Source: Gluconobacter sp. Dm-62 (lineage in GTDB: Bacteria; Pseudomonadota; Alphaproteobacteria; Acetobacterales; Acetobacteraceae). From it: a stretch of DNA of 64,000 bases. Of this stretch, positions 1-64,000 are shown in pieces. The stretch lies in contig NZ_JAERLY010000002.1 in the NCBI RefSeq assembly GCF_018256155.1, positions 372,001 through 436,000 on the forward strand, read 5' to 3'. The number at the start of each line of letters is the position of its first letter. The first letter of the stretch is position 1. Both the position numbers and the translations under genes were made by a program. The notes beneath the pieces were generated by a model. It was not told where the DNA came from and searched no databases. It saw only the letters and a program-made list of their open reading frames with translations.

Positions 1-1050
1 AAATCTGCACATGCCGGCATTCTGCCATCAGGTATCAATTTCGAGGGCATGACGCGCCTCGGAAGCAATGAGTGCTGGACGGGACCGTTCCCGGAAGCCG
101 CGCAGGCTGGTGCCTCGTCCGTTTTCCAGAGCAACCGCTATGATCCGACCGGTCACATGCGCGATGATCTGGTCAAAGCTGCATCGGATGTGGAGGCGAT
201 CCCCGAGAGCCATGTCATGACGTGGTGCGGATCATCCGACCCCCTTGCCCGTGCGATCGTCACGTTCTGTTCGCCTACGCGTGGGCTTGTCACGGCGGAT
301 CCGAGCTATGAAGCTGGCTGGGTGGCAGCGGACTGGTTGAAAATCCCCCTTGCCCGGGTGCCACTGGTGGCCAAAAATGGCTATCGCACCGATGTGCGGG
401 CCATGCTGGCTGCAGATCCCAATGCTGGCGTTTACTACATCTGCTCCCCCAACAACCCGACTGGCACCCTCACGCCGCTTCGCGACATCGCATGGCTTGT
501 TGAGAACAAGCCGAAGGGCTCAGTTGTTCTGGTTGATGAAGCCTATATCCATTTTTCGGGTGCGCCGAGCGCAGTTGAATTGGTCGCCAAGAACAAGGAT
601 GTTGTCGTCCTACGGACCTTCTCCAAGATGTTCGCCATGGCGGGGATGCGTCTTGGCCTGACATTTGCCAGGCCCGATCTGCATGAGAGCATGATGCGCT
701 ATGATGGCAAGAGCGCAACCGCGATGCTTCCGGTTCCGGCCATGGCCTGTGGCACGATGAGCCTGACCATGAAATCCGCTATCGTAGCCCGTCGTCAGGA
801 AATGATTGCGGCCCGGAGCATGACGTTCCAGCATCTGCGCAAGCGTGGCATTCACTTCATCCCGTCAGATGCAAACATGTTTGTTATCGACTGGAAGAAG
901 CCGGCGGAGCCTATCAAGGATGCGTTCCTGAAGCAGAATATCGTGATCGGACGGTCCTGGCCTGTTTGGCCTAACGCCTCGCGGATCACTGTCGGCTCCA
1001 TGGATGAAATGAAGACGTTCTGTACCGCACTGGACCAGATCATCGCCTGA
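1..1050 (+). CDS. PLP-dependent aminotransferase, class I/II (5' end outside window)
   Basis: The frame is open from base 1, so the gene starts upstream and the first ATG at 49 is probably internal. The protein has the fold type I aminotransferase signatures: SPNNPTG, VDEAY and the lysine motif RTFSKMFAMAGMRLG, where K is the Schiff-base lysine. It resembles the histidinol-phosphate aminotransferase-like group, including exported members with Tat leaders, but the N-terminus that would show a leader is missing. It ends 30 bases before the convergent hpnC stop and shares no operon with it. Substrate cannot be assigned from sequence. Family confidence is high, function low. Confidence 0.85.
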   Translation, partial: KSAHAGILPSGINFEGMTRLGSNECWTGPFPEAAQAGASSVFQSNRYDPTGHMRDDLVKAASDVEAIPESHVMTWCGSSDPLARAIVTFCSPTRGLVTADPSYEAGWVAADWLKIPLARVPLVAKNGYRTDVRAMLAADPNAGVYYICSPNNPTGTLTPLRDIAWLVENKPKGSVVLVDEAYIHFSGAPSAVELVAKNKDVVVLRTFSKMFAMAGMRLGLTFARPDLHESMMRYDGKSATAMLPVPAMACGTMSLTMKSAIVARRQEMIAARSMTFQHLRKRGIHFIPSDANMFVIDWKKPAEPIKDAFLKQNIVIGRSWPVWPNASRITVGSMDEMKTFCTALDQIIA

Positions 1051-1079
1051 TCTGGCCCAGCTCTCCCTGTCGTTCTGGC

Positions 1080-1943
1080 TCAGCCAGCGGCAGGGAAATA
1101 GCGCAGAGCCCGGAACAGAGCTTTCGCGCCATCCGATTTTGTCAGGGCGACACGTTCGAGCAGCGGGTCCTGCCGACGCAGACGTGCTGTCAGGATATGG
1201 CAAAGTTCGACAATAACGGCCGCTTCAAGCCGCATCCGGCGATCCCTGACCAGAAGCGGCAGGATCCGGGCGCTCCTGTTGAGGGCGTCCACACCATCCA
1301 GCATCCGGTCAAACACGCGACGGACCCCTGGCTTGCTGCGCACCAGACGCAGATCATCCAGACAGACGCCCTCCTCTTCCAGCCACGGCAGCGGAACATA
1401 GCAGCGATCAAGAGTCTTCAGATCGTCCGCAACGTCCTGAAGATGGTTGACCACCTGAAGCGCGGAACACAGCGCGTCGGATGGTGCGAGTGTCTCCTCG
1501 CCCTCGCCGTGAAGCAGGAGCAGGAAACGGCCCACGGGATTTGCTGAATATTTGCAGTAATGCAGCAACTCGTCCCAGCTCTCATAACGGGTCTTTTCCG
1601 CATCCATGCAGAACGCTTCGAGCAGATCCGTCGCGGTCTCCAGCGGCACACCCGTCTGGAGAAGGACGTCACGAAGTTTGACCGCCGTCTGGGCATCGGC
1701 GCGCTGTGGCGCGGTGATTTCGCCCCGGATGACGGCCGCCATTCCTCTGAGTCGAGCGATTTTTTCGGCAGGTGTGAGCTCAGTCGTGTCCACCATGTCA
1801 TCCGCGACGCGCGCGAAATTATAGTAGGTGTGGACGTAAGGCCTAAGCCTTGGTGCGATCAGGAATGAACCGACGGGAAAATTTTCGTCGGATTTGCCTT
1901 TGGCAGAGGTGACGTCTTTCGTCCCCCAGATGTTGTCTGTCAC
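1080..1943 (-). CDS. hpnC: Hydroxysqualene synthase HpnC
   Basis: A 287-residue squalene/phytoene synthase-fold protein. The N-terminal ENFPVGSFLIAPRLRP segment is typical of HpnC rather than HpnD, and the aspartate-rich substrate motif RVADDMVD follows; a second acidic motif (LQDVADDLK) lies near residue 170. In the known pathway HpnD makes presqualene diphosphate, HpnC converts it to hydroxysqualene and HpnE reduces that to squalene for hopene cyclase. It is the last gene of hpnA-hpnB-hpnC, with its ATG overlapping the hpnB stop by 4 bases. hpnD, hpnE and shc are not in the window, so the pathway genes must be split in this genome. Confidence 0.88.
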   Translation of the reverse strand: MTDNIWGTKDVTSAKGKSDENFPVGSFLIAPRLRPYVHTYYNFARVADDMVDTTELTPAEKIARLRGMAAVIRGEITAPQRADAQTAVKLRDVLLQTGVPLETATDLLEAFCMDAEKTRYESWDELLHYCKYSANPVGRFLLLLHGEGEETLAPSDALCSALQVVNHLQDVADDLKTLDRCYVPLPWLEEEGVCLDDLRLVRSKPGVRRVFDRMLDGVDALNRSARILPLLVRDRRMRLEAAVIVELCHILTARLRRQDPLLERVALTKSDGAKALFRALRYFPAAG

Positions 1944-3082
1944 GATGTTTCATCCGTGTAGGAACGATTTTTCCACCGAACGCCGACCCCGCGATGATGG
2001 TCGAGGGCTGAGCCAATGGTCGCCGCCATATAGAACGCGGCAACAAGTGGAAGGGGAATAGCACGCCACAAAGGCAGACCAAAACGACGCAGGGTCGGCA
2101 CAAAAGTCAGGCAGGAGAGCAGATAGGTCAGAAGCCCGACCCGGCGTTCCCGTCCTTTACCAAACACTGTTAGAGCAACTGGCAGGAGCCAGATGATGGC
2201 CATCCCGATGATCGTTGCAATCAGAAGCAGCGGCGAATACCGAAGTTGCACATAGGCCGTCCGGGCGATCATGTCCCAGACGTCTTTCATCCCGCGATAA
2301 GGTCTGATGGACCACGCCAGTGCACTATGGCCGAGATAGAGACGCCCGCCTGAGCGCTTCACATGCGCGGCAAGCGTGCAGTCGTCAATCAGTGCCCCAC
2401 GCAGCGCGTTAATCCCGCCAATCCTCTCCAGAGCACGCCGCCGCAGAAGGATTGTCCCTCCCGCTGCACCAGCGATCCGGGAATGCTCGCTTGCAATCCG
2501 TGAAAACGGATAGAGCATGGCAAAGAAATAGACGAAAGCCGGGACCAGAAATCGCTCCGCGCTGCTTTCGCAGTTGAGTGCGACCATCTCCGAGACAAGA
2601 TCCAGATCATCCTCCCGCGCCTTGGCGACCAGAGAGGCAAGATGACCTGGCGCATGCATGATATCTGCGTCTGTCAGCAGGATGTAGCCGTAAGGGCCAA
2701 TCCGCGTCAGGGCTTCCTGTTCCCCCTGATGGATGGCCCATAGCTTGCCACTCCACCCAGCCGGCCGTTTCTTCCCGCTGATGACGGTCAAACGCTGCTT
2801 CGGGTCAGGCAGACTACGCGCGATATCGCCGGTTCCGTCCGTGCTTTCGTCGTCCACCAGAATGACGGCCAGTTTGCCGTCATAATCCTGCTCCAGAAGC
2901 GAAGCCAAGCATTCGCGGATGGACTCAGCCTCGTCACGTGCTGGGACAACGACGGCCACGTCCGGTGCTGAGACCGGTGTAGGCTTTTGATCGAGAATGG
3001 GGCCTTTCTGCCAGAATGTCCCATGGAACAGCGAAAGATAGATCCAGGCTCCCAGGCTGGTCAGTGCAGTTCCGAAGAGCAT
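1940..3082 (-). CDS. hpnB: Hopene-associated glycosyltransferase HpnB
   Basis: A GT2-family transferase of about 380 residues. After one N-terminal hydrophobic helix (GTALTSLGAWIYLSLF) comes the nucleotide-binding core VAVVVPARDEAESI, then VDDESTDGT and LTDADI (DxD-type metal site), and further membrane segments near the C-terminus (LLLIATIIGMAIIWLLPVAL). I chose the ATG at 3082, which overlaps the hpnA stop codon in TAATG; a longer reading to 3265 only shadows hpnA. HpnB occurs in hopanoid clusters, and its exact sugar donor and acceptor are not established from sequence. It is co-transcribed with hpnA and hpnC. Confidence 0.87.
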   Translation of the reverse strand: MLFGTALTSLGAWIYLSLFHGTFWQKGPILDQKPTPVSAPDVAVVVPARDEAESIRECLASLLEQDYDGKLAVILVDDESTDGTGDIARSLPDPKQRLTVISGKKRPAGWSGKLWAIHQGEQEALTRIGPYGYILLTDADIMHAPGHLASLVAKAREDDLDLVSEMVALNCESSAERFLVPAFVYFFAMLYPFSRIASEHSRIAGAAGGTILLRRRALERIGGINALRGALIDDCTLAAHVKRSGGRLYLGHSALAWSIRPYRGMKDVWDMIARTAYVQLRYSPLLLIATIIGMAIIWLLPVALTVFGKGRERRVGLLTYLLSCLTFVPTLRRFGLPLWRAIPLPLVAAFYMAATIGSALDHHRGVGVRWKNRSYTDETS

Positions 3083-4077
3083 TATTTCATCCGTCCATGC
3101 TGGCGGAACCAGGCGATTGCGTCTGTCACGGCATCTCGGGCCGGGCGTGGAGCATATCCGAGCTCTTTTTTCGCTTTGTCGGACGAGAAGAACATCAGTT
3201 TCCTGGACATGGCCAGCGTCTCGCGTGTGACCCGCGGCTCGATACCAAACCCGCGCGCCAGCCATTCGGAGACGAGGGCCACCGGATAGAGCCAGGACTG
3301 CTTGAGCTTGATGCCAGGGGGCTTTACGCCAGCAATCATACTCACCATCCGGAACAGATCGCCCAGCATGATATTCTCGCCACCGAGAATATATTTTTCG
3401 CCGATCTTTCCTCGCTCCAGTGCCAGCGCATGCCCTTCGGCCACGTCGTCGACATGGACGATGTTCAGGCCGGTCTCGACATAGGCCGGCATGTTCCCGC
3501 TGGCGCAGTCGAGGATCATCTGCCCCGTTGGCGTTGGCTTGATGTCTCGTGGGCCAACCGGCGTGGACGGGTTGACGATAATGGCAGGAAGATTTTTCTC
3601 GCGTACCAGACGCAGGACTTCCTGCTCTGCACGATATTTCGAAAGCTTGTAGATCCCGATGACCTGGCTCTCGGAAACCGGCGTCGCCTCGTCCGCCGGG
3701 ACCCCGTCATATCGCAGACCCAGGGCCGCAACCGACGAGCAGTAAATGATTTTTTCCACACCGGCTTCGAGGGCAGCCAGCATCAGGTTGCGGGTGCCTT
3801 CCACGTTGGCCTTCATCATGATTTCCGGATCCGGAACCCAGAGTCGGTAATCGGCGGCAACGTGGAAAAGGGTTTTGACGTTTCTTAGTGCGGGCGCAAG
3901 CGTCCCGGGATCGGAGAGGTCACCGACCACAATTTCCGCGTCAAGCTCCGCAATATTTGAACGATCGGATGTCGGCCGGACGAGAAGCCTGAGGCGGTGT
4001 CCACGTTCTTCAAGGACGCGGGCGACGGCGGAGCCGACGAACCCGGTAGCCCCCGTAACGAGTGTGACATCGTTCAT
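3082..4077 (-). CDS. hpnA: Hopanoid-associated sugar epimerase HpnA
   Basis: An extended SDR protein of 331 residues. It begins with the NAD(P) motif TGATGFVG, followed by GDLSDPGTL and the active-site YKLSK (YxxxK). The ATG at 4077 is preferred because AAGGAG lies 11 bases upstream and the TGATGFVG motif falls at the usual distance from the start; an upstream ATG at 4101 is possible. First gene of the minus-strand hpnABC operon, overlapping hpnB by one base. It is thought to act on the sugar part of the hopanoid side chain. The divergent gap to the HpnL-like gene (about 120 bases) should hold promoters for both directions. Confidence 0.88.
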   Translation of the reverse strand: MNDVTLVTGATGFVGSAVARVLEERGHRLRLLVRPTSDRSNIAELDAEIVVGDLSDPGTLAPALRNVKTLFHVAADYRLWVPDPEIMMKANVEGTRNLMLAALEAGVEKIIYCSSVAALGLRYDGVPADEATPVSESQVIGIYKLSKYRAEQEVLRLVREKNLPAIIVNPSTPVGPRDIKPTPTGQMILDCASGNMPAYVETGLNIVHVDDVAEGHALALERGKIGEKYILGGENIMLGDLFRMVSMIAGVKPPGIKLKQSWLYPVALVSEWLARGFGIEPRVTRETLAMSRKLMFFSSDKAKKELGYAPRPARDAVTDAIAWFRQHGRMK

Positions 4078-4199
4078 GGTGGCAGAGTCTCCTTGGGTCA
4101 TCAGCAAAAAAAGGTAGCAATGTGTGACAGCATAATCCCCCTGGCTTTTCGGGGAAAGCGTCTGCAAGGGTGGAATATTCACCCTGTGTGCGATAGAGC

Positions 4200-5390
4200 G
4201 TGTGCAAACGGCATGTGACGAAGACGTTGAAAAAAACTCTCCCAGTTCTCCTTTCCCTTCTCGGGGTGGCCCTGTTCACCTTCATTGCGGCCAAAGCGGG
4301 TATTCATCCCGTCATGGAAGCGCTTTCCAAAGTCGGCGTTGGTGGCTTCCTGCTTCTCGCGGCCTTCCAACTCCTGATCGACATCGGTCTTGGAATTGCA
4401 TGGCATGCTGCGGTTCCCATTCTTGGTATGAAACGCCTCATGGGCGCACGCCTCGTTCGTGACAGTGCGGGAGCCTGCCTGCCGTTCTCTCAGCTCGGCG
4501 GCATGGTCATTGGAGTGCGTGCCACACTGGCCGGCGTTGATCCAAGAACCGAAGAAGGCGAAGAACTTCACTGGCCAGAAGGTGTCGCAGCCAATCTGGT
4601 GGACATCACGACGGAGGTTCTGGGGCAGATTGCTTTTGTTCTGATCGCGCTACTCTGTCTTGTCGGTCATCACGGCGCAGCCAGATTTTTTTGGCCACTC
4701 ATCGGCGGTATGGCGCTTCTGAGCGTTGGAATTTCTGGTTTTATCTGGACCCAGCAGCGTGGCGGCGCGATGATACGCAAGGTCGCCATGTTCCTGGGAC
4801 GCCATATCGCGTCTGAGTGGCGTAACGCGCTGATCGGGAATACTGACGCCTTCCAATCCCGGCTTGAGAGCCTTTGGAGCCGTCCGGATCGCATTTCCCT
4901 TGGAGCGTTCTGTCACCTGGTATGCTGGATGGGTAGTGCTGCCATGACGTGGCTGGCGCTTCAGCTCTTGGGCGCGCATGTCGGATTTTTCTCATCCGTC
5001 GCCATTGAGGGTGTGGTCTGCGGTATCATGTCGGCGGGTTTTCTTGTCCCTGGAGCACTGGGTGTGCAGGAAGCGGCCTATGTCGCATTGGGCATGATTT
5101 TCGGTATCGATGCGGAAATCTCCCTTAGTCTTTCCCTGCTGCGACGTGGGCGCGACATTCTAATCGGCATCCCGGTTCTGCTGGTCTGGCAGTTCATTGA
5201 AATGCGTCGGCTTCGACATGAGCGTCCTGCATCGGTCGCGAAGAGTGAGCCTCCTCCTGCTCCGGCCCGCATGAATGTCATCGCCCCCGCGGTGACTGCT
5301 CTGGCCGGTAATATCAAGAAAGAGGCAACGTCCCGCGACGGAAAGAAGTCCGGGGATAATTCCTTCGCAGCAGCGCCAAAAGTCCTATGA
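4200..5390 (+). CDS. HpnL-like integral membrane protein (flippase-like, LPG synthase TM family)
   Basis: About 390 residues with seven or eight hydrophobic segments (for example LPVLLSLLGVALFTFIAA at the N-terminus, IAFVLIALLCLVG, VCGIMSAGFLVPGALG) and a charged tail of roughly 60 residues. The pattern fits the lysylphosphatidylglycerol-synthase transmembrane family that includes HpnL of hopanoid clusters, and it sits divergently from hpnA. The start is uncertain: GTG at 4200 or GTG at 4215 are both possible and neither has a clear ribosome site. Its stop overlaps the tyrA start in ATGA, so the two are likely co-translated. Transport substrate unknown. Confidence 0.7.
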   Translation: MCKRHVTKTLKKTLPVLLSLLGVALFTFIAAKAGIHPVMEALSKVGVGGFLLLAAFQLLIDIGLGIAWHAAVPILGMKRLMGARLVRDSAGACLPFSQLGGMVIGVRATLAGVDPRTEEGEELHWPEGVAANLVDITTEVLGQIAFVLIALLCLVGHHGAARFFWPLIGGMALLSVGISGFIWTQQRGGAMIRKVAMFLGRHIASEWRNALIGNTDAFQSRLESLWSRPDRISLGAFCHLVCWMGSAAMTWLALQLLGAHVGFFSSVAIEGVVCGIMSAGFLVPGALGVQEAAYVALGMIFGIDAEISLSLSLLRRGRDILIGIPVLLVWQFIEMRRLRHERPASVAKSEPPPAPARMNVIAPAVTALAGNIKKEATSRDGKKSGDNSFAAAPKVL

Positions 5391-7183
5391 CACCCCTCTT
5401 CCGGTCTCTCGCAGTTGTCGGCCCCGGCCTGATTGGCTCATCTGTCCTTCGTCGGGCCCGCGAGACAGGCGTAATTGCCGAAACCCTAATTGCGGCTGAT
5501 TCGAACCCTCATGTTCTCAAGCGGGTTCTCGAACTTGGCATTGCGGATGTCACGACGTCCGACCTTGCCGTTGCTGCGCAGGCGGACTGCGTCATGATCT
5601 GCGTGCCCGTTGGCGCTGTGGAGGCAGTTGCCCGGAAACTCCTCCCGCATATGAGGCCCGGGAGCATTCTGACGGATGTTGCTTCCGTGCGAGGACAGCT
5701 AGGCCCGACGCTTCAGGCAATTCTGCCCGAGAATGTTGCATATGTTCCGGGGCATCCGATGGCTGGAACCGAGCATTCAGGGCCGGATGCCGGTTTTTCA
5801 ACCCTTTTTGAGAATCGCTGGGCGTTGCTGGTGCCTCCCGAGGGGGCGAACCCTGATGCGGTTACCACAATCGAGAAGCTTTGGACGCTGTGCGGAGCCA
5901 GAACGAAAATTCTGTCGGATGAAAAGCACGACAGGATCTGCGCCATGGTCAGCCATCTGCCCCATCTTCTGGCATTCACGATCTGCGATACTGCTGACAA
6001 TCTGTCTGAAGAAATTCGTGCTGCCGTTCTGGACTATGCTGCGTCTGGGTTTCGGGATTTTACACGGATTGCAGCTTCGGACCCTGTCATGTGGCGGGAT
6101 ATTTTCCTCGCCAATCGGGAGGCGCTTCTGGGGACGCTCGACAAGTTCGTCGCTGACACACAGGCAATGGCCGATGCTATCCGAACTGGTGACGAGGCAG
6201 CCATTACAAGTCGGATAGAGCGCGGACGCGCCATCCGCCGGACTCTTATCGAGAACCGCCAGGCCTTATTTTCAGGCTGTGACGACCCGCAGGGTATTCG
6301 TGCTGCCGGAATGACCATAGGGCAATCCAGCCAGAACGAGCACCCGGTCCCCGGTCTTGCAGAAGCCCATGCTGCGCGCGAGTTCAGCGGCTGGGCCAGC
6401 AAGATCTTCAATACCATGGGCGGTCTGTTCACGATCCACCACATGCGGGAATGTTCCCCACACAACGCAGAGGCGCCGTGCGACGTCCAGTTCCGGTGTC
6501 AGGGCGATAATCGGGCAATGGGGCCGCTCCCGGGCCATACGCATCGCGCCACCGCCGCTGCGGGTGTGGGATGCAATGGCACCTGCGTGCAGCGTGCTGC
6601 TGACCTGCCATGCTGCCTGAACGATTGCGCACTGAACGGTTTCGTCCGGTACCGGACGCAGGCGGTCCATACGGATGCGCCATTCGTGATCCTGCTCGAC
6701 CCGCTCTGCAATCCGCACCATCATAGACACGGCTTCCAGAGGATACTTTCCTGCGGCGCTTTCCGCAGAAAGCATGACTGCATCCGCGCCATCATAAACG
6801 GCGTTGGACACGTCAGAGACTTCGGCCCGTGTCGGGGTCGGGCTCTCAATCATGCTCTCCAGCATCTGCGTCGCCACGATCACCGGGCGGCACTGCTTTC
6901 GGGCTTCGGCAATCGCGCGCTTCTGCGCAACCGGAACTTCCTCAGGCGGCAGTTCCACGCCCAGATCGCCACGCGCCACCATGATCGCATCCGACAGATG
7001 CACAATGGCAGCCAGATCATCCATCGCCTGCGGCTTTTCGAGCTTGGTCACGATCGCCGCACGACCGGCTGCAATCTCGCGGGCTTCCCGAACATCTTCG
7101 GGGCGCTGGACGAACGAAAGCGCCACAAAATCCACGCCAAGCGACAGCGCGAAGTCGAAATCACGGCGATCTTTTTCAGTTAG
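5387..7183 (+). CDS. tyrA: Prephenate/arogenate dehydrogenase TyrA, reading frame with no normal stop
   Basis: Residues 1 to about 295 (to about 6275) are a complete TyrA: NAD-binding VVGPGLIGSS, the DVASVRG loop, HPMAGTEHSG and the SHLPHLLAF helix. It oxidatively decarboxylates prephenate or arogenate in tyrosine synthesis. The usual family length is about 290-310 residues. Here no stop follows, and the frame continues another 300 codons exactly antisense to pyk. That extension is His/Arg/Cys-rich and shows no domain I recognise, so I regard it as a shadow of pyk rather than a functional domain. A missing stop from a point change or small indel, or a true long tail, are both possible. Starts in an ATGA overlap with the preceding gene. 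Confidence 0.85.
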   Translation: MTPLFRSLAVVGPGLIGSSVLRRARETGVIAETLIAADSNPHVLKRVLELGIADVTTSDLAVAAQADCVMICVPVGAVEAVARKLLPHMRPGSILTDVASVRGQLGPTLQAILPENVAYVPGHPMAGTEHSGPDAGFSTLFENRWALLVPPEGANPDAVTTIEKLWTLCGARTKILSDEKHDRICAMVSHLPHLLAFTICDTADNLSEEIRAAVLDYAASGFRDFTRIAASDPVMWRDIFLANREALLGTLDKFVADTQAMADAIRTGDEAAITSRIERGRAIRRTLIENRQALFSGCDDPQGIRAAGMTIGQSSQNEHPVPGLAEAHAAREFSGWASKIFNTMGGLFTIHHMRECSPHNAEAPCDVQFRCQGDNRAMGPLPGHTHRATAAAGVGCNGTCVQRAADLPCCLNDCALNGFVRYRTQAVHTDAPFVILLDPLCNPHHHRHGFQRILSCGAFRRKHDCIRAIINGVGHVRDFGPCRGRALNHALQHLRRHDHRAALLSGFGNRALLRNRNFLRRQFHAQIATRHHDRIRQMHNGSQIIHRLRLFELGHDRRTTGCNLAGFPNIFGALDERKRHKIHAKRQREVEITAIFFS

Positions 7184-7702
7184 CGCCGGAATGGGCAGTG
7201 TCACGTCCGGGACATTGACGCCCTTGCGCTCTGAAAGCTTGCCACCCACGATCACGACGGTTTCGAGGAAGCCTTCGCCGACATTCACGACACGCAGCTT
7301 GAGCTTGCCGTCATCCAGCAGAAGATGGCTGCCTGCCTTGGCGGCAGAAATGATTTCAGGATGCGGCAGACAGACGCGCGAGATTGTGCCGGGCGTCCGG
7401 TCAAGATCCAGGCGGAACGGCTTGCCTTCCTCAAGAATGACCGGGCCGTTTTCAAACACGCCGACACGCAGTTTCGGTCCCTGAAGATCCGCAAGAATGG
7501 CCAGCGGATGCCCGACCTTCTCTTCGGCAGCGCGGATGGCGGCATGACGCTCACCGTGATCTTCGTGGGCACCATGAGAGAAATTGAGCCGGAAGACATT
7601 CACACCGGCCTGCGCGAGGGAAAGGATCATCTCAGGCGAGGATGAAGCCGGGCCCAGAGTTGCGACGATCCGCGTGCGGCGGTGATGGGAACTCGATGTC
7701 AT
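6272..7702 (-). CDS. pyk: Pyruvate kinase
   Basis: A 476-residue pyruvate kinase converting phosphoenolpyruvate and ADP to pyruvate and ATP. Clear landmarks are RRTRIVATLGPASS at the N-terminus, RLNFSHG, LADLQGPKLRVG, the Mg/ADP-site region MVARGDLGVELP and ATQMLESM. The ATG at 7702 has GAGGA 8 bases upstream and gives the standard N-terminus; the longer open frame to 7837 runs back into the SH3-protein gene. It lies 23 bases after that gene and may be co-transcribed with it. Its 3' two thirds is overlapped on the other strand by the unterminated tyrA frame. Confidence 0.95.
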   Translation of the reverse strand: MTSSSHHRRTRIVATLGPASSSPEMILSLAQAGVNVFRLNFSHGAHEDHGERHAAIRAAEEKVGHPLAILADLQGPKLRVGVFENGPVILEEGKPFRLDLDRTPGTISRVCLPHPEIISAAKAGSHLLLDDGKLKLRVVNVGEGFLETVVIVGGKLSERKGVNVPDVTLPIPALTEKDRRDFDFALSLGVDFVALSFVQRPEDVREAREIAAGRAAIVTKLEKPQAMDDLAAIVHLSDAIMVARGDLGVELPPEEVPVAQKRAIAEARKQCRPVIVATQMLESMIESPTPTRAEVSDVSNAVYDGADAVMLSAESAAGKYPLEAVSMMVRIAERVEQDHEWRIRMDRLRPVPDETVQCAIVQAAWQVSSTLHAGAIASHTRSGGGAMRMARERPHCPIIALTPELDVARRLCVVWGTFPHVVDREQTAHGIEDLAGPAAELARSMGFCKTGDRVLVLAGLPYGHSGSTNTLRVVTA

Positions 7703-7725
7703 ATACGGCGTCCTCGATCGAAAAA

Positions 7726-8646
7726 TCAGTTTGGTTGAATCGTCTCGCCCGGGAGAAGCCCCCAGAAAAGACGGCGGGGCAGCCAGCCCTCGTAGCCCTT
7801 CACGCTCACCCGGCACCACTGGGAGTTCTGGGGGCACAGCTTGATGTTGCCCACCGTTCCCTGCTCCAGCACCGCGATGACGCTGCTATCTTCTTCCGGA
7901 TGGCTCATGAGGAGCACATCATTTTTATGTGCCCTCGCTTCATCCTGAGTGGCGACACGGGCAAGAATACGGGCATCGGCCTTACCAATATGGTCGCCTG
8001 CCTGCGCGCTGGCCTCACCGGTCTGGGCCTTCACACCTTCGGGAGGCAGGCCCGGAATAACAAAGGTCCGGCTGCCATAAAGCGTCGCCTGATGCACCCA
8101 GCCCTTCTGGCCGTCAGAATCTTCCACAAGCCGCCACACATCGAACTCGCGTTCGATTTCCACGGGCAGGCCACGGCGATGATAGACCCAATCAATCGGA
8201 TAGCGGTCACCGGGGCCACGACGCATATAGACCTTGTCGGCCCGGAGGGCGGCGTAACGTGGCAACGGAAGGCCAGTGTTGCTGCCCTTGTCCGTATTTT
8301 CGGGCACTGGCGGGACGGCAGGAGTTGCCGGCTGATCCGCTACCGCCGCACCTGCTGCACCGACGGCAGCGGCCGCCGCAACAGCCGGAGCCGCATGTTT
8401 CAGGGCAGTATGATGTGCCGCCTTGTGCTTCGCAGCCGGTGCCACAGGCTTTGAAGCATCAGCCTTATGATGCTTTTTAGCGGGCCCATGCTTGTCCGCG
8501 GTCTTCGCGGCGACCTCTCCGTGCTTTTTATGGTGATGGGCTGCCCATGCGCCGGGAGCGGCGAACAGGACCGTGCCGGCCAGAAGCGCACGAAGAAGAG
8601 CGGAACGGCTGGTAACGGGACGCAGAGGGAGGACTGACATTCTCAT
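7726..8646 (-). CDS. Exported bacterial SH3-domain protein
   Basis: About 306 residues. The N-terminus has a signal peptide (LLRALLAGTVLFAAPGAWA), then a low-complexity Ala/Lys/His linker of about 80 residues, then two SH3-like repeats, one around ALRADKVYMRRGPGDRYPIDWVY and one around HPEEDSSVIAVLEQGTVGNIK ending in YEGWLPRRLFWGL. This resembles the periplasmic SH3 (DUF1058-type) proteins thought to bind cell-wall material. The start at 8646 has AGGGA nearby; 8640 is an alternative. Neighbours are a DsrE protein upstream and pyk downstream on the same strand. Ligand unknown. Confidence 0.8.
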   Translation of the reverse strand: MRMSVLPLRPVTSRSALLRALLAGTVLFAAPGAWAAHHHKKHGEVAAKTADKHGPAKKHHKADASKPVAPAAKHKAAHHTALKHAAPAVAAAAAVGAAGAAVADQPATPAVPPVPENTDKGSNTGLPLPRYAALRADKVYMRRGPGDRYPIDWVYHRRGLPVEIEREFDVWRLVEDSDGQKGWVHQATLYGSRTFVIPGLPPEGVKAQTGEASAQAGDHIGKADARILARVATQDEARAHKNDVLLMSHPEEDSSVIAVLEQGTVGNIKLCPQNSQWCRVSVKGYEGWLPRRLFWGLLPGETIQPN

Positions 8647-8730
8647 GAGCGCATCCCTGCCAAGGGCCGACGGTTTGGGCAAGTCATCAAAACGGGAAAG
8701 ACATCCTAAAATCGTGTCTCTGAGGAAAAC

Positions 8731-9108
8731 TTACAGCGCAAGGACGGGATTGTCTCCCGCCAGTTCGAGAAAGCTGACAATTCCCCGCACAGTCACTCCG
8801 TCCAGCAGGTCCTTCCCAGACAGGCCTGCCATCCTCAGACCGGCCTCACAGGCCATAACCGTTGCCCCGAGATCCAGCACCGCGTCCCTTAGTTCCCCGA
8901 AGCCCGCGATCCCGCGAATTTCAAGCTCGCTGTCTGAAATGACGCCCTGAAGCGCTCTCCAGTCCGGGGTCAATGCCAGAACGCTTTTTCCGCCAGCAAA
9001 AATCGTTACATCCCGCCCGAGCGAGAGGCCACCGGCCGCGACGACCAGAGCATAATGGGCGCGCTGCCAGGAATCATCAGCCAGAGTGAGGAACATCGGT
9101 CGGCTCAT
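8731..9108 (-). CDS. DsrE/DsrF-like family protein
   Basis: A 125-residue protein with the DsrE/F-like layout: an N-terminal strand, AHYALVVAAGGLSLGRDVTIF, a DLGATVMACEAGLRMAGL stretch with the single conserved-position cysteine, and a short C-terminus ending FLELAGDNPVLAL. Family members take part in sulfur transfer or are small peroxiredoxin-like proteins; the role here is not clear. Its start overlaps the moeB stop by 4 bases, suggesting translational coupling and perhaps a link to sulfur or molybdopterin metabolism. Confidence 0.75.
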   Translation of the reverse strand: MSRPMFLTLADDSWQRAHYALVVAAGGLSLGRDVTIFAGGKSVLALTPDWRALQGVISDSELEIRGIAGFGELRDAVLDLGATVMACEAGLRMAGLSGKDLLDGVTVRGIVSFLELAGDNPVLAL

Positions 9109-9875
9109 GCGTGCGCCAGATCGTCATGATGCACCGGGCAGTGCGGATCACGGTTCAGCACAAAACTGTTCATCGTGCCCGACAGGGCATCCCACATGGT
9201 CATGCGCGTTTCGTCGGCCCCCTCCAACCCGATGATTTCCCGCATGACTTCCACAGCCATCAGGCTTCCCATCACGCCCGTGGCCGCTCCAAGAACACCC
9301 GACATTCCACAGTTAGGGGCCGCAGTCTTTTCCGCTTCAGGAAACAGGCAGCGATAACAAGGGCCACCTTTTTGGGGGCGGAATACGGCCAGTTGCCCCG
9401 AAAAACCCTGCACAGCACCGGAGACCAGAGACCTGCCGTGACGAACACATGCATCGGATACGGCCAGCCTTGTCTTGAAATTGTCAGTGCCATCACAGAC
9501 CAGATCATAGAGCGGCACCAGTTCATCCAGTGTCGTCGCACTTGCACAAAAGGGATACGGACGGACCTGTACGAGCGGGTTCAGGTCTTTCAGCCGCCGA
9601 GCGGCTGCTTCCACCTTGAATTGCCCGATATCGTCTGTGCCATATAGCACCTGCCGCTGAAGATTGCTGAGATCCACGCGGTCATGATCCATGATCCCGA
9701 TATGTCCGACTCCTGAAGCGGCAAGCTGCTGAAGCAGGGGAGCCCCGAGGCCTCCCGCGCCAATTATCAGCACAGAGGCATCGCGCAGCCGTGCCTGTCC
9801 CGTGGCTCCGACCTGCGGCAGGAGAATGTGGCGGGAATACCGTTCCAGCTCGTGGTCGGAAAAATTCATGTCCAT
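9105..9875 (-). CDS. moeB: Molybdopterin-synthase adenylyltransferase (MoeB/ThiF/HesA family)
   Basis: A 256-residue E1-like enzyme that adenylates the C-terminal glycine of a small sulfur carrier (MoaD or ThiS). Visible motifs are RYSRHILLPQVG, the ATP-binding GAGGLGAP, DxDxVDLSNLQRQ, DGTDNFKTR and the zinc-site CYRC. The second zinc motif at the C-terminus reads CPVH where CPxC is usual, so the fourth ligand may be histidine. An ATG at 9869 is an equally likely start. First gene of a minus-strand set with the DsrE protein, the SH3 protein and pyk. MoeB versus ThiF cannot be separated by eye. Confidence 0.88.
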   Translation of the reverse strand: MDMNFSDHELERYSRHILLPQVGATGQARLRDASVLIIGAGGLGAPLLQQLAASGVGHIGIMDHDRVDLSNLQRQVLYGTDDIGQFKVEAAARRLKDLNPLVQVRPYPFCASATTLDELVPLYDLVCDGTDNFKTRLAVSDACVRHGRSLVSGAVQGFSGQLAVFRPQKGGPCYRCLFPEAEKTAAPNCGMSGVLGAATGVMGSLMAVEVMREIIGLEGADETRMTMWDALSGTMNSFVLNRDPHCPVHHDDLAHA

Positions 9876-9976
9876 GGAATGATGATAATTGCTGACTTTC
9901 CCACATGAAAGACGTTAGCGTGATTATCGTCCATCACTGTCCTGGTGTCTCGCAGGACCCGAGCAGAGAAGTCATC

Positions 9977-10498
9977 ATGAAAAACGGTTTTCGCAGAGCT
10001 ATGCCGCGGGCATGGCAGGGACTTGGTGTCAGCGCAGGCGCCGTTCTGGCAGCCTATGCCGTGTCGCCCTATCTCGCTCTGTGGGATATCGACCGGGCCA
10101 TGAGCGGCAATAATCCGTCGCGCCTTGCCCCGCATGTGGACTGGGCGTCGCTGAGTCACTGCCTCAAGGAACAGTTCTCCCCCGCAGCGCCAGCCGATGA
10201 CGATCTTCCGGGATTCGGGAGCTCATTTGCCGGGCAGGTCGTATCCAATGCCATTGACACCCATCTGACACCGGCAACACTGATGACCACTGCCCATCAG
10301 GTCATGCCACGTGAAGCGTCGACATCAGGCTGGCTCGGAATGTGGCATTCCATGCATGCCCATTTTGTGAGCGCTGGAAAATTTGAAGCCAGTCTGGATC
10401 AGCCGGGGCAGACGCCGTTCGTTCTGCACATGAAATTCGAGCACTGGGGCTGGAAGATCACGCGATTCGAAATGCCCGCCCCGGCGCATGCAGCCTGA
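9977..10498 (+). CDS. DUF2939-type protein, membrane anchored or exported
   Basis: A 173-residue protein. The N-terminal hydrophobic stretch GVSAGAVLAAYAVSPYLALW is followed by DIDRAMSGNNPSRLAPHVDWASLSHCLKEQF, the layout seen in DUF2939 proteins, and a C-terminal part that ends FVLHMKFEHWGWKITRFEMP. The ATG at 9977 is preferred because the hydrophobic helix then lies near the N-terminus. Function unknown. It is divergent from moeB and convergent with the small DUF3126 gene, 4 bases away. Confidence 0.7.
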   Translation: MKNGFRRAMPRAWQGLGVSAGAVLAAYAVSPYLALWDIDRAMSGNNPSRLAPHVDWASLSHCLKEQFSPAAPADDDLPGFGSSFAGQVVSNAIDTHLTPATLMTTAHQVMPREASTSGWLGMWHSMHAHFVSAGKFEASLDQPGQTPFVLHMKFEHWGWKITRFEMPAPAHAA

Positions 10499-10502
10499 AG
10501 TC

Positions 10503-10736
10503 TCAGGCTGCTGGCAGATCTTCTTCCAGAACCGTGATGTGAATGGCGTAGGAGATTTCGCCTTCATCTTCATCGCGGTGAACTGTTCCGATGACTTCTC
10601 CTGAAACGGCCAGTTCAACGCTCATGCCCTTGCGGCTGGGCTTGTTGACGGTGAGCTTCGGGGACCCGAGCAGGCGCTGCAGCGTGGTCTGGAGGCGTGT
10701 CACCTCGGATGGGGTCATATCGGCCATTGGTGGCAT
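10503..10736 (-). CDS. DUF3126 family small protein
   Basis: A 77-residue acidic protein. MTPSEVTRLQTTLQRLLGSP near the start and the C-terminal EGEISYAIHITVLEEDLP are the pattern of DUF3126, a small alphaproteobacterial family of unknown function. The start could be the ATG at 10736 or the in-frame ATG at 10718 (MTPSEV). It stands alone between two plus-strand genes. Confidence 0.75.
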   Translation of the reverse strand: MPPMADMTPSEVTRLQTTLQRLLGSPKLTVNKPSRKGMSVELAVSGEVIGTVHRDEDEGEISYAIHITVLEEDLPAA

Positions 10737-10911
10737 TCCTGTGATGCAAGGGAACTGCCCTCTAACCCATCATCCGGAACAAAGGAACCCGCTTCCTCTA
10801 TCCCCGTTCGGGATGCTGTTGTAGAAACAGGGCACTTCACATGTGATTGTGACCTGTTCGTCATGCATCGTTCCGGGTCTGCAGTCTGCTCCCCCTACGC
10901 GCAAAGGAGAC

Positions 10912-11514
10912 ATGATGCGCCCCGTTTTTACACGCATGTTCGTTGCCCTGACGGCTACCGCCGCCCTGTCCGGATGCGGTTATTTTGATTCCCGTAGTGC
11001 CCACAAGGCCCAGTTCGAAATGGTGGGCATGACCAGCTACGACCTTCAGGCCTGTGCCGGCATCCCGGGCAGCACGAAGAAGCTGAACGATACGACCGAA
11101 CTCTGGCAGTATGATGGAACCATGGCGCTTCCGACCATGCCTGCCGATTCCGGTTTCATTCCCGTCCAGTCTGCCATCAGCATCTATCAGTCTGCCTTGG
11201 GCGGCGGCGGTACGGCATGTCGTATGCTTGTCCGTATGGATCATGACCGGGTTTCAGAAGTTCATTACACCGGGAATGATGACGAATATATCGGGACAGA
11301 TGGTATCTGCTCCATCATCACCCGTGGTTGTGCCCGTCAGCGTGAATCCACGATGCGTCGCATAAATGCCGGGCCGTTCGGTCCTGTTTCCGGCTTCCAT
11401 CCGCCCCGTACCCCGGCCCAGAGTGGTTCGGCGACGTATTCCGATCAGTCCGGGAAATATGTTCCGAAATTCACCAAGGACGACACACAGCCGGTTATCC
11501 AGCCGGTCAAGTGA
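10912..11514 (+). CDS. Predicted outer-membrane lipoprotein, unknown function
   Basis: About 200 residues. A lipoprotein signal peptide is visible (RMFVALTATAALSGC, with LSGC as the lipobox). AAGGAG lies just upstream of two consecutive ATGs at 10912 and 10915. The mature part has GMTSYDLQACAGIPGSTKK, resembling small outer-membrane lipoproteins of the SmpA/BamE-like type in general style, and a Pro/Ser/Thr-rich tail. Several paired cysteines could form disulfides. A strong intrinsic terminator follows its stop codon directly. Function unknown. Confidence 0.75.
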   Translation: MMRPVFTRMFVALTATAALSGCGYFDSRSAHKAQFEMVGMTSYDLQACAGIPGSTKKLNDTTELWQYDGTMALPTMPADSGFIPVQSAISIYQSALGGGGTACRMLVRMDHDRVSEVHYTGNDDEYIGTDGICSIITRGCARQRESTMRRINAGPFGPVSGFHPPRTPAQSGSATYSDQSGKYVPKFTKDDTQPVIQPVK

Positions 11515-11517
11515 GCC

Positions 11518-11553
11518 AAAAAGCCGGGATGATAATCGTCCCGGCTTTTTTTT
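11518..11553. terminator. Bidirectional intrinsic terminator
   Basis: A GCCGGGA / TCCCGGC stem (11523-11529 with 11539-11545) is flanked by an A-run on the left and an eight-T run on the right, so it can stop transcription from both the lipoprotein gene and the convergent pdxJ operon, whose stop codon lies at its edge. Confidence 0.9.
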
Positions 11554-12250
11554 AGCTGTTGATAAGGCTTTTCATTTTTCGGAAGGCTGGCCCCAGCCCA
11601 TCGAAAATCGCCTGTCCAATCAGGAAATGGCCGATATTCAGTTCGGCAAGACCAATCAGTGCGGCAATCGGGCCTACATTCCCGTAAGTTAGTCCATGCC
11701 CGGCATGCAGCTCCAGGCCACATGTCGCAACGGTCTTCGCTGCTGCCTGCAGGCGCTCCAGTTCCTGCGCCCCACCCAGAGCGTAAGCCCCGGTGTGAAG
11801 CTCCACAACGCAGGCTCCCAGCGCTGCCGCAGTCTCGATCTGTCGTGCATCAGGGTCAATGAAGAGCGAGACACGGATCCCCGCGTCCTTCAGTCGTGCA
11901 ATCCGGGGCGCCAGAGAGGCTCGCTGACCCATGACATCCAGTCCGCCTTCGGTCGTAACCTCCTGCCGTTTTTCGGGAACCAGACAGCAGGCATGGGGAC
12001 GAAGGCCACAGGCGATCCGGACCATCTCGTCTGTTGCGGCCATTTCGAAGTTCAGCGGTGCGGAAAGCGCTTTGAGACGCGGCATGTCGGCATCGCGGAT
12101 ATGACGACGATCTTCCCGCAGATGCGCCGTGATCCCGTCCGCTCCTGACGCAATGGCCAGTTCAGCCGCTGATACCGGATCCGGGAACGTGCCGCCTCTG
12201 GCATTGCGTAGCGTGGCGACGTGATCGATATTCACTCCAAGACGGATCAT
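11552..12250 (-). CDS. pdxJ: Pyridoxine 5'-phosphate synthase
   Basis: A 232-residue TIM-barrel enzyme that condenses 3-amino-1-hydroxyacetone phosphate with 1-deoxyxylulose 5-phosphate. It begins [18 protein letters not shown], with the catalytic [12 protein letters not shown] and the C-terminal [15 protein letters not shown] all present. The ATG at 12250 gives the standard N-terminus and overlaps the pdxA stop by 4 bases (ATGA). A longer reading to 12331 is only pdxA shadow. Last gene of M20 peptidase-pdxA-pdxJ. Confidence 0.95.
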
Positions 12251-13254
12251 GACCTCTTTCCTTCCCGATACGTGCTCATTTCGCCAGCCAGACGGATGGC
12301 GGCCAGAAGACTGGATACATCGGCCCGGCATGTTTCCGTCACAGGCCCGGCGATATCGAAAGCCGTGCCGTGATCGGGCGATGTGCGGATGATCGGCAGT
12401 CCCAGCGTCACATTCACGCCTTCCGCCATATCAAGCGTCTTGAGCGGAATAAGCGCCTGATCGTGATACATACAGATCGCAACATCGTAATTCGGCCGGG
12501 CGTTAACGCTGAACATCGTGTCCGGCGGCATTGGGCCCTGGCAGATGATTCCTTGCGCCCGAAGCCTCTCGATCGCCGGCTGAATGATCGTGATTTCCTC
12601 GTCCCCCATTATGCCATGCTCACCGGCATGCGGGTTCAGCCCCGCAATCGCCAGACGCGGCGCCACAAGCCCGAAATCACGTTTCAACGCAGCGTCTGCG
12701 GTCGAGGCCACACTGACGATGCGATCAGTCGTCAGCGTATCGAGAGCCTTTCGAAGCGAGACATGAACGGTTGCCGGAACGACCCTGAGCTGCGGTGACG
12801 CCAGCATCATGATCTCTTCCCCCGGCATGCTACACAGGGCCGCCAGAAACTCCGTATGGCCCGGATACGGAAATCCCGCTGCAGCAAGAATGTGCTTGGC
12901 GATCGGGTTCGTCACAACCCCGCCGGCCCGACCCGCCAAGGCATATTCAACAGCCAGACGAATACTGCTGATTGTCGCCTCGGCGTTACGTGGATCCGGC
13001 TGTCCCGGGCTGACATTCGCCACACAGGAGACCGGAAGAACTGGCAGGCTGTCGGCGAAAACCGTAGCCGCCTCTTCCGGTGTTTCAATCCGGGTTACAG
13101 GAACCGCCTGTTCAATCAGGCGTGGATCGCCCAGCCAGAAAAACGTCCCCTCTCCCGAGATCCGAAGCCTACGCCACGCCTCTACAGCAAGTTGAGGTCC
13201 GATACCCGCAGGGTCACCCAGCGTCAGGGCCAGCGGTGCGGAGGTATTCAGCAT
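12247..13254 (-). CDS. pdxA: 4-hydroxythreonine-4-phosphate dehydrogenase
   Basis: A 335-residue PdxA. It opens with [15 protein letters not shown], has the metal-ligand region [17 protein letters not shown] and [10 protein letters not shown]. It makes the 3-amino-1-hydroxyacetone phosphate used by PdxJ, so the pair carries the two last steps of the DXP-dependent vitamin B6 route. It overlaps pdxJ by 4 bases and the peptidase gene by one base (TGATG). Confidence 0.95.
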
Positions 13255-14678
13255 CAGCCCGCGTCTGCCAGCGCCGCAATCACGCGCACCCAGGAGCGGA
13301 TGCCCTTGTGAAAGGAGTCCAGCCCGTACTGCTCGTTCGGGGAGTGAATCCGGTCGTCATTCTGGGCAAAACCAATCATGAGAGCATCCAGCCCCAGAGC
13401 ATCCCGAACTTCGCCGGCCACTGGTATGGAGCCGCCGGACCCGACTGTTGCGGCAGGCACGCCCCATTCATCCGTCAAGGCTTTCAGCGCTGGCGCGAGA
13501 AAGCGGCTGTCACGGGAGACTTCGAAGCCTGGAGACCCACCATGCCCTGTAAAGGTTACACGGGCGTCCGAAGGTAATGCGGCTCGAATATGGTTGCGGA
13601 ATGCCTCGCGGATACGGTCAGGATCCTGTCCAGGCACCAGCCGGAATGAGACTTTTGCCATGGCTTTTGCAGGCAGAACGGTCTTGAAGCCCTCGTCTTC
13701 ATAGCCACCGGAAATACCATTGATTTCACAGCTTGGGCGGCACCATGTCTGCTCGATCGCGCTATAGGCTTTTTCGCCTGCGGCAACTGAAAGCCCTGCC
13801 TCATCAAGCAGTGACTGGTCATTGGGGAAGAGTTTGCTCCACTGCGCACGTGTCGCAGGAGCTGGTTCCTGAATACCGTCATAGAAACCCGGGAGTGTCA
13901 CCCCGCCCTCGGCATTTCGGAGCGTTGCCAGAGCCTGGCAGAGGACGGCGATTGGATTGGAGGCCGCATTGCCATACAGACCTGAATGAAGATCATGACT
14001 GGCACATTGAATGAGCACTTCTTCGGCGATCATGCCACGCAGGGATGTCGTGATACCTGGCGTTTTCCGATCCGCCATCGACGTGTCACAGACAAGCGCC
14101 ACATCCGCTTTCAGTTCAGCAGCGTTTGCTTTGAGAAACGGAAAAAGGTTCGAGCCGCCACACTCCTCTTCGCCTTCCAGAAGCACGCTCACTTTGACTG
14201 GCAGCGAACCGGTAACCTGTTTCCAGGCCCGGCAGGCCTCAAGAAAGGTCATCACCTGCCCTTTGTCGTCACTTGCTCCCCGGGCCACGATCACTTTGCG
14301 GCCTGAGGGCTCTTCGATCAATTGCGGATCAAATGGAGGGGCCTTCCACAGCGATTCCGGATCTGTCGGCTGAACATCATAATGGCCATAAAACAGGACA
14401 TGCGGACGTTCGTCCTTGCCTTTAGTGCCCTTGTCATGACCGACGACCATCGGATGACCTGGCGCGGCCCAATGGACATCACGAATGTCTGCCTTCATTC
14501 CCAGACTTTCGAGTTCGTGTCGCATCCAGTCAGCAGCTTTTCGGCAATCAGCTGCATGTGCAGGCTGTGTGGAAATGCTCGGGATACGAAGAAGCTCGAA
14601 AAGACGTGAAACCGAAGTGTCCAGATGGGCGTCGACATTCTGGAGAACGGCGTCAAGTTTCTCGGTAGTGGCAGTCAT
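13254..14678 (-). CDS. M20-family dipeptidase/metallopeptidase
   Basis: About 474 residues with the M20 metal-site motifs: [31 protein letters not shown] and VCDTS, plus the dimerisation domain and C-terminal [17 protein letters not shown]. Subfamily resembles CPGL/CNDP-type dipeptidases (M20D/M20F style). I took the ATG at 14678 (MTATTEKL); 14696 is also in frame. It heads the operon with pdxA and pdxJ, although no functional link to vitamin B6 is evident. Confidence 0.88.
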
Positions 14679-14700
14679 CTTGTTTTCCATGTTCATGTTC

Positions 14701-17700
14701 TCAGCCAGCCGTTATCCGGCGGGGCTGGAGCCGGATAGGCGCAGGCGCAAAGTTCGCGGCTTTTTCGATGTTCTTAGCTGCTCGTGGTGCCACTTTCGAA
14801 ACTGAAAGAGGTGTGTCTCCCGCAGCCGCAGAGAGGACTTCCCTGAGAGCATTGTTGAAACCTGACTGGGACGGATCGTCGCGTACCCAGTCCTGTGCGC
14901 CACGGCTTATCGTGTTCCACAAATTCATGTCCGTATACAGCCGTATTATGGCCTGCGCGAACTGGTCGGGGTTACTGAACCCTCCTGCCAGACAGGTTTT
15001 TCCATCTTCCCAACCCAATGTCTCACAAATGGTGTCGGAAAGAACCGCTGGCAATCCGGATGCAGCTGCATCCAGTATTTCTCGTGGCCTTGACGCCAGA
15101 ACGCGGGCTGGCTCAACGAGGATGCGGCGGGATCTGTAGAGGGTTGCGAGATCGGCTTCTTCCGGGAACGCTTCCAGTCGCCGATATCTTGTGTACCCGG
15201 AAAGATCGACCTGTCGCGCTCGGTAGCCAGCAAGAAGAACCGTCGCGTCAGGCGGCAGGCCACGGTCCAGCTTTGTCAGAACCTCATGAACAAACCAGTG
15301 AAGTCCATCATGAACGGCATCTCCGCTGGTATGAATGGGAAGAACAAGCAGAATACCCGAGCGCTCTTCAAAGCGGGGAGAGAGAGCTATCGGAATGGGC
15401 GGAGCTCCAAGAACATGGAGATTGCTTAGGCCGATAGCTTCGAGATCAGCCCTTTCTGTCGCCGTTCCAACGACGACGGCCTGGGCAATCCATACCTGAT
15501 CAGTATCAAGCTCAAGTTCGTCCAGAAGCATTTCCCGATTATTAATGGCGCCAACGCGCCGCCGAAGATGGGTTTCCCTTGCATGACTGGCGTGCACGTC
15601 TGCTACCATGCCGAGCTTTGGTAACGACTGAGGGTTCTGTTTCAGGATGGAGGCAGTGCGTTGAAGAGTATTCGTTCCGCCAATCCAGATATAATCGAAG
15701 CATCCGGCGCGCTGTTGTAGGAAATCCGGAAGCTCGGACAGGTCGCAGTCATCCATCAACTCAATATCTGCAGGGAAATCCAGCGCTGTTTCTACGCAAT
15801 CATGCAGACTGCCATCAAGAGGGAAGACGGTTACCTGATACCCTAACTGACTGAGACTGATCATCATGTCGCGATGGCGGATATACGATGTACCGAGCGC
15901 GGCATGAGGCAATCGTTCACACAGGAAAAGGATAGCTGGAGATCCGCACGCAGACCGGGCACGCATGACACTGGTTCCCGGGAAGGCTTGCCGCGATAGC
16001 AATCCTGCAAAGCGCCGTTTCAGCCATGCCTCATTGCGAGCCCTGAGATCCCCGTTGATTTCCGGTTCCGAGGCCGATCTGTCGATCACATCGGGGTCAT
16101 ATAGAATTTTTCCTCCCGCCTGACGCAGGGACAGGCAAATCGCAAGCATCTCGGCTTCAGAGCCAATGCAGTCTGGGCTGAGAAGGTTGTTCGCGCAGAG
16201 CGGGGCCCGGCGGCAGAATAGAAGTCCTCCGGTAAAGGCATCCACCCATCTGCGAAATGCGATCTCAGGCTCATTTGCCCGCACCCCCTGCCCGAATGGA
16301 GTAAAGCTGCCGTTTCTCCAGACTACGCTCCCCGCTTCCCGCACCCTTCCATCAAGACCGAGAGACTGTCCACCGACTGCCCAGACATCCGGGTTAGAGA
16401 AGGCTTTGAGGGCGATATTCACAGCGCCCGGAAACGGTTGGATGCCCGCAGGAAGCAACAGGATGACATCTGCTCGTGCAAGCTCGAGGCCAAGTCCGAT
16501 CTGTTCGACACGCGTTGTTCTGTAGGGAGGACGGACGATGTGGGCTCCGCGAACAAACCTCTCGATTTGGGAGGTCTCATCCGTGGATCCCGCGTCGATC
16601 AGAATGATCTGGAGACTGCGGTCGATGTTCGCATGAAGTGCCGCAAGAGTAGAGAGTGTTTCCGGGAACTGGTTTGAGACAGGAATGATCACTGTCACAT
16701 CCGGGGCCGCGACGGGGCGAAAATCCAGCGGCGCGCGTATCAATGACGGGATGAGCGTTTGCGCTCTTTGAAGATCCAGAGACTGGCACTGTTTTTCAGA
16801 AACTTCCACGATGCTCTCGGCAATCGGGGCTCCCTGAGACTGAACCCAGAGGCTGAAAATGTCTGGAATATCCGGCCGTCGCAGCTGACGCTGTACTCCG
16901 CTCTGTGTCAAAAGGTCAGCTAGGTTGACGTCCGTCTGCGGCCGGCGTTTTTCTGCCATGCCGAAACGGAGGAAATGCTCGTATCCGTTTCTGAAGCCGC
17001 CCTGCTCCACGATATTGGCGACATCAGGATACTGCTCGGCATAAAATGCTTCGCTGAACCACGGATTGGGATCGTAGGCTGTTGGATTGCCATTGGTAAG
17101 GTAATGATGCAGCGGGCTCTGGTATCTGCTGTTCTCCAGCGCATTGGCTACATCGGGGTAGCGTTCCAGATACCATTGAGGATCGAAGTACCAGGAAGTG
17201 CGCCGGCGCCCCGCAGATGAAAATCTGATAAACTGGAAGAAGTCACCGATCCCGAAATCATAGTGCTGCCGTTCAGCCATGCTGGATGATCGGAAAATTT
17301 CAGGGTCGAAGAACATGTGGGATTTGCGATGTTCCTGATCACCTATCGCAAGATAATGGTCGTAACCGTTGCAGAACCCCTGTGAGGTCAGAACATGGGG
17401 GCTCAGGTCCGGATTGCAGCTGAAATAGTTTTCTTCCGAAAAAAGCCAGTGAGGGGAACGGCTTCGAAAGCCGCTCTCACAGTAATGGAGAAAGCCGCTA
17501 TTAAAGATCCCGAGGCTGATCCCTTCTCTGACGTCGGGATTTTGCCGAAGATACCATTCTTCATCAAAAAAACGGTTTGGAGAAAACCCGGATCTCGCGC
17601 CTTTTTCTTTCCAGTGACGCTCCAGCCCCTCTTCGCTCAGATCTAATTCGATGGTTTCGCCGTTTTGCTTTGCTTCTTCCCTAAGCTGCAGGCCATACCG

Positions 17701-17787
17701 GGTTCGGTACCACTCCGCGTCAAAGGCCGCCCATAAGGGGGGGCGATCACCTGCAAAAGCCGGAGATGCAAGGATATGATCTTTCAT
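14701..17787 (-). CDS. Large bifunctional glycosyltransferase with N-terminal repeats
   Basis: A 1028-residue protein. Residues 1-280 contain about six copies of an aromatic repeat of the form FDPQWYLERYPDVA...HYL..G, each roughly 45 residues (starts near 22, 74, 116, 160, 201 and 244). Residues about 365-600 form a GT2 domain (VTVIIPVSNQ, LIDAGSTDETS). The C-terminal half (from AILFLCERLPHA, about 635) looks like a GT4/GT-B transferase with an acceptor side and a weak nucleotide-sugar side. The combination suggests assembly of a surface polysaccharide. No signal peptide. secB precedes it on the same strand. Substrates unknown. Confidence 0.8.
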   Translation of the reverse strand: MKDHILASPAFAGDRPPLWAAFDAEWYRTRYGLQLREEAKQNGETIELDLSEEGLERHWKEKGARSGFSPNRFFDEEWYLRQNPDVREGISLGIFNSGFLHYCESGFRSRSPHWLFSEENYFSCNPDLSPHVLTSQGFCNGYDHYLAIGDQEHRKSHMFFDPEIFRSSSMAERQHYDFGIGDFFQFIRFSSAGRRRTSWYFDPQWYLERYPDVANALENSRYQSPLHHYLTNGNPTAYDPNPWFSEAFYAEQYPDVANIVEQGGFRNGYEHFLRFGMAEKRRPQTDVNLADLLTQSGVQRQLRRPDIPDIFSLWVQSQGAPIAESIVEVSEKQCQSLDLQRAQTLIPSLIRAPLDFRPVAAPDVTVIIPVSNQFPETLSTLAALHANIDRSLQIILIDAGSTDETSQIERFVRGAHIVRPPYRTTRVEQIGLGLELARADVILLLPAGIQPFPGAVNIALKAFSNPDVWAVGGQSLGLDGRVREAGSVVWRNGSFTPFGQGVRANEPEIAFRRWVDAFTGGLLFCRRAPLCANNLLSPDCIGSEAEMLAICLSLRQAGGKILYDPDVIDRSASEPEINGDLRARNEAWLKRRFAGLLSRQAFPGTSVMRARSACGSPAILFLCERLPHAALGTSYIRHRDMMISLSQLGYQVTVFPLDGSLHDCVETALDFPADIELMDDCDLSELPDFLQQRAGCFDYIWIGGTNTLQRTASILKQNPQSLPKLGMVADVHASHARETHLRRRVGAINNREMLLDELELDTDQVWIAQAVVVGTATERADLEAIGLSNLHVLGAPPIPIALSPRFEERSGILLVLPIHTSGDAVHDGLHWFVHEVLTKLDRGLPPDATVLLAGYRARQVDLSGYTRYRRLEAFPEEADLATLYRSRRILVEPARVLASRPREILDAAASGLPAVLSDTICETLGWEDGKTCLAGGFSNPDQFAQAIIRLYTDMNLWNTISRGAQDWVRDDPSQSGFNNALREVLSAAAGDTPLSVSKVAPRAAKNIEKAANFAPAPIRLQPRRITAG

Positions 17788-17841
17788 TGACGCTGTGTCC
17801 TCTGGAGCGACCTGCCAGACGGTCAGGCCGTTGCCACATTT

Positions 17842-18363
17842 TTACCGCTGCTGAGAGCGTCTGCTCTGCCAAAGGGCATGAAAATCGATCGGCTGAATGT
17901 TCGGAGAAGGGAAACCCGCCTCCCGGACCGTGTTCAACATGGTGCTGCGGGCCGGAGGAAACAGGAAACGCGGAGCTTCGACCAGAAGAAGAGGCTCGAC
18001 CGCATCCTGTGGGATACGTCCTGTCAGACCGAATAGACCTGCATAAGCGAGGCTGATTTCATATAATACTCTGGGGTTGGGGGCGTCCTGGGTGGGAGCG
18101 CGCTCAAATCCCTGAGCCCGGATGACCAGGTTGACTTCGAATGTCGGCTGCTCTCCGAGCTGGCGGCCTGTGACGTCAACTGTCATCCCGATATGAGGCT
18201 GGGACGGAAGGTCACGGTAGACATCCGGAGTGTTCTGAACATCAATGGAGAGCGCCCGGAGGTACTGGGAGCCGACGATAAGAGAGGAAGAAGAGGGTAG
18301 AGAATCCGACACGTCCAGGCTGGCGGAGCTGCCTGCAACAGTATCGGTGTATGTCTGATCCAT
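17842..18363 (-). CDS. secB: Protein-export chaperone SecB
   Basis: A 173-residue SecB. The core [51 protein letters not shown] and the end of the fold [23 protein letters not shown] are typical. SecB keeps preproteins unfolded and hands them to SecA. The N-terminal 25 residues are Ser/Thr/Asp-rich and variable. It stands alone upstream of the large glycosyltransferase gene, with 54 bases between them. Confidence 0.95.
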
Positions 18364-18479
18364 TGGCTTTCGTCCTCATTCGGTCATCAATCCCTCCATT
18401 TCGTATTGCACTGAAATGCAAGGAAATGTGGCGCCTATCACTCTGTCATGATGTTTCCGTTTTGGCCAGCCGGACGATT

Positions 18480-18773
18480 TCAGATACTGCCGCCACGCAG
18501 CATTCCCAGAGCGGGTAACGGCGTCCACTTTCTGGGAAGGTCGGAACGCTTTATTTTCTCAATCCTATATTCAGGAATATTCCGCTTTTCGGATTGCAGG
18601 AACAGAATATAGGCGTGAACCTGACCTTCACGCCATCGCCTGTCAGCCTCAGCCTCTTCTCGTGTGGCGTAGATGTTTGCAATGACCGTGCGCCTGCCCT
18701 GGGACGCAAAAACCGCCCAGAATGTATCACTTTTCGGAAGAGCTGGTCGCAACGGAATGATTTCAGACATCAC
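18480..18773 (-). CDS. Small protein of unknown function
   Basis: A 97-residue, basic protein with the segment VIANIYATREEAEADRRWREGQ, which looks like a short helix after a beta pair, and EYRIEKIKRSDLPRKWTPLP. Two adjacent ATGs (18773 and 18770) could start it. Codon use fits the neighbours, so I regard it as real, but I recognise no family. It is transcribed toward secB. Confidence 0.5.
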   Translation of the reverse strand: MMSEIIPLRPALPKSDTFWAVFASQGRRTVIANIYATREEAEADRRWREGQVHAYILFLQSEKRNIPEYRIEKIKRSDLPRKWTPLPALGMLRGGSI

Positions 18774-18930
18774 AATCCCTTTCGATGATACGTTGGGAAT
18801 GATATCGCCATTCCACGCAATGTCAGCACTGGCGCATGATCCCGTTTTGGACAGGACATCATGATTGCTGACAGGGAATCAATCTTCCTGCCCGCACGTC
18901 TTGTTGCGCTGCAGGTCGCACGATAGGACC

Positions 18931-19275
18931 ATGTTCATGCTCAGACTGCTCATTCTCGTTATCCTTCTTGCGGTCCTGATCGTTTTTGCCCTGAGCAATA
19001 CGGATCTGGAACCCATCTGGCTGGTTTCTTTCGGCTGGCACCTGTCCATCGGCACGCTCGTTCTGGGAGTGGGGGTAATTACCCTGCTACTTGGCTTCCT
19101 GATTGGTCTGATTGGCGACATGCAGCAGCGCTCACGGGCGCGCCGCGCCGAGCAGCATGTGCGGACGCTAGAGAGCCAGCTTGTAGAGCTTCACCAGCGT
19201 CTTGACCGCTTCCAGAACCCTGCAGGAACTCCCCTCCCCGGCACGTCTACTCTTACGCCTGAACAGAAGGTCTGA
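18931..19275 (+). CDS. LapA-family (DUF1049) inner-membrane protein
   Basis: About 114 residues: two transmembrane helices (LRLLILVILLAVLIVFALSN and LSIGTLVLGVGVITLLLGF) separated by the family's short TDLEPIWLVSF loop, then a cytoplasmic coiled-coil tail (RRAEQHVRTLESQLVELHQRL). This is the lipopolysaccharide-assembly protein A-type layout. ATGs at 18931 and 18937 are both reasonable. It lies 8 bases before pyrF on the same strand, an arrangement common in alphaproteobacteria. Confidence 0.82.
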   Translation: MFMLRLLILVILLAVLIVFALSNTDLEPIWLVSFGWHLSIGTLVLGVGVITLLLGFLIGLIGDMQQRSRARRAEQHVRTLESQLVELHQRLDRFQNPAGTPLPGTSTLTPEQKV

Positions 19276-19283
19276 TCACCAGC

Positions 19284-19994
19284 ATGTCCCGCCGCACCCG
19301 CCTCATTGCCGCTCTCGACACGGCCTCCCGCTCTCAGGCACAGCATTGGGCCGACAGTCTGAAAAATGATGTCGATGCCATCAAGTTGGGTCTCGAATTC
19401 ACATATGCCTGCGGGCTTGAGGCGGTAAAAGCAGTGTCAGAGGGGCAAAAACTCTTTCTGGACCTGAAGCTGCACGATATTCCCCATACAGTCGCATCGG
19501 GTCTGTATGCCCTGGCCCCCCTGAAGCCAGCTCTCACCACGATCCATGCCAGTGGCGGGACAGAGATGATTGCTCGTTCCCGGGACGCATTGGAGCTTGT
19601 TTTTCCTGATGAAGCGAAGCGTCCTAAACTGCTGGCGGTTACCGTCCTCACCAGCATGAATTCTGCGGAACTTCACGAGACCGGTGTCAATTCCACGCCT
19701 CAGGAACAGGTGCTTCGACTGGGAAAGCTCGCCATCAAGGCAGGTGCTGATGGTCTGGTCTGCTCTGCACATGAAATCGTGCCGTTGCGCGAAGCCTTAG
19801 GTGATGGGCCTGTTCTTGTCGTGCCGGGTATCCGGCCCGCGGGTAGCGCATCTGATGACCAGAAGCGCATCATGACGCCTGCACAGGCTGCTCGTGCTGG
19901 AGCAGACTGGATTGTTGTAGGAAGGCCTATCACGAAGGCCGTTGATCCGGTTCTGGCGGCCAGAGCTATTATGGAAGAACTTGCCAGCGCATGA
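19284..19994 (+). CDS. pyrF: Orotidine 5'-phosphate decarboxylase
   Basis: A 236-residue OMP decarboxylase producing UMP. The catalytic FLDLKLHDIPHTV motif (Asp/Lys/Asp network) is intact, with IKLGLEF before it and GADWIVVGRPITKA at the phosphate-binding end. It overlaps trpF by 4 bases and follows the LapA-like gene closely, so the three are probably one transcript. Confidence 0.96.
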   Translation: MSRRTRLIAALDTASRSQAQHWADSLKNDVDAIKLGLEFTYACGLEAVKAVSEGQKLFLDLKLHDIPHTVASGLYALAPLKPALTTIHASGGTEMIARSRDALELVFPDEAKRPKLLAVTVLTSMNSAELHETGVNSTPQEQVLRLGKLAIKAGADGLVCSAHEIVPLREALGDGPVLVVPGIRPAGSASDDQKRIMTPAQAARAGADWIVVGRPITKAVDPVLAARAIMEELASA

Positions 19995-20647
19995 CTGGCG
20001 TCAAGATCTGCGGCATCCGCGAACCCCAAACAATGGCGCTCTGTGCGCGCCTGAATGTGGATTGGGTTGGGTTCGTGTTTTGCGAGGCCTCTCCCAGGTT
20101 CGTAAGTCCTGCTGGGGCTTCTCGCTTGCACAACAGTGCGCCCTCCGCTCGAGACGGAGGGCCGCTTAGGGTGGGCTTGTTTGTGAAGGCGGATGACCAG
20201 TTCATCGAGCAGGTTCTTCGCGCAGTGCCACTGGACATTCTGCAGATTTACGACACGTCGCAACGGGCAGCCGATATCCAGTCGCGGTTTGGGAGACCAG
20301 TCTGGCAAGCGTGCGGCATTGCCTGTCCATCGGATCTTCCCACAGACCCACAAATGGCAGGATATGTCGTAGAGGCCCCCAAGGGTGCCCAGGATAGCCG
20401 TCCGGGTGGACTGGGTCGGACTTTTGACTGGTCTTTGACGCAGGGTTGGATCCCTCCTTCCTTCTGGATGCTTGCAGGCGGCTTAAATCCAGCTAACGTT
20501 CAGAAAGCGATTCAGGAAAGCCAGGCATCTGCTGTGGATGTTTCTTCGGGTGTTGAATCCTCTCCGGGCCACAAATCTGCCGAACTTATTGAAAAATTTG
20601 TCGAGAATGCCCGAAAGGGACTTGATCTGCGGGCAAAGCTCTCGTAA
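19991..20647 (+). CDS. trpF: Phosphoribosylanthranilate isomerase
   Basis: A 218-residue TrpF acting in tryptophan synthesis. The N-terminal VKICGIREP (catalytic Cys), WVGFVF, LDILQIYDT and the C-terminal LAGGLNPANV and AVDVSSGVE are all in place. Usual neighbours trpB and trpA do not follow; instead tRNA-Ser and an integrase relic begin 18 bases later. The start overlaps the pyrF stop in ATGA. Confidence 0.94.
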   Translation: MTGVKICGIREPQTMALCARLNVDWVGFVFCEASPRFVSPAGASRLHNSAPSARDGGPLRVGLFVKADDQFIEQVLRAVPLDILQIYDTSQRAADIQSRFGRPVWQACGIACPSDLPTDPQMAGYVVEAPKGAQDSRPGGLGRTFDWSLTQGWIPPSFWMLAGGLNPANVQKAIQESQASAVDVSSGVESSPGHKSAELIEKFVENARKGLDLRAKLS

Positions 20648-20665
20648 ACACCGCCTCGCTCGACA

Positions 20666-20756
20666 GGAGAGATGGCCGAGCGGCTTAAGGCGCACGCTTG
20701 GAAAGCGTGTGTACGTTAATAGCGTACCGTGGGTTCGAATCCCACTCTCTCCGCCA
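20666..20756 (+). tRNA. tRNA-Ser (GGA anticodon)
   Basis: A full class II tRNA with encoded CCA (20754-20756). Acceptor arm GGAGAGA pairs with TCTCTCC, the anticodon stem CACGC/GCGTG holds the loop TTGGAAA with GGA at 20700-20702, a long variable arm follows and the T-arm carries GGTTCGAAT. It reads UCC and UCU codons. A broken integrase gene starts just downstream, so this tRNA is a likely past integration site. Confidence 0.97.
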
Positions 20757-20849
20757 TACATCGAGAAAACCAATGAAATCAGTCATTTACGACCACTTGT
20801 CGGTAGTAGCCTACTACTCGCTCGGTAGTGTCTCATCGGTAGTCCTTCC

Positions 20850-21463
20850 ATGGTGAAGAAGGATGAGGATATGCGCGCCCTGAAAAAAACAGGCGGTGAC
20901 ACGTGGTCGGCAAGGCTTTCCATTCCTCGCAATCGCTGGGCCGATGTAGGGGAAGCCTACGGAACCAAATCCGGCATAAAACAGGAAGTCATCCGATCAC
21001 TCGGGACGCGGGATAAGCATGAGGCCCTTAGGAGGCGCGACAAGGCCCTTGCAGTCCTTCGGGCTGAAGTGGGGCCGCGAAAGGCTTCCTGCCCCTGCAT
21101 GGTGATTGGAAGCCGGACTGGATGAATGAAGAGCGGCTCCTATCCGATGCACTGGAGGCCCGGCGGGAGATCGCGGCCACTTCAGACAGGACGGATGATG
21201 GCGATAAACAGATGGGTGGGACTGACCCCAGACGCCGCCTGATTGAAGGGATGGATTGCTTTCTGAAGTATCGAGCCGACCGGCTTGTGAAGGCTGGAAA
21301 GAACCTTTCAGGCTTGTGAGGCGCTTTCGGGAAATTGCTCTGGGAAGACCATGCTCATTGGTCCGCTCTCCGCTTCCTGGATGCGGGGCGTAGAAAGTAC
21401 GATCAGGCAGCAGACAGCCCAAAGGCACAGGCTGGCCTTTCGGCTCCTTGGAAGAGTTTCTGA
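20850..21463 (+). pseudogene. Decayed tyrosine integrase (DUF6538-type N-terminus)
   Basis: 20850-21125 encodes an integrase N-terminus (GDTWSARLSIPRNRWADVG, then SGIKQEVIRSLGTRDKHEAL), the style of DUF6538-bearing tyrosine recombinases. The coding signal then changes frame: 21122-21319 carries RLLSDALEARREIAA, and a third frame ends at 21463 with RFLDAGRRKYDQAADSPKAQ. No catalytic domain (R...HxxR...Y) is left. With tRNA-Ser directly upstream, this is best read as the relic of an element that once entered at the tRNA 3' end. The remaining bases to 21567 contain nothing I can name. Confidence 0.75.
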
Positions 21464-21567
21464 CTTTTCAGGGGGACACGATCGCCCCAGTCAAGATCCG
21501 GAAGCCCTGACGGATTGAGAGTTATATAGAAATGATGAAAAGAACGGTTTCCAGAATTTTCCTGATT

Positions 21568-21579
21568 GTACCAAGGTAC
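21568..21579. promoter_or_regulatory. Palindrome upstream of a LysR gene, candidate operator
   Basis: GTACC-AA-GGTAC, 60 bases before the LysR start. Short inverted repeats of this kind are often LysR autoregulatory sites. Evidence is the symmetry only. Confidence 0.35.
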
Positions 21580-21638
21580 GAAATTCGGAGAAATGTAGTG
21601 GAATACGGCCAGATCCTAAGCTTCGGGAAGGTGTGACA

Positions 21639-22559
21639 ATGAGACTGCCGGACTTCGAAGCCTGGGTTATTTTCGCAAAAGTTGCTGAACGTGGCTCTTT
21701 CGTGCGTGCGGCCGAGGAGCTTCAGCTTTCCAAGCCGACTGTCTCGAAAGCCGTCAGCCGGTTGGAGCAGTCTCTGGGCATTGCGCTGTTTAACCGCAAT
21801 TCCCGGCAGATGTCCGTGACGGACACCGGTCGTCAGTTGCTGGGGCACGCCAACCATATTCTTGCGGAAGCTGAAGCGGCTGAAAGTGAAGCCCGAGGGG
21901 GAACGCATCGTCCTTCGGGGCTGATCCGGGTTGCAGCGCCCATGACCTTTGGGATCAGACATCTCTCGCCTGTTCTCCCTGGTTTTCTGGAGCGATATCC
22001 AGAGATCGACATCACGGTCGATTTCAGTGATTCGCTCGTTGATCTGGTGGCGGAAGGGTACGATCTGGCCCTGCGGATTGCATCGCTTGCGGATTCATCG
22101 CTGCGGGCCCGGCGCCTTTGTGAGGTACGCCTGCTTCTGGTGGCGACCCCGGAATATCTGAACCGGACCGGACGTCCGACGCATCCCCGTGAGCTCGAAG
22201 GGCAGAAAAGCTTCGTCTACACGAACAGTTCTGCGCCTGGCACGGTTCGCCTCACATGTGGGAAAAGTGGTGAAGAGTTTGTGCTGTCCCAGGCCTCGCG
22301 GTTTCGGGCCGACAATGCAGAGGCGTTCCTGCCCGCGCTGAAGGCGCATCTGGGGTTTGGTCTTTTCCCCGAATTCATGGTCTGGGATGGTTTACAGGAA
22401 GGGCGGTTCGAACAGCTTCTTCCTGACTGGGACGCAGCCAGTATTGCCCTTTATCTCGTTACATCGAGCAGTACGCTGCGTCCTTTCCGGGTCAGTGCTT
22501 TTCTGGAACATCTGGTGACGGCGTTTGAACATCCACCCTGGGCGGTGTCCAACACCTGA
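21639..22559 (+). CDS. LysR-family transcriptional regulator
   Basis: About 306 residues. The N-terminal winged HTH reads FAKVAERGSFVRAAEELQLSKPTVSKAVSRLEQSLG, and the LysR substrate domain starts near SGLIRVAAPMTFGIRHL. The ATG at 21639 is chosen because GGGAAGG sits 7 bases upstream; a GTG at 21633 is also open. It converges with the DoxX gene, whose stop is 6 bases away, and probably regulates nearby redox genes. Effector unknown. Confidence 0.85.
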   Translation: MRLPDFEAWVIFAKVAERGSFVRAAEELQLSKPTVSKAVSRLEQSLGIALFNRNSRQMSVTDTGRQLLGHANHILAEAEAAESEARGGTHRPSGLIRVAAPMTFGIRHLSPVLPGFLERYPEIDITVDFSDSLVDLVAEGYDLALRIASLADSSLRARRLCEVRLLLVATPEYLNRTGRPTHPRELEGQKSFVYTNSSAPGTVRLTCGKSGEEFVLSQASRFRADNAEAFLPALKAHLGFGLFPEFMVWDGLQEGRFEQLLPDWDAASIALYLVTSSSTLRPFRVSAFLEHLVTAFEHPPWAVSNT

Positions 22560-22565
22560 AGGGGC

Positions 22566-22976
22566 TTATTTACGGCGTGCGTCCAGCGAGAAACGGCCGG
22601 CTCCAGCAGAGGCAAGGGCGAGCAGACCGCCTGCGATGCTGAAGTTCTTGTAGAAATGGATCCACATGTCGTAGCGGACCATTCCGGTAAACGTCCAGTA
22701 GTGATGCCCGATGAACGCCGTGACGATGGTGTAGACGGCCAGAAGGATGGAGAGGGGTGTCGTCAGGAAACCGGCGACGAGAGCAAGGCCGATGCCCAGT
22801 TCAGTCACGATGGCGATGACGGCAGAGATTGTTGGAACCGGCGCGCCTGTACTGGCCATGTAGCCGACGGTGCCTTCGAAGCCAGTCAGTTTGCTCCAGC
22901 CCATCAGGACGAAAAGTGAGGCCAGCAGGATACGGGAGGCGAAGAGAGCCTGATCGCGGGGAAAGGACGTGTTCAT
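22566..22976 (-). CDS. DoxX-family membrane protein
   Basis: A 136-residue protein with four hydrophobic helices (LFASRILLASLFVLMGWSKLTGF, ISAVIAIVTELGIGLALVAG, LSILLAVYTIVTAFIGH, FSIAGGLLALASAG) and the family feature WSKL near the N-terminus. DoxX proteins sit in the inner membrane and are linked to redox or thiol stress. An AT-rich imperfect palindrome lies about 90 bases upstream. It is flanked by two LysR genes, either of which could control it. Confidence 0.82.
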   Translation of the reverse strand: MNTSFPRDQALFASRILLASLFVLMGWSKLTGFEGTVGYMASTGAPVPTISAVIAIVTELGIGLALVAGFLTTPLSILLAVYTIVTAFIGHHYWTFTGMVRYDMWIHFYKNFSIAGGLLALASAGAGRFSLDARRK

Positions 22977-23065
22977 CGGTTTATCTTTCGGTTTTGGAAG
23001 TCTGGGACATCAGGCCCGGGATGTACCGTGCCGTTGATGTCCTTTTTATTCCGCCACCTTCGGAC

Positions 23066-23105
23066 AATAAATGGAAATGACGTAAACTGTACGTTTCTAT
23101 TTATT
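23066..23105. promoter_or_regulatory. AT-rich imperfect dyad upstream of the DoxX gene
   Basis: AATAAATGGAAA on the left and TTTCTATTTATT on the right form a long imperfect inverted repeat with inner ACGT halves. It lies 90-130 bases before the DoxX ATG and stands out from the GC-rich surroundings, so it is a candidate operator. Confidence 0.4.
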
Positions 23106-23159
23106 ATCGCTCGAGTTGTAGCCGTCGTTTCTGTGCAGAGACGTTTAGAAAACACGGTC

Positions 23160-24059
23160 TTATCGCGATACGGTTTCGAGGCCTCCGACCGCTCTGCTTA
23201 CAAAATCCGCAAAAGCCCGGGCTTTTGCGCTGGTCAGTCTGCCGGAAGGATAGACGGCCCATAAATCGACGGGGGGCAGCGACCATGAGGTCAGACACCG
23301 CACCACAGCGCCGCTTTTCAGTTCGGGTTCGAACATCCAGTCCGCGGCAATCGTCAGGCCCAGACTGGCGAGAACGGCAGCCCGGATGCCTTCGGCGGCA
23401 CTGAGATGCAGCCTTGAGTTCAGCAGGACGCTCATGTCCTGTCCGTCTTGCTGGAAAACATGTTTTGCCGGGCTGTTGCGTGTGTAGCTGATGGCTTGAT
23501 GGGCCATGAGGTCTTCGGGAGTTTCAAGAAACGGGGCGGTCCTGAGATAATCCGGGCTTGCGATGACGGAGCGCCGTCCCCGCCCGAGGCGTTTTGCGAT
23601 CATTGCGCTGTCAGTCAGTGGGCCGAGACGGATGGCGACGTCGATGCCCTCTGCCATGAGATCTACGCGTCGGTCATCGAGTTCCATATCGACGTCAAGT
23701 CTTGGGTGCTCCTTCAGGAACATACCAAGCCGCGGCACGATCTGGAGGCGGCCAAAAGTTGTTGGCACGGCGACACGCAAGCGTCCGCGCAGGTCACTGC
23801 TGCTGTCACGGACTGCCGCGTCTGCGTCTTCAGCGTCAGACACGATTCGCGCGACACGTTCAAAATAGCGCTGGCCTGCATCCGTGGGGGTCAGGCCGTG
23901 CGCTGAACGCAGGAGAAGCTGCACGCCAAGCTGACGTTCGAGCTGGGCAATGGCCTTTGAAACGGCAGGCTGCCCAAGATGCATCAGACGTGCGGCGGCG
24001 GAAAACGATCCGCTTTCAATGACCCGCACAAAGGTGGTCATGGCCTGGAGACGATCCAT
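23160..24059 (-). CDS. LysR-family transcriptional regulator, divergent from the ene-reductase gene
   Basis: A 299-residue LysR protein: MTTFVRVIESGSFSAAARLMHLGQPAVSKAIAQLERQLG forms the HTH, and the effector domain starts at RGRLRVAVPTTFGRLQ. It is of the group next to CrgA-like regulators that often face an oxidoreductase gene. The 136-base divergent gap to the old-yellow-enzyme gene holds two identical 12-base boxes, which makes it the likely regulator of that gene and of itself. Confidence 0.87.
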   Translation of the reverse strand: MDRLQAMTTFVRVIESGSFSAAARLMHLGQPAVSKAIAQLERQLGVQLLLRSAHGLTPTDAGQRYFERVARIVSDAEDADAAVRDSSSDLRGRLRVAVPTTFGRLQIVPRLGMFLKEHPRLDVDMELDDRRVDLMAEGIDVAIRLGPLTDSAMIAKRLGRGRRSVIASPDYLRTAPFLETPEDLMAHQAISYTRNSPAKHVFQQDGQDMSVLLNSRLHLSAAEGIRAAVLASLGLTIAADWMFEPELKSGAVVRCLTSWSLPPVDLWAVYPSGRLTSAKARAFADFVSRAVGGLETVSR

Positions 24060-24065
24060 TTCAGT

Positions 24066-24121
24066 ATTCCAATACGGAATGATATCTATATCAAATCCTG
24101 CTCTGCCAATCCAATACGGAA
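24066..24121. promoter_or_regulatory. Twin 12-bp operator boxes between LysR and ene-reductase genes
   Basis: TCCAATACGGAA occurs at 24068-24079 and again at 24110-24121, starts 42 bases apart, i.e. about four DNA turns. The first copy sits in the interrupted palindrome ATTCC-N5-GGAAT. Two sites on one face of the helix is what a LysR tetramer would need. Confidence 0.6.
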
Positions 24122-24195
24122 ATGTCCACTCTCTGTCGTGTCAGCAGCAACAGGGTGCTCCGCGGTTATCGCGGTCTGCACAGGAGTTCTTCCCC

Positions 24196-25317
24196 ATGGC
24201 CGATCTTCTTTTCTCTCCCAAATTCGTTGGACCCACACGGCTTGAACACCGTATCGTCATGGCACCGCTGACGCGGATGCGCTCAGGCGTCGGCAATGTG
24301 CCCAACGAGCTGATGCTTGAATATTATACCCAGCGCGCCACGCAGGGTGGCCTGTTGATTTCCGAAGCGTCTCCGGTGGCGCTGACGGGATATGGTTTCG
24401 AGCGCGCCGCTGGTATTTATGACGATGCCCAGATCCTAGGCTGGAAGCGCATTACGGATGCGGTTCATGAAAAAGGTGGACGGATGTTCCTGCAACTGTG
24501 GCATGTGGGGCGCCAGTCCGCGCGTGTTCTTCAGCCGGACGGCGCAGCCCCTGTGGCGCCTTCCGCCATTCGCGCTGAGGGTACGGCCTGGACACTGAAC
24601 GGAACCGTTCCATATGACATGCCCCGTGCCCTGGAGCGCGATGAGATCCCCGGTCTGGTGGACGCCTATCGGCAGGCTGCGAGGCGTGCGTTGCAGGCGG
24701 GGTTCGACGGTGTCGAGATTCATGGGGCCAATGGCTATCTGCCCGACCAGTTCCTTCAGGACGGGACGAACAGGCGGACCGATGACTATGGTGGCTCTGT
24801 AGAAAACCGTGCCCGTTTTCTGCGGGAGGTCACTCAGGCTGCGATTGACGTCTGGGGAAGCGATCGTGTGGGTGTGCGGCTTACGCCCAGCGGCTCTTAC
24901 GGCTCCATGTCGGACAGCAACCGTCATGTCACGTTCAGCTATGTCGCGACGATGCTGGACGCCATGGGGATTGCTTATCTGCACGTTGTCCAGCCGAGGA
25001 TCGGGGCGGATGCGGAGCGTGACCCGGTGGATGTTTCAATGTTGCGGCCGCTTTTTTCCCGGACCATTATCGCGGCTGGCGGATTTACACGCGAAAGTGC
25101 CGAGCGGCTTCTGGAATCCGGGGATGCCGATCTGATTGCCTTCGGACGCGATTTCATAGCCAATCCGGATCTTGTTCAGCGGCTCCGGCATAACTGGCCG
25201 CTAAACCGGTATGACCGCTCTACCTTTTATGGGGGCGGGTCACACGGTTATACGGACTATCCTGCATTCAAGGGCGAAGATCCGGATGCGCATGAGCTTC
25301 TTCAGCGGGGGATATAA
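24196..25317 (+). CDS. Old yellow enzyme / alkene reductase (NemA-like)
   Basis: A 373-residue FMN-dependent ene-reductase of the OYE family. Landmarks: RIVMAPLTRMRS, LQLWHVGRQS, the substrate-binding EIHGANGYLPDQF (His and Asn of the active site) with RTDDYGGSVENR, and the FMN-phosphate end ADLIAFGRDFIANPDL. It reduces activated C=C bonds, for instance maleimides and enones, with NAD(P)H. The ATG at 24196 has AGGAG 9 bases upstream. Likely induced through the divergent LysR protein. Confidence 0.92.
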   Translation: MADLLFSPKFVGPTRLEHRIVMAPLTRMRSGVGNVPNELMLEYYTQRATQGGLLISEASPVALTGYGFERAAGIYDDAQILGWKRITDAVHEKGGRMFLQLWHVGRQSARVLQPDGAAPVAPSAIRAEGTAWTLNGTVPYDMPRALERDEIPGLVDAYRQAARRALQAGFDGVEIHGANGYLPDQFLQDGTNRRTDDYGGSVENRARFLREVTQAAIDVWGSDRVGVRLTPSGSYGSMSDSNRHVTFSYVATMLDAMGIAYLHVVQPRIGADAERDPVDVSMLRPLFSRTIIAAGGFTRESAERLLESGDADLIAFGRDFIANPDLVQRLRHNWPLNRYDRSTFYGGGSHGYTDYPAFKGEDPDAHELLQRGI

Positions 25318-25523
25318 AGCCAACGTCTCAAAGAGAGTAGGCAGCGTTGGAAATGGATTTTATGGAGCGTGGCTGAGTGCTGCGCCTCATCCAGTATTTT
25401 GGTAATGTATATTCGCCATGAATACTGGAATATTTTAAAATTACTTACGTCCAGAAGGATTGATGTGGATTTTCGGCATCAATGAAAGACTTCTTCTGAC
25501 CTAGGTGAAAGTATTTTTCATAC

Positions 25524-26443
25524 GGCCTTAGAGCCTTTTTGGAAATTGGGGGTATGGGGCTTTGCATTGGGTCTGAAAGGTGTTTCACCCTTGGGATGTG
25601 GACACCTCACGCCCGAGCACGCATGGCTGCTCTATCCCGCAAGACGAAGCGCTACCCATCTGATCTGACCGACGAGGAGTGGGGACAGATCGCGCCTCTG
25701 ATGCCGCCTGCAAGCCCGCGAGGGCGCAAGCGGAGCGTCGATTTTCGAGAGATCCTCAACGGCCTGCGCTACCTGGTGCGCTCAGGCTGCGGGTGGGAGA
25801 TGCTTCCTGTTCATTTCGGCCCCTGGCAGACAGTCTACTGGTGGTTTCGCCGTCTGATGCGCCGGTTCTTGTTCCGCACGATCCATGACGTCTGTACGAT
25901 GCTCGATCGTGAAGCTGAAGGGCGTGAAGCGAGCCCGACGGGCGGTGTGATTGACAGCCAAAGTATCAAGGCGCCTCACGCAGAGACGCGAGGCTATGAC
26001 GCAGGCAAGAAGATCGTCGGGCGCAAGCGGCATATCGCCGTCGATACCGATGGGCGCCTGCTGATGGTGCACCTGACGCCCGCGGATATTTCCGACAGCG
26101 CCGGCGGACAGATGATCCTGGACGCGATCCGCAAGCGCTGGCCGTGGGTGAAGCACCTGTTCGCCGACGGCGCCTACGACCGGGCGATGCTCATGGACAA
26201 GGCAGCGTTTCTGGACTTCAGCGTCGAGGTCATCCGGCGCTCGGCCGGCGCAAAAGGCTTCGAGGTTCTGCCCCGCCGCTGGGTCGTCGAGCGGACCTTC
26301 GGCTGGATGACCCGCTGGCGACGTCTCGTGCGGGATTACGAGCAGCGCGTCGATGTCTCCGAGGCCATGATCCACATCGCCATGGGCAGCCTCATGCTAC
26401 GCAGAAACGCCCATCCGTGAATTTCCAAAAAGGTTCTGAGGCC
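25524..26443 (+). mobile_element. IS5-family insertion sequence (IS1031 group, IS12528-like)
   Basis: Ends at 25524-25547 and 26420-26443 are 24-base inverted repeats with two mismatches (GGCCT[TC]AGA[GA]CC then TTTTTGGAAATT). If the element proper starts at GAGCC (25531) and ends at GGTTC (26436) it is 906 bases, and the flanks are TTA and TGA, both fitting the TNA target of IS1031-type elements but not identical to each other. From memory IS12528 of Gluconobacter is about this length; that match is unverified. One intact transposase gene inside. Confidence 0.85.
25596..26420 (+). CDS. IS5-family DDE transposase
   Basis: About 274 residues. LTDEEWGQIAPLMPP and the DUF4096-like N-terminus are followed by the RNase-H catalytic triad: GGVIDSQSIK (first Asp), LFADGAYDR (second Asp) and RRWVVERTFGW (Glu). 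The start is placed at the MWTPHARAR methionine; 25539 and 25623 are alternatives. The stop lies at the inner edge of the right inverted repeat. It appears intact. Confidence 0.9.
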   Translation: MWTPHARARMAALSRKTKRYPSDLTDEEWGQIAPLMPPASPRGRKRSVDFREILNGLRYLVRSGCGWEMLPVHFGPWQTVYWWFRRLMRRFLFRTIHDVCTMLDREAEGREASPTGGVIDSQSIKAPHAETRGYDAGKKIVGRKRHIAVDTDGRLLMVHLTPADISDSAGGQMILDAIRKRWPWVKHLFADGAYDRAMLMDKAAFLDFSVEVIRRSAGAKGFEVLPRRWVVERTFGWMTRWRRLVRDYEQRVDVSEAMIHIAMGSLMLRRNAHP

Positions 26444-26608
26444 AACCGACATCAGGTTTGGCTTGGACGGATAGGAGCATCATTATTGGGACTAATGGCA
26501 GCTCGCTGGTTTTTACAAGGTTTTCCGAATTCCGCTAGGTGGAAAGTATGTCGGTATGCTGTATATCCGGTATGTAGGCTGAATCTGGCTTTTTACCAAG
26601 AAAGTAGT

Positions 26609-26790
26609 TTATTCTGTCAGTTTCAAAGTTAATTCATAAATCTCATTATCGATTTTCCGGCCAGCAGCAATCACATAGATAACGACCTTTTCGTCGATGA
26701 ACTGATAAACAAGGCCGTACCCATCTTTTGGAAGTTTGATCTGGTAAAGCTCTGATAGGTCGCGATGAAGCGAAAGATGGCTGATATCGA
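26609..26790 (-). pseudogene. C-terminal remnant of a RelE/ParE-type toxin
   Basis: Reading the minus strand, about 55 residues match the last half of RelE-family toxins (RDLSELYQIKLPKDGYGLVYQ, then VVIYVIAAGRKIDNEIYE). No start codon or N-terminal half precedes it and no RelB-type antitoxin is beside it. The coding signal is lost just before a palindromic repeat (26836-26860) and the IS element lies 165 bases downstream. A dead toxin-antitoxin module. The bases 26444-26608 and 26861-27024 hold nothing else I can name. Confidence 0.55.
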
Positions 26791-26835
26791 TGTCTGCTTG
26801 CGGGAAACAAGCTCGGCTTCGGAAACGGCAGAAAA

Positions 26836-26860
26836 GAGGCGGTTCCCGCCTGTCTGCTTA
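26836..26860. repeat. Palindromic repeat, copy A
   Basis: GAGGCGG-TTC-CCGCCTGTCTGCTTA. On the other strand it reads CAGACAGGCGG-GAA-CCGCCTC, a 6-bp hairpin next to CAGACAGG. Copies B (28085) and C (33762) share CAGACAGGCGG and the CGCCT partner but differ in the loop. Confidence 0.55.
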
Positions 26861-27024
26861 ATTCTTGAAGACGACAGATAGCATGGGGGTAAGCGAAACG
26901 GCGGCTCTTTGGATAAAGGTCAGGCCAAAGTTGACGGTCCCACCTTCGGATGGACACCATTCCTTTGGATGGCGGCTCATCTCTGGTATTGAATACGCAA
27001 TACAGAAACCTGCTTGGACTCGTT

Positions 27025-27780
27025 ATGAAATTAACTCGTTCTGCTCAAAATGTTCTAGATTATCTAGTAAGTATTCTTCCGTCTGTCCGACCAGGACGAC
27101 CTGAGACGTTCAAAACATACGGTGAAGTTCACCGGGCATTGGGCTTGCCGGGCATACCACACGAATTGGTTAATCAAGGATTGGGAACGCTGGCTGACGC
27201 TGTTAGCGAAGCTGGTTTGCCTGGGATCACAGGGCTAGTGGTCACTCAAGACGGCCTCGTGCCCGGAAAGGGCTATTTTTCGTTGTATGGACGGCAGCCA
27301 GATGATTTTCAATGGTGGGAAGATGAGATCAAGAAAGTCATTGCATTTGACTGGTCTCCCTACTCACAGACTGCTAAACCAGCGACATCACTCAAACAGC
27401 CGCCGAAAACTCCAGTTGCGTCCGATGGCAAGAAACCTGAACGAGTGGAAACGACAACATATCGAATTCTTCGTGAGACACTTCTAGCACGACGTGTGAA
27501 AGAGCTACACAAATACGCGTGCCAAATATGCGGAGAAACCATCGAACTTGTAGATGGTCGGCGATATGCTGAAGCTCATCATATTCAGCCGCTTGGTTCC
27601 CCGCATAATGGGCCAGACGAACTAGGGAATATTATCTGCGTTTGTCCCAATCATCATGCCATGCTTGATTATTTTTCTATCTCACTAAAATATAACGAGA
27701 TAATAACCCACGCAGATCATGAAATTAACGACGAATATATTTCTTATCACAACAAAGAGCATCAAATTAGGAAGAGGTAA
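27025..27780 (+). CDS. HNH endonuclease, AT-rich gene
   Basis: About 250 residues. The C-terminal HNH domain is clear: CQICG, RYAEAHHIQPLGSPHNGPD, NIICVCPNHH. The N-terminal 100 residues (YGEVHRALGLPGIPHELVNQ) form an extra domain that I cannot name, joined by a Pro/Lys linker. The start may instead be 26950. Base composition is much lower in GC than the surroundings and there is no operon partner, pointing to transfer. HNH nucleases with accessory domains are common in restriction-like defence, but a role here is inference. Confidence 0.7.
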   Translation: MKLTRSAQNVLDYLVSILPSVRPGRPETFKTYGEVHRALGLPGIPHELVNQGLGTLADAVSEAGLPGITGLVVTQDGLVPGKGYFSLYGRQPDDFQWWEDEIKKVIAFDWSPYSQTAKPATSLKQPPKTPVASDGKKPERVETTTYRILRETLLARRVKELHKYACQICGETIELVDGRRYAEAHHIQPLGSPHNGPDELGNIICVCPNHHAMLDYFSISLKYNEIITHADHEINDEYISYHNKEHQIRKR

Positions 27781-28151
27781 GAAATGGCAGTTCAAAAATA
27801 ATTCTAGTATTGTCTCATGAGAAGAAAATATCTCCATATCTTATCAAGTATTTTTGATAAGAAGATCTGTTTTATAGGAGTGAGTGGGCTTTTATTCGGC
27901 TGCTCAAAAAGGCCGATCTACCATCGGTGCTGTCAACGTTCATGAAAATTCCATACAGAACCAAGTATTCATTAAGCTGGTTTTGGCTGCCCTGGCGCAG
28001 TTTCGGCGCAACCCTATAGTTCAGTTTCGAATAAAGAGTGTCTGCTATGCGAAAAACCTTCTGCGAAGAACGTACGTCCTGAACGAGGCGACTACCGCCT
28101 GTCTGCTAAATCCACCCGATGGACAGCGCCTTACACACGGGCCCTGCATGA
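27781..28151. other. Gene-free AT-rich gap after the HNH gene
   Basis: No convincing gene. An 8-bp AT hairpin (CTTATCAA / TTGATAAG, 27840-27861) could weakly end HNH transcription. Repeat copy B lies at 28085-28110. An open frame of about 91 codons at 27884-28159 has no family features and atypical composition, so I do not call it. Confidence 0.5.
28085..28110. repeat. Palindromic repeat, copy B
   Basis: GAGGCGACTACCGCCTGTCTGC. The complement is CAGACAGGCGG-TAGT-CGCCTC, nearly identical to copy C at 33763-33782 (CAGACAGGCGG-CAGT-CGCCTAC), about 5.7 kb away. Confidence 0.6.
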
Positions 28152-29048
28152 TCAGATGATAAAGGACCGAAGTTCCATCACGTCGCGTTTGGGTGCGGTC
28201 CCAAACCTGCGGACATAGTCCCGACTGAACTGCGACGGGCTTTCATAACCGACTTCAAACGCGGCGTTTGAGACGCTGACGTCCTCTGACACCATGAGGC
28301 GGCGTGCTTCAAGCAGACGCAACTGTTTTTGATACTGGAGCGGCGTCATGGAGGTCAGCATTTTGAAATGCTGATGGAAAGACGAAAGACTCATGCGTGC
28401 AACAGCAGCAAGATGCTCAATCCTTACCGGCTTCGTAAAGTTGGCGCGCAGCAGATGAATGGCCTCTGCGACCCGTTGCATGTGACTGTCGGGCAGGACG
28501 AGTTTACAGATCTCGCCCGCATGAGGCCCTGTTAACAGCCAGAAACAGATTTCCCGCATGATCCCCGGCCAGAGGATCGGTAGTGCTGCAGGATTATCGA
28601 GCAGTCGTATAAGCCGTCGGATGCAATCCGCCAGATCTTCAGACAGGTCGGCGACGAAGACCCCGATACCCTGATCATTCGAGGGAAGGGGCGGCTGAGC
28701 GAGTTCCGACATGACCTCACGCAGGATACCTGCGTCCAGATCCAGGGTGATGCCGATATAGGGACATTCAGGGCTTGCTTCCGTCACGCGGCCAAGAGCG
28801 GGTATTTCAATGCTGACCAGAAGGAACGCCATGGCGCCATACTCAAAAATGGCATCACCAAACTCTACCGCCTTCGCGCCCTGAAGGGTGATGCAGAGCG
28901 ACGGTTTGTAGACCATGCCACTCGGCGGCGTCTTTTCGCTCAGTCTGATGATATTCAGACCGTCGAACGACGTCGTGCAAAGCCCATTCGCGCCACAACC
29001 CTGCGCGTCCAGATAGCAGGTTACAGCTCTGGCGAGAGATGAAGACAT
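28152..29048 (-). CDS. AraC-family transcriptional regulator
   Basis: About 298 residues: an N-terminal AraC_N-type (YqhC-like) sensor domain (SGMVYKPSLCITLQGAK, LLVSIEIPALGRV) and a C-terminal double HTH (RIEHLAAVARMSLSSFHQHFK, then FEVGYESPSQFSRDYVRRFG). The ATG at 29048 has GGAG 7 bases upstream; 29075 is an alternative. It is divergent from an SDR gene, the usual arrangement for regulators of aldehyde or alcohol reductases, so it probably controls that gene. Confidence 0.86.
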   Translation of the reverse strand: MSSSLARAVTCYLDAQGCGANGLCTTSFDGLNIIRLSEKTPPSGMVYKPSLCITLQGAKAVEFGDAIFEYGAMAFLLVSIEIPALGRVTEASPECPYIGITLDLDAGILREVMSELAQPPLPSNDQGIGVFVADLSEDLADCIRRLIRLLDNPAALPILWPGIMREICFWLLTGPHAGEICKLVLPDSHMQRVAEAIHLLRANFTKPVRIEHLAAVARMSLSSFHQHFKMLTSMTPLQYQKQLRLLEARRLMVSEDVSVSNAAFEVGYESPSQFSRDYVRRFGTAPKRDVMELRSFII

Positions 29049-29269
29049 GCCTTGCTCCGGCCCAAATTCTAACATCTCAATCTACGCCCTGCGCATGGCC
29101 TGAGCCAGACCATTGCAGGATCGGGCAAGAAATTTGGCAGTTCGGGCATTCGTCCTCCCGATAGGCACAGCTAACTATCGAACCCCTGTCGAGATCCATG
29201 GCGAGCGTCATCGGACTATCGACCATCACTTCCCAATAAGGGAATTTCTTACCTGTACAGGAGCCGGAC

Positions 29270-30184
29270 ATGAGCAAATGGACGACGTCCAACATTCCAG
29301 ACATAAATGACCGCTCATTCGTCGTAACCGGGACAGGCGGCCTCGGGTTTGAAGATGCGCTGGCGCTCGCGCGCGCCGGAGCAACGGTCATTCTCGCCGG
29401 ACGAAACCCGGGCAAAGGCGCGGAAGCTATTGCCCGGATCAAAAGGGACACTCCCAAGGCCGCCATCAGCTTTGAAGCTCTTGATCTGGCTGATCTTGCG
29501 TCAATTGCCGCGTTTGGCGAACGTCTGCGTAGCCAACACGACCATCTCGACGTGCTTATCAACAATGCCGGCGTGATGATGCCACCCACACGCAAAGTGA
29601 CCCCGGATGGCTTCGAACTGCAGTTCGGAACCAATTATCTTGGACATTTCGCACTCACCGCGCATTTGCTGCCCCTGCTTCGAAAGGGGAACCATCCGCG
29701 CGTTGTAACACTCTCCAGTATTGCCGCGCGTGACGGTCAGATCGCGTTTGACGATCTTCAGGCCGCACATAGTTATAAGCCCATGCCGGTCTATAGCCAG
29801 TCCAAGCTGGCTTGCCTGATGTTTGCGTTGGAACTTCAGCGTCGCAGCGACGCGGGAAACTGGGGGATCACCAGTATCGCAGCCCATCCTGGCATCTCGC
29901 GTACCGATCTGCTTCCGAACGGAGCCGGGGCTTCGAGTATATTGGGCCTTGCGCGGCGGATATTGTGGTTTCTCTTCCAGCCGGCCGGCCAGGGCGCACT
30001 CCCGACACTTTTCGCCGCGACGTCATCGGAGGCAAAGGGCGGCTGCTATTATGGCCCCGACAGGCTGAGCGAGACACGGGGGTATCCCACCGCTGCCAAA
30101 ATACCTCCCGCCGCACTCGACCGGCAGGATGCTGCCCGCCTGTGGGATATCTCCGAACAGCTTACCCGTATGCAATTCGGGTAA
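29270..30184 (+). CDS. Short-chain dehydrogenase/reductase (retinol-dehydrogenase-like)
   Basis: A 304-residue SDR with the catalytic YSQSK, NNAG motif and SSIAARDG. The cofactor motif reads VVTG-TGGLGFE, one residue shorter than the usual TGxxxGxG (commonly TGATGGLG), which looks like an in-frame loss of one codon. ATG at 29270 follows AGGAGCCGGAC. Divergent from the AraC gene, which likely regulates it. Substrate unknown. Confidence 0.85.
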   Translation: MSKWTTSNIPDINDRSFVVTGTGGLGFEDALALARAGATVILAGRNPGKGAEAIARIKRDTPKAAISFEALDLADLASIAAFGERLRSQHDHLDVLINNAGVMMPPTRKVTPDGFELQFGTNYLGHFALTAHLLPLLRKGNHPRVVTLSSIAARDGQIAFDDLQAAHSYKPMPVYSQSKLACLMFALELQRRSDAGNWGITSIAAHPGISRTDLLPNGAGASSILGLARRILWFLFQPAGQGALPTLFAATSSEAKGGCYYGPDRLSETRGYPTAAKIPPAALDRQDAARLWDISEQLTRMQFG

Positions 30185-30280
30185 GAATGTCGGCTTTCGG
30201 CAGGCCTACATACCCGCGTGGGGCGGCAGCTATGTAGGCGAAGGCGGCAGGTCCGCTTACGCCTACATTCAAGACATTCC
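30185..30280. repeat. Nested palindromic repeats, copy D
   Basis: GCCTACAT at 30204-30211, its complement ATGTAGGC at 30232-30239 and a second GCCTACAT at 30261-30268 can form two mutually exclusive hairpins. The middle carries AGGCGGCAGG, as in copy C, and GAATGTC (30185) pairs with GACATTC (30273). Confidence 0.55.
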
Positions 30281-30362
30281 ACCCGTCAGAGATATTTTCG
30301 TAAAGCCGACATTCACTCCATATTTCAGCTCGGCCACATTGCAGGGCAGACTTCACGACAAG

Positions 30363-30397
30363 GTAGGTGAAGAGATGAAATCTCTCTCACCTAACCC
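30363..30397. terminator. Long hairpin between convergent genes, terminator-like
   Basis: GGTAGGTGAAGAGAT and ATCTCTCTCACCTAACC form a stem of about 15 bp with a 3-base loop. It lies between the convergent SDR and hydrolase genes, but there is no T-run, so termination is inference. Confidence 0.45.
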
Positions 30398-30426
30398 TAT
30401 GACATCACATCCTCATGCCGTGATCT

Positions 30427-31263
30427 TCAGCCGGCAATGAACGACAGGATATCGGCATTGATAACGTCTGCATGTGTTGTGTGCATGCCATGCGGGTAGC
30501 CGGGATAGATCTTCAGCGTGCTGTTCTGAAGCAGCTTGTCCTGAAGAATTGCCGCATTCTTGTAAGGCACGACCTGATCATCATCGCCCTGCAGCACAAG
30601 TGTCGGTACGGTGATGGCTTTCAGGTCTTCCGTCTGGTCAGTTTCGGAGAACGCTTTAATCCCTTCATAATGAGCCTTGGCACTTCCCGTCATGCCCTGG
30701 CGCCACCAGTTGCGGATCGTCCCTTCGGAAATCTCGGCGCCAGAGCGGTTGAAACCGTAGAACGGACCTGTGGGGACATCGAGAAAGAACTGCGCCCGAT
30801 TAGCTGCCAGTCCGGCGCGCAGTCGATCAAGCACTTCGATCGGGGCGCCTTCAGGGCTGCGCTCTGTCTGCACCATCAGAGGTGGAACTGCACTGATAAG
30901 TACAGCTTTGGCGACACGTCCCTGAGGCTGCCCATATTTTGCGACATAGCGGGCCACCTGTCCGCCGCCTGTTGAATGCCCAACATGGATGGCGTTTTTC
31001 AGATCAAGATGCTCGACGACAGCCGAAGTATCGGCCGCGTAATGGTCCATGTCATGACCGTCACTCACCTGTGTCGAGCGTCCATGACCGCGGCGGTCAT
31101 GCGCAATGACGCGAAACCCCTTGCTCAGAAAGAACAGCATCTGCGCATCCCAGTCATCGGCACTCAGCGGCCATCCATGATGGAAAACAATTGGCTGGGC
31201 ATCCTTTGGCCCCCAGTCCTTGTAGAAAATCTCTACGCCATCAGATGTCGTGACGAAGGGCAT
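30427..31263 (-). CDS. Alpha/beta hydrolase (non-heme chloroperoxidase-like)
   Basis: About 278 residues. The catalytic triad is visible: GHSTGGG (Ser), LQGDDDQVVP (Asp) and the C-terminal YPHGMHTTH (His), with HHGWPLSADDW at the oxyanion hole. This is the cofactor-free haloperoxidase/esterase group. The ATG at 31263 has AGGAGA 6 bases upstream. Its promoter at 31302-31332 has a 19-bp spacer covered by a perfect MerR-type dyad, and the MerR gene lies divergently right beside it. Confidence 0.88.
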   Translation of the reverse strand: MPFVTTSDGVEIFYKDWGPKDAQPIVFHHGWPLSADDWDAQMLFFLSKGFRVIAHDRRGHGRSTQVSDGHDMDHYAADTSAVVEHLDLKNAIHVGHSTGGGQVARYVAKYGQPQGRVAKAVLISAVPPLMVQTERSPEGAPIEVLDRLRAGLAANRAQFFLDVPTGPFYGFNRSGAEISEGTIRNWWRQGMTGSAKAHYEGIKAFSETDQTEDLKAITVPTLVLQGDDDQVVPYKNAAILQDKLLQNSTLKIYPGYPHGMHTTHADVINADILSFIAG

Positions 31264-31301
31264 GGTACTTCTCCTGCGCATTTAGAACTGATATTGCTCA
31301 G

Positions 31302-31332
31302 ACGCTAACGTTGAACATAAGTTCAACGTCAA
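31302..31332 (-). promoter_or_regulatory. MerR-type promoter P1 with perfect dyad (hydrolase gene)
   Basis: On the minus strand: -35 TTGACG (31332-31327), a 19-base spacer and -10 TAGCGT (31307-31302). The spacer is almost filled by the inverted repeat ACGTTGAAC-N4-GTTCAACGT (31308-31329). A 19-bp spacer with a central dyad is the hallmark of MerR-activated promoters. Confidence 0.8.
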
Positions 31333-31358
31333 GATGAATTTACAATAGAAGACTGAAG

Positions 31359-31868
31359 ATGAAGATTGGAGATCTAGCCCGGAAAACCGGTCTTGCGACG
31401 TCTAAAATCCGGTTTTATGAGCGCATCGGACTGTTGAAAACGGTCGATCGTCGTCCCAATGGCTACCGGACCTATCCACCGCAGGCCGTGATGATCCTGG
31501 GCCTCATTACAACGGCGCAGCGAGCGGGATTTGCGCTGGACGAAATCCGCGTCTTACTGCCCTCTGATCTGGCACATTGGGATCATACCGCACTGATGGA
31601 CGCTCTGACTCGCAAGGTGGCGGATATTGAAGCCCTTCAGGCTCGCCTGGCCCAGAGCAAGATTCATCTGCTTCACCTGATCGAAGATATTCAGGCACGG
31701 CCTGCTGACATGGACTGTGCAACCAATGCCCATCGTGTCCTGACAAATATCATTACAGAGCCTCCCGAAGACCTGACCGTCACTTCAGACGATATACGCC
31801 TTCTGGACAAGACAGACCGCCGCCAGTCGGTAAATTCAGGCCCACGTAAAAAGGCTGCCCTCCCTTAA
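31359..31868 (+). CDS. MerR-family transcriptional activator
   Basis: A 169-residue MerR protein: the winged HTH is IGDLARKTGLATSKIRFYERIGLL and the second helix part NGYRTYPPQAV, followed by a coiled-coil dimer helix and a short tail with only one cysteine (DMDCATN). It lacks the SoxR four-cysteine cluster and the metal-binding cysteines of MerR or CueR, so the signal is more likely an organic electrophile. It lies divergently from the hydrolase and shares its operator. Its stop overlaps the DJ-1 gene stop (TTAA) convergently. Confidence 0.88.
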   Translation: MKIGDLARKTGLATSKIRFYERIGLLKTVDRRPNGYRTYPPQAVMILGLITTAQRAGFALDEIRVLLPSDLAHWDHTALMDALTRKVADIEALQARLAQSKIHLLHLIEDIQARPADMDCATNAHRVLTNIITEPPEDLTVTSDDIRLLDKTDRRQSVNSGPRKKAALP

Positions 31869-32557
31869 GATCGTCCCAGAAGAGCTACGACTTTCGCTGC
31901 TGTCGCTCTGGCAGAAAAAGGGTTCTGTCCCGTCACCAGTCGTCCATCCGTCACGACATGAGACATGAACGGCAGGATTGCCTTTTCATATATCGCGCTC
32001 CGTGCCTTCACCTGCGCTTCCGCATTATAGGGGACCTCCCGCGCGACACCCGCCAGTCTCTCCTCGGTCCATGAAAAACCGGTGATCTTTCGTCCGCAGA
32101 CCAGAAAAGAGCTATCTGCAAGTCGGGTGTTCAGAAGCCCGCAGTAACCGTGACAGACAGCGGACACGATGCCGCCCTTTTCCCAGATTGCCCTGGTGAT
32201 GCTCTGAACACCTTCACTGTCCGGAAAGTCCCACATCACACCGTGCCCCCCGGTAAAGTAGATCGCGTCATACTCCTCGGGTCGTACATCATCAGGACTC
32301 CGCGTAGAGTCCAGTAAGGCCATTTTCGCCGGATCGTTTAGCCAGTCCTTGGCCGACTGATCGCACATGGGCCATTTCAAAGCTTTGGGCTCAAGTGGAA
32401 CCTTCCCGCCCCGGGGACTGACAATGTGTTGTTCATACCCCTCAGCGGCGAACACATCCCAGGCATGTGTAAGTTCCGATAGCCACAACCCGGTAGGATG
32501 CACTGGACTGTCGAAATGAGCGATGTTGGTGGCAGCGTGAAGGATACGGCGGTTCAT
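31865..32557 (-). CDS. DJ-1/PfpI-family protein (Hsp31-like)
   Basis: A 230-residue class I glutamine-amidotransferase-fold protein. The nucleophile elbow is SAVCHGYCGLL (Cys of the family), with IYFTGGHGVMWDFP before it. Members act as glyoxalase III-type or chaperone-like enzymes against reactive carbonyls. Its promoter (32600-32630) has the same 19-bp-spacer MerR architecture as the hydrolase gene, so it is probably in the same regulon. Convergent with merR. Confidence 0.85.
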   Translation of the reverse strand: MNRRILHAATNIAHFDSPVHPTGLWLSELTHAWDVFAAEGYEQHIVSPRGGKVPLEPKALKWPMCDQSAKDWLNDPAKMALLDSTRSPDDVRPEEYDAIYFTGGHGVMWDFPDSEGVQSITRAIWEKGGIVSAVCHGYCGLLNTRLADSSFLVCGRKITGFSWTEERLAGVAREVPYNAEAQVKARSAIYEKAILPFMSHVVTDGRLVTGQNPFSARATAAKVVALLGRS

Positions 32558-32599
32558 GACTAGCCCCTTTCGTGTGGCAGGGTACTCACCCCCCTTCCT

Positions 32600-32630
32600 G
32601 CTGTAACGTTTGAGCCTACTTTAAGGTCAA
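32600..32630 (-). promoter_or_regulatory. MerR-type promoter P2 (DJ-1/PfpI gene)
   Basis: Minus strand: -35 TTGACC (32630-32625), 19-base spacer, -10 TACAGC (32605-32600). The -35 side TTGAC-N-TTAAA and the -10 side CAAACGTTA match P1 and P3. Confidence 0.7.
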
Positions 32631-32638
32631 GATGCTGT

Positions 32639-32669
32639 TTGACATTAAATCTGACTTCAACGTTAGGCT
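32639..32669 (+). promoter_or_regulatory. MerR-type promoter P3 (NAD(P)-binding protein gene)
   Basis: Plus strand: -35 TTGACA (32639-32644), 19-base spacer, -10 TAGGCT (32664-32669). The spacer ends TTCAACGT as in P1. It also shows that an ATG at 32632 lies upstream of transcription and cannot be the start. Confidence 0.75.
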
Positions 32670-32703
32670 GCATGTCCAACAGTCGACAGACAAGGCGAAG
32701 CAC

Positions 32704-33636
32704 ATGCAAACAATTCTGGGCGCGAACGGGCAGATCGCCACCGAACTGGCGCGAAGCCTACGTTATCATCATACGGATGAACTGCGGCTGGTGAGCCGCA
32801 ATCCCCGCAAGGTCAATGAAGATGACACCCTTATGGCGGCGGACCTTATGGACGCCCGGCAGACGATCGAAGCGGTGAAAGGCAGCCAGACCGTCTACTT
32901 CACCGCTGGCCTGCCTCCAGATAGCAGGCTTTGGGAAGAGCGGTTTCCGGTCATGCTGAAGAACGCCTTACAGGCATGCCGAACGGCGGGCGCCAGTTTT
33001 GCCTATTTCGACAATACGTACATGTATCCGCAGAACAGCCAGATCCAGACGGAGGAAACACGCTTCGCCCCGGTTGGCCGAAAAGGACGGGTGCGCGCCG
33101 CAATGGCCTCGATGGTGCTGGAAGAAATGGCCCGGGGAGAGATTCCTGTGCTCATCGCCCGTGCGCCGGAATTCTACGGCCCGGGGAAAACGCAGAGCTT
33201 CACCAACGCCCTGATTATCAACAGGCTGAAAGCTGGCAAAAAACCTCTGGTTCCTGTCCGTGACGATACGCGCCGGACCCTCATCTGGACGCCGGATGCA
33301 AGCCGTGCGCTGGCAACCCTGGGCAATACGCCGGATGCTTTTGGACAGACGTGGCATCTGCCCTGCTGTGATGATCGGCCGACCTATAAGACATTCGTCA
33401 CCATGGCGAGCGGGATTTTCGGTCGAACGCCTTCCTATTCGGTAATCGGCAAGTGGCTGCTGATCCTCGCAGGGGTTTTTTCAAAACAGGTGCGCGAGAT
33501 CAGAGAACTACTGCCCCGCTACGAGCAGGACAACTTCTTTGCCTCAACGAAATTCAAACGCCGTTTCCTCGAGTTTTCCGTGACGACATATGAAGAGGGG
33601 CTGGAACTGATCGGGAGGGAGCAGAAAGATCGATGA
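32704..33636 (+). CDS. NAD(P)-binding Rossmann protein, NmrA/epimerase-like
   Basis: About 310 residues. It begins QTILGANGQIATELARSL (nucleotide-binding GANGxIA) and has FAYFDNTYMYP in the position of the SDR active site. It resembles NAD-dependent epimerase/dehydratase-fold proteins of unknown substrate. The start at 32704 is fixed by promoter P3 upstream. Divergent from the DJ-1 gene, with back-to-back MerR-type promoters, so I infer co-induction. Confidence 0.82.
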   Translation: MQTILGANGQIATELARSLRYHHTDELRLVSRNPRKVNEDDTLMAADLMDARQTIEAVKGSQTVYFTAGLPPDSRLWEERFPVMLKNALQACRTAGASFAYFDNTYMYPQNSQIQTEETRFAPVGRKGRVRAAMASMVLEEMARGEIPVLIARAPEFYGPGKTQSFTNALIINRLKAGKKPLVPVRDDTRRTLIWTPDASRALATLGNTPDAFGQTWHLPCCDDRPTYKTFVTMASGIFGRTPSYSVIGKWLLILAGVFSKQVREIRELLPRYEQDNFFASTKFKRRFLEFSVTTYEEGLELIGREQKDR

Positions 33637-33711
33637 AGCCTTCCTTTAGGCGTTCAAGATCAGAACAATCATCGATGATGTGTCTGCTTCTGATTACTCA
33701 ATGCCTATAGC

Positions 33712-33784
33712 GGACGTTCCGTTTGCCCCCCCTGAACTGCCTGTCTGCTCATAATATAAAACCAGACAGGCGGCAGTCGCCTAC
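33712..33784. repeat. Palindromic repeat, copy C, with a GGACGTTCCGTTT motif
   Basis: 33739-33747 GCCTGTCTG pairs with CAGACAGGC at 33763-33771 (9 bp), and the latter runs into CGGCAGTCGCCTACATT, matching copies B and D. Just before it, GGACGTTCCGTTT plus a C7 run (33712-33733) is nearly repeated at 36544-36565. Confidence 0.6.
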
Positions 33785-33871
33785 ATTGCGGACTTACTGT
33801 CAGGATGGAAAGCGTCTGCAGAGCGGACATCTCGGTTGTCAGCGATACAATATTTGATCTTCTTAGATCGG

Positions 33872-34471
33872 TTACTGCTCTTTCTTGAATACATCCTGGA
33901 AGATGAGCGGCCCCCAGACGCGGCCACGTGCATGGACCAATGCGCCACCTTCGCTGAGCTTTCCCAGGTTAACGGGAGCGAACCCGAGTTCTCTGGCCAA
34001 GGCCGCGACAGGTGCGATCGCATCATTATTGTCGCTCGACAGAAAGACGACCCGATGGCCGCCTTCGACGATCGCATCAGTGGCCAAGGTAGCTGCAATC
34101 AGGTGGTTGAACCCTTTCACGTAATTGGCTCCGGTGAACGCCTTCGCGGCGTATGGGGAAGAGAGGAGACCGTCCATCTCTTCAAGAGGCGCCAACGAAT
34201 TCATCGCGTCGATGACAGTCTTGCCTTGCCAGGTCGGGAGGATCTTCGCTACCTCGCCATGCTGCTCGAACGGAACTGCCAGAATGACGGTATCGGCTTG
34301 CACCGCGTCCTGTAGCGAGGTTGCGATGACCGTCGGCCCAATCGCTCGAGCCTGCGGCGTCAGGACTTCAGGGGACTGACGATTTGCAACAGACACCGGG
34401 ATATTTTTACGGACGAAGGCATGAGCGAGGGCTTGCCCAATTCTGCCAAAACCTATGATCGCGTAACTCAT
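33872..34471 (-). CDS. NADPH-dependent F420-reductase-like protein
   Basis: A 199-residue dinucleotide-binding protein of the F420-dependent NADP reductase family. MSYAIIGFGRIGQAL is the Rossmann start, then NRQSPEVL, ILAVPFEQH and KTVIDAMNSL. Such proteins are common as short NADP oxidoreductases outside F420-using bacteria, so true F420 use is doubtful. It lies 89 bases after the SDR gene on the same strand and may share a transcript. Confidence 0.8.
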   Translation of the reverse strand: MSYAIIGFGRIGQALAHAFVRKNIPVSVANRQSPEVLTPQARAIGPTVIATSLQDAVQADTVILAVPFEQHGEVAKILPTWQGKTVIDAMNSLAPLEEMDGLLSSPYAAKAFTGANYVKGFNHLIAATLATDAIVEGGHRVVFLSSDNNDAIAPVAALARELGFAPVNLGKLSEGGALVHARGRVWGPLIFQDVFKKEQ

Positions 34472-34559
34472 TGTCGTATTTCCAATTTTTGTTCACGGGA
34501 ATATCGCAGAAAGTGGGAAGCGTTCAGCAGCGAACGCGTCCCACTCTTCGGTAGTGGGC

Positions 34560-35294
34560 TCAGATGGCCGAGAAGCCCCCATCGACACAGAGCTCCATTC
34601 CGTTCACGAAGCTCGATGCCTCTGAAGCCAGAAACAGCGCGGCAGTGGCAATTTCCTCAGGGCGGCCCATCGTTCCTCGCGGGATAAGGGATTCGAACAT
34701 CTGCTTGGCTTCCGGGGTCAGAACCTGATCCTGCATCGGTGTGGCAATCGGCCCTGGATGCAGCACGTTCACCCGTATATTTCTGGTTTTCAGCTCGTTG
34801 AGCCATCCGCGAGCGAAGGCATGCAGTGTCGCCTTGCTCGCTGCATATACGCTGTAGCCTGGAAAACCTTTGATCGCCGCAACAGAGCCGGTCATGAAGA
34901 TCGACCCACCGTCGTTGAACAGCGGCAGCGCCTTTTGGACCGTGAACAGCGTACCACGTACATTCAGGTTGAAGGTCGTGTCGAAGTGCTGCTCGGTAAT
35001 CTCACCCAAGGGGAGGGCTTCGCCTGTGCCTGCACTGGCATACAGAATGTCGATCTTGCCCTTTTCACGTTTGACCGTCTCGAAGAGACGGTCAAGGTCA
35101 TCAAGGCTGGCCGCATCGCCGCGCACGCCCGTTACGTTTCGGCCGATTTGTCTAACGGCCTCGTCCAGCGTTTCCTGTCTCCGTCCCGTGATGAAAACAT
35201 AAGCTCCTTCTTCAACGAATAGCTTAGCGCTCGCCAGTGCCATGCCGCTTGATCCACCCGTAATGACGGCGACTTTACCTTCAAGCTTTCCCAT
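34560..35294 (-). CDS. SDR-family oxidoreductase
   Basis: A 244-residue SDR of the FabG-like group. The cofactor motif is ITGGSSGMALAS, with Ala in place of the last glycine, a variant seen in this subgroup, then NLNVRGTLF, active-site YAASK and the C-terminal GRPEEIATAALFLASEASSFVNG. Divergent from the LysR gene at 35570, which probably regulates it. Substrate unknown. Confidence 0.88.
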   Translation of the reverse strand: MGKLEGKVAVITGGSSGMALASAKLFVEEGAYVFITGRRQETLDEAVRQIGRNVTGVRGDAASLDDLDRLFETVKREKGKIDILYASAGTGEALPLGEITEQHFDTTFNLNVRGTLFTVQKALPLFNDGGSIFMTGSVAAIKGFPGYSVYAASKATLHAFARGWLNELKTRNIRVNVLHPGPIATPMQDQVLTPEAKQMFESLIPRGTMGRPEEIATAALFLASEASSFVNGMELCVDGGFSAI

Positions 35295-35569
35295 GAGTTT
35301 TCTTCCTGAGTTTGTCTGTGGTTGATCGGGAGATGTCCCGTATCATTCAAAGTGGAGTGGCTCTTGTCGAAGGACGAGTGCGCAACCGCGCATATCGGTG
35401 GTGCGGAATCGATCCGGTCTTTTAATTGACGCCGACCGAATGCTCGGGCCTTACTGGCTAGAAGACAACGAGAATACTCTCTTTGCTTATTAAGATCGCA
35501 TGATGTTCAGGAGTGTGACGTGTCGAGTATGGTCTTAAAAAGACCTGCCTTGCGGTGCCAGGACGCACC

Positions 35570-36466
35570 ATGATCGACTGGGATGACGTCCGTTATTTTT
35601 TAGCAGTCGCGCGGGGTGGTTCGGTCAGGGCTGCAGCCAGTCTCCTGAAGGTCAATCACTCGACAGTGCTGCGTCGTATCGCTCAACTTGAAGAGCGCCT
35701 TGGGGCGCAGATGTTCGAGAAGCTACCTTCGGGCTACCGCCTGACTTTGGCGGGGGATGAGATCATTGAGTTCGCGACCCAGATGGAAGCGTCTTCTCAT
35801 CAGTTGGAGACACGCGTTCTTGGCCGTGACCAGAGCGTACGTGGACTTTTGCGAGTGACGTTGCCACCGTTCTTTGCGACCCATCTTCTGATGCCGGATC
35901 TCGCGGAGTTTGCTCGCCTGCACCCGGATATCGAGATGGATGTCGTGCCAACAGGCGCGGTCGCCAACCTGACTAATCGGGAAGCTGACATCGCCATCCG
36001 CATCGTGCTGGACCGTAACACGCTGCCTCTCAATCTTCACGGTTTGATCGGCCCTGTCTTATCCAGTGGCATCTATATGTCTCGCGATCTCCTGGCCTCG
36101 TGGCGCTCGGAGATGCCAGCCTCCATGCGCTGGATCGTCACAAATACGGATGGACGTCCTGGATGGGCTCATGACGGAGAAGTTCGCACCAAAGGAGCTC
36201 TGTTTAGGACACCGGACTCTGAAACGCAGATTATTGCCGTGCAACAGGGGATCGGGATGACGAAGCTTCCGTGCTTCGTGGGTGACGCGGACCCTCTGCT
36301 GGTCAGGGTTCCGGGCACCGAGTTGTATGGCCACGGAACGCTGTGGCTTTTAACTCAGGGAGAGACACGCAATACAAAACGCGTGAGGCTCTTTGCCGAG
36401 TTTATATCCCGGAGGCTTGTGGTCCATGCTGCGCTTCTCGCGGGCACTTCCTCATCGAGCAATTGA
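35570..36466 (+). CDS. LysR-family transcriptional regulator
   Basis: About 298 residues: HTH WDDVRYFLAVARGGSVRAAASLLKVNHSTVLRRIAQLEE, effector domain from RGLLRVTLPPFFATHLL. I start at MIDWDDV (35570); 35555 is also open. It faces the SDR gene 34560-35294 across a 275-base gap and is the likely regulator of it and of the following F420-reductase-like gene. Effector unknown. Confidence 0.86.
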   Translation: MIDWDDVRYFLAVARGGSVRAAASLLKVNHSTVLRRIAQLEERLGAQMFEKLPSGYRLTLAGDEIIEFATQMEASSHQLETRVLGRDQSVRGLLRVTLPPFFATHLLMPDLAEFARLHPDIEMDVVPTGAVANLTNREADIAIRIVLDRNTLPLNLHGLIGPVLSSGIYMSRDLLASWRSEMPASMRWIVTNTDGRPGWAHDGEVRTKGALFRTPDSETQIIAVQQGIGMTKLPCFVGDADPLLVRVPGTELYGHGTLWLLTQGETRNTKRVRLFAEFISRRLVVHAALLAGTSSSSN

Positions 36467-36906
36467 CGCATCTATAAGAGGAACAGCAATGCGGCATGGC
36501 AAGACAACAGAATGGCGAGTTCTGAATGTTTTTCACTGGAACCCGACATTCCGTTTCCCCCCCCTTGGCGGACATTACATGTTGCTTCTGGTGCGGGTTA
36601 AAAGATCAGAGATCCATTCAGATACAGCTCCTGAAGCCTTTGTCTTAGGACGCCAATGTTGTCATGGGAGCGTCGGCTGTGCGCATGTGAATTCTCCCCT
36701 GGGTTTCACAGGGGGGGGGAATTGAGGAGGAAGAATCCTCTACCTTCAGGTCTTTACGTCACCTCCCGGGATTTTCCTGAGCAACGAGTGGACAACCAGT
36801 CTGCCTGTCCGGTGCAAATTGGCATTGACTTGCGCAATCACATGAGAACAAAATAAGAACATATAGTCTTGAAATTCTGCCAGACAAGGGGCGGCGGACC
36901 TGTGCA
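36467..36906. other. Gene-free gap before the SOS mutasome
   Basis: No credible gene. It contains a motif copy GACATTCCGTTT plus a C8 run (36545-36565), a nine-G run at 36711-36719 next to CTCCCCTG that can fold back on it, and the LexA box at 36846-36860. The composition is uneven, suggestive of worn insertion debris. Confidence 0.5.
36846..36860. promoter_or_regulatory. LexA (SOS) box upstream of imuA
   Basis: GAAC-AAAATAA-GAAC, the exact alphaproteobacterial LexA site (GTTC-N7-GTTC on the other strand), 46 bases before the imuA start. imuA-imuB-dnaE2 is a known SOS cassette. Confidence 0.85.
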
Positions 36907-37701
36907 ATGAGTGCTTCTTCCAACACGAAACCAGCGCTGGAGACGTTGCGTGCGGCCATCAGCCGTCTGGAAGGTCATACAAACCGGCGTCGGTCTGTTC
37001 TGCCTTTTGGCGTGAAGGAGATCGACAGCCGTCTGCCAGGGGGAGGGCTCGCGCTGGGGGCTCTCCATGAAGTGGTCGGTGGCGGGAATGATGCGCTGCA
37101 TGGTGCGGCAGCCGGACAGTTCGTCGCCGGGATTGCGGCCCGCACACGCGGCAAGGTGTTGTGGATCGTCACTCGCCAGGATGTGTTTGGTCCCGCGCTC
37201 AAACAGGCCGGATTGTCTGGCCGAAGGGTCATCTATGTCGAGGCCGCCTCGGAAGCTGACGTTCTGTCATGTTTCGAGGAAGGGCTGCGGCATGGCGGTC
37301 TTGGGGCCGTGGTCGCAGACGTGGCGCGTCTGTCGATGACGGCGTCCCGTCGCCTGCAACTGGCGGCCGAAACATCCGGTGCGCTTGGCCTCGCGATCCG
37401 GCGCTGGCGCCGTCAGACCGAGGCTGCTGATTTTGGTCAGCCGACGGCGAGCGCCACGCGCTGGCGGGTGTCCGTATTACCCTCGGTTGGGTTGCCGGTG
37501 CCGGGAGTGGGCCGACCCCGCTGGTTGCTGGAACTGATCCGAGCCCGTGCGGGCGAATGTGCTGATTTTGAAGTGGAGGCCTGCGATGCCAAAGGGAGGC
37601 TCGCCTACAGTCGTTGTCTCGCGGGTGGTCTCGCTTTACCTGCCGCTCTGGCCAACAGACCGGATCAGGAAACGGCTGGGGCACGACGCGCCAGCGCCTG
37701 A
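36907..37701 (+). CDS. imuA: ImuA, SOS mutasome protein (RecA-like)
   Basis: A 264-residue RecA-fold protein without a full ATPase site: SVLPFGVKEIDSRLPGGGLALGALHEVVG marks the RecA-like core, with GKVLWIVTRQDVF following. ImuA works with ImuB and DnaE2 in damage-induced translesion synthesis and mutagenesis. The C-terminal 38 codons overlap the start of imuB in another frame. Preceded by a LexA box, so SOS controlled. Confidence 0.9.
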   Translation: MSASSNTKPALETLRAAISRLEGHTNRRRSVLPFGVKEIDSRLPGGGLALGALHEVVGGGNDALHGAAAGQFVAGIAARTRGKVLWIVTRQDVFGPALKQAGLSGRRVIYVEAASEADVLSCFEEGLRHGGLGAVVADVARLSMTASRRLQLAAETSGALGLAIRRWRRQTEAADFGQPTASATRWRVSVLPSVGLPVPGVGRPRWLLELIRARAGECADFEVEACDAKGRLAYSRCLAGGLALPAALANRPDQETAGARRASA

Positions 37702-39139
37702 TCTCCCTCTGGCGCTGGTAGGGCGGGAGGGGCGTCGTCGCGTTGTGCTGTCGGTTGATCTGGCGGCCCGCAGGCTGGGTCTGCGTCCTGGCACACCGGT
37801 CGCCAAGGCGCAGGCGCTCTATCCGGATCTGGTCCTCATGGATGCCGATCCCGAAGGCGACCGGCAGGGGCTGGAAAAGCTGGCCTTGTGGTTCCAGCAC
37901 CGGATTTCCCCTCTCGTCGCAACCGATCCGCCGGATGGTCTGGTTCTGAATACCACGGGAGCCGACCATCTTCATGGTGGTGAGTGCACCATGCTCACGG
38001 ACATGATCCATCGTCTGTCCAGTTCCGGCTTCAGAGCAAAAGTAGCCATAGCCGAAACGTGGGGCGCCGCTCACGCGCTCGCACGTTATGGCCAAGCGTC
38101 GCTGACTATCGTGCCGCAGGGGGACGTGGCTTCCGTCCTTTCTGACTTACCCATTGAAGCCCTGCGTCTGCCCCCCAGGAGTATCGAAGGGCTGATAGCG
38201 CTAGGGGTGTCGCGGATTGGCCCGCTCGCTGCGATGCCGCGGGCCCCGCTGACACTGCGCTTTGGCCCCGACATAGCCCGTAGACTGGATCAGGCCTTCG
38301 GTCGCGTGAATGAAGCCATCATCCCGATCCGGCCCGTTGACCCGGTGCAGGTGGTGCGAAACTTTGCCGAGCCGATCGCGGCGGCGGAGACAATCGCCCG
38401 CTCTATCGGCAAGCTGGTTCCTGTGCTGTGTAAAAAGCTGGACGAGCGCGGGCAGGGTGTACGGCGTCTTGATCTGCTATTGAACCGTGTCGACAGCCGT
38501 ACCGAAGCTGTTCGCGTGGCCACGGCGACGCCGGTGCGGGATATTAAACGTCTGACCCGGCTGCTGTGTGAGAAGATCGAGACCATCGATCCCGGTTTCG
38601 GCATTGAGCGTATGGTTCTGATTGCCACACTGGCCGAGCCGATGGACCGGCGCCAGACGGTCTCTTCCCTGATCGAAGAAGAAGAAAGCGATGTTTCCGA
38701 CCTGATCGACACGCTGGCCAATCGGGTTGGCACCCACGCGCTCTATCGGTTTGCCGCGGTGGAGAGCGATCTCCCCGAAAGGTCTTTCTGCCGTGTGTCG
38801 GCTCTCGCCCCGGAAGAGGGTAAAGACTGGCCTGATCACTGGCCACGTCCCACCCGGCTGCTGCCGCGTCCCGAACCGGTGCAGGCCATGGCAGAACTCC
38901 CCGACCAGCCGCCGTTGTTCTTCATCTGGCGTGGCGTACGGCGCAAGGTGAAATGCGCGGATGGCCCGGAACGGGTTTTCGGGGAGTGGTGGAAGGATGA
39001 CACCGAACTGACCATCGCCCGGGATTATTTCCGGGTGGAAGACACGAGCGGAGAGCGGTTCTGGCTCTACCGCGCGGGGGATGGTGAACATGGCGAGACC
39101 GGATCGCAGGCCTGGTTTCTGCATGGCATCTTTGGATGA
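37586..39139 (+). CDS. imuB: ImuB, catalytically silent Y-family polymerase
   Basis: About 517 residues in the Y-family fold: [19 protein letters not shown] at the N-terminus and the LDLAARRLG-like [20 protein letters not shown]. The acidic residues for catalysis are absent, as in known ImuB proteins (for instance [11 protein letters not shown] in place of the SxDE motif). It links DnaE2 to the beta clamp. The ATG at 37586 has GGAGG 7 bases upstream and overlaps imuA by 116 bases; a GTG at 37625 is an alternative. It overlaps dnaE2 by 4 bases. Confidence 0.88.
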
Positions 39140-42100
39140 CGTCCCCGGCACCGCCTTATGCCGAGTTGCAGGTCACGACGTATTTCTCGTTCCTGCGCGG
39201 AGCCTCGTCGCCCATCGAGCTGTTTGAGGAGGCGAAAGCCCTTGGAATCGAGGCGCTCGGGATCTGTGATCGCAATTCTCTGGCTGGCATGGTGCAGGCC
39301 CATGTTGCAGCGAAAGTGGCCGGAATTCGGCTGGTTGTCGGCTGTCGCCTCGACTTTACCGATTTCCCGCCTGTGTTGGCCTATCCGACCGACCGCGCTG
39401 CTTATGGACGGTTGTGCCGCCTGCTGACCATCGGCAAGGCCCGCGCCGGGAAGGGTAAGTGCCATCTGGTCTGGGAGGATCTGGTTCACTGGGGTGAGGG
39501 GCTGCTTGTCATCCTGATTCCAGACGTGGCTGATGACGCATGCGCTCTGCATCTGCGCAAACTGAAAGACATCTTTACCGATCGCGCCTTTATGGCGCTG
39601 ACGCTGCTCCGACGTCCCAATGACCAGATGCGGATTTATGAACTGGCGAACCTGGCGCATCAGGCAAAAGTGCCGACGGTCGTAACCAATGACGTGCTGT
39701 TTCATACCTACGACCGGCGCATTCTGCAGGATGTCGTCACCTGTATCCGGCACAACACCACCATCGACGACGCCGGATTTGCCCGCGAACGCCATGCGGA
39801 CCGCTACCTGAAACCGCCTGAAGAAATGGCCCGGCTGTTCAGCCGGTATCCGGAAGCCGTTGCGCGATCCGTGACTATCATGAAACGCTGCAGGTTCAGC
39901 CTTGATGATCTGGCCTACCAGTATCCGGATGAAGTTTCTGTTCCGGGCCAGACGCCGCAGCAGGCCCTTGAAGCTCTGACCTGGAAAGGAGCGGACAGTT
40001 TCTATCCCGAGGGGATCCCTGACGAGGTTCGCAGGAGCCTTCATCATGAACTCGCCCTGATCGCACGCATGGATTATGCACCCTACTTTCTGACGGTGCA
40101 CAGCATCGTCCGTTACGCCCGGTCACAGGGTATTCTGTGTCAGGGGCGGGGTTCGGCCGCCAATAGTGCTGTTTGCTACGTGCTGGGTGTCACGGCCATC
40201 GATCCGGCCCGGAACAACCTGTTGTTCGAGCGCTTCATCAGCGAGGAGAGGCGCGAGCCACCGGATATCGACGTGGACTTCGAACATGCGCGCCGGGAAG
40301 AGGTGCTCCAGTGGGTCTACAGTCACTATGGCCGGGACCGCGCAGCCCTGACGGCTGTCGTAACGCGTTATCGCGCCAAGGGTGCGTTAAGGGATGTCGG
40401 CAAGGTCATGGGGCTTCCCGAAGATCTGATCCGCACGCTCTCCGGGCAGATCTGGGGTTGGGGGCGAAAGCTGGAAACAGACACGCTGACGGACACCGGC
40501 ATCGATCTCTCCGACCGCCGCGTCCGTCTGACCCTGGATCTGGCCCGCTGCCTGATGGGCGTGCCACGCCATCTTTCCCAGCATCCCGGCGGCTTCGTGC
40601 TGACCCATGACCGGCTGGATGAACTGGTCCCGGTGGAGCCCGCGGCCATGGAGAACCGGCAGATCATCGAGTGGGACAAGGATGATATCGACGTCCTGAA
40701 ATTCATGAAGGTCGACTGTCTGGCGCTGGGGATGCTGACCTGCATGAAGAAAGGGCTCGACCTTCTGGCCGAACACAAAGGCCAGCATTTTACGCTGGCG
40801 ACCATTCCGGCTGAGGATCCGCGCACATATGGAATGATCCGCAAGGCCGATACGATCGGGGTGTTTCAGATCGAGAGCCGGGCGCAGATGTCCATGCTGC
40901 CGCGCCTCAAGCCTCGCGTTTTCTATGATCTGGTCATTGAAGTTGCGATCGTGCGGCCTGGGCCCATTCAGGGGGATATGGTCCATCCTTACCTGAGACG
41001 GCGCGAGGGACTTGAGCCGGAAGAGTATCCGACACCTGAACTGGAGAAGGTGCTGAAAAAGACCCTTGGCATCCCGCTGTTTCAAGAGCAGGCGATGCAG
41101 GTCGCGATGGTCTGCGCAGGATTTTCGGCCAGCGAGGCGGATCAGTTACGGCGTGCCATGGCGACGTTCAAGAATACGGGCACTGTCTCCCAGTTTCAGA
41201 CCCGGCTGGTCGAAGGCATGAAGCGCAAAGGTTACCCGGAAGAATTTGCCGAACGGATTTACCAGCAGCTTGAGGGCTTTGGGTCGTACGGTTTCCCGGA
41301 GAGCCACGCGGCAAGTTTCGCAATCCTTGCCTATTCCTCGTCCTGGATGAAATGCAGGCATCCCGATGTGTTTCTGGCGTCCCTGCTCAATTCCCAGCCG
41401 ATGGGGTTTTATGCACCGGCCCAGCTTGTACGGGACGCGCGCGCGCATGGCGTTGAGATCAGGCCAATCTGCGTCAACGCGTCACGATGGGACAGTACGC
41501 TCGAGGGGCCGGAGACAGGAGAGGGCAGATTTGCGGTCCGGCTGGGCATGCGCCTGGTGAAGGGACTTGCCAATGATGAGGCCGCACGGATCGTTATCGC
41601 GCGGGGTGCAAAACCGTTCACATCGGTAGACGATCTGTGGCGTCGGGCAGGAGTGAAAGCAGCCTCGTTGACGCATCTTGCCGAGGCGGACGCCTTCCGG
41701 CCGGCTTTCAGTCTCGCACGACGTGAAGCGCTTTGGGCTATCAAAGCTCTGCGTGACGAGCCCTTGCCACTGTTTGCTGCGGCAATTGTGGAACGCGAGG
41801 CAGAGGAACCCGATGTGCTGCTTCGCCCCATGCAGGACGGGGCCGAAGTGACACGCGATTACAACCGGACCGGCCTGACCCTGCGGGACCATCCACTGGC
41901 CTTCCTGCGCAGCGATTTGTCCGAACAGGGCATTGTGTCCTGCCGACAGGCGCTGGACGCAAAGGACGGACGCCGACTGACGGCAGCAGGGCTTGTGCTG
42001 GTGCGTCAGCGTCCGGGCTCGGCCGAAGGTGTGGTGTTCCTCACTCTGGAAGATGAGACCGCCGCGCTGAATGTCATTGTCTGGCCGGATATGTTCGAGA

Positions 42101-42312
42101 AATACCGACGCGTCGTGCTGTCCAGCCAGATGTTGGGCGTAAAGGGTCGTCTTCAGAAGGAAGGCGAGGTCGTGCATCTCGTCGCCCGCGAGATCATCGA
42201 TTTCTCTGCGCTTTTGGCTGATGTCGGGAACCGTTCTCTGCACAGCGTTGGCAGAGAACGGCAGGAAACACAGTCCGAGAAGATCGTCGTGGCATCACGA
42301 AATTTCCACTGA
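39136..42312 (+). CDS. dnaE2: Error-prone DNA polymerase III alpha subunit DnaE2
   Basis: A 1058-residue C-family polymerase. Order: PHP domain ([26 protein letters not shown]), palm with catalytic [24 protein letters not shown] nucleotide site, thumb/fingers ([26 protein letters not shown]), then HhH and a C-terminal OB domain ([11 protein letters not shown]). Performs translesion synthesis in the mutasome with ImuA and ImuB. It ends the operon. Confidence 0.96.
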
Positions 42313-42570
42313 TCTGTGTAATGATGGTCTAATCTCCGGGTGACCTGATCAATGGGTCGCGTTAGAAATGAATGTCGCATGTTGCCAAGCTAAGGAAATA
42401 GATGCTCTCTACGCGCTATATGACAGCTGATGTTGCATTTATTCTTCTGGTTACCGTGGCCATCAGCACTACCGAGGGGTCCGAAAAACGGCCCCTACTG
42501 ACAAGCTGAGAGTGCAGGGTGGCGATAAGCAAAAACCTGGAATGGATGCCTTCAAAATGGGGGCTGATCT

Positions 42571-44208
42571 TCATGGGCTCATCTGAATGGCGGCTTCAAC
42601 TCGAAGGTGAAGCATTCGTCCATACGTCTTTGTAGCCATTCTGCTCTGTTGCATCGCTCTCGCAATGGCCCCGGTCCTGTATGCCTGCCGAAGTGCGTAA
42701 ATAGACCGAAATTCGATATAATCGAGGTATTTGAAAAAAGCTGAGGGAGAAATCAAAGTCTCTCTGATCTGGCGTAGATCCTCGAATTTCATTCGTGCCA
42801 GGGCAATCGCGTCCTCTAACTTCGCCTTATTCTCCTGAACCCCCGCAATTCCTAACTCGTGCTTCAGCACTTTCCGGCTGCGGGCCTTAGTTCTGGCTTT
42901 CGCGCGCCGTGACGCGTCTTCATAAGCCAGTTCCGATGCCCGATATGCCCAGGTAACCGTAGCGTTGGTCCAGCTTGAGAGCGGTGTTCGCGGCATTTCC
43001 GGCTGCGCACCCCGCCGGTTTTGCCTGGTGAGGTGCGATTCATAATACAGGCAATCCGTCATCTCGGCCTCGCGGCAAAAAGTCTGAGCAGGATTATAAA
43101 GATTCTTATCTTTTTTAAGACGACTACCAGAGGGGGGAAGCGTCTTACCGGTCGAGGCTGTCGTCGCCCTTGACAAAAGCCGCAAGTATTTCCGCGCGGT
43201 ACTCTCGCACATCCCGGCTTTTTCGGACACCGCTTTCGCTGTGAGCTTTACACTCGCTGGCCACGTGCGGACGGTGTCGAGGACCCGTTTGCGAAATTGT
43301 TCAGAGACGCGTCGTGCACTTTCAGGGCCTGCTGCGGCCTGTCGGTCCCGGCCCGGGATGCTGTCGCGAGCAGCCTTCTCGGCCTGAAGTGTTCGATATG
43401 CATGAATACGCTCGCACATCTGCCGGACATTCGCGCGCTTTAAGGGAGACGTAAAACGTCTGTTTTCCTGATAAGCAAAGCGTACAATAGTCTTATACGA
43501 CGCGACTTTCCGAAACCGGAAACGCACGATATTAAAGAGCAGCTTGTTTCTCCTAGGAATCGATAACCCCTCGTCGAGACGTTCATTAAGGATGGGCTGC
43601 TCTGCGAGAAGCTTCGATAATGCACAATTGAGAAAGTGCAGATCGACCGGTGCGGTTCCGGAAGTGGTCTCAACATGTGTCCCCCAAGGCGTAGGGATGA
43701 GTGTTTCAGGGGGCTGCGGTATGGCTCCCAGGAATTTTCCTATCAGACTCTCCGCGAGATCCGCATAACACTGCGGCGCACTTCTGGCCCGTTTTCCTAG
43801 GATGACTGGATCCTCAAGCCACAGGACTGCAAAAACCTTTTCGGTCACGCCATCTCTGATGATCCAGGGGCGGATAGAGGTCGGGAGCAGGTCAAAGCGC
43901 GTCTCCCAGCCCGGTTTGAGCAGCCAGGTCAGAACATTACGTGCTTGCCGTGTATTCGCACACAGGTAGTTCTGATGAACTGCGTCTGGCAGCGGAACGC
44001 GCCTAACCTGCTCGTTTAAGGCGCTACATGTCTCCGTCCAGCGCGGAAAGCGAGGCAACAGCGTTTGAGCGATGGTGCGTTGAGCCAGTTCAAAATTTCC
44101 AGCTTCTGAAAGAGCGGCCTGCAGAATGTGAGGCGTCTCCACGTGCCAATGCGGGAGGCCGTCCAAAGGATTAGGATTGGCACTGCTTATAGCTTTGGAG
44201 ACGCTCAT
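42571..44208 (-). CDS. ColE2-type replicase-like protein of an integrated element
   Basis: A 545-residue protein. The middle (VFAVLWLEDPVILGKRARSAP, then IPTPWGTHVET) follows the pattern of ColE2-family replicases. The segment SIPRRNKLLFNIVRFRF with ANVRQMCERIHA resembles the PriCT-1 primase helix domain. An HTH-like stretch (LTAKAVSEKAGMCESTARKYL, about 330-350) and a basic C-terminus follow. I judge this family by pattern only. It sits between dnaE2 and an excisionase-like gene, and ends at 42571. The 258 bases to dnaE2 show no gene. Confidence 0.5.
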   Translation of the reverse strand: MSVSKAISSANPNPLDGLPHWHVETPHILQAALSEAGNFELAQRTIAQTLLPRFPRWTETCSALNEQVRRVPLPDAVHQNYLCANTRQARNVLTWLLKPGWETRFDLLPTSIRPWIIRDGVTEKVFAVLWLEDPVILGKRARSAPQCYADLAESLIGKFLGAIPQPPETLIPTPWGTHVETTSGTAPVDLHFLNCALSKLLAEQPILNERLDEGLSIPRRNKLLFNIVRFRFRKVASYKTIVRFAYQENRRFTSPLKRANVRQMCERIHAYRTLQAEKAARDSIPGRDRQAAAGPESARRVSEQFRKRVLDTVRTWPASVKLTAKAVSEKAGMCESTARKYLRLLSRATTASTGKTLPPSGSRLKKDKNLYNPAQTFCREAEMTDCLYYESHLTRQNRRGAQPEMPRTPLSSWTNATVTWAYRASELAYEDASRRAKARTKARSRKVLKHELGIAGVQENKAKLEDAIALARMKFEDLRQIRETLISPSAFFKYLDYIEFRSIYALRQAYRTGAIARAMQQSRMATKTYGRMLHLRVEAAIQMSP

Positions 44209-44246
44209 GATTGAAGCTCACTCTTTCCGGGACAACGAGGACTTTT

Positions 44247-44645
44247 TCAGGAAAACAAAAGACTGATCATGCATCCGGCAATAGCCAGGGCGAGCAGAAG
44301 ACTGGCCTTTGCATAAAAGGAGACCGGCATGAGGACGATCTGGCCTGTGGAGCGGGGCCGACCTCTCTTGCGCTTTACCAAAACGGCGTTTTGATCAGAG
44401 CCTGCAGAAACACCTTTACCGTGGCCCGGGTCTGAAACGCGGTCGTCGTATTGAACGCGCGAGGCAAGAAATGCATCAAGGTCTTGCTTGCGAAAGCGCA
44501 GTCGTCTGCCGAGTGCAATAAAGACGGCAGGTCCCTGACCGCGCGATCGCATCGTCCGGAAACCATCATACGATATCCGGAGGTATTCTGCGGCCTCCTT
44601 CGAAGTCATGACCGCAAGGGAGGTGTCGTAATCTGGTCTGTCCAC
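44247..44645 (-). CDS. HTH_17 (AlpA/excisionase-like) protein with AT-hook and C-terminal TM helix
   Basis: A 132-residue protein. Residues 13-64 form an HTH_17 domain (TSKEAAEYLRISYDGFRTM, RLRFRKQDLDAFLAS) as in AlpA/Xis. Residues about 90-101 hold KRKRGRPRSTG, an AT-hook-like GRP motif, and the C-terminus is one hydrophobic helix (YAKASLLLALAIAGCMISLLF). A membrane-tail on an excisionase-like protein is unusual; a similar layout recurs at 53902-54387. It lies 38 bases upstream of the replicase-like gene. Confidence 0.65.
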   Translation of the reverse strand: MDRPDYDTSLAVMTSKEAAEYLRISYDGFRTMRSRGQGPAVFIALGRRLRFRKQDLDAFLASRVQYDDRVSDPGHGKGVSAGSDQNAVLVKRKRGRPRSTGQIVLMPVSFYAKASLLLALAIAGCMISLLFS

Positions 44646-44868
44646 GTCCGTGTCTCACTGCTGGTCTGTATATTCCTCAAAGTAAGAAGACGTGTTTATA
44701 AATCAAACAGGAAAACGACCTCGAGAAATTTGAGGTCGTCACGAAATCTATTTCCGAAAAGCATTTCCTGTTTCTGGCTAGAGAGATTTTCCGCACATGG
44801 ATAAATATGACAAATCATGTCAAGCGGAGAGATGTCCTGTGTTCGTATGCATGTTTGGCGTGTCGCAT

Positions 44869-46053
44869 CTATTTGATAGCGCTTTCTTCCCGATCGTAGA
44901 TGTATCCAAGCAGACGAGCGCGCTCTTCTGCGTCCTCAGCAAGGGTTGTCAGTACGGGCTGGTAGTAGCGATCCAGGCTTTTGAGATCGCGATGCCCGGT
45001 GACCCTGCACAGATCCAGGGGATTGGGGAAAAATCTGGCAAGACGGCTAGTGGCTTCATGCCGGAGGTCGTGAAACGTCAGATCGTCAAGCCCTGCTTTT
45101 TTAACACGACGACCGTATCGCACTGAAAAAGCGCGTTCATCGCCGATCTGGAAGATCAGGTCATCCGGATCAGGTGAAGCAGAAAGCGTGTTCAGCTTGT
45201 CGTAGAGCAGTGCTCGCGCCCCGGGCATCAGCGGGCGCAGTTCCGGGCCCTTTTCCTCGGCAAGATGCAGGGTCTTTGTGTGTCGGAGCGAAATTGTTCG
45301 TGCCATAAGATTAACATCGCGCCAGCGGAGGGACGCGGCTTCGCCTAATCGGGTGGCCTGCTCAATGGCCCATCTCACAAACCAGACGTCGTCTGGATGG
45401 CTTTCGGACGTCACTGCGGCAAGCAGGCGGTCATATTCGCTGGATTCTGTCGTGTTGGGAGCAGTAGGGGGCGTTGGGCCCTCCGGGGCGTCTTCCTGCA
45501 GTCGTCGATTGCGCTTGCGATCGGCGCCTGTCGGCCGCTTGATCATGCGGCCTGAAGCCGGATTCAGCGAGAGCGGGACATCCCATTCGCTCATGGCATG
45601 ATTGAGGATGGAGGCTAGGAGATTGAGCCGCTTGACGACTGTCGCAGCAGCCAGATCCTTGCCCTGACGGTCGCGAAAGCCTCGAACTGCTGGAACTGTC
45701 AGGCGAGAGAGCTTCAGGTCTGCGATGGTATCGCGAAGCAGTGCCGGGATATGGCCTGTCCGGTCAGCGTCGCGGTGAGCCATGCATTCGTCACGGTAGC
45801 GCTCGATCAGGGCTCGGAGCATGAGGCCGTCCAAGGCCCGGACGTCGATATGACGCCCTTCGCGCACTTTGACCGAGGTTTCCTCGAGCCACGCACGGGC
45901 AAGACGGGCGGTGTCAAATGTTCTGATGATCCGCTGGCCGTTGACCAGCTTGCGGGCCCTGTATTGCCTGGGCCCTCGGCAACTCACGCCATCAGGCAGG
46001 GGCCGTCCTGTTGCAGGATCTTTGGCATTCTCGGCGGACTTTATACGGGCCAT
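44869..46053 (-). CDS. Tyrosine recombinase (integrase) of the tRNA-Glu element
   Basis: About 394 residues. N-terminal SAM-like arm and core-binding region (LIERYRDECMAHRDADRTGH), then the catalytic domain with ATRLGEAASLRW (Arg), FHDLRHEATS (HxxR), TGHRDLKSLDRYY (His and Tyr nucleophile). I start at the ATG at 46053, which has GGAG upstream, rather than 46086. It points away from tRNA-Glu with its start toward the tRNA 3' end, as usual for an integrase at an att site. It appears intact. Confidence 0.92.
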   Translation of the reverse strand: MARIKSAENAKDPATGRPLPDGVSCRGPRQYRARKLVNGQRIIRTFDTARLARAWLEETSVKVREGRHIDVRALDGLMLRALIERYRDECMAHRDADRTGHIPALLRDTIADLKLSRLTVPAVRGFRDRQGKDLAAATVVKRLNLLASILNHAMSEWDVPLSLNPASGRMIKRPTGADRKRNRRLQEDAPEGPTPPTAPNTTESSEYDRLLAAVTSESHPDDVWFVRWAIEQATRLGEAASLRWRDVNLMARTISLRHTKTLHLAEEKGPELRPLMPGARALLYDKLNTLSASPDPDDLIFQIGDERAFSVRYGRRVKKAGLDDLTFHDLRHEATSRLARFFPNPLDLCRVTGHRDLKSLDRYYQPVLTTLAEDAEERARLLGYIYDREESAIK

Positions 46054-46166
46054 GAGACGAACTCCGAAATGAGACGGAATCGTCATTGGTCCAAAATCGC
46101 TACTTAATTTTTGTAATGGAGGGCCTAGTTTGGCGGTAAGTGCTTGATAGCATTGCCAAATAAATT

Positions 46167-46242
46167 TGGTGTCCCATAGGGGATTCGAACCCCTGTTGCC
46201 GCCGTGAGAGGGCAGTGTCCTAGGCCTCTAGACGAATGGGAC
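46167..46242 (-). tRNA. tRNA-Glu (CTC anticodon)
   Basis: A 76-base cloverleaf with encoded CCA at 46169-46167. Acceptor GTCCCAT pairs with ATGGGAC, the anticodon loop CTCTCAC carries CTC and the T-arm GGTTCGAATC is standard. It decodes GAG. It faces the integrase gene with its 3' end and is the probable attachment site. Confidence 0.95.
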
Positions 46243-46290
46243 GAGGCGAAGGGCTTAATAGGGGGCCCTTCAGGTCTTGTCAAGTGTTAT

Positions 46291-46659
46291 TTAGGAATTT
46301 TTCTGCGTCAGGAGAGGGCCGAGGCTCTTTCCGCCGAACATATGGACGTGGAAGTGGGGGACTTCCTGCCCGGAATTCGGGCCGGAATTGCTGATGAGGC
46401 GGAAGCCTTCGTGGGTCAGGCCCTGCTCTTCGGCGATTTTCGAGACGGCGCGCCAGAAGCCCGTGATTTCTCCAGGGGAGGCTGTTGCGCCGAAATCGGC
46501 GATGGAGACGTATGGGCCCTTGGGAATGACCAGAACGTGGATCGGGGCCTGAGGGGCGATGTCGTGGAAGGCAAGGGCGAAGTCGTCTTCATAGACCGTG
46601 CGTGCTGGAATTTCCTTGCGCAGGATGCGGGCGAAGATGTTGCCGGGATCGTAGGTCAT
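46291..46659 (-). CDS. HIT-family nucleotide hydrolase (HinT-like)
   Basis: A 122-residue histidine-triad protein: NIFARILRKEIPA at the N-terminus, the triad HFHVHMF near the C-terminus. It hydrolyses nucleoside phosphoramidates or similar. The ATG at 46659 gives the standard N-terminus; longer readings run into hisE. Last gene of the his operon, 14 bases after hisE, so it is co-transcribed. Confidence 0.92.
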   Translation of the reverse strand: MTYDPGNIFARILRKEIPARTVYEDDFALAFHDIAPQAPIHVLVIPKGPYVSIADFGATASPGEITGFWRAVSKIAEEQGLTHEGFRLISNSGPNSGQEVPHFHVHMFGGKSLGPLLTQKNS

Positions 46660-46673
46660 GGTCTGCTTCCTGT

Positions 46674-47075
46674 TCAGCCGAGCTTTTCCTTGGGGCGTGC
46701 TGCTTTTTCGGCGATGCCGCTCGTGCCTTCGCGACGCTTGAGTTCCGTCCAGACGTCTTCTGGGGACACGCCAGCATCCACCCACATAACGATCAGGTGG
46801 TACAGGACGTCCGCGCTTTCACCGATCAGTTCCTTGCGGTTGCCGTTCACGGCTTCGATCAGGCATTCGACGGCTTCTTCGCCGAATTTCTGGGCGATCT
46901 TGTTGCGGCCGCGGGACATCAGGCGAGCGGAATGGCTGAGGGACGGGTCGGTGCCGCGACGGGACTGTACCGTGTCGTAAAGGCGCTGAAGAACCTGTTC
47001 CTGCAGAAGATCTGACTTCTTGTCGTCCTGCTGCTTTGAAGGCTTCGGAGCCGGTTTGGTGGCGGGTTTTCCCAT
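46674..47075 (-). CDS. hisE: Phosphoribosyl-ATP pyrophosphatase
   Basis: A 133-residue MazG-like His[12 protein letters not shown] with the acidic metal-binding helix and [11 protein letters not shown] follow a Lys/Pro-rich N-terminus of about 25 residues. It hydrolyses PR-ATP to PR-AMP, the second step of histidine synthesis. Its start is 4 bases after the hisF stop. Confidence 0.92.
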
Positions 47076-47079
47076 GATC

Positions 47080-47841
47080 TTACTCTCCAAGCCTGACCGG
47101 CAGACCGGCCTTGTTCAGCGCGTTCTTGACTTCATCGATGCGGAACTGACCGAAGTGGAACACACTTGCCGCCAGAAGGCCACTTGCGCCGACTTCAGCG
47201 CCTTCCACGAAATGCTGTAGTTCGCCCACGCCACCCGAAGCGACGACCGGGACGGTCACGGCGTTGCAGACCGCGCGCAGAAGGTCGAGGTCAAAGCCTG
47301 CGCGGGTGCCGTCGCGGTCCATGCTGGTAAGCAGGATTTCGCCTGCGCCCAGATCCTGCATTTTCCGCGCCCACTCCACGACGTCTAGCCCCGTGGGTTC
47401 GCGGCCGCCCTTGGCATAGACTTCCCAGCCGCCCCGTCCATTGGATCGTGCGTCAATGGCGACGACGATGCACTGGCTGCCAAAGCGTTCGGAAGCTTCG
47501 CGGATCAGCTCCGGATTTTTAATGGCCGCCGAATTGACGGCACATTTGTCTGCACCCGCCAGAAGCAGGCGGCGCATGTCTTCGCAGGTGCGCACGCCAC
47601 CGCCCACGGTGAGAGGCAGGCAGATGGCCTCAGCCGTGCGGCGGACGACGTCGAGGATGGTGTCACGGTTTTCGACGCTTGCCGTGATGTCGAGGAACGT
47701 GAGTTCGTCGGCGCCAGCAGCATCGTAGAGCTTAGCCTGTTCGACGGGGTCACCGGCATCGCGCAGGGAGACGAAGTTTACGCCTTTGACGACGCGACCA
47801 TCCTTGACGTCCAGGCATGGAATGACGCGGAGTTTCAGCAT
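47080..47841 (-). CDS. hisF: Imidazole glycerol phosphate synthase cyclase subunit
   Basis: A 253-residue TIM barrel, the cyclase half of IGP synthase with His[21 protein letters not shown] at the start (catalytic Asp), [11 protein letters not shown] and [17 protein letters not shown] (second catalytic Asp) are intact. The start overlaps the 3' end of the GNAT-HisA gene by 7 bases. Confidence 0.96.
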
Positions 47842-49193
47842 GAACCGAGGACGTCCAGCGCGTCTTTGAGCGAGATGCGACCATCATACAGGGCACGACC
47901 GACGATGGCGCCGGAGATGCCGGGCACCTCGCGAGCAACATCGCGCAGGGCCTTGAGGTGTTCCAGGCTGCCAACGCCGCCGCTGGCGATGACGGGGATG
48001 GACAGGCGACGGGCCATGTCGGCGGTCTGGTCCAGATCCAGCCCGGCCAGCATGCCGTCGCGGGTGATTTCGGTGAAGATCACGGCGGCGACACCGGCAT
48101 CTTCCATGCGCAAAGCGAGGTCGTTGGCTTCCAGTTCGGAGACTTCGGCCCAGCCTTCGGTGGCGACGCGGCCCTGTCGGGCATCAATGCCAGCCACGAT
48201 CCGGCCCGGGAAGGCGCGGGCAGCCTGTCGGACTAGTTCGGGGTCCTTGACGGCCACGGAGCCGAGAATGACGCGCGAGACACCCGCTTCGAGCCAGCGT
48301 TCAATGGCGGCCATATCCCGGATGCCACCGCCGAGCTGTACGGGAAGGCTTGTGGCCTTCACGATGGATTCAATGGCCGGGATATTGGTGGAACGACCCG
48401 CGAAGGCACCGTTCAGATCAACGACATGCAGATGACGGCAACCGGCTTCGGCGAAGAGCTTGGCCTGTGCTCCGGGATCGTCGGAATAATGGGTGGCATC
48501 TTCCATTTCGCCGCGGCGCAGGCGGACGCAGGCGCCGTCCTTGAGGTCGATAGCCGGGTAGAGCGTCAGGCCATGTGCCGGAGCTGCTGCCTGGGGTTCA
48601 GCGTTATGGCTGGACACCGAGGCGCTGGCATCAGGCATAGCGATGCTCGACTGCCAGCGGGCGGCCTCGTTCTCGTTTGCCAGAAGTTTTGAGAGAAAAA
48701 GTCCGCGCACCGTCTGCCCTCCGATCCGTGCATAATAGGGATGGGTGCCCCAGTGTTCGAAACCGAACGCCCGGAACAGCCCGATAGCGGCGACATGCGT
48801 TTCGCGGATGTCGCAGTTTACAACCTTGCAGCCAATGGCTCTTGCGCCCTTGAGCATGCCTTCCAGCAGTGCATGACCCAGACCGCGGCCCCGGGCATAG
48901 GGCGCCACGAAAAAGCCGGTCAGGTTGGCGGTTGCCGCATGGGCTTCATAACTTGCCGGGGGCCGGACGAGCTGGCCCGCACCGCAGATCACTCCGTTCT
49001 CACGCACGACGTAGAAGCTGCGCTCCGGCACGAGCAGCAGGCCTTCGAAATAACGCGCCAGAGCCTGATGACCGGGGGGCTGGAGCCACCCGAAGCCGCC
49101 ACCATCCAGAATGCCAGCAGACGTGGCTTCGATCAGGGCATCAAGATCTTCAGGCGAGAAAGACGAGACAACCCGTTCGCATGTGATCGTCAT
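47835..49193 (-). CDS. hisA: GNAT acetyltransferase-HisA fusion protein
   Basis: A 452-residue single frame of two enzymes. Residues 1 to about 180 form a GNAT N-acetyltransferase with acetyl-CoA motif [15 protein letters not shown] and GLFRAFGF. After an Ala/Ser linker, residues about 212-452 form HisA ([34 protein letters not shown]), which isomerises ProFAR to PRFAR. The ATG at 49193 overlaps the hisH stop (ATGA). No frameshift is seen, so the fusion seems genuine. The acetyltransferase substrate is unknown. Confidence 0.9.
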
Positions 49194-49828
49194 GAGGTCC
49201 ACCGCAGGAAGTTGCCGAGGATGGTCAGGCCGACATCCTGGCTCTTTTCAACGTGGAACTGCGTGCCGCAGCGATTGCCGCGTGCGACGATGGCCGGGAC
49301 CTGCGTGCCGTACTGCGCGGTTGCGACCAAGTCGCTGTCCGCGCCATCATGCAGCGCATAGGAATGAACGAAATAGCCGTGATTGCCGGGCGTGAGACCA
49401 TCCGTCAGGAGATGCGCGCCCGGCGTGAAGTCCAGCGTATTCCAGCCCATATGCGGCAGGCGAAGACCAGCACTGGCGGCTTCATCCATGCGGCGGATAT
49501 TGCCGGAAATCCAGCCCAGCCCTTCGGTGCGGCCATGTTCGAGGCCGTATTCGCACATGAGCTGCATGCCGACGCAGATGCCGAGGAACGGGGTTCCGTT
49601 GGCGGTTGCGGTTTCGAGGATGTTACGCAGCTCGGGGCCCAGGCCCTGGGCACAGTCGGCAAAAGCGCCCTGTCCGGGGAGGATCAGGCGGTCTGCGCTC
49701 AAGATGTCAGTCATATCGCGCGATATGAGGACGTCGGCTTCGATCCCCTTGCGGGCGGCAGCTTTACGGGTTGCCTGGGCGGCCGAGGCGAGATTCCCGC
49801 CATTGTAGTCAATTACGACGACGCGCAT
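49190..49828 (-). CDS. hisH: Imidazole glycerol phosphate synthase glutaminase subunit
   Basis: A 212-residue class I amidotransferase. MRVVVIDYNGGNLAS at the start, nucleophile FLGICVGMQLM (Cys), and the C-terminal FHVEKSQ (His, Glu) are intact. It supplies ammonia to HisF. The ATG at 49828 fits the family and overlaps the DUF2628 gene by 16 bases. Confidence 0.95.
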   Translation of the reverse strand: MRVVVIDYNGGNLASAAQATRKAAARKGIEADVLISRDMTDILSADRLILPGQGAFADCAQGLGPELRNILETATANGTPFLGICVGMQLMCEYGLEHGRTEGLGWISGNIRRMDEAASAGLRLPHMGWNTLDFTPGAHLLTDGLTPGNHGYFVHSYALHDGADSDLVATAQYGTQVPAIVARGNRCGTQFHVEKSQDVGLTILGNFLRWTS

Positions 49829-50217
49829 GGGAACTCCGGAGATGTGCTGCCGTAAGGGGCGGCGTATTGCTGCTGGTCCATCCAGCGCAGGAGAGCGATG
49901 TCCCGGTTGGGGGCTGCGATCGGCATGCCGGTAATACGGCCATTCAGGCGCTGTTCCCATAGGCGGATCTCAGCCGTGAAGCTGGCGAGTACGGCATGGA
50001 TGGCCACGATCAGGTCGAGCCGGGACCAGAAACCCATGAAAACATGCAGCGTGATCATGGTTGCCGTGGCTGCCAGCATTGCGGAAATCCATGCGCCATA
50101 CGTCAGAAGGCCAAACCAGCCGAAGAACAGGACGCGCCATGAAAAGCCGTCCTGCACCATGACGGGCATCTGCGGGCCAAGCGCATCCGGCTTTGTGCAG
50201 GGAATGTAAAGCTTCAC
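49813..50217 (-). CDS. DUF2628-type membrane protein
   Basis: A 134-residue protein with hydrophobic helices (FSWRVLFFGWFGLLTYGAWISAML and ITLHVFMGFWSRLDLIVAI) and C-terminal EQRLNGRITGMPIAAPNRD. This small family appears inside histidine operons of alphaproteobacteria, here between hisB and hisH with overlaps at both ends. Function unknown. Confidence 0.75.
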   Translation of the reverse strand: MKLYIPCTKPDALGPQMPVMVQDGFSWRVLFFGWFGLLTYGAWISAMLAATATMITLHVFMGFWSRLDLIVAIHAVLASFTAEIRLWEQRLNGRITGMPIAAPNRDIALLRWMDQQQYAAPYGSTSPEFPCASS

Positions 50218-50810
50218 AGCACGCCTTTGGTCGACGGGATGGCGCCTGCCGAGCGGGGATCATGCGAGACTGCGACCTTGAGGGCGCGGGCAACAGCCTT
50301 GAAGCCGCTTTCCGCGATGTGGTGGGCGTTGGTGCCCGCCTTGCAGGTCAGGTGCAGGGCGATATGGGCGGACATGGCGAAGGCGCGGAAGAATTCTTCG
50401 AACAGCTCCGTGTCCATCGTGCCGATCTTCTCGCGGGGAAAGACGACGTTCCAAGCGAGGTAGGGGCGGCCGGAAATATCCACGACGGCTTCGCACAGGG
50501 CTTCGTCCAGCGGCACGAGAGCATGGCCGAACCGCTCGATGCCACGCTTGTCACCAATGGCCTGACGGAAGGCCTGCCCGAAGACGATGCCAACATCCTC
50601 GACGGTGTGGTGCCCGTCGATATGCAGGTCTCCCTTGGCCTTCAGCTCAAGGTCGAAACCGCCATGTTTGGCCAGTGCCGTCAGCATATGGTCGAAAAAA
50701 CCGATGCCGCTGTCCACGTCGGAGCGGCCCTGTCCATCAAGAGTGAGGGCAAGGGTGATGTCGGTTTCGCTGGTTGCGCGATGCAGACGGGCGTGACGGA
50801 TTTCGTTCAT
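50214..50810 (-). CDS. hisB: Imidazoleglycerol-phosphate dehydratase
   Basis: A 198-residue HisB (monofunctional, no phosphatase domain). FDHMLTALAKHGGFDLELKA, the first metal motif DGHHTVEDVG and the second NAHHIAESGFKA are in place. It is the first gene of the operon hisB-DUF2628-hisH-hisA-hisF-hisE-hit, with the 211-base gap to the divergent nitroreductase as the probable promoter region. Confidence 0.96.
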   Translation of the reverse strand: MNEIRHARLHRATSETDITLALTLDGQGRSDVDSGIGFFDHMLTALAKHGGFDLELKAKGDLHIDGHHTVEDVGIVFGQAFRQAIGDKRGIERFGHALVPLDEALCEAVVDISGRPYLAWNVVFPREKIGTMDTELFEEFFRAFAMSAHIALHLTCKAGTNAHHIAESGFKAVARALKVAVSHDPRSAGAIPSTKGVL

Positions 50811-51021
50811 GACGTTCCTGCTACACCAGCGCGGCGCGGATTTCCACGCTGTCTGGTCAACATGCCTGCAAAATTCACGGGCAGACAGCGAGAAAAATCC
50901 TGTACGCAGAAGATGCCGATCCGTATCGACCGGGATGGGGCGGCGTCACTATTCCTTGAGAATGGCGGAGTCTGGAAAATGCCCTTGGCGGGGAGGGGAG
51001 ATCGGGCCATATTTCCTGACT

Positions 51022-51624
51022 ATGGCACATCATCATTCCCCCCTCGACGTCCTTCTCTCCCGCGCCTCGACGGACCATCTCGTCGAGCCTCCGCCGAAGG
51101 GGGATGAACTCCGAACCATCCTATCCGCCGGGCTCCGGGCTCCGGATCACGGGAAGATGCGGCCCTGGCGCTACACGGTCATCAAGGGCAAGCATCGCGA
51201 GGCTTTTGCCGATCTCGTGGTCGAAGCGATGGGACGGCAGGAGCCTGATGCGCCCGACGCCAAGAAAACCAAGCGTCATCACCGCTTTTCCAACATGCCG
51301 ATGATCATCGCGCTCGGCATGCATCTGCAGCCGGAGGGGAAGATCCCGGTCGTCGAGCAGGAGATGGCCGTGGCGGCGGGGGCAATGAACGTCCTGAACG
51401 CACTGCACGCTGCCGGATTCGGCGGCATGTGGGTGACGGGTCCGTTCTGCGAGGATCGCGTGCTTCTGGAATCGCTGGGTCTGCCCGAGCCGCACCGTCT
51501 GGCCGGGTTCCTGTTCGTAGGAACGCCAGCCAAGCATTCGGATGAACGCAAGCGCCCGGACATCGACGACTACATGGCTGTGTGGAAGGGAGACGCTATC
51601 AAGTTCCCTGCCGATGCCGGCTGA
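51022..51624 (+). CDS. Nitroreductase-family FMN protein (YdjA-like)
   Basis: A 200-residue nitroreductase-fold protein. RAPDHGKMRPWRYTVIKG is the FMN-binding start (the YdjA-like short group), then AGAMNVLNALHAAGFGGMWVTG. Probably uses FMN and NADPH to reduce nitro or quinone substrates. The ATG at 51022 is chosen over upstream readings, which lack family sequence. It is divergent from hisB and overlaps or abuts the UbiH-family gene. Confidence 0.85.
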   Translation: MAHHHSPLDVLLSRASTDHLVEPPPKGDELRTILSAGLRAPDHGKMRPWRYTVIKGKHREAFADLVVEAMGRQEPDAPDAKKTKRHHRFSNMPMIIALGMHLQPEGKIPVVEQEMAVAAGAMNVLNALHAAGFGGMWVTGPFCEDRVLLESLGLPEPHRLAGFLFVGTPAKHSDERKRPDIDDYMAVWKGDAIKFPADAG

Positions 51625-52813
51625 TCTGATGCGTTACGACGTTATTGTGGCCGGTGGGGGGCCTGTTGGTCTGGCCTGCGCCATTTCGCTTGGGCGTGAC
51701 GGCCGGAAGGTCTGTGTTGTCGAGCGGTCGCCAGCGAATGTGTTGGCCGATCCACCGTTTGACGGCCGGGAAATCGCGCTGACGCATCATGCGTCGGAAT
51801 GGCTGAAAGCTGTTGGTGCGTGGGAGGAAATCCCTGCGGACAGCATCTGCCCGATGTATACGGCCCGGATTGAGACCGGGAAAACGGGAAATCCGCCGCT
51901 TCTGTTCGATGCGCCGACCGATGGTCCTGATGCGCTTGGACATATGGTGGCGAACCACCTGATCCGTCGTGCCCTGTACCGCGTCGCATCGCGAACGCCG
52001 GGTGTGGACATCAGAGCCGGGGAAAGCATTGCCAGCTCCTGGCATGATACGCGGTCGGCTGGTGTGGTTCTGGCAAGTGGGGAGCGGATCGAGGCCGATC
52101 TGCTGGTTGCGGCGGACGGGCGCTTCTCGCGTCTGCGGACCGAGGCCGGGATCGGCGCGATCGTGCATGATTTCCAGCGTAATATCATGGTCTGCCGCCT
52201 GCGGCATCCGGAGCCCCATGCCAACACGGCGCTCCAGTGGTTTGACGAAGGGCAGACGATCGCTCTTCTGCCGGTTGCACCTGACGGGCGGCCCGGAGCA
52301 TGCTCATCGCTGGTTCTGACGCTGGAGCCGGATGAAATCGCGCGTCTCAAGGCGCTGGATGGCAAGGCTTTCAGCGAGGATATCACTTCCCGAACACAGG
52401 GTCGGATGGGGCAGATGACGCTGGAAAGCGCGCGCTGTGTCTATCCCCTCAAGGCAGTTTATGCCCATCGTTTCCAAGCACCGCGCCTTGCCCTGATCGG
52501 GGATGCGGCTGTGGGGATGCATCCCATTACGGCGCATGGGTTCAATCTGGGGCTGAAGGGGCAGGAAGTTCTGGCCCGGGCGATTGCGGACGGTCCGGGG
52601 GATGCGGGCGATCCGTCTGTTCTGTCGCGTTTCGAGCGCACGCACCGCCTTTCAACGGCGCCGCTCTTTGCAGCAACCAATGCGATTGCGACGGTTTATA
52701 CCCGTGACGAAGCGCCGTTCCTGATGGCGCGCCGGGCCGGGTTGGCAGTTGCTAACCGGCTTCTGCCCTTCAAGGCCGCGGTGACGAATATGCTGATGGA
52801 CCGTCAGGGCTGA
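51614..52813 (+). CDS. UbiH/UbiF/Coq6-family FAD hydroxylase (UbiM-like)
   Basis: About 400 residues. The N-terminal FAD motif VIVAGGGPVGLACAISLGRDG, the middle VAADGRFSRLR (DG motif) and GDAAVGMHPITAHGFNLGL (third FAD motif) are those of ubiquinone hydroxylases; GMHPITAHGFNLGL is typical of the UbiM subgroup. Starts at 51614 or 51629. It is probably a step in ubiquinone ring hydroxylation, overlapping the nitroreductase gene and likely co-transcribed. Assignment to UbiM is from family style only. Confidence 0.8.
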   Translation: MPADLMRYDVIVAGGGPVGLACAISLGRDGRKVCVVERSPANVLADPPFDGREIALTHHASEWLKAVGAWEEIPADSICPMYTARIETGKTGNPPLLFDAPTDGPDALGHMVANHLIRRALYRVASRTPGVDIRAGESIASSWHDTRSAGVVLASGERIEADLLVAADGRFSRLRTEAGIGAIVHDFQRNIMVCRLRHPEPHANTALQWFDEGQTIALLPVAPDGRPGACSSLVLTLEPDEIARLKALDGKAFSEDITSRTQGRMGQMTLESARCVYPLKAVYAHRFQAPRLALIGDAAVGMHPITAHGFNLGLKGQEVLARAIADGPGDAGDPSVLSRFERTHRLSTAPLFAATNAIATVYTRDEAPFLMARRAGLAVANRLLPFKAAVTNMLMDRQG

Positions 52814-52853
52814 AGCATTCGCTTTCGGCTCGCTGGATTGAAGGATCATTCCG

Positions 52854-53867
52854 ATGAAAGCTTTCGGGCACAGACGTGCGACCCGCATGGACGAGGCGGA
52901 TGCGCTGGTCGAACTCGACATTCCAACCCCTGTTCCGGGGCCGCGGGACGTTGTTGTGGAAATCCGGGCAGTCTCGGTCAATCCCGTCGATACCAAGCTG
53001 AGGTCGATGGATCCGCCGGATGATGAGCCTCGGGTTCTGGGTTATGACGCGGTGGGCACCATCGTTGCGACGGGTGGCCAGGTCCGGGGTTTTCGGGCCG
53101 GGGACCGGGTCTTTTATGCAGGCACGGCCAATCGGCAGGGGAGTGATGCGCGGTTTCAGGCTGTTGATGAACGTCTGATCGCGCTGGCTCCGAAGAGCCT
53201 GTCAGATGCAGAAGCTGCCGCCTTGCCTCTGACGGCCCTGACGGCCTGGGAGTTGCTGTTCGACCGGCTTGGTGTGCGGCTGGGTGAGATGGAAAACCCG
53301 GATGCAATCATGATTGTTGGCGGGGCTGGTGGCGTGGGATCGATCCTGACGCAGATTGCGCGCCGTCTGACGGGTCTGACGGTTATTGCCACGGCGTCCC
53401 GTCCGGAGACAACGGACTGGTGCCATGCGATGGGCGCGCATCATGTCATTGATCATCGCCGTCCGCTGGATCAGGAACTGGCGCGAATTGGGATTCCGCA
53501 GGTGCGTTATGTTGCGGGTCTGACGGCCTCGGGCGAGCATCGGGACGCGATCGTGCGTTCTCTGGCGCCGCAGGGGGCGCTGGCTCTGATCGACGATCCG
53601 GGCGAATTCGACATCATGCCCTTCAAGCGCAAATCCCTTTCGGTGCATTGGGAATACATGTTTGCCCGCCCCATATTCGAGACGCCGGACATGCCGGTGC
53701 AAGGTCGGATTCTGGGACAGGTTTCCTCTCTTGTAGAGGCGGGTCTTTTGAAGACGACCCTGCATGAAGTGCTAGGGCCGATTAACATTGCCAATCTGCG
53801 TCGGGCGCATGAAATGCTCGAAAGCGGCAAGGGTATTGGAAAGGCCGTGCTCTGCGGCTTTGAATGA
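52854..53867 (+). CDS. Zinc-independent alcohol dehydrogenase/quinone reductase family protein
   Basis: A 337-residue MDR protein of the ZADH/quinone-reductase type. GYDAVGTIVATGGQVRGFRAGDRVFYAG forms the GroES-like part and IMIVGGAGGVGSILTQIARRL is the cofactor motif. The zinc-binding cysteines of true alcohol dehydrogenases are not seen. Probably reduces quinones or enones with NADPH. It follows the UbiM-like gene, 40 bases later. Substrate unknown. Confidence 0.85.
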   Translation: MKAFGHRRATRMDEADALVELDIPTPVPGPRDVVVEIRAVSVNPVDTKLRSMDPPDDEPRVLGYDAVGTIVATGGQVRGFRAGDRVFYAGTANRQGSDARFQAVDERLIALAPKSLSDAEAAALPLTALTAWELLFDRLGVRLGEMENPDAIMIVGGAGGVGSILTQIARRLTGLTVIATASRPETTDWCHAMGAHHVIDHRRPLDQELARIGIPQVRYVAGLTASGEHRDAIVRSLAPQGALALIDDPGEFDIMPFKRKSLSVHWEYMFARPIFETPDMPVQGRILGQVSSLVEAGLLKTTLHEVLGPINIANLRRAHEMLESGKGIGKAVLCGFE

Positions 53868-53901
53868 TGAGCCACTGGGCTGACGGGTCAGGAGTGGCCC
53901 G

Positions 53902-54387
53902 TCAGTTGAAATGTGCCCGTAGCAGCGGGGTGGACGAGATGCAGAGCATGATCAGTCCAAACAGCGCCATAACCTTGATAACGAAAAAGCAGGCGTGGTG
54001 GCGGGCATCCGCTCCGGTAGCCAGCATCATAAACGGGTCGGGATCGGGAAAGCCGGTCTTGCTGCCGATCTGGACGAGTTCCAGTGCGCGCTGTCGCGTT
54101 GCGGCTGCCTGAGCGCGGCGGCGTATCATTTCTGTGCCAGAGATATCGGCTTTTTCGTGCAGGGCCGTGAGGTAGAGTTCCAGGTCTTCGCGGCGATAGG
54201 CCACTTTGCCGTCCGGAGTATTGGCGCGTGCGGGGCCTGTCCCGAGCAGGGAGAGCAGTTTCATTCTGCGTTCCGGCAAACCGAGATGAGCAGCAGCTTC
54301 CGCCATGGAAAGCGTTTTGGACCGGACGGGCAGGTGAAAGACCTGACCGGGCGTTTTGTCTCCGGAAATATGTGTCGGGGATGGCAT
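53902..54387 (-). CDS. HTH-domain protein with C-terminal TM helix
   Basis: A 161-residue protein. Residues about 27-77 form a MerR/HTH_17-like domain (SMAEAAAHLGLPERRMKLL, then VAYRREDLELYLTAL), followed by a polar helix and a C-terminal hydrophobic helix (ACFFVIKVMALFGLIMLCISS). The order HTH plus one TM tail matches the element gene at 44247-44645; the aligned part shares EAA.YL, G.GPA and R..DL. Function unknown. It stands alone next to the mechanosensitive channel. Confidence 0.6.
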   Translation of the reverse strand: MPSPTHISGDKTPGQVFHLPVRSKTLSMAEAAAHLGLPERRMKLLSLLGTGPARANTPDGKVAYRREDLELYLTALHEKADISGTEMIRRRAQAAATRQRALELVQIGSKTGFPDPDPFMMLATGADARHHACFFVIKVMALFGLIMLCISSTPLLRAHFN

Positions 54388-54480
54388 CGGTGTGGATCCT
54401 GGCCTCGCTGGACAGACTGACCTTAAGACCAGTCCGCCGGGAAATCGAGTATTTCCCGGAGTCCCGGAAGTATTTTCCGA

Positions 54481-56922
54481 TCAGGCTGTTGTGATAGCGA
54501 CGTCTTCGGCATGGAAACGGCGGAAGACGTCAAAAAGAATGGAATCCTGAACACTGCCCCCGTCGCGAGCCGAGATGAGTGCGACGCTCAGGGTCATGGT
54601 CAGACTGTCGCCGGCAATCGCGCTAACACGGACTTTTGGCGACGGCGTTGCGAGGACTTCGTCACGTTGGGCCGCGACTTCCAGCAGCATGGCCTTCGCC
54701 TTGTCCGGATCGGTCGTCAGAGGAATCTTGAATGTCAGGGTCAGAACGCCGGTTGCGCCGCTCAGCGTCGCATTCTTGATGCTGGTGGTGATGAACTGGG
54801 AGTTCGGAACGATCATGGTCGAGCCGTCGCTCAGGCCGATATCAGTAGCGCGGATACTGATGCGTTTAACGTCGCCACGTGTACCAGCAATCTCGACCAT
54901 GTCGCCGACGCGCACGGGACGTTCCGCCATGAGAATCACGCCAGAGACGAAGTTCTGCACAATGGATTGCAGACCAAAACCGATACCAACCGAGAGCGCA
55001 CTGACGACCCATGTCAGATTCTGGACGGACACACCGGCGATGGACAGGATGCCGAGTCCCACGAGAATCCAGGAGCAGTAAGTGAAGATGCTGAGGATCG
55101 AAGTGCGGCTGCCGATGTCCAGACGTGTCGTGGGGAAGAAGCGGTCCCGCAGCCAGGAGCGCGTTTGCCGGATTGCGTAATAGGCGACCACGACGAGAAC
55201 AATGGCGAGAACCACCGTATCCAGGGAGATTTTCACGCCATGGATGGTGTTGCCAACAAACAGCAGCCAGAGCCGGTTGGTAATGTCGGCGACGCTAAAG
55301 CTGCCGTCCGTCTGGGCGATGGAGAACAGCAGCAGCAGCAGCAGAACGTTCCCAAGTCCGGAGAGGATCACGCCGATCTGTGACAGGCGGCGCTGCGTCA
55401 GTCCAAGCTGGACGAGACGCAGGCTGAAGAACCCACCTTCGGAGAACAGTCGCTCCAGCACATCGCGCCAGCACAGACCCAGAAGTGTCACGATGGCGAC
55501 GCCCGTTCCCAGCGAGAGCAGCCAGCCATTGAGCGTGAAAGCAAAGGCCACATAGCCCAGCATGATGGAAATAACCGTGACGGCCAGAAGCAGGCTGGAG
55601 ACGCCCAGTGCAGAGGGTGCGAAACCGCGGGTGTCGTTCTGGTTGCTGAGCCTGCGGAATGTATCCACGGCGCAGGCAGCAATGGCGATAGAGAAGGCGA
55701 TTTCCAGCAGGAGCTGAAGTGTCTGCCCGAAAGCATCCTGAGCCTGAAACGCACGAAGCAGGTCCAGCAGAAGGATGCTGATCGCAAGGATCCAGTCCAC
55801 GCCACGAAGCGCCTTGCGCTCGCCGGGATTGCCCTGAGCCAGCACGCCGCTGCGCCCGAAGACAGGTAATCCGGCGCCAATAATGAAGCCGCAGACGGGG
55901 ACGGTTTCCCCAATGATCGCAGCGATCGGGCCGCCACCATCTGGAAGGGCCGCAGCAGCCCAGATGAACCAGACGAGAGTAGCGATCAGGGCTTCCAGCG
56001 CGCCATTGAGCGTGATGGCGATGATGCTTGCAGAGAGAGCTTCCTTCACGCTGTCTTCGGTAGCGGGACGGAAATGCGCACCACAGCGCTTGAGCAGACG
56101 CAGGATCAGCGGGGAGCTGAGACCGATGGCCACGAAGGTAATCGCACAGCCGATCAGAAGATAAAGCCAGTCTGACAGAACACCGCCCGCATGCAGCGAA
56201 TAGCGGTTTTCGGCGCGCTCGGTCAGCAGCGTGTTCCAGAAGCGCGGGGCGAGGGGCGACACCGTGCGTTCGGACAGGGCAGCGTGTTGCAGGCGCGTGC
56301 GGCGGGCATTGATGGCGGTGTTGAGCTGCTGGGCCTGAAGATTATAGAGCTTGGCCCGCATCAGCGCCGATTTTACGGCCTGTGAATTCTGCTGCATCCG
56401 CTGGCGCTGCGAGGTGACGGACGCGTCCTCGTTGTCAGCGGCCTTGGGGCCAAGAATTTTCAGAAAAGATTCGGTGATGTTGTCATAGGACTGGATCTGC
56501 GTGACCGCGTCCTGTGTGTTCTGCTGCACCTTCTGGACCTGCGACGACAACTGGTCGAGTTCGCTGTTGCCCGTGTTGCTGTCCTTGCGGTTCAGGGTAG
56601 TGAACACCTGCCGCAGTACCGTGGCACTATCATCAAGCTGGTGGTCGATGGATGCAGAAACCGCGTTCCAGCCGAGCCCGGAGTTGGCCGGATCGGACTG
56701 CTGGGTTTTTGACGTATCTTTTGGTGCATCTTTGGACGGAGCCGCGGTGGTCTGTGCTGCCGCCAGCGCCGGGCCGGAGGGCGCCGTCACACCTGCGCAG
56801 AGCAGTCCGAACGCGAGAAACAGAACGCCCAGCATATGTCCACAAGTCGTTCCGGGGCGCGGGCTGCGGAGATGTGAAGAGCCGCGCGCGGCAGGCCGTG
56901 TGGTCATGCGAGGTTGTTCCAT
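54481..56922 (-). CDS. Large mechanosensitive channel (MscS family, DUF3772 N-terminus)
   Basis: An 813-residue protein. A signal peptide (LGVLFLAFGLLCAGVTA) is followed by a periplasmic coiled region (VSASIDHQLDDSATVLRQV, DUF3772-type), about eight to ten TM helices, and a C-terminal MscS domain: pore helix VGIGFGLQSIVQNFVSGVILM and the cytoplasmic RPVRVGDMVEIAG with RISIRATDIGLSDGSTMIVPNS. This is the YjeP/MscK-type layout for gating under membrane tension. No operon partner. Confidence 0.9.
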   Translation of the reverse strand: MEQPRMTTRPAARGSSHLRSPRPGTTCGHMLGVLFLAFGLLCAGVTAPSGPALAAAQTTAAPSKDAPKDTSKTQQSDPANSGLGWNAVSASIDHQLDDSATVLRQVFTTLNRKDSNTGNSELDQLSSQVQKVQQNTQDAVTQIQSYDNITESFLKILGPKAADNEDASVTSQRQRMQQNSQAVKSALMRAKLYNLQAQQLNTAINARRTRLQHAALSERTVSPLAPRFWNTLLTERAENRYSLHAGGVLSDWLYLLIGCAITFVAIGLSSPLILRLLKRCGAHFRPATEDSVKEALSASIIAITLNGALEALIATLVWFIWAAAALPDGGGPIAAIIGETVPVCGFIIGAGLPVFGRSGVLAQGNPGERKALRGVDWILAISILLLDLLRAFQAQDAFGQTLQLLLEIAFSIAIAACAVDTFRRLSNQNDTRGFAPSALGVSSLLLAVTVISIMLGYVAFAFTLNGWLLSLGTGVAIVTLLGLCWRDVLERLFSEGGFFSLRLVQLGLTQRRLSQIGVILSGLGNVLLLLLLFSIAQTDGSFSVADITNRLWLLFVGNTIHGVKISLDTVVLAIVLVVVAYYAIRQTRSWLRDRFFPTTRLDIGSRTSILSIFTYCSWILVGLGILSIAGVSVQNLTWVVSALSVGIGFGLQSIVQNFVSGVILMAERPVRVGDMVEIAGTRGDVKRISIRATDIGLSDGSTMIVPNSQFITTSIKNATLSGATGVLTLTFKIPLTTDPDKAKAMLLEVAAQRDEVLATPSPKVRVSAIAGDSLTMTLSVALISARDGGSVQDSILFDVFRRFHAEDVAITTA

Positions 56923-57000
56923 TCAGTGTCTTGGTGGGTTTTCAACGGTTTGCAGAGGCAGGGGTTCGATTGCCGCTGTATTGCAGGACCGAGGGATATG

Positions 57001-57036
57001 AAAAAGGGCACCTTTCCGGGGAAGGAAAGATGCCCT
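57001..57036 (-). terminator. Intrinsic terminator of pyrD
   Basis: On the minus strand: a stem AGGGCA...TGCCCT with CTTTCC/GGAAAG inside, followed by a TTTTT run after the 3' arm. It lies 25 bases after the pyrD stop. Confidence 0.85.
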
Positions 57037-57060
57037 GAATCGCGAACCGGAAGGTCAGAG

Positions 57061-58134
57061 TCAGTTCGGTCGGTCAACGCCATGGGCATCGGCGATGGAC
57101 TCGAAACCGTCGCGGCGCATGGCTTCGAGCAGTTCCGTTTTCATCCGGGTCAGGATGCCCGGGCCCTGAAGCACGAAAGACGAATAGATCTGCACCATGT
57201 CCGCGCCCATGCGGATACGGGCAAGAATATCTTCGCCGGTTTCGATGCCGCCGCAGGAAATCAGCGCCAGCCGACCCTTGTTCAGGCTGGAAACGATCCG
57301 CAGCACATCCCGCGAGCGTGCGGCGAGCGGCCGGCCGGACAGGCCGCCGGTTTCCCTGGCGGCCGGATCGCGGAGCGTGGCCGGGCGGGCGATGGTAGTG
57401 TTGGTCAGGATCAGGCCCTGCGCGCCGCCTTCGATCGCGGCTTCAAGGATGGGCTCGTAGGAGCTGTCATCCAGATCCGGCGCAAGCTTCACCAGAAGCG
57501 GCGGCCGCTCGGGATTGCGGGTGTTGATGGCCGCGAGAAGGTCTTTGAGCATCGCTGCCGACTGAAGATCCCGCAGACCTGGCGTGTTGGGTGACGACAG
57601 GTTCATCGTAATGTAGTCGGCATAGGGCCGCACGCGGGCCACGAGTTCCGGATAGTCCCGCAGGGGGTCTGATCCGGTCTTGTTGATGCCGATATTCACG
57701 CCCAGCGGCACAATCGGGCCGCGCGCCCTGCCATTGGGCATCGGGCGATGCAGACGGGCCAGATGGCGGCAGAAGCGGTTCACGCCGCAGCCATTGAAGC
57801 CCATACGATTGATGATCGCGCCATCTTCAACCAGCCGGAACAGGCGCGGACCCGGATTGCCGGGCTGGGGACGGGGAGTGACGGTCCCGGCCTCGATATG
57901 GCCGAAGCCCAGCTTTGCCAGCGGGCGGATGGCGCGGGCGTCCTTGTCGAACCCGGCGGCCAGGCCGATCGGATTGGGAAAGCGCAGGCCAAGCGCACGG
58001 GTCGAGAGGGCGGGCACGTCCTTCGCGGCCTGACCGCCGAGGCCGAGGGCGAGGGAGTGAATGGCGAGTTCATGCGCCGTTTCGGTGTCGAAGCGGTGCA
58101 GAAGCGGGGTGACGAGCGTTCCGAGATCGATCAT
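57061..58134 (-). CDS. pyrD: Dihydroorotate dehydrogenase (quinone), class 2
   Basis: A 357-residue class 2 PyrD. PNPIGLAAGFDKDARAI, the FMN and catalytic Ser region TMNLSSPNTPGLRDLQ, and LISCGGIETGEDI are intact; the N-terminal helix TLVTPLLHRFDTETAHELA is the membrane-association part typical of class 2. It passes electrons to ubiquinone while making orotate. A strong terminator follows. Confidence 0.95.
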   Translation of the reverse strand: MIDLGTLVTPLLHRFDTETAHELAIHSLALGLGGQAAKDVPALSTRALGLRFPNPIGLAAGFDKDARAIRPLAKLGFGHIEAGTVTPRPQPGNPGPRLFRLVEDGAIINRMGFNGCGVNRFCRHLARLHRPMPNGRARGPIVPLGVNIGINKTGSDPLRDYPELVARVRPYADYITMNLSSPNTPGLRDLQSAAMLKDLLAAINTRNPERPPLLVKLAPDLDDSSYEPILEAAIEGGAQGLILTNTTIARPATLRDPAARETGGLSGRPLAARSRDVLRIVSSLNKGRLALISCGGIETGEDILARIRMGADMVQIYSSFVLQGPGILTRMKTELLEAMRRDGFESIADAHGVDRPN

Positions 58135-58261
58135 GAGTCGTTTCCATACCCTAATCCGTGGTGTGACGCATCAGCGTCCCGCCTTCAGGTCCAGATCGTC
58201 TGACCACGCCTGATGGCGTTTTGTCTTGGCGGAGGCGCGGGGACACGATAGACGCGAACTC

Positions 58262-58501
58262 ATGTCCGACGTATCCGCCGCTGAATCCTATGATGAACCT
58301 TATCTGGAGACATGCTGCCGCTCGACGCTGCACCGGCTTTTGCTGTGTGCTTCGACCGGTCGGCCAACGGGACTGAAAGACCAGCCCTGTCTTGAGCGGT
58401 TAGAGCGGCTCGGCCTGTCGGAACTGCGCGATGACGGGCGTTTCGTTATCACGCAGGACGGTCTGAAACGGCACCGTGAGGAAATTGGTCCGATTGACTG
58501 A
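58262..58501 (+). CDS. Small protein of unknown function
   Basis: About 79 residues, beginning SDVSAAESYDEPYLETCCRSTLH and ending RFVITQDGLKRHREEIGPID, which looks like a short winged-helix end. Convergent with the isomerase gene (3 bases between stops). The upstream start at 58226 is less likely. I recognise no family; coding style fits the core genome. Confidence 0.5.
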   Translation: MSDVSAAESYDEPYLETCCRSTLHRLLLCASTGRPTGLKDQPCLERLERLGLSELRDDGRFVITQDGLKRHREEIGPID

Positions 58502-58504
58502 AAA

Positions 58505-59356
58505 TCAGGCGTCGCCACGCCAGGCCTGATCCAACCCCTCGCGGCAGAAGCGGATGACGTCGCCCAGGTCGCGGTCATAGAGGCTGTCGGGTACGTCTGA
58601 AGAAAAGATCTCGACTGTGCAGGCGCCGCGGAAACCCGCGTCCCATGTTGCGTGCAGCATTTCATGGAGCGGGATGCAGCCATCGCCAGGGATCAGGCGG
58701 TCGGTCGCGGAATATGGCGTGCGCCAGTCGCTGACCTGAAGGACGTTGATCTTGCTTCCTGCAGCGCGAATAGCCGCGCAGACATCCTTCTGCTGCCAGA
58801 TGTTCCAGTAATCCAGACATAGACCCATGGCGGGGTGGCCGACGCCATCAATGATGTCCATGGCCTGTTCGATGGTCCAGATGGTGCTTTCAGTATTGAT
58901 GGACGTTGGGTTCAGGGGCTCCAGCGACAGGGAGACGCCGAGGTCATCCGCAAGGGGGCAGAGTTCCTGGAGATAACGGACTGTCTCGTCCATCGTCCGA
59001 CGCATATTGCCGTGAGGGGCGGCTCCGGTGTTGGTGACGAAGACACTGCCGGGCACATGAGGCGCGAGCGTTTTCAGGCTCTGGGTCAGGCGTGCGACGC
59101 GGGCATCGGGCGCTTCAGGCTCCGGAGCCATTGCGCTTCCGAAAAACGTCCGCACGGATGGTTGGACCGCGCTGACGATCAGCCCGCTCTCTTTAACGAG
59201 GCGCATCTGCTCTTCAATGCGGTTCGGGTCGAGTTTGGCCGCGCAGATCTCGATCGCATCCACGCCAAGTTCCCTGTAGCGGGCGACGTCTTCCTCGAAT
59301 GACCAGGGCTGGGTCGTGAATTCGTTCATGCCGAAGCGGAAGGGGAGTGTCGTCAT
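58505..59356 (-). CDS. Sugar phosphate isomerase/epimerase family TIM-barrel protein
   Basis: A 283-residue protein of the AP-endonuclease-2 / xylose-isomerase-like family. VARYRELGVDAIEICAAK, SLEPLNPTSINTES (metal Glu), LCLDYWNIWQ and VEIFSSDVP are the usual metal-site segments. Family members isomerise keto- and aldo-sugars or inositol compounds. It follows an alpha/beta hydrolase gene by 4 bases, so they form an operon. Substrate unknown. Confidence 0.82.
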   Translation of the reverse strand: MTTLPFRFGMNEFTTQPWSFEEDVARYRELGVDAIEICAAKLDPNRIEEQMRLVKESGLIVSAVQPSVRTFFGSAMAPEPEAPDARVARLTQSLKTLAPHVPGSVFVTNTGAAPHGNMRRTMDETVRYLQELCPLADDLGVSLSLEPLNPTSINTESTIWTIEQAMDIIDGVGHPAMGLCLDYWNIWQQKDVCAAIRAAGSKINVLQVSDWRTPYSATDRLIPGDGCIPLHEMLHATWDAGFRGACTVEIFSSDVPDSLYDRDLGDVIRFCREGLDQAWRGDA

Positions 59357-59360
59357 GGGA

Positions 59361-60170
59361 TCAGCTCTTCAGGAAGTCGAGAACGGTGCGGTTGAACTTC
59401 TCGGTCTCGTCGAGAAAAACCATGTGCGCGCTGTCCTCGAACTCCACGCCCGTGCAGTTGGGCATGTGCTGCGCCACCCAGGCGGGACCGTCCGGATTCA
59501 GAACCTTGTCCTTGCGGGCAATCATCATGAGGGCAGGGAGCGTGAAGCGGGGCAGCACGTCGCGCCAGTCCTGCGTGGTGTGATCCGCCATCATGGCGCT
59601 GCGGGCATAGGCCGGGCTTTGCGCCATTTCCCGCAGCAGCAGCGCTTTCTCGTCTTCGGGCAGTGGGCGGCAGATGCAGCTTTCCAGATTGGTTCTGTCA
59701 AACTCTTCCGGTGTCAGGGTGAGCTGCTGCTGCACGGCTGTTAGGCCGGACTGATCGAAACAGGCGGCATGGCCGAGCTTCCAGTCCGCAGAATAATATT
59801 GCTTCGGGGTTTGCTGGACGAAAATGGCGTTGCGGATGCGCTCTGAGCCGAACAGCTCCAGATACGACCAGATGATCGGGCAGCCGATTGACCAGCCCAG
59901 AACCGTGACGTCCTGAAGGTTCAGTGCGACGAGCAGATCCCGCAGATCGGCGGCCAGCCGGGCGATGCGATAGCCGTGCTGCGGCTTTTCAGAGCGTCCA
60001 TGCCCCCGCAGATCCACGGTGATGACGCGGGCCTGTTCCGAAAGCGGCCCGACATTGCGGTGAAAGAAACGTCCCGAAAACGTCCAGCCGTGAAGCATGA
60101 CAAGCGGGCGGCCATGTCCCTGTTCCTCGTAATGGATACGCGTTCCGTCGCTGGTCGTGATGTGCGGCAT
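59361..60170 (-). CDS. Alpha/beta hydrolase
   Basis: About 269 residues. Catalytic parts: VMLHGWTFSG (oxyanion), GWSIGC (nucleophile Ser), MMIARKDKVLNPDGP (Asp) and a C-terminal EDSAHMVFLD (His). The start at 60170 (MPHITTSDG) is chosen over 60254, whose extra residues look like non-coding sequence. First of the two-gene set with the TIM-barrel protein. Substrate unknown. Confidence 0.85.
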   Translation of the reverse strand: MPHITTSDGTRIHYEEQGHGRPLVMLHGWTFSGRFFHRNVGPLSEQARVITVDLRGHGRSEKPQHGYRIARLAADLRDLLVALNLQDVTVLGWSIGCPIIWSYLELFGSERIRNAIFVQQTPKQYYSADWKLGHAACFDQSGLTAVQQQLTLTPEEFDRTNLESCICRPLPEDEKALLLREMAQSPAYARSAMMADHTTQDWRDVLPRFTLPALMMIARKDKVLNPDGPAWVAQHMPNCTGVEFEDSAHMVFLDETEKFNRTVLDFLKS

Positions 60171-60300
60171 GGTCTTCTCCGTGGGCTGATGGTGGGCAGA
60201 TGCGTGGAGACTGTGTGGGGATAGCGCACGGACAGGGGGCGGGGTTGCGTGCAAAGGAGCGTTTGCGCTTGCGGGGACGGGCCGCTAAATTGACCCTGCC

Positions 60301-61416
60301 ATGACTGCTTCCGCTCCTACCGCCGCCCCCGATCCGTCTGCTGCAGCACCTCCGAACCGCGTTCTGAAACCCATTGATCTGGGGCAGGGCGTGGTGATCG
60401 AGGATCCGGTGATTCTGGCTCCCCTGTCGGGCGTGACGGATCTGCCGTTCCGCCAGCTTGCCCGCGATCTGGGGGCGGGGCTTGTCGTGTCGGAAATGAT
60501 CGCGTCCTGGGCGATGATCCGTGAGAACGAGAACACCATGCGCATGGCGCGGATGGCCGAACGCGGACCGAATGCGGTTCAGCTTGCCGGATGTGACCCT
60601 GAAGCCATGGCGCAGGCCGCAAAGATTTCGGTGGATGGGGGCGCGAACCTCATCGACATCAATTTCGGCTGCCCGGTGAAGAAGGTGGCGATCGGGCAGA
60701 TGGCCGGGTCTGCGCTGATGCGGGACGAGGTTCTGGCAGGGAAGCTGCTTGAGGCGACGGCGCGGGCCGTTAATGTTCCGGTGACGCTCAAGATGCGTAT
60801 GGGCTGGGACCACAATTCGCTCAATGCGCCGCGTCTGGCGAAAATTGCGGAAGAGAGCGGAATCCGGCTTGTCACGGTTCATGGTCGCACCCGGCAGATG
60901 TTTTATAACGGCATGGCAGACTGGCGTTTTGTGAAGACGGTGAAGGACGCGGTTTCGCTACCGGTCATCGTTAATGGCGACATCAACACCATCCGTGATG
61001 CGCGTGAGGCGTTGCACCAGTCTCAGGCCGATGGCGTCATGATTGGGCGTGGATGTTACGGACGGCCGTGGTTTACGGCGCAGGTGGCACAGTCCCTGCG
61101 GACCGGCGAGGATGTGCCGGACCCGGATCTGGCGACCGAAAAAGAGATCGCCCTGCGGCATTACCGGATGATGCTCGACCATTTCGGTGAGCGGCCGGGC
61201 CTGCGGCTCGCACGCAAGCATGTGTCCTGGTATTCCGCGGGGCTGCCAGGGTCTGCGACGTTCCGCTCAACCATCAACGGCGTGGACACTGCAGCTGAAG
61301 CCATCGCACTGCTTGAAGGGTTCTACGATCGCCATATTGAAGCGGGTGTCGTCCGCAACCGTGAGGCTGGACCAGCAGGCAGCCTGAGCCGTGATGGTAC
61401 GCGTGAGGCTGCCTGA
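60301..61416 (+). CDS. dusB: tRNA-dihydrouridine synthase (DusB type)
   Basis: A 371-residue FMN-dependent enzyme that reduces uridine in t[24 protein letters not shown] at the start, the catalytic Cys in [30 protein letters not shown] and [11 protein letters not shown] are all present. In alphaproteobacteria it heads the dusB-ntrB-ntrC-ntrY-ntrX locus; here ntrB is missing and a shortened ntrC-like gene follows 54 bases later. Confidence 0.92.
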
Positions 61417-61470
61417 GGCTGTGCGGAACAGGATTGCCTTCCTGCCGACCGTTTCATTGTCCGGCCTTTC

Positions 61471-62202
61471 ATGACGGAATCGCCTACATCCGGTCTGATC
61501 GAGCAGGGCTGCCATCCGGTTTTTCTGTACGGCGCGTCCCGGCTGGACCGGCAGGACGTTGCCCGGCGGCTTCACAGTCACAGCCCCCGGGCACAGAATC
61601 CCTTCATCATTGCCGCTCTGACCACGACGCCGCGTGCGCTTCGGGAGGCGGCCCTTTTTGGAAATGGAGAGGCCGGCTGGATCCAGCAGGCGCAGGGCGG
61701 CACTTTGCTTCTGGATGAAATCGACTGTCTGTGCCCGCTGATGCAGGACCGGTTCATGGATTGGCTGGCGCAGGCTGAGACGGATCTGCGCGTGATTGCT
61801 GGCAGCCGTCATGATCCGGTCCTGCTCCTGCGGCAAGGCGGTCTGGCAGCGGGGCTGCATCAGTGGCTGTCCGCGCTGCCATCGGCGCAGCGTCTGGGTC
61901 CGGAGCGGATCAGCGCGGTCTGTCGTCTGGCGGCGGGCACAGGTACAGCGCGTCCTCGTGGATTGGAGCGGGCTATGGAACGGCCGCTGGCGGAGTATCT
62001 TGAGGGCGATCTGGAAAACGGAGCGGGCGATCTGCATGCCTGTGTGGTGGGAGAGGTCGAGCGACCACTGATCACGATGGTTCTGCGCCGCACCTGTGGC
62101 AACCAGCTTCGTGCGGCGGCCATTCTGGGTGTGAACCGCAACACCCTGCGCAAACGGATCCGCGAACTGGACATCACGATCCCGAAAGGCATCGACGAGT
62201 GA
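61471..62202 (+). CDS. Degenerate NtrC-like protein (no receiver, no GAFTGA loop)
   Basis: A 243-residue remnant of a sigma-54 activator. The receiver domain is absent. The Walker A region is degenerate (VFLYGASRLDRQDVARR instead of GESGTGKE), and where ELFGHEKGAFTGA should be it reads ALFGNGEAGWIQQ, so the sigma-54 contact loop is gone. Walker B (GGTLLLDEID) and the C-terminal Fis-type HTH (CGNQLRAAAILGVNRNTLRKRIREL) are kept. I infer it can bind DNA but not activate sigma-54. It sits between dusB and ntrY, the place of ntrC. Confidence 0.75.
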   Translation: MTESPTSGLIEQGCHPVFLYGASRLDRQDVARRLHSHSPRAQNPFIIAALTTTPRALREAALFGNGEAGWIQQAQGGTLLLDEIDCLCPLMQDRFMDWLAQAETDLRVIAGSRHDPVLLLRQGGLAAGLHQWLSALPSAQRLGPERISAVCRLAAGTGTARPRGLERAMERPLAEYLEGDLENGAGDLHACVVGEVERPLITMVLRRTCGNQLRAAAILGVNRNTLRKRIRELDITIPKGIDE

Positions 62203-64000
62203 AATTTCCTTCCCTGAGGCGCCTGTTTGCGAGGCTGACGAGCGCCAACGGGGCGGTTCTCCTGACAGTCATGGCGCTGGTTCTCGCGTTTGCGACGTTC
62301 GTCGTGCTGTCGGGGGGGATGTCTCTGGCGCATCGCCCGCAGGTTCAGGCGATCGTCTTCCTGCTCGATTTCATCATGCTCATGCTGATTGCGGCGGCGG
62401 CCGTGGTGCAGATCGGGCGGATGGTGGCCGAACGCAGGCTGGGTCTGGCCGGTGCGCGTTTGCATGTGCGGCTGATTACGTTGTTCGGCATCGTGGCGGT
62501 GGCCCCGACCATCGTGGTCGGCGCGGTGGCGACACTGTTCTTCCATTATGGCGTGGAAATCTGGTTTTCAAACCGTGTGAACGATGCGCTGACGGAAGCG
62601 CGATCCGTTGCGGTCGGATATCTGCGCGAGCACAACGACAACGCCCGGACCGAAGCGTTCGCCCTCGCGAACACGCTGATTACCGTTCAGAATGATGAAC
62701 TTTTTTCCCGTGGAATTGACCTCTTCCATGACCCGGCACGTCTTCAGGAATTTCTGGATGATGAGGTCACAGAGCGCGGGCTGACAGATGCTGAGGTGTT
62801 TGATCCGCTGACCTACAAGGTTCTGGCAGTCGGTGGACTTCTGGGTAGCGATGCCGACATGTCGACGGCTCCTCCGCTTCCACCGAAGTCGGTCGTGGAA
62901 CTGGCGCAGCATGGTGAGGCGGTTATTCTGGACCGACCGGACCAGCGCAGGGTACGCGCCGTGGTGGCGCTGGGCGGAAATTCCGGCCTCATGCTTGTCA
63001 TCACGCGCCCGGTTGATCCGGATGTGGTGGAACATATGCGCCGGACGGATACGCTGGTTGCGGATTATCAGAGGTTGATCACCAATCGCGGCAAGACGCA
63101 GGTCCTGTTCGCGGTCATTTTTGCCCTGATGGGGTTGCTTGTTCTGGCGGTCGGGATGCTGACGGGGCTGGCGCTGGCCAACCGTATCGCCAATCCGCTT
63201 GGGTTGCTCATTCTGGCGGCCCAGCGGATTTCCAAAGGCGATCTGGGGGTCCGTGTTCCGGTGCCCGACGATGCGGGTCAGGACAAGGACGATGAGGTGA
63301 CGGGCCTGTCCCGGGCTTTCAACAGCATGACGGACCAGCTTGAGAGCCAGCGTTCCGAGCTGATGCAGGCCTATGACCAGATCAACGAGCGCCGCCGTTT
63401 TACCGAGACCGTGCTGGCGGGTGTGTCGGCGGGTGTGATCGGGCTGGACCGGATGCAGGTCATCGAACTGCCGAACCGTGCGGCTTCCAGTGTGCTTCAG
63501 CGTGATCTCCAGCCCGCCATCGGCATGAAGCTTGCGGATCGGGTGCCGGAGTTCTCGACTCTTCTGGAGGCGGCGCGTTTGGCGCCCGAACGCGTTCATA
63601 CGGCCGAGATTCAGGTGGACACCGAAGGTGCGCAGCGTCCGGGTGGCCCGGGCGAAGGCGCGGGTGCGGGTGCGGGGCGGACACTTCTCGTGCGGATCGT
63701 GGCTGAGCTCCGGGGACAGGACGTTGCGGGTTACGTCGTGACCTTCGACGACATCACCGACCTTCAGTCCGCTCAACGCAAGGCCGCTTGGGCTGATGTG
63801 GCGCGGCGCGTGGCCCACGAAATCAAGAATCCGCTGACCCCGATTCAGCTTGCAGCGGAACGTCTGAAACGGCGCTTCCTCAAGGAAATTCAGTCTGATC
63901 CTGAGACTTACACGCAGCTTGTGGACACGATTGTGCGACAGGTGGGCGATATCGGGCGCATGGTTGACGAGTTCTCCGCTTTCGCGCGGATGCCGCAGCC
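62199..64000 (+). CDS. ntrY: NtrY-family sensor histidine kinase (3' end outside window)
   Basis: At least 600 residues. Starts at GTG 62199, overlapping the previous stop in GTGA. N-terminal TM helices (AVLLTVMALVLAFATFVVLS, AIVFLLDFIMLMLIAAAAVV, LITLFGIVAVAPTIVVGAVA), an extracytoplasmic region, another TM (FALMGLLVLAVGMLTGLALA), HAMP (RIANPLGLLILAAQRI), a PAS-type region and the H-box VARRVAHEIKNPLTPIQLAAERLKRR (His). Its response regulator NtrX should lie downstream, outside the window. Confidence 0.92.
   Translation, partial: MKFPSLRRLFARLTSANGAVLLTVMALVLAFATFVVLSGGMSLAHRPQVQAIVFLLDFIMLMLIAAAAVVQIGRMVAERRLGLAGARLHVRLITLFGIVAVAPTIVVGAVATLFFHYGVEIWFSNRVNDALTEARSVAVGYLREHNDNARTEAFALANTLITVQNDELFSRGIDLFHDPARLQEFLDDEVTERGLTDAEVFDPLTYKVLAVGGLLGSDADMSTAPPLPPKSVVELAQHGEAVILDRPDQRRVRAVVALGGNSGLMLVITRPVDPDVVEHMRRTDTLVADYQRLITNRGKTQVLFAVIFALMGLLVLAVGMLTGLALANRIANPLGLLILAAQRISKGDLGVRVPVPDDAGQDKDDEVTGLSRAFNSMTDQLESQRSELMQAYDQINERRRFTETVLAGVSAGVIGLDRMQVIELPNRAASSVLQRDLQPAIGMKLADRVPEFSTLLEAARLAPERVHTAEIQVDTEGAQRPGGPGEGAGAGAGRTLLVRIVAELRGQDVAGYVVTFDDITDLQSAQRKAAWADVARRVAHEIKNPLTPIQLAAERLKRRFLKEIQSDPETYTQLVDTIVRQVGDIGRMVDEFSAFARMPQ

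Follow-up and report, generated by a model that had tools for sequence, protein, structure and literature searches.

Four genes at 30427-33636 of the window, the 64,000-nucleotide stretch of Gluconobacter DNA analyzed here, are predicted to form a small regulon in which one MerR-type regulator acts through three promoters of like architecture. Comparison across genomes makes it very probable both that these genes are the ones controlled and that this regulator controls them. The cluster consists of a gene for an alpha/beta hydrolase of the non-heme chloroperoxidase/arylesterase family (30427..31263, minus strand; domain and homology matches), the regulator gene, here called merR (31359..31868, plus strand), a gene for a DJ-1/PfpI protein (31865..32557, minus strand; domain and structure-relative matches), and a gene for an NAD(P)-binding epimerase-like protein (32704..33636, plus strand; domain matches). 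The regulator has 169 aa and a single cysteine, C120. The DJ-1/PfpI protein was nearest to 1u9c, 4p5p, and glyoxalase III/Hsp31 proteins, with alignment of the Glu and Cys-His positions that we take to be catalytic; the NAD(P)-binding protein had no sequence relative in the PDB at E 0.001. merR and the DJ-1 gene are convergent and their stop codons overlap at 31865-31868. NADP oxidoreductase-like, SDR, and LysR regulator genes lie beside the cluster at 33872-36466 and do not carry the cluster operator.

The three promoters named in the original prediction are present in the sequence, and P1, P2, and P3 alike have TTGACN and TA separated by 19 bases around a MerR-type operator. P1 (TTGACG-19-TAGCGT; 31302..31332, minus strand) is the predicted promoter/operator of the hydrolase gene, P2 (TTGACC-19-TACAGC; 32600..32630, minus strand) that of the DJ-1/PfpI gene, and P3 (TTGACA-19-TAGGCT; 32639..32669, plus strand) that of the NAD(P)-binding protein gene. 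P1 contains the perfect dyad that had been claimed for it, ACGTTGAAC-N4-GTTCAACGT, a 9-4-9 arrangement at 31308-31329. This dyad also lies directly 5' of merR, so merR is probably autoregulated. The dyads of P2 and P3 are imperfect, each with 6 of 9 half-site pairs when counted by hand; among the -10 hexamers (TAGCGT in P1, TACAGC in P2, TAGGCT in P3) that of P2 is weak. P2 and P3 are divergent and 8 bp apart. The dyad center falls 8 bases beyond the -35 element, and the published 22-bp MerR-type sites, as excerpted in PMC5045206, likewise have their dyad center 8 past the -35. The sites thus show the promoter layout of the MerR family, with a long spacer, the dyad inside it, and a fixed distance to the -35. 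Placement of the promoters also bears on the gene starts. The most likely start of the hydrolase is 31263 and not the first in-frame ATG (31281), which is roughly twelve bases away from the predicted transcription start site, and the NAD(P)-binding protein most likely starts at 32704 rather than at its first in-frame ATG (32632), which lies upstream of the P3 -35 element.

The earlier statement that a 19-bp spacer is diagnostic of MerR activation was too strong. Spacers of 19-20 bp are typical of MerR-family promoters in the part of PMC9909328 that was drawn on, and the bare spacing is not rare in the window. The bare rule TTGAC-N20-TANNNT matched P1 and P3 and missed P2, and two matches were reached by 6 of 100 shuffles; we therefore placed the weight on the operator sequence, the spacer alone proving little. 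The TTGACNTTRAA core occurs three times in the window compared to 0.12 expected, a number reached in 0/100 shuffles, and the longer motif with up to two mismatches likewise occurs three times (0.02 expected; no shuffle reached three). No ordinary promoter with a 16-18-bp spacer was detected at 31200-32800, which is weak evidence because just 0.8 were expected by chance. The proposed genome search was also carried out, with one correction to its pattern, where the gap given as N7 is actually N6 in the sequence. When the motif was run with up to three mismatches over the 3,463,426 bases of the own genome, the three cluster sites were the only matches besides the reading of P1 on the other strand, and reversed-pattern controls gave none.

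Arrangement and sites are shared by related bacteria. A contig scan of named genomes returned 14 loci, 11 of which, from four genera of acetic acid bacteria (L013-L023; three Acetobacter, three Komagataeibacter, four Gluconobacter, and one Novacetimonas), preserve the four genes in unchanged order together with every one of the three sites, giving 36 sites including those of the window. Two of the remaining three loci are from Hyphomonadaceae, each with merR and one site, and the third is a partial match without sites (L026). The mean frequency of the commonest base over the 12 intergenic regions was 0.92 for the P2 box, 0.90 for P3, and 0.88 for P1, against 0.79 and 0.77 in the flanks. The P1 box together with the next two bases (window 31300-31332) forms a stretch of 33 bases that is identical in 6 of 12 loci (the window, L013, L017, L021, L022, and L023, from Gluconobacter, Acetobacter, and Komagataeibacter) and differs in the other six. 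This split of P1 versions across genera suggests horizontal exchange of the cluster. In L021 (Acetobacter) the NAD gene was matched at 5354-6404 in two pieces that lie some 145 bases apart.

Presence and absence of the regulator and its sites agree closely. Within the genus, the regulator was found in 8 of 26 genomes (E <= 1e-20) and the sites (up to one mismatch) in the same eight, three in each; all 24 sites lie within about 1.4 kb of merR, the controls gave none, and none of the 18 genomes without merR has a site. A DJ-1 orthologue (at least 76% identity) is confined within the genus to these same eight genomes; beyond it, G158 has a distant copy and G167 a second one, each matching at 38%. 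The hydrolase is present in 17 of the 26 genomes. Among 150 genomes of the family, merR was detected in eight and exact sites in five; all 12 exact sites are beside merR, and the 142 genomes without a merR match have none. The weight matrix described below located sites in two of the three merR genomes that had no exact one (L129 and L131). The third, G025 (L133), has only a partial merR match and yielded no site by exact pattern or matrix.

In the 398 proteobacterial genomes of the phylum set, merR was detected in 21 (E <= 1e-22), and the exact pattern gave 32 sites in 24 genomes versus one for the reversed control. Exact sites were present in 20 of 21 genomes with merR versus 4 of 377 without it; the first figure is partly circular, because sites from 19 of the other 20 merR genomes were already known when the pattern was drawn up, and the second is not. 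G809, the remaining merR genome, lacks an exact match and has sites according to the matrix (L121). Two genomes with sites and no merR match at the threshold, G699 and G558, encode weaker homologs (40 and 38% identity) that have Cys119 as their single cysteine and are next to an old-yellow-enzyme (OYE) gene. The MerR protein near the site in G837 and G909 has two cysteines, and the site precedes a peroxiredoxin gene, an order that was read in L141. This locus (G837) has, at 829-1527, a near-identical operator followed by the peroxiredoxin gene and then the two-cysteine MerR gene; in L142 (G909) the site is the same and the MerR protein nearly so. The operator is thus not private to the single-cysteine subfamily, and the peroxiredoxin arrangement is possibly a related system with another sensor. 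A protein search at class level (385 genomes, E 1e-30) matched the own genome alone, and a plasmid search with the whole cluster returned 31 records, the best 20 of which match the hydrolase region only, at 60-80% identity.

A weight matrix built from 52 sites was run on 52 loci and recovered the operator in 40 of 42 merR loci, the exceptions being L072 and L133. Of the 24 merR loci whose own DNA had given no training site, 23 had an operator, although L098 is almost a duplicate of L073, a training locus, and the site counted for L111 is also that of L112. The 10 hydrolase copies away from merR (in nine loci, of 13 such copies listed) had no site by the matrix. Seven of these nine loci are from genomes without merR, and L106 and L107 are second copies in merR genomes. 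L109, the end of a contig that carries the G171 hydrolase gene, falls outside the 42 merR loci.

Sites stay with their genes when the loci are rearranged. L074 has sites ahead of the NAD gene and ahead of the hydrolase gene; L070 has them ahead of hydrolase, acetoacetate-decarboxylase-like (AADC-like), and dj1 genes, L073 ahead of OYE, AADC-like, and dj1 genes, and L116 ahead of the NAD gene. In L140 the site before the NAD gene is 4.8 kb from merR, and sites away from merR precede an OYE gene (L159) and AADC-like genes (L160, L161, and L162). G604 contributes two additional sites. More generally, distant relatives have kept the operator and rearranged or replaced its targets, which include genes for OYE-like reductase, AADC-like, DJ-1/Hsp31-like, esterase-like, and NAD-epimerase-like proteins. 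The nearest classified downstream gene of 91 site calls, a number that includes reverse readings of dyads, was OYE in 29 cases, merR in 14, dj1 in 11, AADC-like in 11, hyd in 5, and nad in 3, with none in 18. Of the 20 plasmid records found, 11 annotated ones were read, and in 10 of these 11 at least one of the same partner genes is beside merR; a coniferyl aldehyde dehydrogenase gene is annotated in 6 of the 11. Four further records without annotation at the locus were scanned for sites only. The exception among the 11, L072 from Pseudoalteromonas, lacks a recognizable operator, and its merR homolog neighbors a gene of the SelT/SelW/SelH family. L069, L070, L073, and L098, from Caballeronia, Burkholderia, and Paraburkholderia, carry merR in duplicate, surrounded by several operators.

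These comparisons bear out the original proposal of one MerR regulator with three like promoters. P2 and P3 could instead be mere lookalikes of P1, arisen by common descent or chance and run by something else; two further proteins with a MerR domain are encoded in the own genome, and the link of this regulator to P2 and P3 is a comparative one. That reading is hardly credible given that the presence or absence of sites agrees with merR in 26/26 genus genomes and that sites remain with their genes through rearrangement.

Membership of the regulator in the MerR family follows from its Pfam MerR_1, MerR, and MerR-DNA-bind matches, all above cut-off. Its modeled structure (mean pLDDT 79.7, 14 sequences) has a dimerization-type helix at 76-112 and a fold nearest to CadR, Tn501 MerR, and CueR. 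The protein matched 12 NCBIfam models and fell short of the curated cut-off in every case, including MerR (60.7 against 150.85 bits). Cysteines were counted in 64 homologous proteins, 60 of them distinct, leaving out the partial match of L133. C120 is kept in 60/60 distinct homologs and is the sole cysteine in 53/60, so the single cysteine of the original prediction, without a SoxR or two-cysteine metal signature, was confirmed and extended well beyond this genome. Four more distant MerR proteins were viewed apart; two have a single Cys119, and two have Cys111 and Cys121. According to the model, C120 opens a helix (120-133), and position 112 is Gln. A cysteine at the start of a helix tends to have higher reactivity.

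The SoxR class was rejected because one cysteine takes the place of the four-cysteine [2Fe-2S] motif and the score was 37.3 bits against a cut-off of 116.9. NmlR/AdhR was rejected as well, with Thr52 and Gln54 where that class has its cysteine at 52/54 and a score of 40.4 against 175 bits. The best NCBIfam match was CueR and the fold also points toward CadR, MerR, and CueR, so a metal sensor of this type was considered; it appears very improbable. The CueR score of 70.5 bits is below the equivalog cut-off of 147.4, only C120 is present of the two loop-end cysteines of the CueR, MerR, and CadR class, and the 11 annotated plasmid neighborhoods contain no annotated metal-efflux gene.

The mechanism that we propose begins with a regulator dimer that would bind the dyad between the -35 and -10 elements of P1, P2, and P3. 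As long as inducer is missing, a spacer of 19 bp would exceed what RNA polymerase can use, leaving expression off or low. C120 would then be modified by a reactive electrophile, for which unsaturated carbonyls, alpha-oxo carbonyls, and quinones are the likeliest candidates. The modified dimer would change shape, untwist the spacer, and switch on production of hydrolase, DJ-1/Hsp31-like protein, and NAD-dependent enzyme; the three induced products would remove or repair the damage. The untwisting step is taken over by analogy from the MerR family as excerpted in PMC9909328. The electrophile trigger is suggested by the gene content and the invariant C120, in that the combined presence of genes for unsaturated-carbonyl reductases, aldehyde dehydrogenase, and glyoxalase-like proteins favors reactive electrophiles as the signal. 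The original suggestion of reactive carbonyl or electrophile stress thus fits the wider target set, and the inducer itself we infer. For the full chain, a MerR activator with a lone thiol, C120, that senses reactive electrophiles and drives the three genes, we consider the chances evenly balanced.

Two other explanations retain the same regulon and differ in what is sensed. In the first, the inducer would be a hydrophobic or aromatic compound bound non-covalently at the same promoters' regulator, and C120, whose conservation could reflect a structural role, would not react. The OYE-like, aldehyde dehydrogenase, and AADC-like partners would also suit the breakdown of one compound class, and W74, invariant in the 14 closest proteins, is near the CueR position whose residue, in the partial account used, reaches into the pocket. 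Yet W74 is absent from some distant homologs that still have C120, and C120 is found in all 60, while the modeled regulator has no large ligand domain of the BmrR type; we judge non-covalent induction unlikely, though a serious contender. In the second, C120 would be oxidized by peroxides, peracids, or hypochlorite rather than sense carbonyls. The hydrolase belongs to the non-heme haloperoxidase/arylesterase family, whose members make peracids, and the peroxiredoxin gene of L141 is preceded by a near-identical operator. Against this, the commonest target elsewhere is the OYE-like reductase (29/91), and the aldehyde dehydrogenase and Hsp31-like genes nearby direct attention to carbonyls, making oxidant sensing unlikely. 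Electrophile sensing through C120 is the reading we prefer.

Relatives of the regulator were found in Alpha-, Beta-, and Gammaproteobacteria, so the system extends beyond the compact cluster originally described. They may represent an unnamed MerR subfamily in which the metal loop has been reduced to the reactive C120 and which serves as an electrophile sensor with a portable set of ene-reductase, Hsp31-like, esterase/perhydrolase, decarboxylase-like, and dehydrogenase genes; we hold this broader idea tentatively, at somewhat short of an even chance. The other half of the original description, a possibly undescribed regulon, is compatible with the open-access literature, in whose partly sampled titles and abstracts no description of the gene set or operator was found; the word "undescribed" stays unproven.

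Acetic acid bacteria meet aldehydes through their own oxidative metabolism, and regulator, operator, and targets offer one testable set in these organisms. If C120 is the sensor, the MerR metal loop can become a thiol sensor, a solution unlike that of NmlR/AdhR. The set also suggests that several enzyme families whose physiological function is unclear have a stress role in common, and it might be used as a compact biosensor for reactive carbonyls.

MerR regulons as such are well known, and the subfamily lacks the NmlR/AdhR, SoxR, and metal-sensor features that were tested. NemR is a TetR-type repressor that provides electrophile-responsive control of the OYE-type reductase NemA; the system proposed here would share with NemR/NemA the electrophile-responsive control of such a reductase, whereas its regulator is MerR-type and not TetR-type. 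Among MerR-type systems, YraA of Bacillus subtilis is presumably a member of the DJ-1/PfpI family. AdhR of that species controls adhA, yraC, and yraA, with YraA described as a cysteine proteinase, and the NmlR/AdhR subgroup has a conserved cysteine at 52/54, as excerpted in PMC4776306. NmlR/AdhR and the system described here are both MerR-type with an invariant cysteine, and NmlR/AdhR is linked in that excerpt to carbonyl stress and a small detoxification regulon; the regulator described here differs in that its cysteine is C-terminal (C120) rather than at 52/54 and its partner enzymes are others. SoxR, a MerR-type redox regulator, has four cysteines (119, 122, 124, and 130) in the portion of PMC9909328 consulted, compared to one here. 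CueR has loop cysteines at 112 and 120 in the same portion of PMC9909328. With CueR, Tn501 MerR, and CadR, as far as these partial accounts go, the regulator shares the fold, the long spacer, the operator position, and the second loop cysteine, and it differs from them in that the first loop cysteine is absent and no metal-handling genes are annotated nearby.
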